Shown one piece after another: positions 1 to 64,000 of a DNA stretch of 64,000 bases. The stretch's first letter is position 1, and each line of letters begins with the position of its first letter. The stretch covers positions 1 to 64,000 of the forward strand of contig AUXH01000026.1 in NCBI GenBank assembly GCA_000482145.1, read 5' to 3'. The notes beneath the pieces were generated by a model, which searched no databases, was not told where the DNA came from, and worked only from the letters and a program-made list of their open reading frames with translations. The position numbers were made by a program, and so were the translations under genes. The stretch is from Strigomonas culicis. Its lineage: Eukaryota; Euglenozoa; Kinetoplastea; Trypanosomatida; Trypanosomatidae.

Positions 1-553
1 GTGGGTGTGTGGGTGTGTGTTCGTCTAAATGACAGTATATCGGAAAGATTGCTTTACAAAAAAAAAAAATAGGAACTCACCGCTCTTCTCACTCAGCAAA
101 TGTTGAGTGAATTGTACACTTTTTTCTTTCATATATTTATTAGTGTTTTCGTTTTTGTTGTTATGAGGCCTTCAAAAATACACGCGTAGGCATCACAATT
201 ATAGCTGTTAGTAGTTATTATTATATTTCTTAATACTTAGTTTATTTACAACCCTTTTCATTTAGGACAGCAGAAAACGGACTTATTAAAAAGGAAAAAA
301 AAACTACATGTATTCGTGATGGATGGTACGCCAACGAGACTGCTATCAGTGTGCTGTGCAAATGTTGCTGATTATTGGCTTTCTTTGCATAGAAACTTCT
401 CTCGTTATGTCATCTTTCTTCTCCTTCTCCTGCTGTTTTGCCTCGCTGCAAACTATCATTCTTCTTTTCAAGGATTCACATCTATTCCATTCTCCGTTCA
501 TTTGACGCCCACCCACACACACCGACTCGCAGGTATCCCCTCTGTGACGAACC
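1..553. other. Upstream spacer and 5'UTR of the first gene
   Basis: AT-rich non-coding sequence. It opens with a short GT-rich run (1-21) and has A-runs near 60 and 295. A pyrimidine-rich stretch (about 410-525) ends in an AG at 531-532, a good spliced-leader acceptor 21 nt before the ATG at 554. No RNA gene or credible ORF is visible. Confidence 0.6.
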
Positions 554-955
554 ATGATGTACAACGAGCCTGTGTCCCACCAGCTGAAGCCGTACGCGCC
601 GCTGACGGCGGCCGACCTGGACCCCTCCTCGCACCCCGTGGTCCACGTGGTTGCCTTCACGCTGTCGGCGAAGATGGAAGAGGAGAAGCTGGTGCACCTC
701 ATCACGGATGTCCGCCGCCACGTCCCCGGCGTGATCGAGCTGTACTTTGGCGAGGACAAGAAGGACACGTACCACGGCAAGATCGACCGCTCAGGCGGCT
801 ACAACTACGTGCTGGTGTCGCGACACATCAACTCAAAGTTTCTCGAGATCTACCAGAAGCATCCGCTGCATCTCAAGCTGGCGACGTTCCTCACGTCCCA
901 CGCCACCAACAAGCCCGTTGCGCTGGACTTTGTCAATATCCCTTCGCGTCTGTAA
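554..955 (+). CDS. Stress-responsive A/B barrel (Dabb) domain protein
   Basis: The product is 133 aa and is almost entirely one dimeric alpha/beta-barrel (Dabb) domain. The start of the domain, with VVHVVAFTLS near residue 30, and the central GEDKKDTYHGKIDRSGGYNYVLVSR stretch (in part) fit the family's beta strands and the turn that precedes the conserved Y/F-rich strand. Family members are small cytosolic proteins of mostly unknown reaction; some plant and fungal members are cyclases or stress-induced. No metal or cofactor site is evident, so no reaction is assigned. Two ATGs are in tandem (554 and 557); the first is used here. A likely trans-splice AG lies at 531-532. Confidence 0.75.
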   Translation: MMYNEPVSHQLKPYAPLTAADLDPSSHPVVHVVAFTLSAKMEEEKLVHLITDVRRHVPGVIELYFGEDKKDTYHGKIDRSGGYNYVLVSRHINSKFLEIYQKHPLHLKLATFLTSHATNKPVALDFVNIPSRL

Positions 956-1605
956 AAGAGGCCAACAAAAGAACCAACACATATCTCTATCGTACATGAA
1001 GTGATCAAAAAAAAATTAACGAAGAATGAAAGCGAAGCAATGGGGTCCCCACCTCCACTACATATTTTAGGAGCTTCATGAGTTCCTTGTTGCTTACCTC
1101 CTATTCCAAAAGAACAAACAAAAAAAAACGTGCATTGATGATGAGATAACCTCTCCTGTTGGATCAAGGCCACTACTTTTAAGCAAAAATGAAGCAAAAA
1201 TGCAAAAAAAAAAGAAGTCACTGGCGTGTGCGCCGTCTTCAGATTTTGGCTGCACTCATTCTTATTTTTACTTATTGCAGTGATGGTGCTCTTACCTGGA
1301 TGCGTCTCCGTAAGCAACTGATCCCTGTTCTAATGCTTTTCTCAACCGTTCTCACAGTTCTCTTTTTTTTTTTTAGACTTACAGTGCTTTTTTTTTCCCA
1401 TTAGATTCTTTATCCTTTAAAGATAGATTTGCCTTCTTCTGTTAGATTCAGTTATTCGTTCTGTTTTTCTTTCGTTTACTGTCGTGCCTCAGTCATCTGT
1501 AGAAAAGAGAAGTTATCATTGTACGATTAAGCATTTCTTCTCGCTTATCTGACCTTTACAACACAATCCGATATTGTGTGGAGAGTCCCAGCTGCTTCTC
1601 TTTCA
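956..1605. other. Intergenic spacer with trans-splice signals
   Basis: This holds the 3'UTR of the Dabb gene and the 5'UTR of the next gene. It has several A- and T-runs and two pyrimidine tracts, one near 1365-1380 and one at about 1455-1490 followed by AG at 1491-1492. A TGATGATGA string at 1136-1144 resembles a snoRNA C box, but no matching D box follows. I see no gene. Confidence 0.5.
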
Positions 1606-4600
1606 ATGAGTGGGCCTAACGTGAAGCTGACCAAGGTGTTCCGTGTGTCGAGCACCTGCGTGCTGCTCACGCCGAAGGACGACGAGCCGCTGAACTTCGC
1701 CACGATCAATAGCACCCCGTCCGCGCACCGGGCGCTCGTGCAGAAGAACGGACTGATTGCAAAGCTGTGGCTCGGCATCGACGGCGCCAAGAGCGCCAAC
1801 ACAGCCCTGCTGCAGCAGCTGCAGAGTGGGAGAGGGACCTTCGCCCTGTGGCGGCAGACGCTAGAGCTGTGTGGCTTCCTCGCGAAAGGGGAGGCGCTGA
1901 CACCAGCCGAGGCGACCGAGGCGGTGTGGCCTGTGCTGGAGATGGGCGACTTCGAGGAGCGGCGGCAGTTCATGTCGGCGCGCTATCAGAGCGAGGACGT
2001 GGAGATGTCCAAGTACTGCGCGCCCATCACCTTTCTGCAGACGGTGAACCAGTACGTGAGCGGCGTCGCGGTGCACCTCGGGGTGGTGTGGATGCCCTTG
2101 TACCCGTGCGACTTGGTGGCGTGGTGCGAAAAGCAGTGGAAACTGGGCAAGCCCATCGCACGCCTGCACCTCACCCACATCGTGCAAGATCTGACGTCGG
2201 CGATGCTGGTGTGGCGCAAGATTATCATGTCACTCGAGGGCAAGGTGTCTCTGCGTGGGTGTCCAGAGACACTCGAAATGGAGGACATTTTTGTGAATGA
2301 GGTGGATGGAGAGCCGGTCTTTATCATCTCCGGCTCGCTCTTATGCAACACCACCAAGCTCCAGTCGTTGACGAAGCTGTCCGCAAACGACTATCAGCTG
2401 CTGTGCTACTATCCGTACATTGCGCCCGAGCAGGTGCAGGCCTGCCGCGTCCCCACACGCACCGCGAAGTTCGACGTGTGGGCCATCGGCATGATCGTCT
2501 ACAACGTGGCGTGCGGCACGCCGTCGCTGCAGGCGCAGATCCGGCGTCTGAACGAACGCAAGGACGACGAAGTCCCGTTTAACCACCCGCGCGCACGACC
2601 GGACGTGGTGGTGCAGCAACTGCAGGCGTCGCTGGACCTCGCGGGCTACACGGGAGACTTCATCAGCCTCGTCGCGCTCATGCTCTCGCTGGACTACCAG
2701 TCCCGGCCCTCCCTCCTCGGCCTGGATGCGCTCATCGTCGAGCTAGACCGGGAGAACCCCATTCTGCGCTTTCCCTTTGCGCTGGGGAGCTACGAGCTGC
2801 TGCGCCTGTCGCAGGTATCGCGGATGGAGATGAACGCGGGCGCGCGGCGCTACATCACGGCCGACAAGTGCTGCCTGTGCCACGACCGGCGCAACAAGGC
2901 GAAGAGCTGCGGCTACAGGAACGGGGAGGCGGAGCACGTCGCCGCCTTCACGTCGCCCGCGTGGACGGGGGACGAGCTGCTGCCGGGCCTGGTGCGGCCG
3001 GTGCAGAGCATGGCGTATCTCTATCCGCTAATTCCGCCCATTGACCGGAAGGAGTGCCGCCGCCTCACGTCGGTGGCACTCGGCGCGAGTGCGGAGGCGA
3101 GCACGGAGGTGCGCGGCAGCGCGCTGCACACGCCGCTCGACACGATGGATTGCGCGCAGCTGTTTCAGCTCTTTGGCGGCTTCGCTGTGTTCAACAGGGG
3201 CTCCAGCTTGAACGTCGCGGACATGAAGGAGGCCCCGGTAAACCTCAAGGACGTGCTGGTGCCGTTTCCGTCCAACAGCCTCCGAAGGGACGAGCGCAGC
3301 CTCTCCCTCGGTACGCTGCAGTTCTCCGCCGCGTTTCCGTGGCCCTCGGAGTGCACAAAGGCGCTCAACACGAAGGGGCGCATTGTTCGCCAGGTGCCCT
3401 TCGCCTTCGCGGGGACGAACCCCGACGTTAGGTGGTTTGCGTGGATCACCCCCGGCGAGACGTTTCAGCTGAACAACGGGGAGAGCTTCTGCCCCTCGCA
3501 AGATGGAGCCTTTGTCTTCTTCTTCCGTGAGTCGCTGGAGCCGTGCGAGCTGGATCGGTACTTCTGTTTGGCGAGCGTGCGGAGCATGACGGCGCGCAAC
3601 GCGGTGGCGTGCACGACGCAGCCCGACAAGGTGTTTAGGCAGCACGTCGGCGCGGATGCCCGGCACCCCAGCTCGCGGACGTCTGTGACGAGCCTCAACG
3701 TCTCTATCACGGAGCGCGGCGTCGCGTCCACGGGGACCCCCACGACGCGGAAGCGCAGCGAAGGCCAGCGCAGCCGCCGCAACGGCAGCATCATCAGCCA
3801 GATCGACCCACCGGTGAGCGACGACATCGTCGAGGTGGACGCGACCGTCGGCCCCCGCCGGCCCACGCTGCCCGCCGTCGTGGGAGCGTCGGGGACGGTG
3901 GCGGGCCGGAAGGGCCAGCGGCGACGCAGCGGTCAAGGGTCGCTGGGGCTGGCACCCACGCCGCCGCTCTCGCCTGGTGCGCTCGCCGGCGGCACCACGA
4001 AGCGCGTGCTGCCCATGTCGGCGCAGCCGGCCGCCGCGCTGAAGCCTAACAACCGGCTGACCATGTCGGCGCTCGCCAAGCTGGAGCGCATGGCCTCCGA
4101 CGACGTGATGCTCCCTTCGCCTTCCGTCGAGTCGGTGGCGCTCAACCGCTACAACAGCGGCCCCGCCGCGTTCGGCGCGATCGTTCCCTTCTCCACGATC
4201 ATGAGTGCGCCCGCGGCGCCGCTGGTGCACACCTTCGGCTCGTGGTGCGGCGCGGAGGTGATGGAGGCGGCCTTCCAGGCGCTCACGTTCTGGGTGCCCG
4301 CGACCGGCGAGCACGGGCTGCTCCAGCCGCCGGTCGAGGTGGACGAGAGGACGCGCGCGCTCCTGCGGGCGCCGGCGGACGCGGTGCACATGGCCTTCTT
4401 GTCGAACCAGGTGCCGCTCTTCTTCCGCAACCACGCCAATTACTACAATCTGACGGCCGACAAGCAGTGGCTGTTTCCGCACCACGGCTTTGTGTTCTAC
4501 AACAGCTGCGAGGAGGTGGTCGGCGTGCTGCGCCTCCACTGCGCGACGGACGACCAGCCGAAGCAGAACGCGTTCCGCATTGCGGCGCAGCCGCTGCCGC

Positions 4601-4971
4601 CCGTGCCGGGCGCGGACTGCACCCCAGAGGTGCTGTACGCCTCCTACCTCACGGGCGTGGCGGCCCCCGGCGCCAAGAAGGGCGCGGGCGGCGAGCTCGC
4701 GCAGAGAGACCTGCTGCACTCCTTCTCGCACTCGAACTCGCTGCAAGAGCCGGAGGTGCTCACCTTCTCGAGCGCACAGAAGCTGGAGGGTGACCTGTCG
4801 CTGCGCGACGACGGGGCGCAGGGCAGCGAGGGCGGCGCCTCCAACTCTGGCAACGGCAGCCCGAATATGGCGGACGAGAAGGGTATCTACTGGATGGGAT
4901 TTGACGCGGAGGAGCGCGCCATCTTGTACTCCAACGCATACCAAAGTGTCTGGTACCCCTTCCGCGTATGA
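1606..4971 (+). CDS. Large protein with a degenerate protein-kinase-like domain (probable pseudokinase)
   Basis: The product is 1121 aa, counting from ATG 1606; the open frame extends 10 codons further upstream but only to a GTG. Residues of about 60-390 look like a protein kinase fold: an APE-type segment (IAPEQ near residue 272) and the helix-F motif FDVWAIG (near 289) are clear. The catalytic-loop HRDxKxxN is replaced by a sequence around LRGCPETLEMEDI, and the DFG position reads IISG, so the catalytic Asp residues are missing. A small Cys cluster (CCLC...C) follows near residue 420. Residues of about 680-880 are low-complexity and rich in Arg/Ser/Pro. The C-terminal quarter is folded-looking but unrecognised. 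The role is probably scaffolding or allosteric; partners are unknown. The kinase-fold call is from motifs only. Confidence 0.6.
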   Translation: MSGPNVKLTKVFRVSSTCVLLTPKDDEPLNFATINSTPSAHRALVQKNGLIAKLWLGIDGAKSANTALLQQLQSGRGTFALWRQTLELCGFLAKGEALTPAEATEAVWPVLEMGDFEERRQFMSARYQSEDVEMSKYCAPITFLQTVNQYVSGVAVHLGVVWMPLYPCDLVAWCEKQWKLGKPIARLHLTHIVQDLTSAMLVWRKIIMSLEGKVSLRGCPETLEMEDIFVNEVDGEPVFIISGSLLCNTTKLQSLTKLSANDYQLLCYYPYIAPEQVQACRVPTRTAKFDVWAIGMIVYNVACGTPSLQAQIRRLNERKDDEVPFNHPRARPDVVVQQLQASLDLAGYTGDFISLVALMLSLDYQSRPSLLGLDALIVELDRENPILRFPFALGSYELLRLSQVSRMEMNAGARRYITADKCCLCHDRRNKAKSCGYRNGEAEHVAAFTSPAWTGDELLPGLVRPVQSMAYLYPLIPPIDRKECRRLTSVALGASAEASTEVRGSALHTPLDTMDCAQLFQLFGGFAVFNRGSSLNVADMKEAPVNLKDVLVPFPSNSLRRDERSLSLGTLQFSAAFPWPSECTKALNTKGRIVRQVPFAFAGTNPDVRWFAWITPGETFQLNNGESFCPSQDGAFVFFFRESLEPCELDRYFCLASVRSMTARNAVACTTQPDKVFRQHVGADARHPSSRTSVTSLNVSITERGVASTGTPTTRKRSEGQRSRRNGSIISQIDPPVSDDIVEVDATVGPRRPTLPAVVGASGTVAGRKGQRRRSGQGSLGLAPTPPLSPGALAGGTTKRVLPMSAQPAAALKPNNRLTMSALAKLERMASDDVMLPSPSVESVALNRYNSGPAAFGAIVPFSTIMSAPAAPLVHTFGSWCGAEVMEAAFQALTFWVPATGEHGLLQPPVEVDERTRALLRAPADAVHMAFLSNQVPLFFRNHANYYNLTADKQWLFPHHGFVFYNSCEEVVGVLRLHCATDDQPKQNAFRIAAQPLPPVPGADCTPEVLYASYLTGVAAPGAKKGAGGELAQRDLLHSFSHSNSLQEPEVLTFSSAQKLEGDLSLRDDGAQGSEGGASNSGNGSPNMADEKGIYWMGFDAEERAILYSNAYQSVWYPFRV

Positions 4972-5773
4972 GCCTTGTGCCATTACGCAAGAGCCACAGT
5001 CACGTACTGCATTTATAGGCTTGACAGTCCACATAGGATACCCCTCTCTTTTAGTTTGTGCATGAGAAACTGGTACTGTTGTTATCGTTAAAAGAAGCAA
5101 GCTTCATCTTTTTTTTTTTTGCAGTTGTGTTGTTCGATACTGAGATGCGTAGTGGTTTTGTTGTTCTTTAGTTCTTTTCCTTTGTACTATTTCCTAGATT
5201 GTTTTATTTAATGTAACTCCCTTTTTCTTTTTTTTTCTTTCATACCGCCTTTTGTTGCGAAAGCGATAGACTCATCTTCAGGTATCGTCCATATGTGTTA
5301 GATAGTGTTGTTATAAAGTGTGAAATTCACTATTAAAAATGCATGTTGTCTTTCCTTTACAGTCACACCTTAGAAAAGGTAAACAACAAACAGTATATAA
5401 GTATTCGTTTCGATTATGATTCTATCAAAACAATTTCAATTCGGAACGGACTCATGTGCTTCGTGAGTAACATAAAAAAGACACATACCCTAAAATAATG
5501 ATAATCATGTTATGTTTTTTTTCTTTGTTATTATAATTTCTGTTGTTTCTTCACTCCTGTTCACCTGTTTTTACCATGTGCTGTCTGTATTTCCATTTCA
5601 CGTAACAAGGTGTTTCCGCAGATGTTTTCCAGTTGTGCACAGTGTTCATTAAGAACAGTGTCGCCGTCCTTACTGTTGCTATTCTGTTATGCTTGTTTTA
5701 CAAGTGGTGCTTTTTCTCGTCTTTCCTTTCTCTCTCGTGAGCGGTATCTTCTCTTTTTCTATAGATCGCTACA
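4972..5773. other. Intergenic spacer with polypyrimidine tract and AG before the MCU-family gene
   Basis: About 800 bp of AT-rich non-coding sequence with T-runs. A strong pyrimidine tract (5747-5760) ends in TATAG with AG at 5763-5764, giving a predicted 5'UTR of only 9 nt before ATG 5774. No RNA gene or ORF of note. Confidence 0.65.
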
Positions 5774-6673
5774 ATGAAATCTAGTTTTCTGCTTCTGCGG
5801 CAGACGCGACGGTCGTATGGCGCACTTGGCGCCTTTAACGCGGCAGCAGTTTCGCGCAGCCCTCTTGCGTGGGATCGGCGCGGCGCCTCGACCTCGGGGA
5901 GCGGCTCCCTCAGCGTCGCGCAGTTCACAAAGATAGCACCGATGGTGCTGCTGCGAGAGGCCCTGCAGCAGCACACCGCGCTGGATGATACGCTGTTCGC
6001 GGCGACGCACCACAAGGGCCAGAATCACATCATCATTCGCCGCGATACATTTGACGGGTTCTGTCGGCTCTCGCACGTCGAGGACGCCGCGCGGGCCCTG
6101 GAGGCGATGGACGAGGCTGGGCTGGTGGTGTCGCTCGCCGGCGGACAGCTGGTGCATCTGCGTCCGGTGCTCTACGTGGAGACGTTAGAGGCGGCGCTGT
6201 CGCCCCAGGCCGCCGGCGCCCACGCTCTGGAGCCAGCGCACTTCCTCTTGGAGGTCTCGGAGAAGAAGATCGAGGACCTGCGAAAGGAAGAGGCTGCCAT
6301 GCGGGCCGCGTTGCAGCCGGCGATTGCGAAGGCAGCGCGCTGGCGGCGGTCGGTGTGGGGCGGCGCGCTGTGCTTTGCCGGGGCGCAGCTGGCCATCATC
6401 TCGCGACTGACGTACTTTGATCTAGACTGGGACATCATGGAGCCCGTGTCGTACTTTGTCGGCATCGGGACGGCCATTTTGTTTTACTTTTACTTTCTTC
6501 GCTTTGACGATGAGCACACCTACATGGGATTTGACGAACAGTACCTGCCCAAGAAGGTGCGGCAGTATGCGCCGCGGGACTTTGACTGGACACGGTATGA
6601 GGCCATCTGTGAGCAGTTGGTGGACGAAACCGCCGTGAAGGAGCGCATCAAGGAGTGGGCACGCTCGTCGTGA
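5774..6673 (+). CDS. Mitochondrial calcium uniporter (MCU) family pore subunit
   Basis: The product is 299 aa. It belongs to the channel-forming family that passes Ca2+ across the inner mitochondrial membrane. The signature W-DIME motif is intact: WDIMEP with D220 and E223, placed between two hydrophobic helices (about 194-212 and 223-242). D and E form the selectivity filter at the pore mouth in known MCUs. The N-terminus (MKSSFLLLRQTRRSYGAL) is basic and hydroxylated with no acids, a plausible mitochondrial presequence. A helical, charged stretch (about 155-190) before TM1 matches the family's coiled coil. Trypanosomes have four paralogues (MCU, MCUb, MCUc, MCUd) that form a hetero-oligomer. 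Which one this is cannot be settled without alignment. Confidence 0.85.
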   Translation: MKSSFLLLRQTRRSYGALGAFNAAAVSRSPLAWDRRGASTSGSGSLSVAQFTKIAPMVLLREALQQHTALDDTLFAATHHKGQNHIIIRRDTFDGFCRLSHVEDAARALEAMDEAGLVVSLAGGQLVHLRPVLYVETLEAALSPQAAGAHALEPAHFLLEVSEKKIEDLRKEEAAMRAALQPAIAKAARWRRSVWGGALCFAGAQLAIISRLTYFDLDWDIMEPVSYFVGIGTAILFYFYFLRFDDEHTYMGFDEQYLPKKVRQYAPRDFDWTRYEAICEQLVDETAVKERIKEWARSS

Positions 6674-7269
6674 GGCACACCTCCTCACCTCCTGTTTGTA
6701 AAATGACCCTCTCTCTATATGCTAAGTCTTAGAAAAACACCCCCCCCCAAAAAAAAAAGGAGAAGGTATCGAAACCACTGCGTGCCCTTCAAGCGCCGAA
6801 GTATGAAGAACACGAAACATGAACCATCCTTTCTTTTGTCCTATCACTTCTCTATATCTCTGTATACCTCGCGGTCAGCTCTAGTTGATTAGTGACTTTC
6901 TTTTTGTCATTTGTTTCTGTATTTTAATAGGATCAGTTCTGTCTTCTCATCACATCCACGTCGAAATCTCAATAACGAACCATACATACAGCTATTGGAC
7001 CTAATTTGTAAAGCGGTTCCGCCCCCCTTTATTCGAACGACGATAATAGAACGCCGGGTATTCCCTCAGTGCATTATAGATATTGGAAATCGATAATAAC
7101 GACGGACACACACACACACACCGATAGTATACAATAGTGTGGTCAAGAGAAGAAACATTGAGAGGCGACATCGTAAGCATATCAGACCTTTCCACGAAGC
7201 ATACACACAAAACAACAAGAACAAGAAAACTATTGTTATCCTTGCTCATTTTAGTTACGGTAGCAGAAA
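6674..7269. other. Intergenic spacer with CA repeat and two candidate splice acceptors
   Basis: AT-rich spacer. Pyrimidine tracts end in AG at 6877-6878 and 6929-6930, either of which could be the trans-splice site for the MATE gene. A short (CA)n run lies at about 7106-7122 and a C-run near 6741. No gene seen. Confidence 0.5.
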
Positions 7270-9771
7270 ATGGATTCCGGTAAAGCAAATGTGCGCACCC
7301 CCTCTGTAGGTCGCTGTGGAGCGGTGTACATCCCTGTGACCATCCGTGAGCCGAAGCGCCACCGCAACTACGGCACGGTGACCGGCGGCGGCGGCGCGGC
7401 GACCAACCGCTCCGTGTCGGTGCCGGTGCAGTCCAGCCGCGTGGTCTTCTACAAGCGGCCCCTCAAACCGCTGACCGTGAGCCAGCAGAGCGCGCGCTTG
7501 GCCGACAAGGTCAGCAAGAACTTTTTCCACGCGAACTTCAACTCCGGCCACGGCACGGTCTTCACCATCCCGAACCGCGCGCAGCAGAAAGCGTATAGCC
7601 GCCCGTCCTCCCGCGCGCCGTCCGCCGCGGGGCGCCACCCGATGGGGGCGGCCAACACCCCGCACCGCGCGCTCGCGCGGCCCATTGCGCTCGCCGCGTC
7701 GCCGCACACGTCGGCGCTGAAGCGGACGCCGGAGCCGAACAAGAACGACATCTTTGACCCGATCGTGATGCGGCGCCGCCCGGCGAGCGCGGACGCGCGG
7801 ATGAACATCGACGTCCACGAGGTGGAGCAGATGGTGCGGATGGAGAAGCGCAACAGCTACGTCGAGCTGCCGAAGATTGCGCTGCCGGAGTCGTCGCCCG
7901 ACCTGCTCGCGCTGGAGGCCATGCGGGCCTCCGGCCCCCCGCAGCGGCAGCAGCTGTCGCCCTTGACGCTCGCCCGCGCGGCGCGGGCGCTGAAGAAGTT
8001 CGAGGAGAGCAAGGTGCACATGCCGACCGGCTCCTTCAGCAGCGTCACGGAGGTGGCCGTCGACGGCCGCACGATCCCCGTCCCGGAGAAGACGCCGCTG
8101 CGCCTGTCCATCGCGCGTGAGGAGCCGCCGCCGCTGCGCCGCGTGCAGATCTCCACCGTCGTGGACGCCGAGAGCGTGGAGGAAGAGGCGGAGTCGTCGG
8201 AGGAGAGCGACGAGGAGCCGGTCGGGTGGTGCGGCGGCGTGATGGACATCCTGTACCTCGGCGCCCCCGCGGCCGTGTCCATCTGCTTCACGTTTGCGAT
8301 GTCTGTCATCCCGCTCGCCTTCGTGGGCAGCTACCGCGGCGCGCTCGACCTCAACGGCGCGAGTGTCGGCTACTTCCTGATCAGTATCATCCTGCTGTAC
8401 CCCATGCTGGGCCTCACCTTCGCGATTGACACGCTCTGCTCGCACGTCTACGGGCGCGACCCGCTCAGCCCGGAGATGGGCCTCATCCTGCAGCGTGGCA
8501 TTCTCATCAACTCCATCCTGCTCGTGCCCATGTGCGTGAGCCTGTACTCGCTGCGGCCGTTTCTCGTCTGGCTCTACGGCGAGACGACCGCCGCCCTCGC
8601 GATGGACTTCTTGACGTACCTGCCCTTGGAGCTCATCCCCGGTGTGATCTTTTACGCCTTCACGAAGTTCCTCAACAACCAGATGCAGCCGCATATTCCC
8701 ATGATTTCCCTGACGGCCGGCGTGCTGATCACCCCGCCGCTGCAGATGAAGCTGACGCCGATGGGTGTTCGCTACACCATGATCGGCATGGCTATTACCG
8801 CGTGGTTTCAGCTCATTGTGATGGCGCTTATTACGCTCTTCAAGGCGGAGACGCGCATCACCCTAGGGAGCTGGCGCATCCGCGAGGCGCTGGACTGGGA
8901 GGATGTGAAGCAGTACATGAAGCTCGCGATCCCGAGCGCCATCTTTGTGGCCGCCGAGGCCTCGTCGTTCGATGTGACCGTTCTCCTCTGTGCCAAGTTC
9001 AGCGAGGCCGACGGTGCCGCCTGGTCGGCTATTATGAACTCGCTGTACATCTTCTCGTCCTTCTCGGGCGGCCTATCGGCGAGCGCGTGTGCGAACATTG
9101 GCAGTAGCATCGGCGGCAACGACCCCGTCAGCGCGCGGCGCTACGTGGTCATCACCATCTGCATCGCCTTCTTCCTGGGCCTGTTCGACTCCGCGGTGCT
9201 CGTGCTCTTCTTCAACAACTTCATGTCCGCCTTCGGTACGACCGGCAGGACGCTGGAGCTCGCCGGCCAGGTCGTGTATCTCCTGCCCTTCTTCCACACG
9301 TGCGACGCGGTGCAGTTCGCTTTCCAGGGCATTTTCAGCGGCCTCGGCAAGAACCACCTCGGCGCCCTCATCCTGCTCACGTCCCTGTGGGGCATCGGCA
9401 TCCCGCTCTCGGTCCTGATGGGCCACTTTCTGGACTACCGCATGTTCGGCGTGTGCGCGGGCATCACGGTCGGCCTCTGTATCGAGGCGCCCACCATGGT
9501 GTTTGTTGCCCTGCAGATCAACTACGCGAAGGTATGTGAGCAGTTCATCGAGGACGAGGAGGAGGAGGAGAGCGAGGAGGACGAGGAGGAGGAGGATGAG
9601 GAGCACGACGAGGAGTACGTCGAGGAGGTCATGCGGCGCTCGGGCATCTCCACGAGCAGCCAGGACCCGCACGATGAGTACCCCGAGCACTACAAGAAGC
9701 TGCTGCCCCCGAAGAAGCGGCGCCGCGGGCGGCGTGTGCACTACGAAGATGACGATGACGAAGAAGAATAA
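7270..9771 (+). CDS. MATE-family (multidrug and toxin extrusion) transporter with long N-terminal extension and acidic tail
   Basis: The product is 833 aa. Residues of about 318-757 carry some twelve hydrophobic helices with the MATE pattern of two pseudo-repeats. Examples are the first helix after GWCGGVMDILYLGAPAAV and the second-half segments around AIPSAIFVAAEASSFD and GLSASACANIGSSIGG. Family members export organic cations or metabolites in exchange for H+ or Na+. The first 315 residues are Arg/Pro/Ser-rich and predicted disordered, with no membrane segment. They end in an acidic patch (ESVEEEAESSEESDEE). The C-terminus has a Glu/Asp run (about 760-785) and a basic-then-acidic end. Both extensions are unusual, since plain MATE proteins are about 450-550 aa. 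Substrate and membrane are unknown. Confidence 0.85.
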   Translation: MDSGKANVRTPSVGRCGAVYIPVTIREPKRHRNYGTVTGGGGAATNRSVSVPVQSSRVVFYKRPLKPLTVSQQSARLADKVSKNFFHANFNSGHGTVFTIPNRAQQKAYSRPSSRAPSAAGRHPMGAANTPHRALARPIALAASPHTSALKRTPEPNKNDIFDPIVMRRRPASADARMNIDVHEVEQMVRMEKRNSYVELPKIALPESSPDLLALEAMRASGPPQRQQLSPLTLARAARALKKFEESKVHMPTGSFSSVTEVAVDGRTIPVPEKTPLRLSIAREEPPPLRRVQISTVVDAESVEEEAESSEESDEEPVGWCGGVMDILYLGAPAAVSICFTFAMSVIPLAFVGSYRGALDLNGASVGYFLISIILLYPMLGLTFAIDTLCSHVYGRDPLSPEMGLILQRGILINSILLVPMCVSLYSLRPFLVWLYGETTAALAMDFLTYLPLELIPGVIFYAFTKFLNNQMQPHIPMISLTAGVLITPPLQMKLTPMGVRYTMIGMAITAWFQLIVMALITLFKAETRITLGSWRIREALDWEDVKQYMKLAIPSAIFVAAEASSFDVTVLLCAKFSEADGAAWSAIMNSLYIFSSFSGGLSASACANIGSSIGGNDPVSARRYVVITICIAFFLGLFDSAVLVLFFNNFMSAFGTTGRTLELAGQVVYLLPFFHTCDAVQFAFQGIFSGLGKNHLGALILLTSLWGIGIPLSVLMGHFLDYRMFGVCAGITVGLCIEAPTMVFVALQINYAKVCEQFIEDEEEEESEEDEEEEDEEHDEEYVEEVMRRSGISTSSQDPHDEYPEHYKKLLPPKKRRRGRRVHYEDDDDEEE

Positions 9772-10712
9772 GAAGCACACGGTTTGTGGTGCCAAACGAG
9801 AAGAAGAACAATTCCCAATTCATATGATGAAAAAAAGAAAAAGAAGGAAACGAAGGTACGAATAAGACATTCGAACAACGTCAAAGGTTGGAAGTGTTCT
9901 CCTGGCAGCGTCTTTTCTCCTCATCGCTAGAGTATGACGGTTAACGACACATTACCTCTCTTGAGTAGACGGAGGAATACTAGAGAACCTCACGAGTCTT
10001 TGTATATATATTTTTAAATCTTACCAGCGTTCTCTTCTGCGCGCTCTGAAGACAATTGTTTTGGGAAGCAAATGCGGGAGAAGAACGTGTGCGTGGAAGA
10101 ACAAATAGAAAAGAAGGGAGGAACCAGATTCGTTGTTAAAGGTGACTTGTATTGTGCTTGGAAAATCGAATGACTTTTTTTTTCTACCTCGCTACACAAT
10201 AGTTTTAATATATATATATATTACTTTTTTTGTTGCGTTTCTTTCTTCCAAGTTCTCCCGTATGTCTGTGGAATCATTTTCTTTTCATATTGCCCTTCAT
10301 TGATACTCTTAATTATAACGGTAGTTGAGTACATTTTTCTTTTTGTGATTCATTTAAATACACTAAACAAACATATAAACACATATAATCTATTTCTTCG
10401 ATTGTTTCAACATCTGTTATGAACTCTTTTCGCTTTTCTTTTTCATGTACTCCTTTTTGCAAGATCGATGTTTGTTTTTTATTTTCTCTTTAGATTTACA
10501 CGAGTATTGAAATCGTGTTGCCTACACATCTATTGTTCCCTCTCTCTCTGTCTCTCTCGCTCTCTCTCTCTCTCTCTATCTATCTTTCTTTTGGCGTCTG
10601 CAAAGGTGCTTCTCGTTATTGCGATACTCTTACATCAGTTCCGCTCAACATAGACTGTTCCTTTCTTTATACACCCACCACTGCCCATTCTTACCTCTCA
10701 CGCACCTGTCGA
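9772..10712. other. Long AT-rich spacer with CT-repeat polypyrimidine tract
   Basis: This is 941 bp without a credible gene. It has (AT)n near 10207-10221, several A/T runs and a strong CT-repeat tract (10540-10592) followed by AG at 10604-10605. That AG is the likely trans-splice acceptor for the histidine phosphatase gene at 10713. Confidence 0.6.
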
Positions 10713-11471
10713 ATGCCTCCCTCCCGCATTGTCATTGTGCGCCACGGCGAGCGTACGGACCACATGGACCGTTCCTTTGCGAAGATATTTCCGCGCCCGC
10801 ACGACCCGCCGCTGACGCCGTCCGGTATCGAGATGGGGGTCCGGCTCGGCGCGTACCTCGTGGCGGCGTACCAGGTGGACCCGACGGAGGTCATCGTCGC
10901 GACGTCGCCGCTGCTGCGCTGCGTGCAGACGTCGGACGGTGTGGTGCGCGGGCTGGTGGGCGCGGGCGGCGCGGCGGACGCGCCCCCCATCTATCTGGAG
11001 CTGGGCCTCGCGGAGGGTGCGTACTGGCTGTTCCACGACATGCAGAAGAACCCGGACGTGGTGGCGCCGACCGCCTTCCACTGCCCGGAGCCGCTCTTCC
11101 ACTCGGCGGACTACTTTAAGGAGAACACGTCCAAGTACGTTCGCACGGAGAAGGCGTTCGACCTCCAGGCGGACCCGGAGCACTACATCCAGGAGAACGA
11201 GCTTCACGAGAAGGACCTGCATGGGCGTGTGAAGAGGGGGGCCGCCGCACTCCTCGCGGACCCCTTCTTTGAAGGCAAAACGGTGGTGCTCACGGCGCAC
11301 GGGGAGACGACCGTGCTGTGGTACAACGCGATCACCGGCAATGAACTCAGCCTTTCACCGGCTTACACCGGCTTCGTGTACTTGCTGCCCAGCGGAGCGG
11401 ACGGCGCCTTCGTGGCGCAGAACGACCCGTTCACGACGCCGCACTTGCCTACGGTTCCGTCGGAGCATTAA
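10713..11471 (+). CDS. Histidine phosphatase superfamily (phosphoglycerate mutase-like) protein
   Basis: The product is 252 aa from ATG 10713; upstream in-frame codons are 5'UTR because the splice tract lies inside them. The catalytic motif RHGE is at residues 10-13 (IVIVRHGERTD), with H11 as the phospho-acceptor. A second conserved His (H196, in TAHGET) and an Arg after the first helix (SPLLRCVQT, about residue 69) complete the active-site set. RHGERTDHMDR followed by DPPLTPSG resembles the branch that includes UBASH3/Sts and fungal phosphatases rather than glycolytic dPGM. No targeting sequence is evident, so it is probably a cytosolic phosphatase of unknown substrate. Confidence 0.8.
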   Translation: MPPSRIVIVRHGERTDHMDRSFAKIFPRPHDPPLTPSGIEMGVRLGAYLVAAYQVDPTEVIVATSPLLRCVQTSDGVVRGLVGAGGAADAPPIYLELGLAEGAYWLFHDMQKNPDVVAPTAFHCPEPLFHSADYFKENTSKYVRTEKAFDLQADPEHYIQENELHEKDLHGRVKRGAAALLADPFFEGKTVVLTAHGETTVLWYNAITGNELSLSPAYTGFVYLLPSGADGAFVAQNDPFTTPHLPTVPSEH

Positions 11472-11803
11472 TAGACGCACGGGCTTTTTTTTTTTTTTGC
11501 TTATCCGTCTTTTTAGGGTTTTACATCGTTTTTGGACATGCCCTTCGGTGAAGAAGCTTATACTGCATATTCTTTATCCCCGTACTTTACTGTTATCGCT
11601 GGTACACAATTCCTATTATGTTGTTGTTTTTGTTTAATTTGTATTGAGTATACACTGCCTACTTGAGCTGGACCACACCTGGAACTGGTCCTTTGTTGTA
11701 ACCATGAATAGATTGTGCAGTGTCCCATTATTGTTGTGCTCGCTCTACTTCTTCCCTTCGACTGCTAGAAAGAAGTAACAGGGAGAAGACACAGCCGTGT
11801 GCG
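11472..11803. other. Intergenic spacer
   Basis: AT-rich, with a T-run at about 11486-11499. A pyrimidine tract at 11742-11762 (CTACTTCTTCCCTTCGACTG) precedes AG at 11767-11768, the probable acceptor for the LRR gene. No other element seen. Confidence 0.5.
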
Positions 11804-12802
11804 ATGGCGTTGGACGCCGCCGCTGACGCCTGGGTCCACGCATACATTGCGGAGTATGTCCGCGACGGGGGGAGGGACTGCTGCTTTAAAGTAAAGAGTC
11901 CGCTCGGCGGGCCGTGCCGGGCGAAGCGGCCGCTCGCGCGCATCAGCAGCGACGCCCCCACCGCCGGGGACGCCGTGGACGACCGTGCGGTGCCCCTGCC
12001 AGCCGGCCGGGTCCTTCTGCTGTACGAAAGGGAAATTGCTCGCGCCTGCAGCGAACGTGAGTGCGCCAGGATAGCTTTCGAGCGCACGGACGCCTTGGAA
12101 TGCCGCCATCTGCACTTGACGGCGGCTGACGTGGATGGCTGCTCTGCGGACGCCGGCACTTCCCACAGCGGAGTGTCCCTCACGCACTTCTTGTTCTCTC
12201 CCGTGTTGCCGTGGGGCGGCCGCGTGGCTGCCAACCTTGTGACCCTGGATGTCGAACAAAACGCGCTCGGTGACCGCGGCGTGCGGGAGCTCTGCGCGCA
12301 TGTCCTGCCACGGACCAGAGGGCTACGGCGTCTCTTGTTGGCCTCGAACCACATCCAGCCGGCCGGACTCGCGCATCTCTGTACGTACCTGCTAGCGAAA
12401 GCAGAAAACGGCAGGGCACTGCCGCAGCTGGCCACGCTGGGCCTGACGAACAACACTTTTGGTACGGCCGCTTCACCCCAGGCATCTCCTGGTGAGGAGG
12501 GCCTGCCGCCGTCCCCCTCACCGGCGGCGTCGCTTGCGAAGGTTCTGCTGCTGTACAGAGATACGATGCGGCGCATTCACTTGAACCATGTCGGGTTTGA
12601 CACACGCGACGTGGTCACCTTATTAGGGACGCTCTTTGGCAGCGGAGACTCCGCCACAGGAGACCCCGTGTTCCCCAACCTGGAAACCATTTATCTAAAG
12701 CAAAACGCTTCTGTGGATCCGTTGAAGGTCGACGAAAGCCTCGGCACAGCAGCTTCCTCCCACGAGCAGCGGAGTTTCCTGGCGAAGTACATTCTGCTCT
12801 AA
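11804..12802 (+). CDS. Leucine-rich repeat protein, ribonuclease-inhibitor type
   Basis: The product is 332 aa from ATG 11804; the open frame upstream starts only at a GTG and contains the splice tract. The middle (about residues 140-220) has LRRs of the ribonuclease-inhibitor kind. LVTLDVEQNALGDRGVREL, LRRLLLASNHIQPAGLAHL and LATLGLTNNTFG follow the LxxLxLxxNxIxxxGxxxL pattern. A further, weaker repeat lies near LETIYLKQNASVD in the C-terminal part. The N-terminal third is unrecognised. Such proteins are protein-protein interaction modules and many trypanosomatid examples have no known role. No membrane segment or signal peptide is visible. Confidence 0.65.
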   Translation: MALDAAADAWVHAYIAEYVRDGGRDCCFKVKSPLGGPCRAKRPLARISSDAPTAGDAVDDRAVPLPAGRVLLLYEREIARACSERECARIAFERTDALECRHLHLTAADVDGCSADAGTSHSGVSLTHFLFSPVLPWGGRVAANLVTLDVEQNALGDRGVRELCAHVLPRTRGLRRLLLASNHIQPAGLAHLCTYLLAKAENGRALPQLATLGLTNNTFGTAASPQASPGEEGLPPSPSPAASLAKVLLLYRDTMRRIHLNHVGFDTRDVVTLLGTLFGSGDSATGDPVFPNLETIYLKQNASVDPLKVDESLGTAASSHEQRSFLAKYILL

Positions 12803-13098
12803 TGAACCCCAGTCTATCTATGTACGTGCCTGTGTGTGTGTGTGTGTGTGTGTGTCTGCATCTATTCACATGGACATCAATTAATGCCATCCCATACTGA
12901 GCTAATTTGTTTTTCATACGAAGAGTGGAAAAAACGTGCTAGTGGGTCTACATGGTTAGTTAACATTATCCCTTCTCTCTCTATCCTCTTACTCTCCTCA
13001 ATTGTGCAGTTCTTTCCATTTCGTTCCATCTCAGACTATTGTATCGAGAAGTACTCTTACGTTTTGCTTTATCATTACAATCAAACACCAAAAGAAAG
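12803..13098. other. Intergenic spacer with (TG)n and polypyrimidine tract
   Basis: (TG)n at 12831-12855 sits just after the LRR stop codon. A pyrimidine tract (12969-13000) followed by AG at 13008-13009 marks the trans-splice acceptor for the glutaredoxin gene. Confidence 0.6.
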
Positions 13099-13383
13099 AT
13101 GTCTGTTGCAGAGCTTGTCGCAAAGTCCAAGGTGGTGGTGTTTTCCTGGATCCACTGCCCCTTCTGCGTCCGCGCGAAGGACATCCTGAAGCCACTGGTG
13201 AAGGACCTGCAAGTGTATGAGGTGGACACGATGCCGAATGGAGAGGATCTCCGCGAGCAGATCTTCAAGCAGTACGAGCACGACACCGTTCCCGCTATTT
13301 TCATCAACGGCAAGTTTATCGGCGGCTGCTCGGACCTGCAGGCGCTCCAGAAGAGCGGCGAGCTCTCCAAGTTGCTGGCATAG
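13099..13383 (+). CDS. Dithiol glutaredoxin
   Basis: The product is 94 aa, the size of a single glutaredoxin domain. The active site is CPFC (WIHCPFCVRAKDI), a two-cysteine motif at about residues 20-23. The cis-proline loop (DTVPAIFING) and the GG turn (FIGGCSDLQAL) that bind glutathione or trypanothione are in place. The protein reduces protein disulfides or glutathione mixed disulfides, in trypanosomatids fed by trypanothione. No targeting extension is present when translation starts at ATG 13099, which suggests a cytosolic form. The open frame continues upstream to an in-frame codon at 13039, but the upstream residues are not conserved-looking. Start choice is fairly sure, because the predicted splice AG is at 13008-13009. 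Confidence 0.9.
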   Translation: MSVAELVAKSKVVVFSWIHCPFCVRAKDILKPLVKDLQVYEVDTMPNGEDLREQIFKQYEHDTVPAIFINGKFIGGCSDLQALQKSGELSKLLA

Positions 13384-13727
13384 GGAGGGAAATAATTCCC
13401 CGCCATCACCACCTACTCTTTTTTTTGTTTCTCTTTTCATTCATTTGGTTCAGTGCTTCCACTTTATTATTATTATTATTATACCGTTCTTCTTTGCAGA
13501 GGGAATGTACGTATATACTGGAAATTGTACATCTGTGCTATTATAGGCGGTGACGCTGAGCCAGTATTATAAGATGGACCTTTTTCTTCTTCTCTGGAGA
13601 TCCTTCAATTGCTTTTTGATATCGATCACTCCCTTTTGCTTTTGTTGATTTTGTGTTGACATGCTTTCTACCGTGTTTCTCTCACCTTTTCTTCGTCTTC
13701 TTTTCTGTAGTTTTTTTTTATTAGTTT

Positions 13728-13782
<55 letters not shown>

Positions 13783-13844
13783 TGTTAACAATAAAACTCA
13801 TCTTCCCCACGTAGAGTATTTTGAAAAAAAAAAGCATCAAAAAA
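13384..13844. other. Intergenic spacer with long AT dinucleotide repeat
   Basis: It contains an ATT trinucleotide run near 13466-13480. A pyrimidine-rich tract (13665-13708) ends in AG at 13709-13710, the likely splice acceptor for the giant beta-helix gene. An (AT)n microsatellite lies at 13730-13782 and would fall in that gene's 5'UTR. No gene seen. Confidence 0.55.
13730..13782. repeat. (AT)n microsatellite
   Basis: About 50 bp of almost pure AT dinucleotide with two interruptions, located between the predicted splice acceptor and the start codon of the giant beta-helix gene. Confidence 0.9.
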
Positions 13845-16800
13845 ATGCTACTCGAAGAGAACGGCTTTATCATTGAACAGCGGTACAGTCAATGGCAGAA
13901 GAAAAAGGTAAGAACCATTATTGTGAATGCGCACTCAAAAACTGTGACCCAACGGTCCATTTCTACTGCACTGATTGTAGCAAAACCGTACGATCGAATT
14001 GAGCTCACTGGTGGCGAATACCAAGAGTCCATCGTCATTAACTTCCCACTCGAGCTTGTGGCCGCCGAGGGAGAGGACCCCGTCATTGTGTCCCGCACTT
14101 CAGCAGTGACGATCACGTCCGATATCGAGGTGTACTTAGAAAACCTTCATGTAATTAGTAAGTGCATCACGAAGCTGGACGCTGCGGTGGTCACCATGGC
14201 CGGTAGTGTCGTCATCTTTCGATGTACGCTGAGTTCACTGCTTGTAGGGGGTACCGCGCGACCACACGTGGAAAATAGCGAAGTGGTGGATAGTGCCAGT
14301 GGCTACGGCATTGTGGTCCAAGACTTCGGTGGTGGTTCCATCCAAAGCACGACGGTGCATGGTCACAACACGGCCTGTGTGGATATTGACACTCGTGGTG
14401 AACTGAAGATAACTGATTGCAACTTGTACAACGAAGAGAGCAGCGAGGGTGACGTTGTCAGCGTCTCTGCTGCGGTTAGCTCCATCCCTCGCGAGGTATC
14501 TGGTCACACAAGCTACCCCAGCTGCGCGAACGTGGTGGTGACCAAGTGCCAAATCTCCATCATCTGTAAGGAAGGTTCCCGTCCTCGCACATTCAGTGAC
14601 GTAGACAGCGGCTCCTTTGCCTCGCACTGCTGTGTGGCGATCGTAAACGGAGCGGCGCCGACCTTCACGAATAATGAGTTAGTCCAGGGAGAGATCGGTT
14701 TTGTGTTCGAAAGTGCAGGCGCAGCACAGCTGTGCGGCAACGTCATCCGTTGCCAGCGCCGCTGTGGCGCTTTGGTGTTTGTGGATGACTGGGCAGCCTA
14801 CTCCAAGGAGCACGTCAATCTGTGCATCACGGGCGACAACGTGTTTGATCGGTGCACCATTGGCATTGACGTGCAGTGCGCCCTCATGCGCTCCACGGAC
14901 TTTCACATGCGGGACTATGTCGAGACGATTCTCTCGAACGAGCTTCCGCCACCGAAGCGCGCCTTCCATTGGTCACAGGTCACCCTGCCGGAGTCATCCA
15001 AATCGCTGGCGCCTTTGGAAAAGGACTACCACACCCTGGTGCACGGCGATATGACATCCCTCAATCATGTGAAAAAGCGCATGCACAATCTTGCGACGAC
15101 TGTGCTACAAGCCCATCCAAAGTGTCTTTCTCCGACGTTTGCTGCTGCCTCCTCGTCCGCCACAGTGGCCTCTTTTGCGACGGGTGAGCATAAGGCGGTC
15201 AGTGGCTCACTCTCGAACGTGTTCGCGGAGCTGCTCAACACCTCGCTGGGTGTGAACATCGATGTGCACAAAACGGACAAGAACGCCATGGAGTCCATGA
15301 ATCGACTGCGCGGCAACGAGGGCATTGCAATTGTCAACACAAAGTTCTCCAACTGTGGCGCTTGTGCGGTTCGCTTCGGGCGTCAGGGCTACGGCATCGT
15401 CGAGGACTGCGTGTTCGAGGACTGCAGCAGCCACGCCATTGTGATCGATTGCGGTGCACACCCACTCGTGACAGGCTGCCGTTTTTCTCGCTGTCGAAAG
15501 GCAGCCATCATCGTGGCGAACTTTGCCAACCCGCTGATCATCGGTAACGAAATTGCAAGCGGTCTGACGGTGGGCATCACCTGCACCAATATGAGTCGCG
15601 GGCTGCTCCTTGGCAACGTGCTTTTCGGCAATCAGGGCGACGGCATTCGCGTGGAGCAGCACAGTCATCCGGTGATTTGCGCCAACGCGGTGGTGCACAA
15701 CCGCATCTGTGGCGCGAGTATGAACTCCTTCAGCCAGGCGCTGCTGCTGTTCAACCACTTCTCCGGCAACGGCGCTGTGCACCTGCACTGCTCCGGTTCC
15801 TGCAATGCGTTTGTGGCCTACAACTACCTGCAGTCGTCGCCGGAGGTGGGCATTCGTGTCGACTCCATGAGTCGCTGTACCTTTGTGAAGAATAATGCGT
15901 CCCTCAACGGTGACGGCATGGTGGTCGAACTGGACGCGGACCCTGTCGTGGAGGATAACGTATTTGAGAAGAATTTGAGGTGCGGCATCGTGGTACAGAA
16001 CAACGGGCTCGGCACTTTTGCGTGTAACCGAATTGCTGAGAACGGGGGCCCGAATGTGTTGGTGCAAGACGGAGGCTCGCCCACCTTTCGCGCGAATACG
16101 ATCGAAAAAAGCAGCCAGGGTGGCGTCGTCGCCGTGCGCGAGGGCACTGGAGTGTTCATGTCCAACCACATCTCAGCGAACTCGATTGCCAATGTACTTC
16201 TTGCGGACTCTTATACGGCACCGACCTTCATCTCCAACCGCATCTTCAAATCGGCGTCTGGGTGCGGTGTAGTGGCGGCGCGTGGGGCGACGGGCGTGTT
16301 CGAACGCAACTACATATACGAGAACAAGGAGGGTGGCGTGTACCTCTTGACGAAGGCGAATCCTCGCTTTGTGAAGAACAGCATTGCGCGCGAACCGATT
16401 GGCGTGATCGTGTCGAACAGCGGCAAGGGAGACTTCGAGAGCAACACAGTTGAGCACTGCTTCGGGAGCGGCGTGCTGGTGCAGCGCGAGGGGGATCCGT
16501 GTTTCAAATCGAATAAAATATGCGGCTCCAAGACGAGCGGCCTACACATCGCGCCGGAGGGCGTGGGGCACTACACGGAAAACGAGTTTTTCGAAAACGA
16601 CATTGGTGTGCAATTGGGCTCCGGCATCGCTTCAGCAGAGCTCGAGCTGCAGTCGTTTTATCTAGAAGACCGCCACACGATAACCCCATCCCTTCCGGAG
16701 GGCGAGCGCCCGGCCAAGGGCAGAGGTGCGGCGCAGCCGAGCCCGGCCCCGAGGGGCAGGAAGAGCGTCATACAGAGCATCGCGAAGGTGGCGTTAGCAC

Positions 16801-19800
16801 GCATCGCGAGTGTCACGCGGCGCCCCGCCGGCCGTCTCACTTCGAATCGCATCCATCACAACGAGAACGGTGGTGTGCTGCTCGACCGACGGGGGAACGT
16901 CGATATGGAAGAGAACCACATTTTTGAGAATAAAAAGTACGGCGTTCGTGGAGACACGAAGTACACTGCCCGGCGCGCAAACAAACTGTTGGGCGAGCGT
17001 GTCGCGGTTCCTCACATGGCCCTCGCGGCAGACAGTGACACCTCCTCGTCCGTCAAGCCGTTAGCCGTCCTGCGGAAGAACCACATCTACTCGCATCAGA
17101 AGGCCAACGTTTACATGACGGAGTTTGACGGCTCGGACACCGTGCATCTGGAAGAAAATGACATCTACGGTGCGCCGATGGGTGTCTATGTGGGAAACGG
17201 CTCTGCATTGCCTCTCGCGGCGCGGAACCACATCCACCACTGCTACGACGGCATCTTTACCGACACAGGCGGCAAGGGTGAGTTCAATGAAAACACGATT
17301 GAGTATTGCCAGTACGTGGGTGTCTTCATCAGCAGCAACGCCGACCCGCAATTTGCGAAGTCCAACATCGTCCAATTCTGCGGCGTGTCGGGGGTGCTTG
17401 TGGACGTGGGGGGACGAGGCCTCCTACAGAAGAGCACCGTGCGCCGGTGCACACTCGGTGTCGTGTGCTTTTCAGGCGCGACGGCGGCTTCCAGCGTGAC
17501 GCGAGAGGAAATTTTGAAGGCCAACATCACCTCCGCCACGACCCGCTTCGTGGAGAACACCATTGAAGAGAATGAGTGTCATGGGGTGCTCGTCTGCAGT
17601 GTCATCAGTGGGGCGCCCTTGCGCATTCCGTTAAAGCAGCAAAAGGTAGATGTGCTGAAAAACCTGGAGCACTTCGCAGCGGTGCCCTACACGGAGCCGA
17701 TGCGGTTCAGGGAGGATGAGGCACTCGCGACGCTCTTCTTGAAGAACACCATTCGCCGGAATCGCCTGTGCGGCGTGTACTACGACCGTTTCGAGCACTG
17801 GAACCTGATGGAGCTTGAGGGTGGCAAGGGCGCCGTTTCACCGAACAAGGCCGGGTTTGTGTCCAGAGCGGGTGCTGTGCCAGCTGCACCTGGCGTCTCT
17901 CCTTCCATACCAGGCATTCTTTCACCCAGCAAAGGGGCAGCAGCTTCGAGGAATTCTATTGTAAAAAACGCCTACGGTAGCTACGAAATTCTCCTCGGCA
18001 CCTCGACGATACTGAACACGGAAGAGCACCTGAAGGAGCGTCAGGAGAAGCAGGTGTCGTTCGTCGAGAATACCATCACCGAGTGCAGCATCGGCTTCAG
18101 TGCGGGGTACGGCTGTCACCCTCTCCTCTTGCGGAACGTGATCATCAAGAACACGTTCATCGGTCTTCTCCTGCGCTTTGGCTCGGCGGTGATGACCCAC
18201 GGGTGCGAGGTGTCGGAGAACGGACTGGTTGGCGTCTATGCGTGCAGCGGGGCAAAGGGGCAGGTGACGCGTGGACGTATCACGGCGAACAACACGCTGT
18301 GCCGACCGAAAAGCAGCCCGCACGCGCCGCGCGATTTCAACCAAGTCGTCTTCGCCGAACGCTTTCAAGAGATGCGGCGACTGGACCCGAGCATCGTGGT
18401 GAACGCTGAGACGTTTGAGCGCGGTACGCTGCGGTCGTACGAGCAGCTGCACTCGCTGGTGGATGTGCAGATCTACACCTTCTCCAACGCGGTACGCATG
18501 ATGGCACAGCTTTGCGCGGCGTCTTCGGCGGGGAATTCCCTGGCCGCGGGTTGCGCTCCTTCCACGACGATTTCCGGTGGCAAGCACACCTCGGCGCTCG
18601 GCGGGATCGGCATAGAGGACTACCTACAGGTGTGCGCGGCGGACGGTGGCCTAGGGGTTTGGGTGGAGGACGGGAGCCGCGTAGCCATTCGCAACAACAG
18701 CATTGAAGGACACCAGCACGTGGGCGTCTTCCTGTCACGCGGCATTCCAGCGCATCATAGAGTGCTCTCCAGTGCGTTCATCCTGGACGTTGTTGCGCCC
18801 CGTGACAATAACAAGCGGAACGTTATGAACGGTGGCGAGTACCTGGAAGCGCCGGCGCTCGCGTGCACGGATCCGGCGGCGGTCTTCACGTCGTCCACGC
18901 TGTGTGCGGGCGGCGCGGTGGCAGCACGCCAAGTCGCGCAGAACGCAGAACTGACGAGCTGCTCCATGCTGCAGGTGAGCATTACGTTGGGTGACATCGA
19001 GCCACTGTTGATATCCGCGTCGGGAACGGCCGCAGCGGCGTGGGACGACGTGCCAGAGCGACAGGACTCGATCCACCATGCACTGGTGGCGGAGAACCAA
19101 ATTCGGGACAACAGGTTCGGTGTCTTTCTTGAGCTGTTCGAAGAGGTGTATGCAAGCCACAAAAAGTCACAGCTAGCGCTGCAGCAAGAAAAGGCTGCCG
19201 CTGCGATGGAGAAGGCGGACCAGGCGAACGTGCTCTCCAAGCAGGATCTGCGTGTGCTGGAGTGGACCCACCTCCCGAGCACGCTGGACTTCTCCATCGT
19301 GATTCACGGTAACACAATCACGGCCAACAAAGCGTGCGGCGTCTACTGTCAGCATGTTGTACAAGTGCGTGGATCGTCTCTGCTGCCGACGCGCCTCAAC
19401 CTCCAAGAGGATATAGCGGGACAGTATGATCGGTTTCAGTCCGAGCTCGTGATGGGCCGCCCGATCGCTTATCCGACGGCGCATGCGTTTCAGCTGCTCC
19501 CCGTGGCGCGAAGAGTGAGTAATGCGCACCTTCTCAACAATGTGCTTTTTGGAAATGCGGGCCCTCAGGGCTTCGTCACGTCGCGCTACGTGGTCAACTC
19601 GGCTGATCAACAAAAGACCCTCCTGCAATTTGACACAACGGGGACCCCACAAGGCTCGAACTTCAGCTCCAAAATTCTCTTTGCCATCCCCTGCTTCGCG
19701 TCACTTGTGCAGCTTCCACCGCCCGGCGTGGTGCTGTGGGAAGGAAACACTATTCGCGACGCGCACCAGGGCATCCGCTTGTGCGGCTACCTCTCCGCGC

Positions 19801-22800
19801 AGTGCACCCGCTTCGAGAAGAACTTCTTTTGCAACATTACGAGCGACGCCTTAGCGCTCGAAGGACACATGGTGAGCGCCAGTATCGGCGGCGGCAACAG
19901 CTTCGACCAGAACCTCATCGGCATCAACGTGAAGGCGGTGGTGACGCCTATCGCCCCGGACAACGTCGGTCACGATTTTCGCACACGTATCTTCCGTAAC
20001 ACGTTTCGCTCGGCGAAAGATACCGCCATCCTCAACGCGAGCACCGGCGTTGACACGCTCATTTGCCGCAACGAGTTCACCGACTTTGAGAGTGGGACGA
20101 GCGCGCTCTTTCTCACCAGCGGGACGGGAGTCGCCGTTGTCACCAACGTGTTCCACGACAACTACGTACCGGTAGTGATTGGACGGGCCTCTGCGTCCGC
20201 CGCCACTCCGGCGGAGGATGACCACACCACTATATTCTTGTGTGAAAACCACTTTTACGCGAACTACATTGGTGCACTGGTCTGCCAGGGCGCGACGCCG
20301 CGCTTGGAGCGCAACTTGTTTAAGGACAACATTCGATCCGGTCTGGAGATCCAGGGCCTGCATACCGCGCCCTTTGTTCATCGGTGCGTCTTCCGGCGCC
20401 ACAACCGCGACTGCAGCGCGATGCCAGAGGAGATGGCATCGCGGCGGCTCTCCTCGAGTGTCTCACGTAACCTTGTCATGCGTTTTCCGCTCAACGGTAA
20501 GCTCTTGTTTCGGAACAACACCGTGACGGTCGACATCACCGGTGGCAATGAGCACGTTGTGAGCTCTAGCACCACCGTCTCGCTTCGCGTCGGCGCGCTC
20601 ATTGGACCCGATGCACATGGAGTGTTAGAGGAGTGTGTCTTTGAAGAAAACGACATTGGGGTTGACTTTGTCCGAGATGTGTTTCTGAACAGCAACACAG
20701 CCGCGCCCCATGTCCGGAAGAGCCACACGGAAGGGAAGGCTGCTGCCGCGGCGGCTGCCAGCACAAAGGCGGAGGTCCGCCCTGCCAGCACGATGGCTGT
20801 CGTGCGGGCGTGCCTGTTTTCTAAAAATCTGGTGGGTGGGGTGCTGGCCCGCGGCGAGCCGGTAGACGAAGACGGGGCGCTCGTGTCCACCAAGTCGCTC
20901 AGTCTCTCGATGCGACACCCGGGACAGATGAGCAACCCTTCATTTGTCTCTCTGTCCGCGGAGTTGTCCGTGGCTGGGACAGGCGCAGAGAAGCCGGTCG
21001 TGACGGCGCTCGTGGAGAAGTGCTACTTCACGGACAATGCGAACAGCGACACGAGCGGCGATGCCATTACGCTCGACCGCGGCTATACGGTCTTTCGGAA
21101 CAATCTTTTTCAAGGGACCGTGCACGGACGGCTCCACGGCTTGTCCCTTTTCGAGGAGAACCTCTTTTGCGCGAAGAGCACGGCGGCGAATAGTAACCCA
21201 CCGGCACTCCAGCTGCACGAAGGCGCCAAGCTTCGCTTTGAGCGCAACACCGTTATCAACAGGCAATGCGGCATCCTCACCATGAACAACAGTGGCGGCC
21301 GTGTTCTCGAGAATCACATTATCGGGTGCATCAACGGTATCTCCGCCGCCCCCTTCAGCACTGCCGTGTTTTCGCAGAACCACATATGGCAGAGCGAGGA
21401 CTGCGCCATCGTCGCGTATGGCGGCATGCTCACTGAAAATGAGGTGTTCGAAGCGCCGACCGGTATCATTGTGCAGAGTCCTTCCGCCTACCCGACGATC
21501 AATGCGATTCCGCAGAACATGCGCATGGGCCTCAACCTCACGGTGAGTCAGAACACGGTTTCCTTCTGCATGAACGACGGCTTTTTGGTCACGTGCCCAG
21601 GGAAGTTTGAGGGCAACCATATCAACAAGTGTAAGGTGGGTATCAACGTGGTGTGCCCGGATACAACGGATACGAAACATATAGCGTACATTAAGGGCAA
21701 CTATGTCTATGACAATGTCATTGGCATGTCTCTAGAGAACAAAACCGTATCCACCGTGGAGGATAACGATGTCTTCGACAATGATGAGACGGGTGTGGTG
21801 GTGGCACCGTCTGCCACCGGCGTGCTGCAGAACAATCGTATCTCCTCCGTGCGAGACCAGGGGGCGCTGGAGGTGCCCAACGACGCCCGCATGAAGGTCC
21901 AATCCAACACGATCCGCAACCAGTTCTCGCCGGCCTTCCAGCGCGGCGTCCGTATGAACCGCAACAAGGAGTACGATGCCAAGACACAGAGCGTGCGGCG
22001 TGAGATCGCTCAGCGCTCCAACGCGCTCGACGCGACGCTCGAACAGGATGTGATGCTGAGCAAGAGTCTCTCCGCCATCGTCGCGCAGCTGGAGGAGGTG
22101 CACAGCGAGTCCATCGTGAACGAGGCGGCGAGCAGTCCCTTGACGGGACCGGCCTCGCGCGCGCTGCTCAGGCTGAGTGTGCGCAGCATGAGTCAGACGA
22201 GCGAGGTGGACGGGGCGCCCGCGCCGGCGACAGCGACGCGCGGGTCGAGCCGAGCGCTGCTGGGCAGAAAGCGGTCTAACACGCTCTCCTCCTTCGCCGC
22301 CTCCGCGCGCAAGAAGGTCAAGCCGGGCAGCAGGGGCGATAACGTGCAGCGGTCGGTGCTGGTGCACGTCCTCACGGATGTGACCGTCCGCGCCAAGGCG
22401 GCGGCACTGGGCAACGCGGTGGTGAAGGTGCTTGCCCTGCCGCCCATGTCGACGATGAACTTCATCACCACCGTGAGCACGTCGCCGTCGCAGCTGACCA
22501 CGTACCTGGAGGGCAACCGACCCTCTCTCTGTTTCTTGGTGGTGGATCGGTCGATCAAGGAACTGCGGCAGCCTGACGCGGACGCACTCAATGCGCTTAG
22601 CAAACACTTGGAGGATTCGTCGCCCATATCGTCGGAGGGCGTACCCTGTTACTTAATTGTCGCTAAGAGCGGTACACAGACCACCCCATTGGTTATCACA
22701 GAGAACGGGGTGCTTGCGTTGTTTGCCGTTGGCAAGACCCTATTCACGTACGATGGTAGCGTGGACTCCATCATCGGCGATATTCAGCAGAAGATTGCAG

Positions 22801-23252
22801 GTGACCTGGAGGAGAAACGAGTGAACTCCGCCTCGTCCAGGGAGCGGGTCAGCATTACTACCGAGTCTACGTCGGAGGAGAGTACGCTCTTCCCCACCAC
22901 GTCGGAGCTCTCCTCCTCTGGAATCACGGGTTCGCCGAAGCTGTCGAGAGAAAAAATGAGTAACCTACTCTCGCTCATCACACCCGAGGCGTTAGGGTTT
23001 GGCGCGAAGGAGGGGGCTAGCAAGAGGAGAAAGTCGTCTGTGGCGTCCAACTCGAAAGGGCCCGCCGTCGGGTCGCGGAGCGGCTCGCGCTTGCCTCCGA
23101 TAAAGGAGTCGAAGAAGTCGTTCTTAAAGCCGAAGGCTTCCATCTCTGGGAATGGCACTGGTGTTGCGAATGCTCCCAAACCAGGCGCTAAAAAGAGTAA
23201 GAGCAGGAAGGGCTCTGCCTCTGTCAGTACAACAGAGAAAGCAGAAGAACAG
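13845..23252 (+). CDS. Giant right-handed parallel beta-helix repeat protein
   Basis: The product is 3135-3136 aa from ATG 13845 to the stop at 23253-23255. From about residue 25 to 2690 it is made of dozens of short irregular repeats of the PbH1/NosD type. Patterns such as N-x-I-x-x-N-x-x-x-G-V/I-x-V and ENxIxxNxxxGVxV recur every 22-25 residues, each being one turn of a beta-helix. Examples lie around 16,010-16,460 and 17,280-17,400. Loops interrupt the helix at about residues 950-980, 1345-1370 and 1490-1560. The last 450 residues are different: a charged helical segment, an alpha/beta-looking part (about 2836-2990) and a Ser/Lys-rich tail. In other eukaryotes such repeats occur in FBXO11 and SHCBP1, but no F-box is seen. 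No signal peptide or membrane segment is visible. Function unknown; it could be a cytoskeletal or flagellar scaffold, which is inference. Confidence 0.8.
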
Positions 23253-23255
23253 TAG

Positions 23256-23659
23256 ATCTATGGGTTTCGTTTCAGGATTCTTTTTTTTTTTCGTTTGTTT
23301 TCGTGCGTTTTTCACTGTATATAGAAGCCTCCCTTTTATTTCTGGCTTTCTCAACTGTATAGAGAGGGCTAAAAAGAAACTTTTTTCTGTCACCCAAACA
23401 CCTAACAGTCTTTGCATGTATTTTTAAGACTATCTTAGCCATCAATATGCACAACTTAAAAAAAAGAAATGAAACAAGTAAAGGATAGAGTGAAAACAAT
23501 GTGAATAAGGGATCTCCATCCTCTTGCCCTATGTTCTCTCTGATGTACCCCTTGTCTCTTTTCTTTGTTCATACTAGTACAAACGCTTGATATCTACAAA
23601 GCATCACGTTTTCTGTTCCAATTAGCCTTATTGGTTTCTTCTCTCTCTGACCTCGCCCG
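23256..23659. other. Intergenic spacer
   Basis: AT-rich spacer with T-runs at about 23280-23292. A pyrimidine tract (23548-23570) followed by AG at 23576-23577 is the likely acceptor for the next gene. A second CT tract (about 23634-23650) lies just before the ATG but has no AG of its own. Confidence 0.5.
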
Positions 23660-25084
23660 ATGTCGCAAGAGGGTCGGTTTATTCTCATCAATGGCATCCT
23701 TTGCCGCACGGCCGACGACACAGGAACCTTCTGTCCGTCGGACGTCTTCTCTGGTTACGATCCTGGCAGCTTCCTTAAAGCACCCCAAAGTCAAAGTCTG
23801 TCGGAGACTTTAGCCGCGAATCTGACGCAGGAGGAGCTCCAGACCGAGTCACTGCCCACGGTCAACTCCAGTTGTCCACTCTATCGGCACTTCAGTGTTC
23901 TGAGCGGTGGTGTTCTGATTAACACAAAGAACAATGTGTTTTTGGATTTCACGGACCCCGCCACGTACCACCCCATTGATGATAATGCGGTCGTGGATGG
24001 CAAGAAGAAAAAGAGGAATTGTACTGAAAAGCTGCGCAAGCGTTTGAAAAGGGTCCAGCGGCGAGCCGACCGCAATGCTCAAGTGTACCGAGATGGTTGC
24101 CTCGAGGACATCAAGGCGGAGGCAGTGCTGGCGCTCCTGTCTTCCGTGGAGCCGATTGGCACACGCGGCACGCCGGACACACCCTTGACGGCGCCGAACA
24201 CCTATCCGAAGCCGCTCAATTCACCTCGGATTAGTAAGCTATGCGCACACAACATGCGCTATGTGGCCAAGCACTCGGTGCTCTCCCTCAAGCCGCGATC
24301 GCGAGCGATGCGCAAGGAGCAAATGCGCAACCTGAAGGTAACGGAGCTCCTGCGACTCTTCGCAAAGGTGAGGGAGAACTGGTCGAGCGTGATTCCGAAC
24401 GAGTTACCTTTTCGCGCGCAGGCCAACGGTGCGCGTTTTCTACTCTGCGGCAACACAGCGTCGAAGGACGATGAAGATGACGATGAGGGTCTTTTTATGA
24501 AGACCACCTTCAACACGGACGGGCACGGGAGCAGCCCCTCGGGCCCCTCCTTTGCATCATCTTTTGTCCCGCTGCTGGGGTACGACTCGAACACCTCCAA
24601 ATTCGTGTACGGCACCTCGCTCGTACAGTTCCTCTCCACACACGTGACATCGCTGAGACTCACAACAGTGGACGATGTGCATTCCCTGTACGTGCCGCAC
24701 CATGCGTGGGCGGTATTGCGCGCGCCGGAAGGGCGGCTGCTGCCCCCACCGCATTTAGTTGTGATGCCTTTTCGCCAGCTCGAGTGGGTGTTCAAACGCT
24801 ACTTTGCCGTCATGGGAGTCAAGGAAACGGTCACACATGGTGTCAGCTCTTTTACACTCTCTCCGGACGCTCACTTTTCTGCCGCGGACGCCGTGTCGAT
24901 GGCAATGGACGGTCAGGCGAGCGCGCCGCTGCCGCCGGAAGCCCTCGATGCCATCCGCAGCACGACCAGCCGCCGTTCCATCCGCGACGTGTGGTTTTTT
25001 CTGTTTGAGCACTCACGTACGCGTATTGTTCGGCGCCTGAACGAGATGCTGCAGCAGCTCTCACAGCGGACGCCGCAGACGTAG
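23660..25084 (+). CDS. Hypothetical protein, 474 aa
   Basis: I do not recognise this protein. It starts at ATG 23660 with a short hydrophobic-polar N-terminus (MSQEGRFILINGILC). A Lys/Arg-rich stretch (KKKKRNCTEKLRKRLKRVQRRADR, in part, near residue 114) could be a nuclear or RNA-binding patch. An acidic run (KDDEDDDEG) lies near residue 272. The C-terminal 60 residues are helical and basic. No membrane segment or repeat is visible. The frame is uninterrupted and GC-rich at third positions like its neighbours, and it has an upstream splice signal, so it is a real gene. It may be a lineage-specific kinetoplastid protein. Confidence 0.7.
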   Translation: MSQEGRFILINGILCRTADDTGTFCPSDVFSGYDPGSFLKAPQSQSLSETLAANLTQEELQTESLPTVNSSCPLYRHFSVLSGGVLINTKNNVFLDFTDPATYHPIDDNAVVDGKKKKRNCTEKLRKRLKRVQRRADRNAQVYRDGCLEDIKAEAVLALLSSVEPIGTRGTPDTPLTAPNTYPKPLNSPRISKLCAHNMRYVAKHSVLSLKPRSRAMRKEQMRNLKVTELLRLFAKVRENWSSVIPNELPFRAQANGARFLLCGNTASKDDEDDDEGLFMKTTFNTDGHGSSPSGPSFASSFVPLLGYDSNTSKFVYGTSLVQFLSTHVTSLRLTTVDDVHSLYVPHHAWAVLRAPEGRLLPPPHLVVMPFRQLEWVFKRYFAVMGVKETVTHGVSSFTLSPDAHFSAADAVSMAMDGQASAPLPPEALDAIRSTTSRRSIRDVWFFLFEHSRTRIVRRLNEMLQQLSQRTPQT

Positions 25085-25436
25085 CCGAACTTTGTGGACA
25101 GCCGATGGCACTGCCTCAGACGTGGTTTAGCACCCCTGTGTACAGTTAATTAGGTTTTATCATAATAATCACTTTTATTATGCGTCGCTTCCTGAAACAG
25201 TTGACTCTTTCATGAATCATCGCTTTGTGAATCGTATTAGGATATATTCTACATCATTCGCTTCCTTTTTTCTTTTTCTTCCTTCTAATATGTACGGTTT
25301 CTGTTCTAGCATATTTCGTTTTATAGGAGCTCCATATCAACACATATACGAGTGCAGTCACGGTACGGAGTTCCACTTTTGCATCTCTCTATCTATTTCT
25401 ATATATTCGTAGTGTCCTCTATAGAAGGCGGGAAAC
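25085..25436. other. Intergenic spacer
   Basis: AT-rich spacer. A pyrimidine tract (25259-25287) and AG at 25308-25309 give a candidate trans-splice acceptor for the gene at 25437. Nothing else recognised. Confidence 0.5.
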
Positions 25437-27971
25437 ATGCTATCCCGAAGCCTCTCCTTCCTGTCGATGGTGAGCTTCAGCTCTCTCCGAAAGGCGGCGG
25501 AACTCAATGATTTAGTGAACATGGCGGAAACGAAAAAACCGGTGGAGCAGGATGTGCTGAAGGACTTCTTGAAGCGAAATGTATTTCCGGTTCTTCAAGG
25601 GACATCTCTTGACCGCCGCGGCAATACGAACGAGATGCGATTTCTTCTTGGAAGGATCATTCGCGACGCCTCCTTTTCCGCCGTGATTCTGCGCGCGAGC
25701 CCGGACGGCCGCTTCGTTCACTACATCACAGAGTGCATTAGCAACGACGCGCAGCGGATGCGCTTCTTGCACAAGATGACAACGACGCAAGCCACCAAGT
25801 GCATTGAGCACCTCAGCCGTGTGGGCGTGCGGGACCCCAAAGTGTTCTCCGTGCTCGTCTCCAAGGTCGACTTCCACAATTTGAAAGACATTGCGCGTGT
25901 GATGTTTGCGTTTGCGGAGGCCGACCTTCACGCGCTGAATGTGCATGTGGTCGCGCCGCTCTACTGCGGTGAGAGGTGGGCGCTGCACGCCGAGCGCGTT
26001 CAGAGCAGCGCGGCAGACGAAAAGCACACCGAAGCGAGTGCGAGTCCTGGCGCAGGCTACAACGTGTTCGAGGCGGTTCGCATCCTGCGCGCGCTCTCCA
26101 AGTCGTGCCGATATACCATTGACCGAAACCACGCACGCGATCGCGCGATGAAACTCCCCGTCCAGAGTGTAGAACTCCTCCGCAACAGCATCTTGGACTT
26201 TATTTTTCAAAATGACTTTGCTCTGCGTGGCGGGCACTGGGTGAACATCGCGCGTGCATTGGCCCTCTTTCCACCCGAGCTTCAACGTCTGGATAGTCTA
26301 GACACCGCCGACAGTGCCACGCGAAAACTGCTGGAGCGTAAGCCCTCCTTTCGACCCCAGGAGGACATGAGGTGTACCGCTCTGGCGGAGATGGCGCTGG
26401 AGCGCGTGTTTCTCGCGGGCGGCGCGGAGAAGGCAGACGTGCCACTCGACTGCACCGTGGAGCAGCTCATTAAGGTGCTACCCCTACTGCAGCAGATTCC
26501 TAGCGTGACGGAGGAGAAGCAAAAGCACCGCATCCAACGCATTCTGTTCAAGTTCAGGGAGCAAAAGCAGCAGCTTTCCTTCGCTTCGCTGGTGCGTCTG
26601 CTGAATGCGCTCCGCAATATGGAGCTGCCCCCTCAGTACCTGGAGTTTATACAACTCATCGCGGAGGAAGCGGGTTCACACCTCCTAACACCGACAGAGG
26701 CAGACGAACGGATAGTCTTTAAGGACGTAGTCACACTGGCGACACTGCTTGCCACTTTTCGCATCCAGGTGTGCGCCGGCTTCTTTCTCTACATCCAGAA
26801 GGTGCAGCATCTGCCGAAGGAGATGCCCTCCGAGTCCGCCGTGTCGCTCCTGAACGCCCTCGCGAACGTCGGTCGCGGCGACCCGCGCGCGTGTCACGCG
26901 ACGGTGACGGCGATTGCGCGGAGTGTGATTCGGTACGAGCAGCGCGCGGTGGCCCGCGGGCCGCATGCGGCCGAGCCCCTCGTTGCGAGCGCTCCGACGG
27001 CGGCGGACAAGATGCTTCGCGTGTTTGCGCTGCTGGAGGTCTGCCCGCCGAAAGACGTACTGGTTGGCTTCTTCGGGGAGAGGGGCGACGTGCCCCGCAC
27101 GGCGGCCCTCCGCGCGAGCGCCCACGGCCCGCTGCTGTTCGACCTCACGCGGTCGCTGACCCACATGGTGAAGGAGGTGCGGCTCCGCAAGCAGCGCGGC
27201 GAGGCCGCGGCGGACGGCTCCGAGGATGCCGACGTCACCCATGTGCTGTGGGAGCGCGGCGTCCTGCGCACGGTCGCCCCGCTGCTGCTGGAGTACACGC
27301 GCGAGCTGCGGGAGAGCCGCGAGCACGCGAACCACACGTACATACCCTTTGCGTGGCGGACGGCGGCCGAGATGGCGCACATCTACGCGGACGTGTCGCT
27401 CGAGCACAACGCGCTCGCGGATATGCAGCGCGTGCTGGCCGACATCTACCCCTTTGCGAAGGACCTCATTATAGAGATGACGTGGCTCGCGAAGGAACTG
27501 AACGACCGCATTCGCCACGGCGCAAGCGCGGCGAGGATACGGGAGCGGTATGCCGCCGTGCCGTTCAAGTCCAACAGCATCCAGCATTTTGTATCGGCGC
27601 TCCTGATGTGGGAAAACATGCTGTACCAAGGCGCGTGGCAGGCGAAGCAACGAGGAGCGCTGCCGGAAGAGTCTAAAGTGGAGGCTATCAAGAGCGACTT
27701 TGTGACCTTACTGAGTACCCCCCTACCTGCCGGCATGGAGTGCAACGCCAAGACGACAATTACCGTGATGGGTGTACTGCGAGAAATTATGGGACAAGGG
27801 GACACTTCCGTCATCCGGGAGCCTGTCTTTCTGAAGGAGCACGTACTGGATATCACCACAAAGTTACCCTTCGCCATTTCCTTGGTCATGGATCCTGGGG
27901 TCGTGAACGAGTTCTTCTCGGAGCACTGCGTGCCCTTGCTCATTGAGGAGGCGCAAGCTCTCTCGGTGTGA
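25437..27971 (+). CDS. Hypothetical helical-repeat protein, possibly mitochondrial, 844 aa
   Basis: I cannot name this protein. The first 30 residues (MLSRSLSFLSMVSFSSLRKA...) are rich in Ser, Leu and Arg with no acids until residue 22, as in mitochondrial import presequences. The rest looks like an alpha-helical solenoid with recurring Leu/Ala patterns (for example LSRVGVRDPKVFSVLVSKV, LLNALRNMELPPQYLEFIQL and LLNALANVGRGDPRACHATV). The phrase 'LLNALxxxxxxDP' recalls helical repeats of FAST-kinase/RAP-like mitochondrial RNA proteins of trypanosomatids, but a RAP domain is not clear. That resemblance is an inference. The frame is intact, with a splice tract upstream. Confidence 0.65.
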   Translation: MLSRSLSFLSMVSFSSLRKAAELNDLVNMAETKKPVEQDVLKDFLKRNVFPVLQGTSLDRRGNTNEMRFLLGRIIRDASFSAVILRASPDGRFVHYITECISNDAQRMRFLHKMTTTQATKCIEHLSRVGVRDPKVFSVLVSKVDFHNLKDIARVMFAFAEADLHALNVHVVAPLYCGERWALHAERVQSSAADEKHTEASASPGAGYNVFEAVRILRALSKSCRYTIDRNHARDRAMKLPVQSVELLRNSILDFIFQNDFALRGGHWVNIARALALFPPELQRLDSLDTADSATRKLLERKPSFRPQEDMRCTALAEMALERVFLAGGAEKADVPLDCTVEQLIKVLPLLQQIPSVTEEKQKHRIQRILFKFREQKQQLSFASLVRLLNALRNMELPPQYLEFIQLIAEEAGSHLLTPTEADERIVFKDVVTLATLLATFRIQVCAGFFLYIQKVQHLPKEMPSESAVSLLNALANVGRGDPRACHATVTAIARSVIRYEQRAVARGPHAAEPLVASAPTAADKMLRVFALLEVCPPKDVLVGFFGERGDVPRTAALRASAHGPLLFDLTRSLTHMVKEVRLRKQRGEAAADGSEDADVTHVLWERGVLRTVAPLLLEYTRELRESREHANHTYIPFAWRTAAEMAHIYADVSLEHNALADMQRVLADIYPFAKDLIIEMTWLAKELNDRIRHGASAARIRERYAAVPFKSNSIQHFVSALLMWENMLYQGAWQAKQRGALPEESKVEAIKSDFVTLLSTPLPAGMECNAKTTITVMGVLREIMGQGDTSVIREPVFLKEHVLDITTKLPFAISLVMDPGVVNEFFSEHCVPLLIEEAQALSV

Positions 27972-28256
27972 ACAGGTGGAAAAGTAAAAAAAGAACCGCG
28001 TGCCTCAGCCCGTGAGTGAACCGTCGTTGCTTCCTCGCGTTGTGGAAACTAGTGCTTGTACGAGTAGTCAGAATAAAGATGCAGTCCAGCTATATGCGAC
28101 CAAGTCAATTGCACACTGCCGAATGGTATATATTTTTCCATGCGATGTCTACGTGTATGCACTACCACTTTCATACAGAGGCGCTTCTGTTTCTTCTCTT
28201 TGTTCTCTATCTCTCTCTCTCTCTCTTTTTCTCTGCCCGCTCACTAAACCTTCTAG
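27972..28256 (+). promoter_or_regulatory. Spacer with CT-rich trans-splice acceptor directly abutting the next ATG
   Basis: The long pyrimidine tract at 28186-28254 has no AG inside it. The first AG (28255-28256) immediately precedes the ATG at 28257. If used, the mRNA would carry only the spliced leader as 5'UTR. Confidence 0.65.
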
Positions 28257-29558
28257 ATGTATGGCAATGATCGAAGTGTTTGGAATACACCGCGAAGACC
28301 GGCAACGCGCCAATCAATCCAGAGTAAGCATTCCAAGCTCGAGCACTTCACGGATAACTATGTAGAGGTGGGCGAGGGGGTCGTTCCCAACCTCTATGAG
28401 GAACTGCTGTCTCGCCTCGAGGCACACGGCGTGCGACGGACACTCGTCTCGGAGGACGATGCTGAATACGACGTGATCCCAGGAGTGGAGGTGGCCCCAG
28501 GGATGAAGCGCTTGCGCGAGGACACCGCCGCCACCGCGATGGCGGACCGGCGAGAGCCGTACTACTACCTCTGCGTGCCGTGCGAGCTGCGGCTCACCGT
28601 CATATCGCGGAGGGGTGCCACCGAGACGATGCTGCACGACGTGCACTACCACGTGTCGTCCGCCGACCATCGACACTTCGCGTCCATCTTGGGGGATGAG
28701 ACGATGAATGCGACGCTTCAGTGCTCCTCCACGCTGCAGAACACGAGGGATTATGCGAGGGTCTACCTGAACGGAGTGCCGATGCTGGTCTCTCTACGAC
28801 CTGGAGGCGGTGACCTTTTTCATGAGCTGCACGGGTACCCGGGTCACCCCGCGGCGAGGCATGCATTCCACAACACGGAGCCCTCTGCGGCGGACCGGCC
28901 GGAGGACAAAGCCGCGGCTGCCGGCGAGCGTGATTGCGCGCTTTTTCCGTCTGCCAAATCGGCGCTGTACTGGTACAACCCACTCACGAGTGTGTTTACG
29001 TGGACTCGACAGATGTGCGTTGTCTCTCGGAAAAGGGAGCCTTCGACGGCCGCGGACGAAATCCATCATATTCCCCTCACCTTTTACATGAAGCACTCCC
29101 CATCGTTCCACGATGCTGTGCCCTTGTTTCCGGTTGTCGTCGCCCTTAATCGCGGCCACGCACGTGACCTGGAGAGCACCACAGACGATACCGCCTCGCA
29201 CCCGCACAAACAGGCGACGACGGCGCCACATGTGCCGCACGGACGGCCCCTGTACATTCAGGCGAGGCGACCCATCTGCCACCTCCCAGCAGGGAGCGCC
29301 GCGGCGCCGGGGGAGCTGGCGCGTGGCGTGCACCGCAGCGTTGTGCACCACGAACACGCGTACCGTGTGGTGCTGGTATCGATGAATCAAATTAAAGCGC
29401 TGGAGGCCGCCGCATCGAAGCATGACACGGTGACCCCTGCGGCGCCTGTGTTGACGGTGCAGATGCTGAAGTCATTCGGTTTTGCCGGATCGGATGGAAG
29501 TTGTCAGTCCGATGTGGCGTCTGCAGGCACTGGAACAAGTCGTTCAGTGAGCTCCTAG
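28257..29558 (+). CDS. Hypothetical protein, 433 aa
   Basis: I do not recognise this protein. It has no signal peptide, membrane helix or clear repeat. Residues of about 95-185 (YYYLCVPCELRLTVISRRG... to VYLNGVPMLVSLRPGG) look like a beta-rich fold. The region after residue 200 is Ala/His/Pro-rich and poorly conserved-looking, with several His-rich loops. The next in-frame Met after the first is near residue 83, so ATG 28257 is the sensible start even though it abuts the predicted splice AG. Codon use matches the neighbours. Confidence 0.65.
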   Translation: MYGNDRSVWNTPRRPATRQSIQSKHSKLEHFTDNYVEVGEGVVPNLYEELLSRLEAHGVRRTLVSEDDAEYDVIPGVEVAPGMKRLREDTAATAMADRREPYYYLCVPCELRLTVISRRGATETMLHDVHYHVSSADHRHFASILGDETMNATLQCSSTLQNTRDYARVYLNGVPMLVSLRPGGGDLFHELHGYPGHPAARHAFHNTEPSAADRPEDKAAAAGERDCALFPSAKSALYWYNPLTSVFTWTRQMCVVSRKREPSTAADEIHHIPLTFYMKHSPSFHDAVPLFPVVVALNRGHARDLESTTDDTASHPHKQATTAPHVPHGRPLYIQARRPICHLPAGSAAAPGELARGVHRSVVHHEHAYRVVLVSMNQIKALEAAASKHDTVTPAAPVLTVQMLKSFGFAGSDGSCQSDVASAGTGTSRSVSS

Positions 29559-29852
29559 TATACTGCTTCCTTTTCCCCCTTTTTTAAAAAACACTTTTCC
29601 TCTCACTTCACTGTCAGTGGCGCTTAATATAGTATGTGGTGAAGTCTATTATCGTTTGTCTGGTGCAGCGATTGAGCGAATATTCCTGTCTTGTGAAGGA
29701 ATCAAAGCTCCGCGATCCGTACGCGTTGCTGCCTATCTCTTTGACACGTCTCTCGTTCTCCCTCTTGCTCTCGATGGGTACCGCTTGTGTGGATAGGAAT
29801 AGTTACTGGTACTTCTGATTCCATAAAGGTTAAGTGATAAGAAGAGTAAAAA
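29559..29852. other. Intergenic spacer with trans-splice signal
   Basis: A pyrimidine tract (about 29738-29772) and AG at 29795-29796 precede the WD40 gene by 57 nt. Otherwise AT-rich, with no element recognised. Confidence 0.5.
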
Positions 29853-32501
29853 ATGGAAACCCCTAAAAGGTGTAATGTACAGATTATACGGTCTCCGTTT
29901 GAGGCCACTGGTATCCAACTACTGATGACCAAAGACGTCGACCCCCGCCACCGCATCCAGCGCCGCCTGTCCGCCCCGCGCGACAAGGCGTCCAACTATC
30001 CTATAGGGTCGCGCGGCGTGCGGGACATTGCGAAGACGTCGCGCGGCTTCCAGCAGGGCGGGCCGCAGGGGAGCAGCAAGCGCGCCCCGGACCCGCTGCG
30101 CGTCATCTCGCTCCACCGCAAAGGTGTCCTGCTGGTGTGGGACTGCAACACGCACGAGCTTGTCGGGCAGTGCACGCACGGCAACAACGTGAGCGTGGAG
30201 CAGTGCATTACGACACCCGTGTACATGTTTACGCGCGTGGCGTGTTACCCGGGCCAGGACGTGCTGAAGGAGGACTGCAACATCTACGTCTGGGACATCA
30301 CCACCACCAAGAAAGCGGCAGTGCTCCGCGGCCACGATGGGCGTGTGTCTGCGTTTGCCGTCAGTGAGGAGAACAAGTCCATCGTAGTAACGGTGGGGCT
30401 AGACTACAAGCTATGCGTTTGGGATGTTTCTGTTAAGGTGGACGCTCCCCTCCGCACCGCCGACATCAGCGATCTGGGCATCATCAACTGCATGGTGCTT
30501 TGCGGACGGTTCATCATTCTGGGCGGGTCGAACCGCGCCATTGGCATCTTCGACGTGGACACACTGCGTCCGGTTGTGCTCACGCCGCCCAAGTCACCCT
30601 TCTCCACCACTGCCTTCCACGTGTCCGCCAAGCCGGCGAAAGACGGCACGCCTTTCCCTTTCCATGAGGAGAATTTCCGTATCCAAAGCGGCAGTACCGA
30701 CGGGTACATCCGCGAGTACGAGATTGCGCCGCACGAAAAGGGCGACAACATCGTCCGTCTTGTGTGGCAGAATAAGTACCACGTCGCAACCGTGACCGAT
30801 CTCGCGTCGGACGACGAGATCGTGGTCTCTTCCAGCAGCATTGACGGCGCGCTTATGTTCCACCGCACGAACGGCCTGGTGCGGAAGCTGGGTCGCCGGG
30901 AAGACTCGAGCGGCTCGCACGCCTTTGTGCTGGACCCTTTCAACAAGAAGGTGCTCGTTGGCGCCGACAGCGGATCGCTCATGGAGGTGAGCTACGCCGC
31001 GTTCGCTGCGCAGACGTCGAAGGAGCTGGTCGTGCTTTCCGTCACACGGCCCCATCTGTCTGCCATCACCGGCATCGTGCTGGAAGTCACACGCGGCAAC
31101 ATGTGGGAGCGGGTCCTCAGCGCCTGCGTCGACGGAAGCATTGCGGTGATGGACTACACGTACAACGAGCGGCCGGTGCCCACCATGACGGCACTGTGTG
31201 CGCGGAGGGGACAGGAGCAGCTGCTCTCGACCGGCTTCACAACGACTAGTGGCGAGGAGAGCAAGCCGTGCGTGTTCCACGTGCCCAGCGACGGCCGCTA
31301 CGGCGATGTCGCGTTGGCGGACGGACGGACGCTCACGACCTTCCCGCAGGCCAGCCCCGTGCACCACACGTCCGCCGTGACCGCGCTGCGGTTCGACCCG
31401 CAGAGCCAACTGCTCTTCACGGCCACGAAGGAGGGAAAGGTGTTCGCCCACAAACGCGACAAGGGTTCCTTCCAGCAGATTCAGGAATGGATGTTCCCCT
31501 ATTTCAATGCCAACGGCTTCAGTGCCTTTGTGCAGAACCGCATTGCCATCAGCCTCCTTCGCGATGATGGTGAGAACGGTGCAATTGCGATGCTCACCGT
31601 GACGTCACCCGCCCCGCCAACGCCGGTCAAGGAGGCGAAGCCCGCGAGCGAGCAGCGAAATATCATACCGCTGGAGCTGCGTGCGACGCTCCCCATGTCG
31701 GTCCACGTCGCCGCATCGCAGCGGGCGGACGGTCCTCTCTCTGTTGTCATCGTGGACACGAACCTTGTTGTTCATCAGTTCTCCTTTGACAAGAACAAGG
31801 ACAGCTTCGGTATCGGGACGGGACTGGGCAAGACGCTCCTTGCTCAGAGCCTCTTTGTCAAGCGTTTGGAGCGGAGTGCGAAGCTGTACTTTGTGGGAGA
31901 GGAGAATACGCTGCACGTCGCCGTTTGGTCGCAGACGGCCGCGTGGGAGACGGGACCCAAGCTGGCCCTCCCTCTTGGGCCGAAGGATAGTGTCACGGCG
32001 TTGTGCATCGTTGAGCAGACGGGTCTGTGCGCGGCTCTAGCGGGTGAACGGTCCCCCAATATTTTCCTCGTGGATGAAGTGGGTGCTCTTATCTTGACAC
32101 TCAGTCATGACGGCGGTGTGTTGGTGGCGGGAGTCGTGAAGAGCAAAAACAAGAGGCAAGTCACTTTCGACTATAGTGAAAGCGCCACCTTCACCAGCAC
32201 GACAAACAACGGCAATGTAAGTCCGACGCATGCAAAGGGTCCATCCGATATCCAATGCTGTGACATTCAAGTCAACCTCGAACGTCGCTTTATCGTGGCG
32301 TGCTACACGGACGGTCTTGTGCAGGTGTTGGACACCGGAAACCGATATGTTTTCTCTCGCATTTGGGCTGCGGAACGTGTGGTAAAGCCAATGCGCGCCC
32401 TTCTGGGAGCGAATTGCTTTTTAATCCTAAAGGAGAAGGCGGTCGACGTTGTTCAGATTGAATCGTACCCCACGATGCGTCGGGACTTGATGGAAATCTA
32501 G
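29853..32501 (+). CDS. WD40 repeat protein, 882 aa
   Basis: The product is a two-propeller-sized WD40 protein. Recognisable blades include VLLVWDCNTHELVG (about residue 91), CNIYVWDITTTKKAAVLRGHDGRVSAF (in part, about 142), LDYKLCVWDVS (about 182), GSTDGYIREYEI (about 279), CVDGSIAVMDY (about 424), TSAVTALRFDP with KEGKVFAHKRD (about 507), and DGLVQVLDTGNRYVF near the C-terminus. The first 75 residues are basic and unstructured. Propellers of this size are typical of scaffold subunits in flagellar, trafficking or ribosome-biogenesis complexes. Nothing here decides between them. It lies directly upstream of the axonemal EFHC1 gene, but gene neighbourhood in these genomes says little about function. 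Confidence 0.75.
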   Translation: METPKRCNVQIIRSPFEATGIQLLMTKDVDPRHRIQRRLSAPRDKASNYPIGSRGVRDIAKTSRGFQQGGPQGSSKRAPDPLRVISLHRKGVLLVWDCNTHELVGQCTHGNNVSVEQCITTPVYMFTRVACYPGQDVLKEDCNIYVWDITTTKKAAVLRGHDGRVSAFAVSEENKSIVVTVGLDYKLCVWDVSVKVDAPLRTADISDLGIINCMVLCGRFIILGGSNRAIGIFDVDTLRPVVLTPPKSPFSTTAFHVSAKPAKDGTPFPFHEENFRIQSGSTDGYIREYEIAPHEKGDNIVRLVWQNKYHVATVTDLASDDEIVVSSSSIDGALMFHRTNGLVRKLGRREDSSGSHAFVLDPFNKKVLVGADSGSLMEVSYAAFAAQTSKELVVLSVTRPHLSAITGIVLEVTRGNMWERVLSACVDGSIAVMDYTYNERPVPTMTALCARRGQEQLLSTGFTTTSGEESKPCVFHVPSDGRYGDVALADGRTLTTFPQASPVHHTSAVTALRFDPQSQLLFTATKEGKVFAHKRDKGSFQQIQEWMFPYFNANGFSAFVQNRIAISLLRDDGENGAIAMLTVTSPAPPTPVKEAKPASEQRNIIPLELRATLPMSVHVAASQRADGPLSVVIVDTNLVVHQFSFDKNKDSFGIGTGLGKTLLAQSLFVKRLERSAKLYFVGEENTLHVAVWSQTAAWETGPKLALPLGPKDSVTALCIVEQTGLCAALAGERSPNIFLVDEVGALILTLSHDGGVLVAGVVKSKNKRQVTFDYSESATFTSTTNNGNVSPTHAKGPSDIQCCDIQVNLERRFIVACYTDGLVQVLDTGNRYVFSRIWAAERVVKPMRALLGANCFLILKEKAVDVVQIESYPTMRRDLMEI

Positions 32502-33015
32502 ACCGAACCATAAACTGAGAAACAAAAACAAATGTGGGAAGGGAGTGTTTTTTTTTTTCTTCCTTCCTCTTTTAGGAGCAACTGGTACGCTACTAGAAGC
32601 TCACCAGTATTTCCTTGCAGTGAATATCTTTTTCAAAAAGTGTAAATGTAAAACTTCAAAAACACGTAACTATGATATGTACTATTTTTTTTTTCACTCT
32701 CAAACACTATTGATGTTGCCTTTTACGAACGGCTTACATATTTAACGATGTATAACGTCATTGCGACCATCGGGTCGTACGGTGTGTTTACTCTTGTCAT
32801 TATTGGTTTCCCCGTTTGTAAAAAGGTAAGTACCAAGACTCTTCTGGCACCACTGCTTCTTACGTATCCTTTTCTCTCTCTCCCCCCCCCCTCACCATTC
32901 CTTCTCGCTTTTTCATTAATACATGTATACGATAGAGGAACTTTGCTCGCGCAAGTAATTGATACGCTAGAACCGTTCTCATACATTATATACGAATACA
33001 CACGGGATCTGCGCA
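32502..33015. other. Intergenic spacer with CT/C-run trans-splice tract
   Basis: AT-rich spacer. A strong pyrimidine tract (32868-32915, including a C-run) is followed by AG at 32934-32935, the likely acceptor for EFHC1/Rib72 at 33016. A short open frame begins at 32748 but includes this tract, so I do not call it a gene. Confidence 0.6.
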
Positions 33016-35262
33016 ATGGCGTTTAATGAATCGCAGCAGATGAAAAAGGACTTCCGCCTTCCGATGGTGCCGGGCTCGACGTGCGGTGAGGAGTTGATGC
33101 GCCGCAACTACCACAAGAGCCACGTGGTTGGAAGCCGGCCGGACTGCGCCACGACGTACGGCTCGGTGCCGCAAGACCAGACCCTCAAGCCCGCCGACAC
33201 CATGCAGGCCGCCGGCAGCACCAGGGCTCCAGGCCTGAGCAAGGAGGACTGTGCGCTGCTGGCCGGCAAGGTGCTGCGCTTTTTCGCGTACACCATCGAA
33301 ACGGTGCCGGAGAGCTCGGTCGAGAAGGAGCGTGTGCGCAAGGTGTTTATCCAGTACTTCCTGGAGGACAACACGATGAGCGTGACGGAGCCCAAGGAGG
33401 ACAACTCCGGTATTGCGTTTCGTGCGAACCTCAAGCGCCACATCGTCCCCGCGCCCGACGGTACGCCGATCACGTTCCAGAACTTCCAGGTCGGCGAGCC
33501 CATCACCTTCTACGGCAACACCTACATGGTGTACGACGCGGATGCCTTCACGCGGGACTTCATGTGCTCCATTGGTCAGGAGCTCGCGCCCGCCTTCGAC
33601 GTCCCGGATGACCTCTACACGACGATGCGGAACCAGCCCGCGGCGCGCGCGCACGACGTGCAGTCCCTCGCGGCGGGGACGAACTTGGACATCATGTTGA
33701 CGCCCGACCAGGTGCGCGCCACGCAGCAGTTTCTCGCGAACGACCGCAAGGTGCTCCGCTGCGACTGCACGTGGGACGACTCCGTGTCTCTGCACGGCTA
33801 CAAGCACTTCCTGACGCTGTACTACTTCCTGAGCGACGGCAGCTTGGCGCTCGTGGAGAAGGAGACCCAGAACAGCGGCCGCGACCCGTTCCCCCGCTTC
33901 TTCAGCCGCCAGAAGATTGCCCGCCCGACGGACCCCAACGGGAAGTTCGACTCGAGCACGCTCGGCTCCGTGACCTTCAAGGAGAACAAGAATACGGACT
34001 ACTACTCGGATAAGGATATTCGCATCGGCAAGGTGCTCGATCTCTACGGCCGCAAGGTGAAGATTCACGGCTACAACCAGTTTACGAAGGACTACTTAGA
34101 GAAGACGTTCGGCATTACGGACCATACCGTCATCCCTGGCGCCGTCCCGCCGCCCTTTGTGCCCCCCGGCACGGTCCGTCGCGAGGCCACCGATGGCGAG
34201 GTGCTCGAGCGCCACCAAAAGAAGCAGCTGGACCTGCGCAAGCACAAGTTTGCGACGGCCGCCGTGAAGTTCCTGATGCGGCTGGACAACGACCTCTTTG
34301 CGGATTGCATCCGCCGCTTCGTGCTGGCCTTCTATCCCGCGGACAACTCCATCGCCATCTTTGAGCCGGTGATCCGCAACAGCGGCATTGTCGGTGGCAA
34401 GTTCCTGCAGCGCCAGCAGGTGCGGGCCCCTAGCGGCGAGTACTTTACCTCCAATGACTTCTACGTTGGCGCCAAGGTAGTGATTAACAAGTACGCGTTT
34501 GTTGTGCTCAAGACGGATGAGCACTCGCTGAATTACATGGAGAGCAATGCGGATGAGTTCTCGCACTCGGACATCAACCGCATCGTGCGCAAGATGCAGG
34601 CGATGCTCACCAGCAAGCCGTCCGGTTTGGCGGACGCCTTCCACGCGGCGGACCAGGAGAGCAAGGAGCTGAACATGGAGACGCTCCTCGGCATCTTCGA
34701 GAGGCTCCAGCTGGACATGCCGGAGCAGGAGCTGCTGACGGTGCTTCGCTACTTTGACCACAACAACGAGTCGTACGTGTCCTACGAGGAGGTCGCGTCG
34801 CGTGTGCTGCCGGAGGGGGCGCAGGTCTCCAGCGACGCCCGCCCGTGGACGGAGATCTACGAGCAGAGCGTGCGGCAGGAGCAGACCGCCTTCGTCGTCG
34901 ATGAGGAGCAGGAGGCGCGGAAGCGCGAGGCGGTCGCGTGCACGGAGGCTGCGGCGGCCGGCGCGATGACGGTCCTCGAGTTGTTCGACCAGCGCCGCCA
35001 GCTGTTTATAAAGGAGCTGCACGCCATTGTGGACTATGCGAGGGACAGTCTGCTGGGAACGGACGAGTTTAAGCGTTGCCTGCGTCAGAAGCTGCAAGTG
35101 AGCAACGCGACGCTCCCGGATGACCAGCTCAATGCGCTCTGTGGTAAGCTCTTTCCCCCCGCCTTCCCGCGCGTGTCCTATGAGGAGTTGATGCGCCTCT
35201 TCAACGGCACCTCCACCCTCCACCATACGTTGAAGCTCATTGCCCAAAAGAAGACCTGTTAA
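33016..35262 (+). CDS. EFHC1/Rib72-like axonemal protein (three DM10 domains plus EF-hand)
   Basis: The product is 748 aa. Three DM10 domains are visible, at about residues 86-185, 245-372 and 414-510. Each has a hydrophobic strand, the acidic-Asn phrase (EPKEDNSGIAF, EKETQNSGRDPF, EPVIRNSGIVGG) and a closing KVxxxxYxF/Y strand. An EF-hand-like helix-loop-helix with FDHNNESYVSYEE lies near residue 580. This is the exact architecture of EFHC1/EFHC2 and Chlamydomonas Rib72. Those are microtubule inner proteins that line the A-tubule of axonemal doublets. The protein is therefore expected in the flagellum. The N-terminus (SQQMKKDFRLPMVPG) is also typical of the family. Length is as expected. Confidence 0.92.
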   Translation: MAFNESQQMKKDFRLPMVPGSTCGEELMRRNYHKSHVVGSRPDCATTYGSVPQDQTLKPADTMQAAGSTRAPGLSKEDCALLAGKVLRFFAYTIETVPESSVEKERVRKVFIQYFLEDNTMSVTEPKEDNSGIAFRANLKRHIVPAPDGTPITFQNFQVGEPITFYGNTYMVYDADAFTRDFMCSIGQELAPAFDVPDDLYTTMRNQPAARAHDVQSLAAGTNLDIMLTPDQVRATQQFLANDRKVLRCDCTWDDSVSLHGYKHFLTLYYFLSDGSLALVEKETQNSGRDPFPRFFSRQKIARPTDPNGKFDSSTLGSVTFKENKNTDYYSDKDIRIGKVLDLYGRKVKIHGYNQFTKDYLEKTFGITDHTVIPGAVPPPFVPPGTVRREATDGEVLERHQKKQLDLRKHKFATAAVKFLMRLDNDLFADCIRRFVLAFYPADNSIAIFEPVIRNSGIVGGKFLQRQQVRAPSGEYFTSNDFYVGAKVVINKYAFVVLKTDEHSLNYMESNADEFSHSDINRIVRKMQAMLTSKPSGLADAFHAADQESKELNMETLLGIFERLQLDMPEQELLTVLRYFDHNNESYVSYEEVASRVLPEGAQVSSDARPWTEIYEQSVRQEQTAFVVDEEQEARKREAVACTEAAAAGAMTVLELFDQRRQLFIKELHAIVDYARDSLLGTDEFKRCLRQKLQVSNATLPDDQLNALCGKLFPPAFPRVSYEELMRLFNGTSTLHHTLKLIAQKKTC

Positions 35263-35648
35263 GGCAGCAGTCTTTTAGACGCATTTTGTACTTCTTTATT
35301 ATCTCTCTTTCTTCCTTCTTTTTTATCCATGCTGTTAGTACCTAGAAGCGCCGGACGTATGCATACAAAGAAAAAAAAATGTAGTAATCTCATGTATATA
35401 CATATCAGTGAATTGGCATTGTAAATGACAATGTGTAAAGGAATCCACGATCAATGAATGTAAGCATATATACACATATTCTATTTACTTCATGTTTGGA
35501 TCAGGAGCACTGTTGTTGTTACTCAACAGTCGCTGTGCACCTTTCTGGTGGTTTCTGTATGATGTGTGTTGAGGGGTGCATACACGCTAACTTACCTTTC
35601 CCTCACTCTTTCTCTCTCTCTCTTTTTTTTCGTTTTTCCATACATAGC
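35263..35648 (+). promoter_or_regulatory. Spacer with poly-pyrimidine tract and AG one base before the next ATG
   Basis: The tract at 35606-35640 (CT repeat then T-run) has its first downstream AG at 35646-35647. Only one base then separates it from ATG 35649. The predicted 5'UTR beyond the spliced leader is one nucleotide. Confidence 0.6.
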
Positions 35649-36182
35649 ATGCAAAACTCACCACTTTTATTATCGACAGCGGTTCTGCTGACGCTCTTCC
35701 TTTCGTCTTTGCAGTTTACCGTCGCTGCACCGCTAACACCACAAGAGTGTGAGGCGCTGGGCTTTGAGAGTAGCGAGGTTCAATGTCAGTTCTGTGACCT
35801 ACTGCAGCAACATACGCGGAGCGACCAGCTGTACGACGAGTGCAAGTCGTGCTGTGTCGAACGGACGATCGAGTTAACCTCACCTGCCAACGTCCAGTAC
35901 GTGTGGGCACACTTCACCGTGGAGAATCCAAGCTACTACGTGGAGAACAAGTTTCTGGGCAACACCCTTTACGACTTTATCGAACAGTATAAAAACCAGC
36001 CCTACTACAGCCAAGTGCGCTTCACGGATTCGACAGAACCCACGCCGCGGCTAATTCTCTGGACGGCAGATATGTCCAAAAGCCTGGAGGTGCGTGTTAG
36101 AGGATGGTCACCGGAGACCATGGATCAGTTTCTCCGCGAAAAACTGACATTGGTAACGAACGAAACGACAGCGTCTGAATGA
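35649..36182 (+). CDS. Sep15/SELENOF-like ER protein lacking the redox motif
   Basis: The product is 177 aa from ATG 35649; upstream in-frame ATGs lie before the splice tract. The N-terminus is a clear signal peptide (LLLSTAVLLTLFLSSLQFTVAA). A Cys-rich segment follows (CEALGF...VQCQFCDLLQQH...YDECKSCC), matching the part of Sep15 that binds UDP-glucose:glycoprotein glucosyltransferase in the ER. The C-terminal half fits the thioredoxin-like fold of Sep15, ending in WSPETMDQFLREKL like the family's WNTDSVEEFLxEKL. Where animals have Cys-Gly-Sec this protein has no Cys or Sec (around FTVENPSYYVENK), and there is no in-frame TGA. It is expected in ER glycoprotein quality control, but as a non-redox form. 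Confidence 0.75.
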   Translation: MQNSPLLLSTAVLLTLFLSSLQFTVAAPLTPQECEALGFESSEVQCQFCDLLQQHTRSDQLYDECKSCCVERTIELTSPANVQYVWAHFTVENPSYYVENKFLGNTLYDFIEQYKNQPYYSQVRFTDSTEPTPRLILWTADMSKSLEVRVRGWSPETMDQFLREKLTLVTNETTASE

Positions 36183-36595
36183 GAGATGGCTGCCTCTTCT
36201 GCGTCTCCTTTCCAGCTTCGCCCTCTCTCTCTCTCTTTCTTTGTATTTCACCTTTGTGAATACGGTTGCCTGGTGGTTGGTATTTGTTTTTTTTTTTTTT
36301 ACCATGAACGTGAAACGACAATGTGTGTGCGGTGGTACGCCTACACCAGTATATGCAATCTTCCATATGCGTGATCAGTGGTCTTATATTTCTTTAGAAA
36401 GGCATACATTTCTCTCGATCCCCCCCCCCCTTCTCTCGCGCTCTATGAAGCCCCTTATTCCACTTTCTTTTTTTCTCTCTTTCGTAGTTTAGTATATATA
36501 CACACCTCTTTTCATTTTTAGCGTCTTCTCGATTCGTCCAGAAGCGCTTGAAGCAAAACTAACAAACAACCTTAAAAACCTCATCAAAAAAAAAA
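36183..36595. other. Intergenic spacer with trans-splice acceptor for OGDH E1
   Basis: CT repeats occur right after the Sep15 stop codon (about 36222-36240), then a C-run (36421-36430). A pyrimidine tract (36451-36483) with AG at 36486-36487 is the likely acceptor, about 108 nt before ATG 36596. Confidence 0.6.
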
Positions 36596-39500
36596 ATGAT
36601 GCGTCGTATGCTCAGTGGGGCAGTCTTTGCCCAACATGGCATCCGTGCGTACACGGATGCCAAGACGATTCGTAAGCCCAACCCGTACGACCAGATCTTG
36701 CAGTCCTCCAATCAGGAGTACGTCGAGCACCTGCTGGCCAAGTACGAGGAAGATCGTGCGCTGGTGGACCCGAGCTGGATCCCCATCTTTGACGCGATGC
36801 GTTCCCGCGATTTTGATCAACCCATCGTGCTCACGTTCAGCCGCCCCTATGACCCCAAGTCCATCTCCGAGAAGCAGCGGCTGGACAACATGCGTCTGGC
36901 GTGGATGATTCGTGAGTACGAGGAGAGCGGCCACTACTTTGCCGACACCAACCCGCTCAAGGGCATCCTCGAGCCGGACCACAGCATCGACAGCAATCTG
37001 CTCGACCCCCTCACCTTCGGCTTCAGCCCCGATGATTTGAAGCAGGTGTTCAACGTGACGTTTGGCGCCAACCACGAGGCGACCTTCGTCAGCGGCGGTA
37101 CCGCCATGACGCTGGAGCAGATCATCGACAAGATGCACCGCATGTACTGTGGTCCGATCGGGTTTGAGTTCATGTCGTCCGGCTTCTTTGACGTGCGCAA
37201 CTGGTTCCGGCAGGAGATCCTCTACTCGCTGCAGCCCCTCTCCATCCCGAACAAGAAGCTCATCTACAACGACGTGGTCAAGGCGTGCGGACTGGAGAAG
37301 TTCCTGCAGATCAAGTATGCCACGCAGCAGCGCTTCGGCCTGGACGGCGGCGAGGCCACGATCCCCGCCTTGAACGCCATCCTGATGGAGGCGGCCTCCA
37401 GCGGCATGGACAGCGCCATCATCGGCATGGCGCACCGCGGACGTCTCAACACGCTCGCGAACGTGTGCCACATGTCCATCCACTCCATCCTGAACGAGTT
37501 TGAAGGCAACGTGCCGGAGCACCTTAGAGACCTCAACGGCGACGTGAAGTACCACATTGGTATCAACCACGGCTTGAAGCTGCCGGATGGCCAGCACATC
37601 AACATCGAGATGATCCCGAACCCGTCCCACCTGGAGGCTGTGAACCCGCTCGTTCTCGGTAAGGTGCGCGCGCGCCAGGCGATGCGCAACGACGTGGAGT
37701 GCACCTCTGTGCTGCCACTTCTCATTCACGGCGATGCCTCCTTCACGGGCCAGGGCTCGTGCTACGAGACGATGGGCTTCTGCGAGCTGGAGAACTTCCA
37801 CTGCGGCGGCACCGTGCATGTCGTGATCAACAACCAGATCGGTTTCACCACGTCGCCGGACCAGGGCCGCGCGACGCGCTACTGCACCGACCTCGCGAAG
37901 GTCAACAACGCACCGGTGATGCACGTGAACGGGCACAACGTGGAGGCCTGCGTGAAGGCGGCCCGCATCGCCGCGCGCTTCCGTCAGCAGTTCCACCGCG
38001 ATATCATCCTCGACATTGTGTGCTACCGCCGCAACGGCCACAACGAGCAGGACCTGCCGGACTTCACGCAGCCGCAGATGTACGACTACATCCGCAAGCT
38101 GCCGCCGCTCGTCGACATCTACAGCAAGCAGCTCATCGAGGAGGGCGTCATCCTCGCGGACGAGCGCGCGACGAAGGAGAAGGAGTGGGAGGGCATCATG
38201 CGCCACGCGTTCGACCGCCTCAGCAGTGTCCACGACTTCGTGAAGGTGGAGCCTGTGTTCGACCCCGAGTCGGAGAACACGTCCGCGGAGCTCGCCGCGC
38301 GCAAGTTGGAGAAGCGAAAGCTCGACGAGCGCAAGCCGAAGCCGATCGAGACCGCTGTGAACGCCCAGGTGCTGCGGCGGGTCGGCACGCACATCACGTC
38401 CATCCCGAAGGAGATGCAGGAGGCGCACCCCGTCGTGCAGCGCACGTACGCGGCGCGCCAGAAGGGCATCGAGAACGGCGACGCCGTGGAGTGGTGCCTG
38501 GCGGAGCTGCTCGCCTTCGGCACGCTCTCGCTGCAGGGCGTCCACATCCGCCTCACCGGCGAGGACGTGGAGCGTGGCACCTTCACGCAGCGCCACGCCG
38601 GCATCACGGACCAGAAGACGAACCTCAAGTACTTCCCCGTGCAGACCCTCTCGCCCTCGCAGGCGCTCATCACCATCTCGAACAGCTCGCTGTCGGAGCT
38701 CGGCTGCTGCGGGTTTGAGACCGGCTACAACATGGAGGTGCCGAAGAGCCTGTGCATGTGGGAGGCGCAGTTCGGCGACTTCGCGAACGGCGCCCAGGTC
38801 ATCTTCGACCAGTTCCTGTGCTCCTGCGAGCAGAAGTGGAACCTGCACTCCAGCCTCGTCATCTCGCTGCCGCACGGCTACTCCGGCGCCGGCCCGGAGC
38901 ACAGCTCGGCCCGCATCGAGCGCTTCCTGCAGCTCTCGGACGACGTGGACCAGGTGCCCGCCGACTTCCGCTCCAGCACGCCGCAGGAGCTGCTGGAGGA
39001 GCGTATCTACCAGCACAACTGGCAGGTGATGTACCCCTCCACGCCCGCGAACTACTTCCACCTGCTGCGCCGCCAGGGCCTGCGCGACTACGCGCGGCCG
39101 CTGATCAACTTCTTCTCCAAGGCCCGCCTGCGCGCGCCGAACCTGTCGACGGTGGACGAGATGGCGGCCGGCACGGAGTTCCGCCCCGTGATCGACACCG
39201 GCAAGCCCGGCGTGGTGGCGCGCAAGCTCGTCTTCTGCACCGGCCAGATCGAGAGCATCGTGAACGACGCGCGCGTGGCGATGCAGAAGAAGGAGCCGGG
39301 CGTGCACAACGACGTGGTGCTGGCTACCGTCGAGCAGCTCTCGCCCTTCCCGTGGGAGCAGGTCGCGGATGTGATCGACAAGTACACCGCGCTCAACAAG
39401 GACGTCAAGATTGCGTGGATGCAAGAAGAGCCGAAGAACATGGGCATGTGGCGCTACATGCGCATCCGCTTCAACAGCCTTCTGCGTCACCTGAACCTTC

Positions 39501-39613
39501 CGCAGCGCAACATCGACTACATCGGCCGCCCCGCGGTGGCGTCGCCCGCCACTGGCTACGGCTCCGTGCACGTGGCAGAGGAGAAGAAGCTCATTGAAGA
39601 AACGTTGGCTTGA
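36596..39613 (+). CDS. 2-oxoglutarate dehydrogenase E1 component, mitochondrial
   Basis: The product is 1005 aa, the usual size of the OGDH E1. It decarboxylates 2-oxoglutarate with thiamine diphosphate and hands the succinyl group to the lipoyl E2 in the mitochondrial matrix. Visible motifs are IGMAHRGRLNTLANV (about residue 275), the ThDP pocket GDASFTGQG (about 378) through VINNQIGFTTSP, and the transketolase-like pyrimidine-binding half (GTFTQRHAGI, SLPHGYSGAGPEHSSARIER in part). The C-terminal WMQEEPKNMGMW motif is also present. The start, MMRRMLSGAVFAQHGIRAY, is a typical short mitochondrial presequence. Two ATGs are adjacent at 36596 and 36599. Nothing is missing. The long antisense frame over this gene is a codon-bias shadow. 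Confidence 0.96.
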   Translation: MMRRMLSGAVFAQHGIRAYTDAKTIRKPNPYDQILQSSNQEYVEHLLAKYEEDRALVDPSWIPIFDAMRSRDFDQPIVLTFSRPYDPKSISEKQRLDNMRLAWMIREYEESGHYFADTNPLKGILEPDHSIDSNLLDPLTFGFSPDDLKQVFNVTFGANHEATFVSGGTAMTLEQIIDKMHRMYCGPIGFEFMSSGFFDVRNWFRQEILYSLQPLSIPNKKLIYNDVVKACGLEKFLQIKYATQQRFGLDGGEATIPALNAILMEAASSGMDSAIIGMAHRGRLNTLANVCHMSIHSILNEFEGNVPEHLRDLNGDVKYHIGINHGLKLPDGQHINIEMIPNPSHLEAVNPLVLGKVRARQAMRNDVECTSVLPLLIHGDASFTGQGSCYETMGFCELENFHCGGTVHVVINNQIGFTTSPDQGRATRYCTDLAKVNNAPVMHVNGHNVEACVKAARIAARFRQQFHRDIILDIVCYRRNGHNEQDLPDFTQPQMYDYIRKLPPLVDIYSKQLIEEGVILADERATKEKEWEGIMRHAFDRLSSVHDFVKVEPVFDPESENTSAELAARKLEKRKLDERKPKPIETAVNAQVLRRVGTHITSIPKEMQEAHPVVQRTYAARQKGIENGDAVEWCLAELLAFGTLSLQGVHIRLTGEDVERGTFTQRHAGITDQKTNLKYFPVQTLSPSQALITISNSSLSELGCCGFETGYNMEVPKSLCMWEAQFGDFANGAQVIFDQFLCSCEQKWNLHSSLVISLPHGYSGAGPEHSSARIERFLQLSDDVDQVPADFRSSTPQELLEERIYQHNWQVMYPSTPANYFHLLRRQGLRDYARPLINFFSKARLRAPNLSTVDEMAAGTEFRPVIDTGKPGVVARKLVFCTGQIESIVNDARVAMQKKEPGVHNDVVLATVEQLSPFPWEQVADVIDKYTALNKDVKIAWMQEEPKNMGMWRYMRIRFNSLLRHLNLPQRNIDYIGRPAVASPATGYGSVHVAEEKKLIEETLA

Positions 39614-40564
39614 ATAAGTAGACAAAACAAAACAAAACAAAGGAAAAATTATATACAAAACAGAATATTTACCGGAAAGAAAAAAAAACGCTTTTTTATT
39701 CATTTTTTTTCTCTATCCCTTCGTGTTCCCACGGCTCGAAGATCGAAGATGTGACTCGTACTTGAGCTTTTTGTAAAATAGAACAGTTTGAGACGTTTTA
39801 CTGTTTATCACTTGCTGTTTCTTCGTTGTAGGAATACCTTATTTGCACAATTTTTTTTTTTCAATTCTGATGATGTTAATATTTATAAACGGTTTCTTTT
39901 GGTTTTGGTGGTGATGCATCACGTAAATGTCATGTCCGTTAATGGTTTAAAAGGGAAAGGAAACGTACGATAGTGAACGACCTTGTTTTTAGATTTTTAT
40001 TAAAAAATGATTTACTATAAAAAAAAACTCTTTTGCTAATCCAGTATTTAGTACGGATTAGTTTCTCGGATCGAAAAGAAAAAACGAAATATATATATAT
40101 ATGTATATGTATATGTGTATGTATATGTATTACACTCTAAGCTAACAACAAAAATGAAAAGGCCTTTTTAAAAACTCCTTATTTACCAAATATACTTATC
40201 GTATGTTGCGCACAGCAGACACAATATTAAATAAATATACATATATTTTTTTTTGCTACCTGTCTTGTGGATGTAGTACGAATACTACTGTTCGCATGAT
40301 CCCTCGTATGATTGCGCTTCTTTGCTCACACGAAATGAACTACCATCCCCCCCCCTCCCCCGGCTCTCTCTCTCTCTCTCTATACCTTGTAGTATACAAG
40401 CTGTCCATGAAATCGTTTGTTCTATAGAATCTATCCCGTTTGTTTCTCTGCCGTTGCACGTTAGAGGACGGACGGAAGCAGCTGAACACACCTACCCAGT
40501 TAGGCACTCTTCTACCGTGGACCACTTTGAAGTCGAAACCTGGCAACGGTGCGAGACCAGAACC
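39614..40564. other. Long AT-rich spacer with TATG repeat and CT/C-rich splice tract
   Basis: Non-coding, 951 bp, with A/T runs. A TA/TATG microsatellite lies at about 40089-40131. A strong tract of C-run plus CT repeat (40343-40388) is followed by AG at 40391-40392, the likely acceptor for the PIKfyve-like gene, giving a 5'UTR of about 170 nt. No RNA gene seen. Confidence 0.6.
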
Positions 40565-43500
40565 ATGTTCGGCGGCAATAAGGCCCTCTGGGTGGACGAT
40601 AACGATGTGCTGCACTGCCGTAGTTGCAAGGCCACCTTTTCCTTTTTTAGACGCAAGCACCACTGTCGGCTGTGTGGTCAGATTTTCTGCAGCGACTGCA
40701 TCATCAACCTCCGCGCCAGCTCCTACCTCCCATGGTCGACGAGCGGCCGGCGACCCTTGGCCGAGTCACTCACCACACTCGAGAAGGTGTGCGTACACTG
40801 CTACGAGCGCCAGGCGCAGCCGCAGCAGAGCCGGCGCGAGCCCACACACCAGGAGACCGTGTCGGCGAGGCGATGGGGCGCCGACACGTCAACGGAGAGG
40901 CCGACGGACATCGGTGCGCAGCCGCACTCCCCCGTGTACCACAGCCCGCTCTCGTCGCAGAAGAAGGTGCTGCCGCTGCCCGTGATAGCAGAGTCGGGGG
41001 GTGGAGCAGAGCGGTCCGGGCCCGCACCGTTCAAGCAAGCGCCAGTGACCGCGCACACCGTACCGCCCCCGTTGGATATAGACGAGCTTCACCGCGTGAC
41101 ACCGCCGATACCGGAGAGAGACAGTGTGGCAAGTAGTCGTTCTCCATCGCTTGGGGAAGCGGTGTCCCTTCCTGAGGATGATGCGGGAGACGACGACGGC
41201 AGCGCAGCAGTCCTGTGGGGTCTAGAAGATCCGCTCCTTGTCATTGAGCACCCCCTGCACCGGCAGGCGCGACGTGCGGAGACAAGAGCCGCCCCCTGCA
41301 CTCGAAGCTTCTCGACGGAGGACGAGTTCCCTTTCGCACCAGCACAACGACGGGTGGAGGCCGCGCCGCCTACGGTGTACGCATACTACAGCAAAGACCA
41401 TCCCCAAACGAACCTGCTCTTACCCACGACGTTTGTGAAGAAGGGCGCCGCCGCAACGCACATGGATGAGAAGATGCTGCGTTGTATGACGGACCATGTA
41501 GCGTCTCTCGTCTCGACGCATGTGATGGAACGTTTGAGCAGTGCCGCGACGCCCTCAAAAGAGACGTGGACCTCACTTATCGTCCGCAGCGCGTGGGAGG
41601 CCGTCGGGAACACGGTGGTGCCGATCGGGAGCTTCCCGCAAGAGCACATAATGGTGTCCTGGGAGCACAGTCGCACAGGGTCCCTTCCGCGGATCGATGT
41701 GGTGGACGGGATTGTGCTGCACCAACTGCTGTTGTCGAAGCGGATGCGCACCCACCTCCGCCACCCCAAGGTGCTACTCGTCGCGGGCGACCTGTCCTAC
41801 TACTCGGCGGAGGAGGAAGGCCCACTGCGCATGCTGAACGGGTACAAGGGATACCTCTACTCCATCTGGCGCCGCATCGAGCGCTGGGCCCCCGACTTGC
41901 TGCTCCTTGAGGGAAACATGCACCACTACCTGCAGACGACGATCATCGAGCAGGGCCACCTCTGCGTCGTGACAAACGTCGGCGCGGCGACGCTGCGTCG
42001 CGTGGCGGCGGCGTCGCAGGCCACCATCATCACGGACATTGACTACACGAACGAGGCGGATCTGCTTCGCACGGACGTTATGGGCACCGTGGCGGAGTTC
42101 CGGCAGGTGCGCGTCGGCGACGGCACCTCACGCACCGTCCTGCGCGGACTCGCCCTTCCGCTCTACACCACGGTCGTGCTCCAGGCCCCGCGCACGGACC
42201 CGGAGACGGCGCGGCAGCTGGCGCAGGCGCAGGCGGCGGCCGTGGGGATGGTGTCGCACCAGACACTGCTGGCGCACCTGCAGGTGGACTTCGGCGTCGG
42301 CACGTGGTGCGGCGCGCCCGCCGGCGGCGCCACGGCGGCCGGCCCGGCACCCGCGCGCCTGTGGCAGAGCCGGTGGACGTACAGCGGGGACCTCGTGGAC
42401 CTGGGCGGCGATAGGGGGGCGGTGGACGGCAGCGCCACACCCGCCGCCAGCGCGGCGGTGGCGAACTGCCTGACGCTGCGCAAGGTACGCCTCGAGCTAA
42501 ACGAGCGGCCGCCGTCCGCCGCGGGGGCGGAGGAGGATCTGAACCGGCGCACCTACTACAACGAGCACGTCAGCGACACGTACGTGTTTTACAAGAGCGG
42601 CGCCGACACCCCGCTCGCCTCCTTTCTGATGCAGGCGATGCGGGAGGAGCGCGTCCACTTTTTGTACGCCCACGGTGGCACCAAGATTAGGGTCACGAAG
42701 CACGCGTGCGGCTTCGATCAGCGCGGCACCGCGTACTTCTGCAAGGGCGGCACCGACGCCGTGGAGTGCTTCACCGGTGCGTGGCGGCACGGCGGGGGCG
42801 GCGCCCTGTCCGGCACGGCGGGGAGCAGGCCGGGCATGGCCCCGCCCTACTGCTACAGCGCGTGCGACCGCTGTGAGGAGCGACGGCGCCGTGGCGAGAC
42901 GCTGTCCGTCCTGCTGTGCTCCCCTTTCACGTGGAACCTGTCGATGGGCGCCTTTCTCGAGTATCTCTGCTACGCCGCCAATGTGACTGCGTGCCCGCTG
43001 TGTGGCGGCTCCTTGTCGTCGACTTCGGACGCGCCTCCGCCCGGATGCGGCGGTCTCACGTTTTGTTTTGTACTCTTTCCCACGGCGGACGCGCTTTCGC
43101 GGGTGGAGGTGCGATTTCACGTAACCGCATTGAAGTACTGCACCATACACTTTCCAGCCGCAGACCATCCGTGCCAGGCCAGCGGGGAAGCGGGAAGTGC
43201 GTCTGCCTCGGCTGAGGACACAAGTGGCGCGCCGGTGCCAAGCACAGGAGAGGAGGCGTACGATGCTTGCCTGACAAAGGACAAGGAGCGCGTCTATGTA
43301 AGTGAGCCGACCAGCATCCTGCGTGCGGTTCTACTGACGGAGCGGAACAGTGCGGCGCCCCCGCGTGCCGTGGGGGAAGATGCCCATGCACGCTTCACGT
43401 CCAGCATCCCCCCGGAAGCCTCCAGCGGCGCCTCCCTCACACGCACCTATACGCTTCGCTTGACGCCGCTGCAGCAGCAGGGGGTGCGCGACATCACCTA

Positions 43501-44494
43501 TACCGTCGACGTGCTCTACAGCAGGGCCTTCTGCGGACTGCGCCAGTGCCTCTCGGGCGACCCTCGTGAGACCGCCCTGCTCGCCTCGCTCTCCCGCTGC
43601 GAGGCGTTCCGCGCGGAGGGCGGAAAGGCCTCTGCGGACTTCTACTGCAGCCGCGACCGCCGCCTGCTGCTCAAGCTCGTCAAGTCGACGGAGCTGCAGC
43701 ACATCAGCTCCATGGGCCCCGCGTACTTCCGCTACCTGGCGCGCTGCCTCGGGCAGCAGCGCGGCGGCGGGCCGCCGGCGACCGCGCTGGTGCCGCTGCT
43801 GGGGCTTTATGTCGTGAAGGCGAGCATGATGCCGTCCGACGGCACCGTGGTCTATTATGAGCCGAGACACTTTCTGCTGATGGAGAACATCTGGAACAGT
43901 GTGCCGGTGGCACAGAACGTGCGGCAGCTGTACGACCTGAAAGGGAGTCAGCGCAACCGGGTCGCGCCGAAGGGCTCCAATGTGCGGTTGGACGTGGACT
44001 TTGTGTACGAGACGCAGCGGGGGGACTTCTTCTTCTGCACCACCATGGACAAGGTCCACGCGATGAACACGTTGCGGGCGGACTCGAAATTCCTGCAAGG
44101 CTGCATGGTGACCGACTACTCCCTCTGTGTTATGCTGGCCGCGCGCATGCGGCCGCCGGCAGCCGCGGCAGCGGCAGGGACATCGAACGACACAACCGAG
44201 TCCATGGCGACAGCGGACGCCGAGCAGCACCTGTGGCTGGGCATCATCGACTACTTGCACCCCTACAATGGCGCGAAGCGCATCGAGTCCAAAGTCAAGT
44301 TCGGCATCGACACGGTTCTTGGCGTCTCCGTGCACGATCCGACGATCATCGACCCTCTGCGCTATCAGCAGCGCTTTCTCAAATGGATGCACAACTACTT
44401 TTGCAGTGTGCCTGGCCGCTTCGAGACGGAGGCGCACATTGTCCAGATGGACGAGAAGCTGCATGCATTGGCCTTCGAGCAACCGAAAGAGTAA
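40565..44494 (+). CDS. PIKfyve/Fab1-type phosphatidylinositol-3-phosphate 5-kinase
   Basis: The product is 1309 aa from ATG 40565; the frame is open further upstream but that part contains the splice tract. Domain order matches Fab1/PIKfyve. A FYVE zinc finger lies at about residues 8-75 (WVDD, paired CxxC and the RRKHHCRLCG motif that binds PI3P). A chaperonin (Cpn60/TCP1)-like domain lies at about 400-560. A Cys/His-rich region follows (about 690-800, e.g. YAHGG, CYSACDRC). The C-terminal PIPK kinase spans about 1025-1305 with YDLKGS (about 1122), VTDYSL and LGIIDYL (about 1225). The enzyme makes PI(3,5)P2 on endosomes and lysosomes and controls their size and acidification. All catalytic signatures I can check are present. 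The N-terminal part after the FYVE finger is low-complexity. Confidence 0.93.
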   Translation: MFGGNKALWVDDNDVLHCRSCKATFSFFRRKHHCRLCGQIFCSDCIINLRASSYLPWSTSGRRPLAESLTTLEKVCVHCYERQAQPQQSRREPTHQETVSARRWGADTSTERPTDIGAQPHSPVYHSPLSSQKKVLPLPVIAESGGGAERSGPAPFKQAPVTAHTVPPPLDIDELHRVTPPIPERDSVASSRSPSLGEAVSLPEDDAGDDDGSAAVLWGLEDPLLVIEHPLHRQARRAETRAAPCTRSFSTEDEFPFAPAQRRVEAAPPTVYAYYSKDHPQTNLLLPTTFVKKGAAATHMDEKMLRCMTDHVASLVSTHVMERLSSAATPSKETWTSLIVRSAWEAVGNTVVPIGSFPQEHIMVSWEHSRTGSLPRIDVVDGIVLHQLLLSKRMRTHLRHPKVLLVAGDLSYYSAEEEGPLRMLNGYKGYLYSIWRRIERWAPDLLLLEGNMHHYLQTTIIEQGHLCVVTNVGAATLRRVAAASQATIITDIDYTNEADLLRTDVMGTVAEFRQVRVGDGTSRTVLRGLALPLYTTVVLQAPRTDPETARQLAQAQAAAVGMVSHQTLLAHLQVDFGVGTWCGAPAGGATAAGPAPARLWQSRWTYSGDLVDLGGDRGAVDGSATPAASAAVANCLTLRKVRLELNERPPSAAGAEEDLNRRTYYNEHVSDTYVFYKSGADTPLASFLMQAMREERVHFLYAHGGTKIRVTKHACGFDQRGTAYFCKGGTDAVECFTGAWRHGGGGALSGTAGSRPGMAPPYCYSACDRCEERRRRGETLSVLLCSPFTWNLSMGAFLEYLCYAANVTACPLCGGSLSSTSDAPPPGCGGLTFCFVLFPTADALSRVEVRFHVTALKYCTIHFPAADHPCQASGEAGSASASAEDTSGAPVPSTGEEAYDACLTKDKERVYVSEPTSILRAVLLTERNSAAPPRAVGEDAHARFTSSIPPEASSGASLTRTYTLRLTPLQQQGVRDITYTVDVLYSRAFCGLRQCLSGDPRETALLASLSRCEAFRAEGGKASADFYCSRDRRLLLKLVKSTELQHISSMGPAYFRYLARCLGQQRGGGPPATALVPLLGLYVVKASMMPSDGTVVYYEPRHFLLMENIWNSVPVAQNVRQLYDLKGSQRNRVAPKGSNVRLDVDFVYETQRGDFFFCTTMDKVHAMNTLRADSKFLQGCMVTDYSLCVMLAARMRPPAAAAAAGTSNDTTESMATADAEQHLWLGIIDYLHPYNGAKRIESKVKFGIDTVLGVSVHDPTIIDPLRYQQRFLKWMHNYFCSVPGRFETEAHIVQMDEKLHALAFEQPKE

Positions 44495-44824
44495 CTGCCT
44501 CCTGCTCCACACACCGCCTGACATGCCTGCGTACAGGCATGTGCAATCAGCTTCTGCGACGGTGTGCAGTATTTTTTTTTTTTTGCACTTGCTTTCATGA
44601 ACATGTATTGATGTATTTTTCTTCTGATGTTTGCCAGTCCATAGCAGCTTGTATGATGAGAGATGAAACAGCACACAGGTGTGACTCTTGTTTTCGCATG
44701 GACACACATGTTTTCTTTCTCCCCCCCCCCTCCTTTCCACTCCCTCTTTGTCACCATTGGTTTGTCTGTTTTACGGAAAAAAATGAAGCAATCCGCTGCA
44801 ACCTCCCTTAGACCCAAACACAAA
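44495..44824 (+). promoter_or_regulatory. Spacer with splice tract that decides the start of the TMEM222-like gene
   Basis: The pyrimidine tract at 44718-44775 has no AG before the first in-frame ATG (44783). The first AGs are at 44787-44788 and 44810-44811. mRNA trimmed there would begin translation at ATG 44825 instead. Confidence 0.55.
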
Positions 44825-45406
44825 ATGGCGAACACTGCCGATGGTCCCCTTCTTCCTCCGCATATTGATACGGAACATGAGCACTATCCATTCTGTATCG
44901 TGTGGGCTCCGATTCCCATTCTGACGTGGATCCTCCCCTTTGTGGGCCACATCGGGATTTGCGACAGCAAGGGGCGCATCTATGACTTCCAGGGCTCCTA
45001 CTCGATTGGCAACGATCGCATGCTCTTTGGAAATCCGGTCAAGTACTGGGATGTCTCCAAAACGTTTGTCCCAACGTTTTACCAACTTAGCGAAAGCGAC
45101 CGCACGACACCGGAAAACGTGGCTCTTGTAAAGAAGGAGATGGAGGACTACGACGTTGCCGTTGCACGCGCCGTGCGCCACTTTCGCAAGACGCAGTTGT
45201 ACAACTTTTTCAGTAACAACTGCCATGCCTTTGTGGCGTCGGCCAGCAACGAGCAGCACTTTGCGACAAAGCAAATGAACACGTTTACGATCTGCCTCGG
45301 TATGCTTCTCCACGGCCGGTATGTGAGCTGGAAACACTTTTTAAAAGCGCACCTTGCAACAATTATCTTGCTTCTTATCGTAATCTGGATTTGCACTTTT
45401 GTTTAA
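44825..45406 (+). CDS. TMEM222/DUF778 family membrane protein
   Basis: The product is 193 aa from ATG 44825. The signature block CIVWAPIPILTWILPFVGHIG (in part) followed by YDFQGSYSI and FGNPVKYW is that of TMEM222 and the plant RTH/DUF778 proteins. A conserved NNCHAF motif (C133, H134) follows, and the last 20 residues form a membrane anchor (about 174-192). An ATG at 44783 would add 14 residues, but both candidate splice AGs lie downstream of it, so the shorter start is preferred. The pairing of GHIG (H42) with NNC (C133) resembles permuted papain-like families such as LRAT/NlpC-P60. That is an inference, and no reaction is known. Plant RTH proteins act in ethylene receptor trafficking; here a secretory-pathway role is only a guess. 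Confidence 0.85.
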   Translation: MANTADGPLLPPHIDTEHEHYPFCIVWAPIPILTWILPFVGHIGICDSKGRIYDFQGSYSIGNDRMLFGNPVKYWDVSKTFVPTFYQLSESDRTTPENVALVKKEMEDYDVAVARAVRHFRKTQLYNFFSNNCHAFVASASNEQHFATKQMNTFTICLGMLLHGRYVSWKHFLKAHLATIILLLIVIWICTFV

Positions 45407-45906
45407 AACGAAGACGTTGACGGGAAAAGTGTGAATACCCTCCTCTCTCCATTCCAAAAAAAAAAAAGGGGGGGTGCGTTGTATGGATATGTTGATCTAT
45501 TTCTTGTCGAGGATGAGCGCCTTCGCATTTCCACAAAATCATTAAGGTGGTCACGTCAATCTCAGCGCCATAAACGTCTACTGCACCTAGACACTTCACG
45601 CTTCTTTTCCCCCTTCCTTCTACTTTGGTGAACTTTTTTGTTTTCTAGATAACCATAGATGACGTACAGTAATTATGCTCCTTCTTTCTCTTCTTCTTCC
45701 GCCACCAGAACGCGGCCGCTCATAGCGCGGCGTATTGTGCAGTGGAGAATACTACTAGCTTCATCTTGACCTGTCTGGCACCCTGTCAATATCTATCGGT
45801 GACGGACGCGCCCGAAAGTTCAAGAGAGATTTATCAGCGACACCTGCTGCTTTTTGGATTCGAGATGTTGGTGTTATGTATGTATAGATGGTATTCTCTC
45901 GTATAC

Positions 45907-45989
45907 AGTACCGTACTGATGAAAACAACCATGTGCGTGAGCGAAGCTGTGAATGCACTCTTTATCAAACTCAACAGGTCTGAGGTACT
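45907..45989 (+). ncRNA. C/D box snoRNA
   Basis: Box C is TGATGA at 45917-45922 and box D is CTGA at 45980-45983. They are bracketed by a perfect 6-bp terminal stem, AGTACC (45907-45912) with GGTACT (45984-45989). A D' candidate CTGT is at 45947-45950. The nine bases CTCAACAGG just upstream of box D (offset by one) are the exact complement of the conserved LSU rRNA string CCUGUUGAG. By the D+5 rule the methylated base would be the G of that CCUG. The size of about 83 nt fits trypanosomatid C/D RNAs. The target is from remembered rRNA sequence and needs checking. Confidence 0.75.
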
Positions 45990-46090
45990 TGTATAGCCTC
46001 CGGGGAGAGACATGGTGCGTGTAGGATAGAGTTCTGCTCTACGTGTATTCGTTGTTCTTAGTTTGCCTTTAGTGTTGTCCGGAAAGTGAA

Positions 46091-46174
46091 GCTTACATGA
46101 TGAATCTTTTATAGTTTCCTGTCAGTCCGAATACCCATGAGGACATATTTTCAACTCAGCTCACACTGACAAGC
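46091..46174 (+). ncRNA. C/D box snoRNA, copy 1 of a duplicated pair (predicted LSU Am guide, snR71/SNORD29-type)
   Basis: Box C is ATGATGA at 46097-46103 and box D is CTGA at 46166-46169. Internal D' is CTGT (46119-46122) and C' is ATGAGGA (46137-46143). A 4-bp terminal stem, GCTT/AAGC, closes it. The D guide AACTCAGCTCAC pairs for 12 bases, with one G-U, to GUGAGCUGGGUU of the conserved LSU segment just after the A-loop. By D+5 the methylated base is the A of GUGAGC, by my count the equivalent of yeast 25S A2946. That site is known to be modified under snR71 (human SNORD29). Confidence 0.82.
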
Positions 46175-46243
46175 GAAAACTCACTTCACTGGATATACAG
46201 TGTCCTTGTATAGATACGTAACCCTGCTTTCCAGTAAATAGGT

Positions 46244-46330
46244 GGTGTGCATGATGAATCTTTTATAGTTTCCTGTCAGTCCGAATACCCATGAGGACAT
46301 ATTTTTCAACTCAGCTCACACTGACGTACC
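46244..46330 (+). ncRNA. C/D box snoRNA, copy 2 of the duplicated pair
   Basis: The core (46250-46325) repeats copy 1 (46096-46170) base for base except for one extra T in a T-run. Box C is at 46251-46257 and box D at 46321-46324, so both guides are unchanged. The flanks differ, yet they again form a terminal stem (GGTGTG with CGTACC, two wobble pairs). Conservation of the core with independently pairing flanks supports function. Confidence 0.82.
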
Positions 46331-46435
46331 CCACGCTGTCCGTATCGATCGATATTGATTATTTCTCCTAGCTTCCATCTCTGCTTTTATCGCGTACGTT
46401 TGCGACAAAACGCGTAACCCAGCTAATGACCGTTA

Positions 46436-46530
46436 CTCTTCCATGATGCATAACACATGTTGGTCCAAACAGTTTGATTGGCATTAATATGATAATACGA
46501 CATAAAATCACCTTTCGGCTGACGCCACAA
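46436..46530 (+). ncRNA. Probable C/D box snoRNA (predicted LSU Am807-type guide)
   Basis: Box C is ATGATGC (46443-46449), with one base off consensus. C' is ATGATAA (46489-46495) and box D is CTGA (46519-46522). The D guide ATCACCTTTCGG pairs with the conserved LSU string CCGAAAGAUGGU at 11 of 12 positions (one G-U, one mismatch). D+5 points to the second A of CCGAAAG, by my count yeast 25S A807, a known 2'-O-methyl site. A 6-bp inverted repeat, ACCGTT/AACGGT, lies slightly further out (46429-46434, 46529-46534). It is weaker than the other three. Confidence 0.55.
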
Positions 46531-46795
46531 CGGTTTCTATCGATATCACTTTGAATTGCACTTCCTATCACTATTGGTATTGTTGTTGTTACATCTTTTC
46601 CTGTGTGTTTATTGACTCCTGGATGCCTTTTAAAGTAATAGTAGTATCATTCTGTTTCGCTCTACCCTACACTCTTGCTTTGTCTTCTGTGTTAGTTGTA
46701 GAGCACCCATTTGGGGTTTCATTGCCATTTATACGAACAACAATAATACGAAAAAAGCACGTCTCTATTACTATCGTTGAAAAGAAGAGCCGAGC

Positions 46796-49700
46796 ATGCC
46801 ACTCCCAGAGTACGTGCCCGCCCTAGACGACCCTGTGCAGCCGCACTTCGAGTTAGTATCGACGCTACAGCCGTTTGCGGACAGCGATGTGGTGCAGGCC
46901 GCGGACGCCCAGGGCGGCGTAGTGGCCGTCCTTAGCAAAAGGGGTCGGCTGACGGTCTCTGTCGACGACGCGGAGGAGACGCCGCTCGCGGGCAGTCTGC
47001 CGAACCCGCACGGCGTCTTCGTGCACCCGTCGGGCCGCCACGTCCTCGTGACGGCCACGGACGGCGACGTGCACTACTTCTCGACGCGGGGCAAGCGCAC
47101 CACAGGCAACGTATCGCTCAAGACGGCGGGGGCCCACTTCAGCTCCACGCCCGTCGGCAATGCGGTGTGCTGGCTGCCGCACGCATCCGCGCCCGGCGAC
47201 GAGGAGACGCTGGCGGCCCTCGTGGGCACCTGCTCGAACGGCTATCTGCTCGAGATTCAACTCACGGTCGCCCCGGCGAACAAGTTCAAGGCGTCCGCGC
47301 GACTGCTGACGCAGCTCTCGCTGCCGCGCGCGCAGACGCCGATCCGGAGTGTCTGCGCGGAGCGGGTCGGCGAGCAGCACGTGCTGCTCGCCTCGACGGC
47401 CACACAGCTCTTCCGCTGGTGGGCGCCGTGCGCCAGCGTGGGCGCGGTGCGGGACATGCTGCTGCACGCGGGACGGGTCGGCTCCAGCAGCGTCAAGGAG
47501 GTCGACGGCGACGCGGACGCGGACGCGGGGCAGCTGCGCGTCTACCGGCCTCAGCCGGGTCAGGCGCCGCAGTCCTACGCGTGGGCGAGCGCGGCCGGCG
47601 TGGTCCACGGCCTCTTTTGGCGCGGCGTCGGCGCCGAGGAGATGGAGGAGGACGAAAAGGCGCTGCTGATGCCGGCCGCGCCGGACGACGACACGGTGTG
47701 GACGAACGAGCAGCTGCTGTGCTTCGCCGCGGCGGGCGTGGCGAGCGGCGACGAGGGCACGACGGCCCCTGCGCCCCCGTGCGTGCCCCCCACGCAGGTG
47801 GCGCTCACGCCCTTCTACATGGTGCTGCTCTATCCGCAGCGGTGCGTGGTGCTGCACCACCCGACCGGCCTGTCCTGGCGCACCAGCGGCGAGAGCCACG
47901 CGGACGGCGACCGCACACGGCAGCAGCTGGAGGAGCGCATCTGCTTCGACCCGTTCGGTGGGCCGCAGCGGCGCGCGCCGCAGCTCGTCGGCGTCCTGCG
48001 CGACGCGACGACGCACAAGGTGTACGTGGTGGACCGCGAGCAGGTGTGGGAGCTGCAGATCTTCCACGAGTACCACCAGCAGTGCCGTGTCTTTTTAGAG
48101 CGCGCCATCAACGAGTCGGAGCCGCTGCTGCTGCGCAAGCGCTTCTACGACGCGGCGAGCCACGTCGCGCTGCGGCACCCCCCCTCCCAGCGCCACCTGT
48201 GCGAGTACCTGAAGGGGATGTTCTTCCTCAAGATCGGCGCGGTGCGCAAGGCGGTCGCTGTGCTGGCCACGTGCGACCACTGCGAGAGGGTGCTGGAGGC
48301 CCTCCCGTCCGGCACCGTCCGCGGCCTGTACCTGCGGAAGCGGTACGACTACCTTCTCTCCCGCCGCACGGACGAGAAGCAGGATTCGGTCGCGCTCGCG
48401 TGCCTCGTGACGTGGGTGGTGGATGCCGCGCTGCGCGAAAAACGCGGCGCGGGCGACGCAGACCGGGTGGCCGTGGGAGAGACGCAGCTGCAGGAGTTTC
48501 TGTTGCAGTCGACGGAGCAGTGCCCCTCGCTATGGAAGCAGGCGTGCTTCTTCGAGTTTCTGTACAAGCTCCTGCGCGAGCAGGGGTACGCCGGCGCGGC
48601 GTTCCAGCTCGCCCAGCGGCTGGCGTACCACCGCCACGTCGTGCGGCAGCTCGTGGCGGAGGGCGCCTACGCGGCCGCTGTGGACGTGCTGGCGAAGCAG
48701 TGCCACTCGCAGCCGGAGCTGGCGGACCTGTGGTACGAGGCGGTGCCCGCGCTGCACCCCCAGCTGCCCATCGCCACGACCACCGGTATCCTGCGCGCCA
48801 TGGTCCACGACCTCCACGCGGGCCGCCCCGCGATGCTCGACGCGGAGCTGCTGCTGCCGACGCTCCTCAAGTACACGGTGGCGCAGAACGAGGTGGAGGG
48901 CAACAGCGAGCACCAGGCGGTGGTGCTGCTGGAGCAGTTTATTTTCCGCTTTCAGTGCGCGTCGACGGCGGTGCACAACTACTTTGTGTTGCTGCTCGCC
49001 GAGCTGGGCGACCACGAGCGTCTGGTCGACGTGCTGACGGTGTCCCTCTTTTACGATGTGGGGTACGCGTTTCGCGTGTGTCTGGCGCACAAGTGCACGG
49101 AGGCCACCATTGTCCTGTACCGGCGCCAGCACCTGTACGAGGAGGCGGTCCACGCCCTGCTCGCGGCGCACGACACGGACGAGACGGCGATGTGGATGGC
49201 GATCAGCGAGGCCGAGGAGCTGCTGCGCGGGCTGTCCGACCGCGTCGACGCGGACCGCCTCCGCGCGCTGTGGCTCATGGTGGTGGACTACGCGCTGGCG
49301 TGCGGCACGGACCAGATGGCGCTGCAGGTCGTGTCGCACTCGAACCAGGTGCTGCGCGTGGAAGACGTGTTGAGCTGCATCGACGATGACGTGGCGGTTT
49401 CCGACTTCAAGGACTACATTGGCAACACGCTCGACGCGTACACGCACACCACTTCTGGCCTGTACGCGAAGCAGGAAGAGATCTATCAGACGGCCGAGCG
49501 CATGAAGGAGGAGCTGCAGCAGCTGCGTCACCAGTTCGGCTACGTGGCGAGCAGTCAGTGCTGCCCGCTCTGCCAGCGCAACCTCCGCTTCAGCGCGCAG
49601 CCGTACCTCATGTACCCCAGCTGCAAGCACATGGTGCACGAGGCGTGCGCGCTGCGCCGCCTGCGCCAGATTGGCAACGTCGAGGTGTTCCTGTCCGACA

Positions 49701-49843
49701 ACGGCGCGCCGCCGCACCTGCTGGAGGGCGTGCAGTCCCTAGAGGACCTGGCGCAGCTGGACTGCGTGGTGTGTGGGGAGGCCGCCATCGTGGAGCTGAG
49801 CATCCCCCTTTGTGAAGAGGATGCCGCCTCATGGGAGGTGTAG
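46796..49843 (+). CDS. VPS18: VPS18 (HOPS/CORVET subunit, Pep3/deep orange family)
   Basis: The product is 1015 aa, the normal length. The N-terminal 430 residues form a beta-propeller with the Pep3/Vps18 signature region (FVHPSGRHVLVTATDGDVHYF in part, and HKVYVVDREQVWELQIF). A long alpha-solenoid with a clathrin-heavy-chain-like repeat follows (about 450-880). Before the end there is a coiled coil (QEEIYQTAERMKEELQQLRHQ in part). The C-terminal RING-like zinc finger starts near residue 921 (CCPLCQRNL...YPSCKHMVHEAC...CVVCGEAA). VPS18 is a core subunit of the HOPS and CORVET tethering complexes that drive fusion with late endosomes, lysosomes and acidocalcisome-related organelles. All expected parts are present. 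Confidence 0.92.
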   Translation: MPLPEYVPALDDPVQPHFELVSTLQPFADSDVVQAADAQGGVVAVLSKRGRLTVSVDDAEETPLAGSLPNPHGVFVHPSGRHVLVTATDGDVHYFSTRGKRTTGNVSLKTAGAHFSSTPVGNAVCWLPHASAPGDEETLAALVGTCSNGYLLEIQLTVAPANKFKASARLLTQLSLPRAQTPIRSVCAERVGEQHVLLASTATQLFRWWAPCASVGAVRDMLLHAGRVGSSSVKEVDGDADADAGQLRVYRPQPGQAPQSYAWASAAGVVHGLFWRGVGAEEMEEDEKALLMPAAPDDDTVWTNEQLLCFAAAGVASGDEGTTAPAPPCVPPTQVALTPFYMVLLYPQRCVVLHHPTGLSWRTSGESHADGDRTRQQLEERICFDPFGGPQRRAPQLVGVLRDATTHKVYVVDREQVWELQIFHEYHQQCRVFLERAINESEPLLLRKRFYDAASHVALRHPPSQRHLCEYLKGMFFLKIGAVRKAVAVLATCDHCERVLEALPSGTVRGLYLRKRYDYLLSRRTDEKQDSVALACLVTWVVDAALREKRGAGDADRVAVGETQLQEFLLQSTEQCPSLWKQACFFEFLYKLLREQGYAGAAFQLAQRLAYHRHVVRQLVAEGAYAAAVDVLAKQCHSQPELADLWYEAVPALHPQLPIATTTGILRAMVHDLHAGRPAMLDAELLLPTLLKYTVAQNEVEGNSEHQAVVLLEQFIFRFQCASTAVHNYFVLLLAELGDHERLVDVLTVSLFYDVGYAFRVCLAHKCTEATIVLYRRQHLYEEAVHALLAAHDTDETAMWMAISEAEELLRGLSDRVDADRLRALWLMVVDYALACGTDQMALQVVSHSNQVLRVEDVLSCIDDDVAVSDFKDYIGNTLDAYTHTTSGLYAKQEEIYQTAERMKEELQQLRHQFGYVASSQCCPLCQRNLRFSAQPYLMYPSCKHMVHEACALRRLRQIGNVEVFLSDNGAPPHLLEGVQSLEDLAQLDCVVCGEAAIVELSIPLCEEDAASWEV

Positions 49844-49875
49844 AGAGCGACTCCCAGACATGTATTTCGTCCTAT

Positions 49876-49915
<40 letters not shown>

Positions 49916-50124
49916 CTTGCTTCGAGAACAACTCGTATGAATAATAACCCAACACGTGCTTGGAACAATGATCGAGTCTGCATGTGATGAGCGCGTCTCG
50001 CGACCTCTCTGCACCGATTCCCCTCCTTTTTATGCTCCTGCTCACTCCCCCCTTCTCTTTTTTTGTATAGCTGCGTTGCTTTCTTGAACGTGAGTAGTTT
50101 TCCGTCTTCTCGTTTGTGTGTGTC
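49844..50124. other. Intergenic spacer with (GT)n repeat and splice tract
   Basis: A (GT)n microsatellite lies at 49879-49912. A pyrimidine tract (50038-50065) ends in TATAG with AG at 50069-50070, the probable trans-splice acceptor 54 nt before ATG 50125. Confidence 0.65.
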
Positions 50125-51192
50125 ATGCGGTCCACTGTGAAGGTTCCGTATCTGACCGACGTCGCCGTGAACCTGACGGATTGCGTCTTTCGCGGTGTCG
50201 ACTACAAAGGGAATCGGGTGCACGAGGACGACTTTGAGCGCGTGCTGCAGCGCGCGGCGGCGCAGAACGTGCAGCAGATCATCATCACCGGCACGAACCT
50301 GGCGCAGTGCGAGAAGGCCATCGCCCTGTGCCGGCGCTACCCGGACCACCGGCTGCTGTGCACGGTGGGGGTGCACCCGGCGCACTCGGCCGAGTTCCTG
50401 CAGCCCTACCAGCGCGAGGCGGTCGACGCCGTCGTCGCGGACGACCTCTCCGTCGTGGAGCCGCACCCGCCGCCCATGGCGGCCCCCGTGCCCGCGGCGG
50501 AGGAGGAGCGCCACGCCGCGGCGCGCCTCGCGCGGCTGGTCGAGCTGGTGGAGGCGAACCGCGACGTGGTCGTCGCCGTCGGCGAGATCGGCATCGACTA
50601 CGCGGAGCTGTCGTGCTGCCCGCGCGAGGTGCAGACCAAGTACTTTGTGCGGCAGCTGCACACGTTCGCGCCGCTCGGCGTGCCCTTCCTCTTCCACTCG
50701 CGCGCGTGCGGGATGGAGTTCGTGAAGCTGCTGCAGCAGAACCCGGTGCCCCACCTGCACGGCATCGTGCACAGCTTCAACGGCAGCCAGGAGGAGCAGG
50801 ACTGGCTGCTCGCCCAGGGCCTCTACCTCAGCCTCAACGGCAGCGCGTTCCGCGAGCGCGAGATGGCCGCGCAGGCCGTGGCGATTCCGCTCGAGCGGCT
50901 GCTGCTGGAGACGGACGCGCCGTGGTGCGACATACGCAAGAGGGACTACGGCTACGCGTTTGTCCAGACGCACTTCCCCACCGTCAAGCGCCGCAAGGGG
51001 ACGCTGGTGCTCGGCGACCACTGCCTGGAGCGCCGCAACGAGCCGTGCCACCTGCCGCAGGTGCTCGAGTCCTACCTCGGCTGCCGCGCGCAGCTCGTCG
51101 GCGAGGCCGCCGCGCCGTCCTCGGTCGACGACCTCGTCCGCGTCCTGTTTGCTAACTGTAAGGCCGCCTTCCGCTTGGAGGAGGCCCCGTAA
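50125..51192 (+). CDS. TatD-family metal-dependent DNase (TATDN1-like)
   Basis: The product is 355 aa from ATG 50125; the frame extends three codons upstream only to a GTG. It is a TIM-barrel TatD hydrolase. The opening motif is TDVAVNLTDCVFRG, where the usual HxH is replaced by V-N as in TATDN1 proteins (IDIGxNLTDPMFRG). Metal ligands are visible as E154 (GEIGIDY), H191 (LFHSRA), H216 (GIVHSF) and D264 (ETDAPW). These enzymes act as 3'-5' exonuclease or endonuclease on DNA. In trypanosomes a TatD homologue has been linked to DNA degradation during cell death. An insertion with Pro/Ala/Glu-rich residues (about 105-135) is extra. It is the last gene of the rightward unit. Confidence 0.9.
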   Translation: MRSTVKVPYLTDVAVNLTDCVFRGVDYKGNRVHEDDFERVLQRAAAQNVQQIIITGTNLAQCEKAIALCRRYPDHRLLCTVGVHPAHSAEFLQPYQREAVDAVVADDLSVVEPHPPPMAAPVPAAEEERHAAARLARLVELVEANRDVVVAVGEIGIDYAELSCCPREVQTKYFVRQLHTFAPLGVPFLFHSRACGMEFVKLLQQNPVPHLHGIVHSFNGSQEEQDWLLAQGLYLSLNGSAFREREMAAQAVAIPLERLLLETDAPWCDIRKRDYGYAFVQTHFPTVKRRKGTLVLGDHCLERRNEPCHLPQVLESYLGCRAQLVGEAAAPSSVDDLVRVLFANCKAAFRLEEAP

Positions 51193-51354
51193 GGAACCAC
51201 AACCGTCTCCACACCTCCTCACGAGCGATGCTCTTGCTCCTCGTGCTGCCTCTGTCTTGCCAAACCCTCCGCCCCCCACGTGCTTTTCACCCCACCCCTC
51301 TCGAACTCTTCTTCACGCACCCCGCCGGGCAAGGATCACATCAAATACCCCAAG

Positions 51355-51398
51355 GCGCAGAGGAGGGGCCGGGGGGAAAAAAAGCGCCCCCTCTGCGC
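51355..51398. repeat. GC-rich inverted repeat in the strand-switch region
   Basis: A perfect 9-bp stem (51355-51363 with 51390-51398) is extended by about three more GC pairs across a bulged A. The loop has six G and seven A. Confidence 0.8.
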
Positions 51399-51475
51399 TC
51401 GCTCCCAAGGCAAGGGTTCTCGGGCGGCGCCATTATGGGCGGGGGTTAGGCGCTGGCGCAGCGGGCTGGCTCCGT

Positions 51476-51496
51476 GCCGACCCACCCCCGGTCGGC
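51476..51496. repeat. Second GC-rich hairpin in the strand-switch region
   Basis: A perfect 7-bp inverted repeat, GCCGACC/GGTCGGC, with a 7-nt C-rich loop. Confidence 0.8.
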
Positions 51497-51693
51497 CGGG
51501 CCCTCCACTACAAGGGAAAGCGTCCTAAGCAAAGCAAAAAGAACGGTGGAGAAGGGGGGGGGGCGACATGTGGAGGAAAGGGCCGCGCAGAAGCAAACAA
51601 GGAACAATCATATCAGTTCTTTTTTTTTTTTGATCCAAGGACGGTAAGTTATGTACAGAGATTAGTAGTGCTGTTAAACGGGATTATCCGAAC

Positions 51694-53327
51694 TCATTCG
51701 GGGTGGGGCTCTTCCTCCGCCTCGTCATCCTCCCCGCCCTCTTCCTCGGACGCTGGCGCCGCTGGCTTGCTCTTCCGCGACGACGGCGGCACCAGCGCGT
51801 GCTGCATAAACGCGGTTTCCACAGGGCGCCCCTCCTCCTCCGGGTCGCGCGCGAGCATCGCCTGCTCCGCTGCCGTGAGCCGGCTGCGGTCCACGTGCTG
51901 CAGCAGGGCCGGCACGGCCGTGGCGAGGTGGCGCGCCGACTGGCTGCAGGTGAGCTCGTGCCCGTGGTCGCGCGTGGCCGCGTCGAAGGCGCCGCGCAGC
52001 TCCGCCGAGTAGCGGCCGCGCACCCCCAGCACCGCCAGGCACTGCTCCAGCACGCTCCACGGGGGCCGCGCCGGGCCGGCGGCGGGGCTGCCGTCGCCCA
52101 CCCGCCGCGCGAGCCCCGTCTGCCGCGCGGCCGCGCGCAGGTGGGCGGCGCTCACCGGCCGCCCGCCGGCGGCGCTCTTGAAGCCGTAGTCGGCGCACGC
52201 ACCGGTGGTGAAGGAGCGGAAGGTCCACATGGCGGACCGCAGCAGCACGACGCCGCTGCCCGGGTCGCCGCTCTCGCCGCGCGGCGCCCCGCGCTGCTGG
52301 CGCGACTTGGGCGCCGGGCGCGCCCGGGCCGCGGTCAGCTCGCGGAGAAAGCCCACGTTGAGCTCGAAGTGCGGGCCGGCGACGAGCTGCTGCCGGTAGT
52401 AGCCGCCGTCGGCGCGGAGGTGACGGTAGCGCCGCCACAGCGCCACCGCGTCGTCGCGCAGCCCGTCGTAGTAGTCGCAGCCGGCGAGCAGCATGAGGAA
52501 GATGAAGTCCATGCGGTACGACGGGAGCAGCGCCTTGGGCAGCGGCGGGTTCGGGACCGTCTGCATCCAGTGCGCGAAGAGCTCGTGGATGGCCGTCACG
52601 CCGTAGTCCAGCGGGTCGACGAGGTGCAGGTACTGGTACGGCGTCGCCGCCATGGCGACCATCACCAGGTCCGAGTCCGTGCTGACAAACGTCACGCTCT
52701 CCTCCCCCGTGTAGCGGCCGCGGCCGACCGCCTCGACGTACAGGCGCTGCAGGTGGTGCGCGATCTTGATCTCCCCCTCGCCGCTCTCCGTGCAGGAGCT
52801 CACCGCGTAGTTCCACGGCACCGCGTACGTGTCGGTGCGCTCGCGTAGGTAGTCGCGCAGCACGCACTCGCACGCGTAGACGAGCTCGGTGCCGGCCGTG
52901 ATCTCCTCCTTGCGCAGCGGCACGGCCGCGTGGACCAGGTCGCACGTGAAGCGCGGGTCGGCCGCGGCGGGCGCCGCCACCGGGGCCGGCGCGGACGGGG
53001 ACAGCCCGGCGCGTCGCGCCTTCTGCTCCGCCAGCTTCGCCGTCGGCGCGACGCCGTCGAACACGAGCACCACCGTTTCTTGCGGTTGGAAGCGCAGCAG
53101 CAGCTGCTCCACAAAGCGGACCGTCTTTTCGATCGTGCGGTTCGTGAAGGGCTCCTTCTTGTCGTAGACGTGGTGCAGGACGCAGTTCATGTCGACAAAC
53201 AGATAGGTGGGGTAACACGCGAGCGGAAGGGACCGCTTCCGCTCCGCTTCCGCTCCGCTTCGTTGGATGGGAGCGCATAAGTGATATTGTGGTGCTCCAC
53301 GTACTTCCACAGTCCCTTCACTCCCAT
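51694..53327 (-). CDS. XRN-family 5'-3' exonuclease, frame broken by an 11-bp tandem duplication
   Basis: Read leftward, the gene begins at ATG 53327 (MGVKGLWKYVEHHN, the family's MGVxG start). After 22-30 codons the frame shifts at an 11-bp tandem repeat (53240-53261). The rest continues in another frame to the stop at 51694. That main frame keeps all acidic active-site motifs: FVDMN, VFDG, the XRN hallmark EGEIKI, STDSDLVM and the GCDYYDG segment. Removing one 11-bp unit would give an uninterrupted 540-residue product, short for Xrn1/Rat1 and equal to about one nuclease domain. A naive start in the downstream frame would be ATG 53190. It may be a sequencing or assembly error, one disrupted allele, or a true pseudogene. 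The role would be RNA 5'-3' decay or processing. Confidence 0.75.
53233..53261. repeat. 11-bp tandem repeat causing the XRN frameshift
   Basis: The unit CGCTCCGCTTC (plus strand) occurs at 53240-53250 and again at 53251-53261, with a 7-bp partial copy at 53233-53239. One unit fewer restores the reading frame. Confidence 0.9.
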
Positions 53328-54145
53328 CACGCGTTCACCTAAATTGAGATTAAAACTGCGACGAGGCCGTAGAAGAGAAGAGTGTGAGACGGAAGAAGAT
53401 GACAGGCAAGCAGACAAAAACACAGCGTGCATGGATGGCTTAAAACACAGCACTCTCACTTCTAAGCACGGAAAAAAGAGTTAGGAACATACACATCCCT
53501 GTTTTTTCGTTCTTATTAAGGGTTAGTTTCACGCTTGGGTCACATGTAGGTCAAAATAGTACAGCAAGGGTGAACAAAATGAAGATGTGTGCGCATGTAT
53601 GTACATGAGGTTACTTATCCATAGTTAAACACTAAAGAAATAGGAAAGGTGGAAAAAAAAAAGGTGGCAATGGTAATCAAAACAATTTAAAAAGGTAATA
53701 CCACCGACACGATAACAATGATGATGCAACAGCATCATGCGAGAAACAGTGAGAGGAAAGAGGTCATGCAAAAAAAAAAAAAGTGATAAATAAAAGACAA
53801 CAATGCAAAAAAAAAAGAAGAGTGATAACGTAGCTGCTAATACATCTATATATTTATAGAGAGAGAGAGATAAATATATATAATGACAACAACAAAAAGA
53901 CTTTCCACTCACAATAGAGAGATTAAAGCAAGAAACAAGAAGCACCGTGTAAAACAACTATTAGTGAAAGCTTATCTGTTGTTACGATTTCATATCGATA
54001 TGTCCTTTCTCTATTGTTTTCTCAAAAGACGTTCTCAATAAGCTGGAACTTACATCATGCGTTTTTGCTGTTTTGTGTATGGTACTGTTACAGGCGTGAT
54101 GGTGGCTATTGCTCGGCGCCAGCCGCATGCGGGTCCTCTCCGGCT
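53328..54145. other. Intergenic spacer (leftward unit)
   Basis: 818 bp, AT-rich and A-rich on the plus strand. Read leftward, a CT-rich tract (about 53400-53360) ends in AG at 53357-53356, and another AG lies at 53340-53339, the acceptors for the XRN gene. A GA repeat lies at about 53859-53871. A 7-bp hairpin, ATGATGC/GCATCAT, lies at about 53720-53737, of unknown meaning. No gene seen. Confidence 0.5.
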
Positions 54146-55951
54146 TTACTGCTTCTCGCGGGGGCCGACTATCGCATCGCAGCGGTCTTGTGAGGGGGGT
54201 TTTGGCTGGCACGGCTTCGTCCGTGTCTTACTATCCGCACCTACAATCTCGGCGGTCTCGACCCGGCGGGGTGGTGCGTCGCGCGGCCTTGCCTCCTTCG
54301 GCAGCGGCGGCACGATGGCCGGGGACACGGCGCCGCCCCTCGTCGCCTGCGTGCACGCGTTACTCCGCTCGCCGGAGTCCACGCTGTTCACGCTTGTGAT
54401 ACTAGACGCTGCCGCCGGCACAGCCGTCGGTGAAACGTTGTGGTCCGTGCTGTTGCGGGCGGTGGGCCGGCGGTCGCGCGGCACGCTCGTCTCGCCGTCC
54501 TCGACGACGAGGATGTCGGTGAAGGAAGCATGATGGACGGGCACGCGCGTCTGTGCGAGCGCCAGCGTCAGCGACGCGAAAGGCGTCAGGGTGTTCGGCA
54601 GCGCGATGTTGGTCGAGACGGAGTAGCTGTTGCCGTCCGTGGTGCACGTGCTGGCCGCGGCCTCGCCCCCGCGCGCGCGCGCAGGGTGGGCCCACGCGTG
54701 CGACACGACGGACGGCACGAAGACGTGGGTGCCGCCGTCGTGACTCGCGTGTGAGAGGGGGGCGGCGCGCGGGGCGCTGCTCACGCCCCCGAGTGGCTTG
54801 AGCACCGCCACGACATTGGGGTCCTCCGCGGGGCGGAACGGCGAGGTGCTGAGGGCGTGCCGCAGCGCCATGGGCGGGTCCGCCGACGTCGGGTAGCCGC
54901 CGCGCCCGGCCGATGTGCGCAGATAGGAGGCGATGGCCTCCGCGTTGCTGGCGCGCGCGGTGGGCCCGGCCGCGCTGTCAAGGAAGGACACGGAGGTGCG
55001 GACGGACGTGAAGGACTCGGACCTCTGCGGGCGCACGCTGACCACGGGCACCGGCTCTCCCGCCACCCCAATCGACGGCAGCGCCTTTTTACTGAAGAGC
55101 TCCGAGCCCGCGCAGCTGCTCTGGCGGCGACGCCGGTGGTGAGAGTTGTCCGTGCTCAACTCGCCGCTGCGGTCGACGCTCGAGACGGACCCGCGCACTG
55201 TGCCGTTGTTGTTGAACCCGAAGCCGACGCGCCGATGACTACCGTCGAGGGCGCGCGCGTTGGTGCCGAGGGAAGACAGGTTGAACATGCCTAGCCCGAG
55301 GGAGATGATGGGGGACTCTTGGTCGTCGTTGTACGACCACGAGTCTTCGCCGAAGCTGCTCGCCTCGTCCGTCTCCTCCTTTTTGTGCAGCCCGTCCTTC
55401 GCGCTCGCCTCGTCCGTCTGCTCCTTCCTTTCCAGCCCGTCCTTCGCGCTCGCCTCCTTGTTCTTTTGCGGAATGGCGGCGGTGCCTGCCGGCGAGCGGC
55501 TCCATGTCGACTCCTCCTTCCCCTCTTGCGGCGGTTGCGGCGTCTGCGCCGCTGAGACGCGCTTGGCCAGCTCGTCCCGCTCCGCCTCGCCGCTCTCCGC
55601 GTGGTAGTTAGGAGAGCCCAACACGGTGTCGACCTCACCCTCGGCAGGCCCGGCGCGAAAGGCGCTGCAGCGCGGCGAGATCTCCGTCTTGACACGCGAG
55701 GGAACGAAAACGGACTCCGGTTGCGGCGAGGGTCCGTTTTGCGAGACAGCGGAGTCCGAGGCGCTGCCGCGGCGGTGCGACGGGCGCACGGGTCGGATGG
55801 TCGGCAAGTGGGCTTGCGGGAACGAGGACAGCGACTTGGAGGGCTTCTCCGCCTTGTGGCCCTGAGGCGAGCCGAGGGCTGCGGACTGCCCCGTTACGAT
55901 CTCAGACGAGTCATTCCACGTTGCATTGCGGGAGCTCACTGTCGTGCCCAT
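54146..55951 (-). CDS. Hypothetical low-complexity protein with N-myristoylation motif, 601 aa
   Basis: I do not recognise this protein. Read leftward from ATG 55951, it starts MGTTVSS, which fits the MGxxxS/T consensus for N-myristoylation, so it may attach to membranes. The start follows a T-rich tract and AG (55955-55954) by two bases, so the longer open frame upstream is not translated. The sequence is Ser/Ala/Pro/Arg-rich and mostly disordered. It has a 15-residue tandem repeat (EASAKDGLERKEQTD / EASAKDGLHKKEETD) at about residues 168-197. Many SxP, RxxS and T/S clusters suggest phosphorylation. No folded domain, membrane helix or catalytic motif is visible. Confidence 0.65.
   Translation of the reverse strand: MGTTVSSRNATWNDSSEIVTGQSAALGSPQGHKAEKPSKSLSSFPQAHLPTIRPVRPSHRRGSASDSAVSQNGPSPQPESVFVPSRVKTEISPRCSAFRAGPAEGEVDTVLGSPNYHAESGEAERDELAKRVSAAQTPQPPQEGKEESTWSRSPAGTAAIPQKNKEASAKDGLERKEQTDEASAKDGLHKKEETDEASSFGEDSWSYNDDQESPIISLGLGMFNLSSLGTNARALDGSHRRVGFGFNNNGTVRGSVSSVDRSGELSTDNSHHRRRRQSSCAGSELFSKKALPSIGVAGEPVPVVSVRPQRSESFTSVRTSVSFLDSAAGPTARASNAEAIASYLRTSAGRGGYPTSADPPMALRHALSTSPFRPAEDPNVVAVLKPLGGVSSAPRAAPLSHASHDGGTHVFVPSVVSHAWAHPARARGGEAAASTCTTDGNSYSVSTNIALPNTLTPFASLTLALAQTRVPVHHASFTDILVVEDGETSVPRDRRPTARNSTDHNVSPTAVPAAASSITSVNSVDSGERSNACTQATRGGAVSPAIVPPLPKEARPRDAPPRRVETAEIVGADSKTRTKPCQPKPPSQDRCDAIVGPREKQ
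55359..55457. repeat. 45-bp tandem repeat inside the myristoylated hypothetical gene
   Basis: Two copies of a 45-bp unit (55359-55403 and 55404-55448), plus the start of a third, encode the 15-residue EASAKDG repeat. The copies differ at a few bases that change residues in the second half of the unit. Confidence 0.8.
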
Positions 55952-56553
55952 GCCTAGAAGAACAACAACAAAAAGAAACAACTAGTTGACCCAAGTATCA
56001 ACGGAAGTGAATAATAAGAAAAAAGGGGTGGTGAGAGGGTTTTAGGGAGTACACACGTAAAAGGTAAAAAAAAAAACAGAGAGGAAATGCAAATTAAAAA
56101 AAAAAGAACAAAAAAGAAAACAAAAAACTAAAAACAGAATCTAAACAACTAAGCGAATAATTAGAAGTAAAAAGAATATACTATTCAAAAAGAGAACAAT
56201 TCCAATAAGAGGGGCAAAAAAGAAGAAGAAAAGGTGTATAGAAAAAAAGGAAAGAATTCCCGTGCCCTCTATACTCTTCTTCTCTGCTTGCCTTTACAAC
56301 AAAAAAGACAACAAAAAAAAAAAAAAAAGAAAAAAAGAAAAAAAAACCTACTCGTTTCTGTTTATTCTAGCTTTGTAAGTTATGAAGAATAATGAAGTGG
56401 GGGAAGAAAGAAGAAAAAATGTCCATCAAACACCGCAGCACCAATGGGATCAGAAGATGAAAAAACATACGCCGGAAGGGGACAAGAAAGCTGAAAAAAA
56501 AAAGCAGGGAGCGCGTAATGAAACGGAAGGAAAAAGGAGGAGAAAAAAAAATA
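55952..56553. other. Intergenic spacer with long A-runs
   Basis: Very A-rich on the plus strand (T-rich in the sense of transcription). Read leftward, the tract 55982-55956 plus AG at 55955-55954 is the trans-splice acceptor for the 601-aa gene. A-runs near 56311-56346 form further poly-T in the sense strand. No gene seen. Confidence 0.6.
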
Positions 56554-58593
56554 CTACAACGAATGCGTTCCTTTAATAAACGTGGTGATGGCATCTTTGA
56601 TTATCTGTTTCAAGCAGGGTCTTCCCACCGTTAGAAAGAGGTTCAGCTTTTTTTCCGTCGTTGTCGCCTTCAGGGAGCCAATATCCACTTTTGCGTTCTC
56701 CACGATGATGTAAGCTCGGCCCGATGAGAGCAGCCACCCACCCCCGTCCAGCGTGATGCACACCTTGGATGCCTTCAGCTCCAGCTGACCGCGGGTCGCG
56801 CCTTCATCGTACGCGTGGCGGCGCGACCCCATCGTGGAGGAGCTGCGCCGGTCCGCACGCGCGCTCGCTTCTTCGTGCCGGCGCGCCTGCCGCAGCGCCT
56901 TCGTCTCGCTGATGTACGCATAGCTCACCGTCTCCAGCTCCAGTGTCTTGGCGCACACACGGAGGTGCAGTCGCGACCCGTCCTCCACAAACCTCGCGAA
57001 ACACTTCGCCGGGTCGAGCTCCAGTCGGCGGATGGCGATGGGCCCGGTCGAGCACAGCTTCTTGCCCAGCAGCGGCAGGTCCAGCGGCACCTCCACCACC
57101 TCGTGCGCCAGTGTGCGCCCGCGCAGCTCCTTCTCCGCCAGACTGAGCAGGCGCAGGAATACTGTGTGGATGTTGCTCACCAGACGGGGGCACCGGCTGT
57201 ACAGCTGATCCACAATCTCACAACGGCACTTGACGTCGTAGACATCTTGGTAAGAGTAGAGCGAGTTGAGCACTTTTTTCCATTGCTCCTCCTCCGTATT
57301 GAGGTACTGCACCACGTCCTTGGCGTCCGTGACCGGGAACAGACGAGACTCCTCCAGTCCCGATCCGTGTCCGTACTCGGAGCTGCGCCGCCTCGAGTAG
57401 GGGATCCACTCTTCCCCACCGCCTAGATGGAACATCAAGTCCCCTAACGGCTTCCGCCGTCGCATCCGGTTCTGCAGCGCATCCGAGGCTGCGGTCCGCT
57501 TCTTGCGCTGCTCGAGGACGCGGGCTGCGTCGCAGGCCTGCTTGGTGGACAGCGACGGGTACGGCTCGCCCCCACCAGCCGCCCGCTCCGCCGCCAGCGC
57601 GCCGTCCACGAAGGGCTCGTGCGTCTCCTGCGTCGGCGCCGCGGCGTGGCACGGACCGCCGTCGCTCGGCGGCTCGCCGGGCACAGTGGCTGCCGCGTCC
57701 TCTGTGCCCTCTTGGCACTCGTCCTTGTTCGCCGCAGTGGCGCTGTTCGACCGTGTCGCCGCCGCCGTCGCAACCGAGTCGCTCTCAGAGAAAAATGGAA
57801 TCGTGAAAAACTGGGCCTCATCAAAGACGCGCAGCACATCCTCCTGATGCTGCTGGAGCTCCGCCGCGCTGACGCGGAGGGCCAGTGGTGCCCACCGCAC
57901 AATCGGCGCCGAAAGCGGCTCCTCCACGTCCTCCTCCACCAAACGGTCCGCTCCTTCCTCCCGTGCGGGATCGCTATCACAGCCATCCGTACTGCCCGGT
58001 GGAAACAGAACCACACCTGCCTTCGTGTCCCTACTGCCCTGCGCCGGTACGAAGGACAGCGGTGTGAACATGGCGTCTTCTATACTATTCATTTGGGGGA
58101 GCAATGCTGCATCCCACTTGGATGTGTCTATTGCAAAGGTCTGCGCCGTGAAATTGTACTCTTGCGAGTGTGATAAATTACCGTATTGACCGTCTTTGAA
58201 GAGGTCACACGCGCGCTCCTCTAATGACTCCGAAAGTCCATTGAAAGCCCTGGAGCGCTCCGATTTGCTCTTTTTCTTATCACGTGAAAGCGCATACTGT
58301 TCTTTGAGATAGCTATAGCCACTAACATCGGGGTTGAGGGCCTCGAAGGCATGCCGCGCCGCTTCCTCTGCGGATTTCGTGTTCTGCACAATGCTGACGA
58401 GTTCATCTCGCAACGCGTAGGGAAACAGCGCCTGCAAGTACTTGACTCTGTCATTCGTGCTTATACCTTCACTAAGATTCTTTCGCTTGACAAGTTCAGT
58501 TCTTTTCCGCTGAGCCCTTGGTGTCTTCACAAGGCTTGGGGACGCCTCAGGAACTGTTTCCTTGTTCTCTTGCACCACTACATGAACCGACAT
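56554..58593 (-). CDS. Hypothetical protein with possible CUE-like N-terminal helix bundle, 679 aa
   Basis: Read leftward from ATG 58593. Residues of about 48-90 (YLQALFPYALRDELVSIVQ followed by NTKSAEEAARHAFEAL) match the pattern of a CUE ubiquitin-binding domain: a hydrophobic residue-FP motif, then a helix ending in a di-hydrophobic segment. This is a weak, short match and an inference. The middle (about 190-400) is acidic, Ala-rich and disordered, with a basic RKKRTAASDALQNRMRRRK patch near 395. The C-terminal 200 residues look folded, alternating strands and helices, and end in KGTHSL. No membrane segment. A splice AG at 58601-58600 lies just upstream. Confidence 0.65.
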   Translation of the reverse strand: MSVHVVVQENKETVPEASPSLVKTPRAQRKRTELVKRKNLSEGISTNDRVKYLQALFPYALRDELVSIVQNTKSAEEAARHAFEALNPDVSGYSYLKEQYALSRDKKKSKSERSRAFNGLSESLEERACDLFKDGQYGNLSHSQEYNFTAQTFAIDTSKWDAALLPQMNSIEDAMFTPLSFVPAQGSRDTKAGVVLFPPGSTDGCDSDPAREEGADRLVEEDVEEPLSAPIVRWAPLALRVSAAELQQHQEDVLRVFDEAQFFTIPFFSESDSVATAAATRSNSATAANKDECQEGTEDAAATVPGEPPSDGGPCHAAAPTQETHEPFVDGALAAERAAGGGEPYPSLSTKQACDAARVLEQRKKRTAASDALQNRMRRRKPLGDLMFHLGGGEEWIPYSRRRSSEYGHGSGLEESRLFPVTDAKDVVQYLNTEEEQWKKVLNSLYSYQDVYDVKCRCEIVDQLYSRCPRLVSNIHTVFLRLLSLAEKELRGRTLAHEVVEVPLDLPLLGKKLCSTGPIAIRRLELDPAKCFARFVEDGSRLHLRVCAKTLELETVSYAYISETKALRQARRHEEASARADRRSSSTMGSRRHAYDEGATRGQLELKASKVCITLDGGGWLLSSGRAYIIVENAKVDIGSLKATTTEKKLNLFLTVGRPCLKQIIKDAITTFIKGTHSL

Positions 58594-58952
58594 GACAAAC
58601 TACGGTGAGGGAATCATGTAGGAAACCAACAAGCACATTGAAAAAAAAAAGAATGAATCGTGTTATAAGACATGGAAGGAGAAATAATAACATGAATTAA
58701 AGCATCAACTACGATTTCTATCATCTACAGGTCAAAAGGGAAAAAAAAACTGATGACATACGCAAGCACATTCGAAAACCTTTTTTTTTTAAGGAGTTCT
58801 GTTTTATCACCAATAAGTGGCGTTTCAAATAGCAGAGAACAGGAAGCATTGCCATAATAATAGTAAGCAAATTCATTATTCAGACGAGAGAAAAAAAAAA
58901 ACGAACTCTCTGTCATTGGACCCAACAACTAGAGATGAGTCTTACCGCACAA
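58594..58952. other. Intergenic spacer
   Basis: AT-rich with A-runs at about 58640-58650, 58740-58749 and 58890-58901, and a T-run at about 58782-58790. Read leftward, it holds the 3'UTR of the 1479-aa gene and the splice signal of the 679-aa gene. Nothing else. Confidence 0.5.
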
Positions 58953-61900
58953 TCACGGTAAAAAAGAAAACGTCTCCTTCTCAATCACGACGAGGGCCTT
59001 TCGAATGGTTTCGATCTCGAACCATCCTGCGTGGGTCTCGCATAAGATGCGCACACCAGTTGCCGCGTCCATAATCACCTTGTGAACCACTTGCACTTGC
59101 TGTACCGTTTCGTGCGTATCATAAAAAGGTATCATGGGGTCGTACACGCAGACGAGCGTGCGCAGGTCGACGGCTGTAACCAGTCGAGCGCACATATGCG
59201 CCAACCGGTGCTCGGGAAGGGCGGGCGGACGCGCCCCCTCGCACGGCGGTCGGTGCGTGGAGCCCCTTCGGTCTAGCAGAGCATGTGAGAGAAGAAACAG
59301 CAAACGGTCTTCCTCATCCTGGTGGTCCAGTGCACCGTCCTCCCCCCGCCTTAGGCGGGCCATTCGCGCGAGCATATCCATTAGAAATAGGCGCGGTGTC
59401 CCGTGCGGCTCGTGGCGGCCGTGGGCCAGGCCCGAGTGAGGCCCATCGTTGGGCAGCGCCGCGCACCTCCTGGTCGGTACACCGCCGTGCGACGGGTGCG
59501 CGTAGGTGCGCGCGACGCGGTGCAGCGCATCCAGCGCAGCCTGAAGCGCTGCCTTCTCCTCGGGGAAGGGGGCCAGCCGCCCCAGCGCGTCTCGCACATA
59601 GTCCAGGGCTCGCACCACACACCAGCTGTCCCGCTCACAGCCGGCCTCCTGTGCGCCATCCGCTTTAGTCAATAGCTGTACCATGCAGTAGGGGAGTACT
59701 TGCGCGTGCAGGAACGAGGCCAGCGTATGCATTTCCTTCGTCATCGTTTGACCTTGGCCATCCTCACATCGCATGTTGTGTTCCACTTCTGTGAGGAGCG
59801 CTATCGTGGGGCGGAGGAGGACGCGGCCCGACACCGTCTTCCTTTCTGCGTCCGCCCCCGCGCGGCCCCATGTCGTATGGAGCCATATAGAAGCCAAGAT
59901 GCGGAAGCGCATGAGAAGGGTGTATAAAGGAAGAAGCGAGACGTCCGCAATCCCTACCCCTGTGGTGGGGACGTGCAGTGTCAACACACGCGACGCCGTA
60001 TCCTCCACGGTATCTGAATCCCCGGAAAGCACATTCCGCTCTCTGTTGTAGACAAGAAGAATATCATACCACCGTAGCAAGTCCAGCGTGTCAACATCTT
60101 TCCCAAGTGTGTTTTGTCCAACCGCGCGCGACGCCCGCATGGAGGGACCCGTCGCTGCCTCCATACGCACACCCCACAGCTGCATGCACATACATGTAAA
60201 GGGATGCCTCCCGTCACGGTCGCCATGCGCCTCATCGTTCCTCACGCTGTGCGTGGGAGACCGCCTCAGCGACAGGGAGCTGTGCCACCACTGTTCGATC
60301 AGCGGCACGCGCCGCTGCCACCTCAGCGAGAGGCCGTATACATGGGCCAGCGTGTGCCCAGCCTGTGACCGGTTCCACGTGGCCCGCTTGGCCGCGCTCA
60401 GCAGTATCTCCACCACACTACGGTAGGGCTCGCAACCCGACGCTTCAGTCACCCACTGTGCCCCGTCACGCGTGTCGGTCGCGGGTCCGAGCGCTGTGCC
60501 CGCGCCCATCTCATCCACGTAGGCGGCATGTGAGGAGAAGAGCAGCCTGTTTTCTCGCAGGCTGCGCTGGTAGACTAGTGTGGCGTGCTGTCTGCCGCGG
60601 CACAGCAGTCCGCTGGGCCCGCTCAGGGGGGAGGCAAAGCGCGCCAGTGCCGTCGTGGGCGCTATGCCGGACGGCGGACGAGCGGGGACGGACACGGCGT
60701 CCAGCAGGCCGCCGCTCTTGGATAAGTATGTGCCGCCGAGTGGCGTGCGAACACTCTCACATTGGTTCACAATGGTGTCAGACGAGCGGAAAAAGGGATG
60801 CCACTGAAGCATACTGTTCAAGAGCAACTCTAGCTCCGCGAGGGTGGCTGGCGGCAATGCTCTTCGGCGGCGCCTTGTTCGGTCAGCGCGCTGTCCATTC
60901 GTCTGAAAACAGACGGAAAGCAGCTTTTGCGCGGTATCCATCCATAGCGAGCTGCCACTATCCTTTTCGAGAATGCTGCCCAGCGCGCTGGCGGTCCAAT
61001 ACACACCGAAGAGGTCCACCGCACGCCGCACGAATTGGGTGACGGCGTACAACTCGGTCGAGAGCAGAACCTCCTGTAGCGTCCCTCGCAGCGCCCGGGG
61101 CCACTCCACACACTCGGCCCACGCTGCCGTGTCTGCACCCGTGCGGCTCGCCATCGCGAGTGTGACGTCTAACATGTGCAGCGTGTTCACAAAGCTCACT
61201 ACAAGGTCCCGGTGGTGCGCATCCTCCAAGTGCCTTGTCTGACCGTCACACAGGGACAGAAAGGGAGCCCCACGGTTCTGCTCCAACAGCAACCGGGGAA
61301 GCAGCTGGCTCACGTGCGGCCACGACGAAGGCGCGAGGAAACGGAGCGTATCCTCACGAGAGGGGGCGACCGCTCGATGCGCCGTGGCAGCCCCGCACCG
61401 GTCCGGGTGGTCTGCTGGTGGCGGCGGCAGACCTCTCAGCGCCGCCAGGAGCACGGCACTAAACTGCTCCGCCGTGCGCCATTGGAGGACCGCTTCGATG
61501 ATGTGTTGAGATACCAAACGGGGGACCCCCTTTGTCGTCTCCTTCGCTGCCAGCGTCGGAGCATCTGCGTCCGTCCCACTGTGCGGACAAGCGGCTCCTC
61601 CGTCATACTCACACAGCGTGTGCGTCTCGCCGAGATGCCGCACCCATCGCTGACTCAGGAGCAATGCCGCCTGCGCGAGCTCGGCCACAAGGGACTCAAA
61701 GAGTACCCCATTCTGTGGAAGATGACCACGAGCCCAGGAAAGGAGCGAGATACTGCCGTTCGCATGAGTGGCAGGAGCGGCATCGACGTTAATGTCTTTT
61801 AGAACACGAGCGACTTCGCGCAAAAGGTGTGTTTCTTCACGTTTTGAAAACGTGCTGCTTTCCGCCAGCACATGGGCCAGCAAGCGCAGCAAACTGCACG

Positions 61901-63392
61901 TGTGCTGCACCACCTTCTCCGCACTCGCTGCGGTGTGCTGATCCTCCGCCTGATGCAGCTGCTGCAGGAGGAGCAGCATGCTGCTAACGATGTAGAAGAG
62001 ATGCGCACAAAACGTAGCTGTTCCCTGCGGATCAGAGGAATCACTGTGGACGTAAGTCAATGCACTGGACAAATAGCACTCCCAGAGGGGCTCCGCTCCC
62101 GGTTCCCTCAGATCCCGTGAGCCGCTTGCTTGCGCTTGGATGGACTCGAATAAGACACGCTCCCGAGTGAGCTGAAATAAAGAGGACGGGGACACATCCA
62201 TGCGAGCCTTGTGACGCGCATGCACGCCTTCACTCGATGCGCGAGGCTGCCGCACATAGTCGGTCGAGGTGAGGATGCAACGCTTTAAGCTTGCCCGTTC
62301 CTTCGGCGAGAGGTGTTGGTATACCGTTGGATCGATCAACAGCTCACAGTCGCTTTCCGTTGCTGTGCGCAGAGACGGCCATGCCACCGCCACAAACCGT
62401 GCGCATATGAGTTCGCGATAGGTTTCATGGACCCATTGGAGGAAGGAGTCCCCATGAGCCGACTTCGATGTGAGCGGGGCGCCCGGTTGTGACGTAGCTT
62501 CTGTTGCGCCTGGTATCTTGGGCAGCAGGTGCCGACTGCCGTCATCCCACGCGACGGTGTAGACGCGCAGCAACTGTTCGGGCGAGAGGTCCTCGGCCAC
62601 GTCCTGCAGACAACACAAGAGCCAGAAGGGCGGCACCGCCAGGCTCGCGAGCAGCGGGGCGGCGATCTCCAACAAGCAGAGCACCTGCTGGACGAAAAGC
62701 TTCCGCGCGGCGCCGTCGGCCTCGCGCAGTACAGGTACACAGTTTCCTTGGGAGCAAGTCTCTGGAATGACTTCCACCTGGCCCCTCCGTACGAGCACCT
62801 CCCTATAGTACCGTGCAAACGCAGCGCTCTGGTGGGTGAACATGTGCCGCTCCACGGTTTCCGTCAGGCTTACAAGAAAAGCATGAAGTGTGTTTTCCGT
62901 GTGATAGGTCTTCAGTAAGATCATCACTTGAGACAGTTTGTCAACAAAGGGGTACACAGAAGATGTCCGAAAGGCAGTGCCACGCGTCCAATCCGCAGGA
63001 AGCGTTAGGCCCTCCTTTTCGTACGCCTCACGCGTCAACGCGGAAGGCACTTCGATTGTCTTATGAACGGCAAATCCGCTTTGAAGTACGATTCGCCGCA
63101 CGATAAGTTTGAGTATGTGCGCCGAAAGCATGGCGTGGGATATCTCCATCAGCGAGAGCCCTTCCAGCAAAAAGAGCAACTCGCGGCTCGAGTAGTGATG
63201 AACAGAAGGTAACACAGTTAAAAGTAAGACCGTGTTCGAGTATGGAAACTCATGTAGCTGCCCCAACGCCCGGACCGTAACGCTGGCACAGTACGTATCG
63301 TAGTATCGGATGGAGCGATACGCCTCCTTTGCGAGACGGGATAGTACACGGTTGTTGTTTCGGCAAAAAAGTGAGTGGTACGTACTGGACAT
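58953..63392 (-). CDS. Large hypothetical protein, 1479 aa
   Basis: I cannot name this protein. Read leftward from ATG 63392. It is a long, mostly helical protein with many Leu/Ala/Arg/His residues and no membrane segment or signal peptide. The N-terminal part (RVLSRLAKEAYRSIRYYDTY, VTVRALGQLHEFPYSN, ELLFLLEGLSLMEISHAML) has the spacing of helical repeats seen in kinetoplastid mitochondrial RNA-processing proteins. The C-terminus (VHKVIMDAATGVRILCETHAG, IRKALVVIEKE) could be a RAP-like or similar end domain. Both points are inference. A small out-of-frame ATG lies 4 nt upstream of the start. The frame is open throughout with host-like codon use. Confidence 0.65.
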   Translation of the reverse strand: MSSTYHSLFCRNNNRVLSRLAKEAYRSIRYYDTYCASVTVRALGQLHEFPYSNTVLLLTVLPSVHHYSSRELLFLLEGLSLMEISHAMLSAHILKLIVRRIVLQSGFAVHKTIEVPSALTREAYEKEGLTLPADWTRGTAFRTSSVYPFVDKLSQVMILLKTYHTENTLHAFLVSLTETVERHMFTHQSAAFARYYREVLVRRGQVEVIPETCSQGNCVPVLREADGAARKLFVQQVLCLLEIAAPLLASLAVPPFWLLCCLQDVAEDLSPEQLLRVYTVAWDDGSRHLLPKIPGATEATSQPGAPLTSKSAHGDSFLQWVHETYRELICARFVAVAWPSLRTATESDCELLIDPTVYQHLSPKERASLKRCILTSTDYVRQPRASSEGVHARHKARMDVSPSSLFQLTRERVLFESIQAQASGSRDLREPGAEPLWECYLSSALTYVHSDSSDPQGTATFCAHLFYIVSSMLLLLQQLHQAEDQHTAASAEKVVQHTCSLLRLLAHVLAESSTFSKREETHLLREVARVLKDINVDAAPATHANGSISLLSWARGHLPQNGVLFESLVAELAQAALLLSQRWVRHLGETHTLCEYDGGAACPHSGTDADAPTLAAKETTKGVPRLVSQHIIEAVLQWRTAEQFSAVLLAALRGLPPPPADHPDRCGAATAHRAVAPSREDTLRFLAPSSWPHVSQLLPRLLLEQNRGAPFLSLCDGQTRHLEDAHHRDLVVSFVNTLHMLDVTLAMASRTGADTAAWAECVEWPRALRGTLQEVLLSTELYAVTQFVRRAVDLFGVYWTASALGSILEKDSGSSLWMDTAQKLLSVCFQTNGQRADRTRRRRRALPPATLAELELLLNSMLQWHPFFRSSDTIVNQCESVRTPLGGTYLSKSGGLLDAVSVPARPPSGIAPTTALARFASPLSGPSGLLCRGRQHATLVYQRSLRENRLLFSSHAAYVDEMGAGTALGPATDTRDGAQWVTEASGCEPYRSVVEILLSAAKRATWNRSQAGHTLAHVYGLSLRWQRRVPLIEQWWHSSLSLRRSPTHSVRNDEAHGDRDGRHPFTCMCMQLWGVRMEAATGPSMRASRAVGQNTLGKDVDTLDLLRWYDILLVYNRERNVLSGDSDTVEDTASRVLTLHVPTTGVGIADVSLLPLYTLLMRFRILASIWLHTTWGRAGADAERKTVSGRVLLRPTIALLTEVEHNMRCEDGQGQTMTKEMHTLASFLHAQVLPYCMVQLLTKADGAQEAGCERDSWCVVRALDYVRDALGRLAPFPEEKAALQAALDALHRVARTYAHPSHGGVPTRRCAALPNDGPHSGLAHGRHEPHGTPRLFLMDMLARMARLRRGEDGALDHQDEEDRLLFLLSHALLDRRGSTHRPPCEGARPPALPEHRLAHMCARLVTAVDLRTLVCVYDPMIPFYDTHETVQQVQVVHKVIMDAATGVRILCETHAGWFEIETIRKALVVIEKETFSFLP

Positions 63393-64000
63393 TCATGAAG
63401 ACCTTCTTTATTTTAACAACTGATGTCTCAAAAAAAAAAAAAAAGAGGCCGTGTGGGAAAGAGAGACAGTCAAGCAAAACTGTAAGTATCCAGTAAATGG
63501 TAAAAGACAACACATTTGAGTACGAAATAGGTAAAAAGCAAATACAGAAACCCAGAATAAAGAAAATGTACTATTGCTTCATATTGCAGTTCTTACGATA
63601 AATGGTGAAGTGAAGCGTAAGAAGATGCAAGGTGTAGCTACATACCGTTAGAAACCCCCAAAAAAAAACCTCAAGATGACAATGATGATTAAAAAAGGGC
63701 GTATGCTCTAACGATAGCACGAACAAAAAGGAATTAAAAAAAGTCCGAGCATTAAGTATCCTTCCCTTTTTGTCATTCGTAAAAAAAAAAAAGAAATGCA
63801 ATTGCAAACATGAAATGTAAAAAAAAACTTGTCTTCTTTTTAGACTGCCTCTCATTCACACGAAGAGAAGGAAAAAGGAAAATGAAATACGCCTCTAATC
63901 CTTCTGTACGTAAAAAAAAAAAGAATAAGCAATTGCAATCATGAACTTCAAAAAAAAAAGGTGATATACCCTTCCTCTTCCTCTTCTTGAAATAACGAGA
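63393..64000. other. Upstream spacer of the last leftward gene, with imperfect direct repeat
   Basis: A-rich on the plus strand. Read leftward, the T-run (63444-63430) is followed by AG at 63428-63427 and another at 63421-63420, the candidate splice acceptors. An imperfect direct repeat of about 50 bp lies at 63779-63827 and 63910-63959. The window ends without reaching another gene. Confidence 0.55.
63779..63959. repeat. Imperfect 50-bp direct repeat (two copies)
   Basis: Copies at 63779-63827 and 63910-63959 share the order GT, long A-run, GAA, GCAATTGCAA, CATGAA, A-run. They differ at several bases and are about 131 bp apart. Confidence 0.7.

Follow-up and report, generated by a model that had tools for sequence, protein, structure and literature searches.

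A duplicated counterpart of the trypanosome guide RNA TB11Cs4C1, predicted to direct two LSU rRNA methylations, in a TB11Cs4-type snoRNA cluster of Strigomonas culicis

Introduction

Trypanosome snoRNA genes are described as clustered, mixed between C/D and H/ACA-like types, matured from polycistronic precursors and usually repeated (PMC2613932), and elsewhere as found either clustered or alone (PMC10662448). In the Trypanosoma brucei cluster TB11C5, H1 and H2 each appear twice, giving a partial tandem repeat, and a cluster may also be found again at another locus (PMC2613932).

The closest described relative of the RNA considered here is T. brucei TB11Cs4C1, to which Table 2 of PMC9283944 assigns LSUb Am1388 and Am1400, 12 nt apart; the same table assigns LSUb U672 and G673 to TB11Cs4C3. 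On silencing of NOP1, the values given there leave A1400 unchanged (FC 1.00, p 0.97) and A1388 lowered, non-significantly (FC 0.55, p 0.12), so that the known TB11Cs4C1 assignment is without support from NOP1 silencing. Outside the trypanosomes, a table of 2012 (PMC3542256) names LSU A2946 as the site of snR71 in yeast and U29 in human, and in that table no trypanosome guide is entered for it.

Here we analyse a stretch of 64,000 nucleotides of S. culicis DNA (contig AUXH01000026.1, positions 1 to 64,000; hereafter the window). On the strength of sequence comparison we consider it highly probable that it carries a duplicated counterpart of TB11Cs4C1, set in a TB11Cs4-type cluster, which would guide the methylation of two LSU adenosines.

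Results and discussion

A tandemly duplicated box C/D RNA

The two copies lie on the forward strand at 46097-46169 (copy 1) and 46251-46324 (copy 2). Each reads, 5' to 3', C box ATGATGA (46097-46103 and 46251-46257 in copies 1 and 2, respectively), 13-nt D' guide (46114-46126; 46268-46280), D' box CCGA (46127-46130; 46281-46284), C' box ATGAGGA (46137-46143; 46291-46297), 14-nt D guide (46152-46165; 46307-46320) and D box CTGA (46166-46169; 46321-46324). In both copies the C and D boxes are close to the RNA ends, as they should be in a box C/D guide. A preliminary description, made from the sequence alone, had called all these boxes perfect; the word suits C and D but is too strong for D' and C'.

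The same description spoke of a 75-bp unit repeated 154 bp on with one inserted T, embedded in unrelated DNA, and alignment bears this out. The unit at 46096-46170 recurs at 46250-46325; over its 75 nt the sole difference is one T inserted in copy 2, and the starts are 154 nt apart, a distance that becomes 155 past the indel. The similarity ends one base beyond the C box and one base beyond the D box. In local alignments, the likeness of the 80-nt flanks is that of shuffled sequence, with the upstream score reached by 978 of 1000 shuffles and the downstream score by 514 of 1000. Misassembly could in principle yield near-identical units 154 bp apart, and the repeat would then be a DNA repeat or assembly artefact containing no RNA gene. 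To this we attach next to no probability, since the flanks are wholly different and the repeat stops at the box borders, while a diverged third copy retains boxes and guides and an Rfam-recognised snoRNA shares the gap (see below).

The copies fall within a 1,389-nt intergenic gap (45407-46795), which was scanned for a C-box core (TGATGA, one mismatch allowed), a CTGA and a helix of at least 4 bp. The forward strand yielded three C/D candidates, in all of which the core is perfect; the reverse strand yielded none. Shuffling the forward strand of the gap produced a mean of 0.03 perfect-core candidates, with at least one in 14 of 500 shuffles and three in none of the 500. The box C/D anatomy in the gap is thus well above chance. 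A stricter scan of both strands of the whole window gave three matches, namely the tandem pair and an antisense candidate at 6953-6875 (reverse strand). The latter has a 5-bp helix and both its C and its D box are perfect; it is the only match of that scan outside the snoRNA gap and was judged to be due to chance. Six pieces folded in or near the gap had z-scores from -1.18 to 0.59, and therefore no additional structured RNA is claimed there.

A TB11Cs4-type cluster

The gap is flanked by protein genes that, like the snoRNAs, lie on the forward strand. Upstream, at 44663-45406, is an RTE1/TMEM222-like gene (PF05608), whose translation may in fact begin at a later ATG; the best match to its product among the 38 proteins listed is from Angomonas deanei, with 69% of the query aligned at 75% identity. 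Downstream, at 46796-49843, is a gene with the Pep3/Vps18 beta-propeller (PF05131). Further upstream, a single protein encoded at 40565-44494 (forward) combines FYVE, Cpn60/TCP1 and PIP5K domains, which we take to be the arrangement of a Fab1/PIKfyve-type kinase. Beyond it, open reading frames of 1039 and 1005 aa overlap on the two strands of one 3-kb segment (36584-39703, reverse; 36596-39613, forward), and one of these is probably an antisense shadow.

Two further RNA genes precede the tandem pair within the gap. At 45761-45829 (forward) lies a match over the full model length to Rfam RF01539, the H/ACA-like snoRNA TB11Cs4H1, scoring 79.8 bits against a gathering score of 45 (E 9.2e-15). It is the sole gathering-level Rfam match in the window, and the family is described by Rfam as trypanosomatid. 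At 45916-45983 (forward) is the third C/D candidate, with C box CTGATGA (45916-45922), D box (45980-45983), a 6-bp terminal helix and D guide TCAAACTCAACAGGT (45965-45979, forward). Of the 15 positions of this guide, 13 pair with LSU CCCUGUUGAGCUUGA, which puts D+5 on the G of CCCUG; among 20,000 shuffled versions of it, none pairs equally well there. When the organism's own genome was searched at the DNA level, no second copy of this RNA turned up.

As a TB11Cs4H1 gene and a guide fitting TB11Cs4C3 occupy the same gap, this is a TB11Cs4-type cluster, with gene order H1-C3-C1-C1. No TB11Cs4C2-like RNA was recognised among the three C/D candidates that the scan of the gap yielded. The mixture of C/D and H/ACA-like genes with a partial tandem repeat resembles TB11C5; in S. 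culicis the repeated copies share the 75-nt core only and neither spacer nor stems.

Predicted targets in LSU rRNA

Searches of the assembly for the organism's own LSU rRNA, with an exact 12-mer and with a 26-mer at up to three mismatches, gave no match. The 5.8S family was likewise missing from the 39 of 488 candidates scored, and a sarcin-ricin 14-mer had no exact occurrence and six with one mismatch, compared with 25 in a reversed control. We read this as the LSU being absent or withheld from the assembly, rather than as the species lacking the target. Trypanosomatid LSU was also sought in public collections, using a pattern taken in part from the D' guide; this retrieved one Streptomyces contig, judged a chance match, and no viral contigs. 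Two further patterns in the viral collection led to four contigs, L010 and L011-L013. Of these, L010 and L012 match the eukaryotic LSU family and supplied the consensus, whereas L011 and L013 have no such match and were dropped as sources. In both L010 (from base 1) and L012 (10860-11223, reverse strand) one end consists of a fragment of eukaryotic LSU rRNA, and the two are perhaps chimeric assemblies or misfiled contigs. Since the assembly did not yield the organism's own LSU, duplexes were scored on the eukaryotic consensus of Rfam RF02543 as obtained from alignments of these two contigs, a reference distinct from this species' own rRNA.

The LSU string complementary to the D guide is GUGAGCUGGGUU, with D+5 on the A of GUGAG. 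Against CGUGAGCUGGGUUU of the consensus, 12 of its 14 positions are paired, 11 by Watson-Crick pairs and one by G-U, in agreement with the 12-bp duplex proposed at the outset. The D' guide in turn pairs with ACUAAUAGGGAAC of the consensus at 12 of 13 positions, including two G-U pairs, with one A-C mismatch; D'+5 is an A located 12 nt upstream of the D-guide target. Against the RF02543 consensus, therefore, each guide has at least 10 nt of rRNA complementarity beside its D or D' box with the target at the fifth position. When each guide was shuffled 20,000 times, equal pairing anywhere on an 83-nt LSU stretch, picked because the target was already known, arose in 39 (D) and 63 (D') cases.

Boxes, the gap scan set against shuffles and the pairing to LSU together bear out the original identification as a box C/D guide RNA. 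It is moreover a double guide, whose D' site had been missed, and it very probably directs methylation at two rRNA sites. The LSU of this species would be expected to contain GUGAGCUGGGUU, together with an upstream stretch pairing with GUUUCCUGUCAGU, and to read CUGAC in place of the CUAAU of the eukaryotic consensus.

Relationship to known guides

LSU A2946 of yeast is, we assume, the A of GUGAGC, and the A opposite the D guide is taken as the equivalent of yeast Am2946. The preliminary description had D+5 landing on the A modified by snR71 and SNORD29. The A of GUGAG is indeed at D+5, and LSU A2946 is the site named in the table of PMC3542256. One guide of the S. culicis RNA is predicted to address the same A as yeast snR71 and human SNORD29 (U29), but the RNA differs from them in that its other guide addresses the A located 12 nt upstream. 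We know of no yeast guide for that position. Rfam includes SNORD29/snR71 families; the duplicated RNA matches neither, its best weak match being to SNORD53/92, which at 21.6 bits lies well under the cut-off of 46. The RNA would accordingly function like snR71/SNORD29 yet is not, as far as its sequence goes, a member of that family.

The likeness to TB11Cs4C1 is closer. The nucleotides at the five Nm sites that Table 2 of PMC9283944 gives for T. brucei from LSUb 1375 to 1435, namely U, A, A, C and U, agree with the LSU consensus in one of 23 registers tested, and this single register sets LSUb 1388 and 1400 on the two predicted adenosines, the fit being to the consensus LSU and not to that of T. 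brucei. On the consensus, then, the As addressed by the two guides are equivalent to the TB11Cs4C1 positions, with the reported 12-nt spacing, and the companions of TB11Cs4C1 are found in the same gap in the form of the RF01539 match and the C3-like guide. Judged from its guide targets and genomic neighbours, the duplicated RNA corresponds to T. brucei TB11Cs4C1, and given this match it is not new in kind but an ordinary gene. In S. culicis it is duplicated within the cluster, and a different contig carries a third copy.

In T. brucei, some C/D RNAs serve rRNA processing besides modification (PMC6411936), and the indifference of T. brucei A1400 to NOP1 silencing (PMC9283944) could be taken to mean that the D guide, or the entire RNA, works mainly on another RNA, in pre-rRNA processing or otherwise, with the LSU match secondary. 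We regard this as very unlikely, since both guides fit adjacent LSU stretches at the spacing reported for TB11Cs4C1 and are among the parts that stay constant across copies.

A third copy

A DNA search of the organism's own genome placed the guide RNA in at least two places, the extra copy being 93% identical and lying at 257-329 of contig C37. This copy lies at the contig end, some 135 nt away from a gene for tRNA-Leu, beyond which is one for tRNA-Asp; the first 10 kb of C37 contain four gathering-level Rfam matches, every one a tRNA. A pattern search allowing up to three mismatches located the D guide with D box at nine places and the D' guide with D' box at three, which supports a total of three full copies. 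The other six D-guide places have no C-box core within 110 nt upstream.

Compared with copy 1, scoring gaps as differences and excluding one edge base, the C37 copy differs at none of 49 box and guide positions and at seven of the other 25 core positions (Fisher p = 0.0003). At the linker positions where the C37 copy deviates, the two tandem copies agree with each other although their flanks share nothing, and this combination suggests recent copying or conversion between the tandem copies that was limited to the core. A more elaborate version, which we consider quite improbable, has the 75-nt core homogenised by short conversion tracts or RNA-templated copying ending at the functional border, stems and spacers being free to change. 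If true, the guide would be a mobile or homogenised cassette spreading to new sites such as the tRNA locus on C37.

Terminal stems

For copy 1 a stem may form between GCTT (46091-46094) and AAGC (46171-46174), and for copy 2 a 6-bp stem is possible between 46244-46249 and 46325-46330; the C37 copy has a terminal helix of 9 bp, six of them G-C. Random flank pairs, taken from the window's gap for all three copies including that on C37, equal the 4-bp helix of copy 1 in 13% of draws and the 6-bp helix of copy 2 in 2.2%, and reach 9 bp with five G-C in 0.12%. Flank duplex energies follow the same order, at -5.7 (copy 1), -11.3 (copy 2) and -22.0 kcal/mol (C37), against a baseline of 14-nt flanks at random window positions with a median of -5.0, a 5% mark of -12.3 and a 1% mark of -16.3 kcal/mol. 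Copy 1 is therefore near the random median and copy 2 falls short of the 5% mark. The stems of copies 1 and 2 are modest and, by energy, not clearly better than random flanks; among the three, only that of C37 is beyond doubt.

These rates and energies weaken an argument advanced previously, that each copy has its own terminal stem and that changed yet still pairing flanks indicate selection on an RNA product. Helices can be drawn for both tandem copies, but the pairing argument is weak, most of all for copy 1, and the constancy of boxes and guides in the C37 copy is the stronger ground for selection.

The same figures bear on whether one copy alone is functional, the other (copy 1, with the weakest stem) being a recent duplicate that is poorly processed or silent. 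Helix rates and duplex energies both lean that way. Against it, copy 1 retains all boxes and both guides, and its predicted fold contains longer-range pairing between the flanks. Terminal stems of C/D RNAs can also be short, and on balance we think a single working copy unlikely.

Proposed mode of action and implications

The cluster H1, C3, C1, C1, lying between protein genes on the same strand, is probably processed from a polycistronic transcript. The methyltransferase, NOP1/fibrillarin, would be led by the D guide to the counterpart of yeast Am2946 (LSUb A1400 in T. brucei) and by the D' guide to the A 12 nt upstream (LSUb A1388); transcription, RNP assembly and methylation are steps that we infer. 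The two cluster copies and the C37 copy probably provide dosage or redundancy. Duplication together with a lone third copy fits the known organisation of trypanosomatid snoRNA genes, and the finding leaves the view of C/D guide action unchanged.

What it adds is the location of a cluster of TB11Cs4 type in a trypanosomatid for which one protein search gave Angomonas deanei as the nearest match. Two sites of LSU methylation near the catalytic centre are also predicted, both adenosines being close in sequence to the peptidyl-transferase centre. With boxes and guides constant and linkers and flanks variable, the three copies show which parts of the RNA are apparently under selection.
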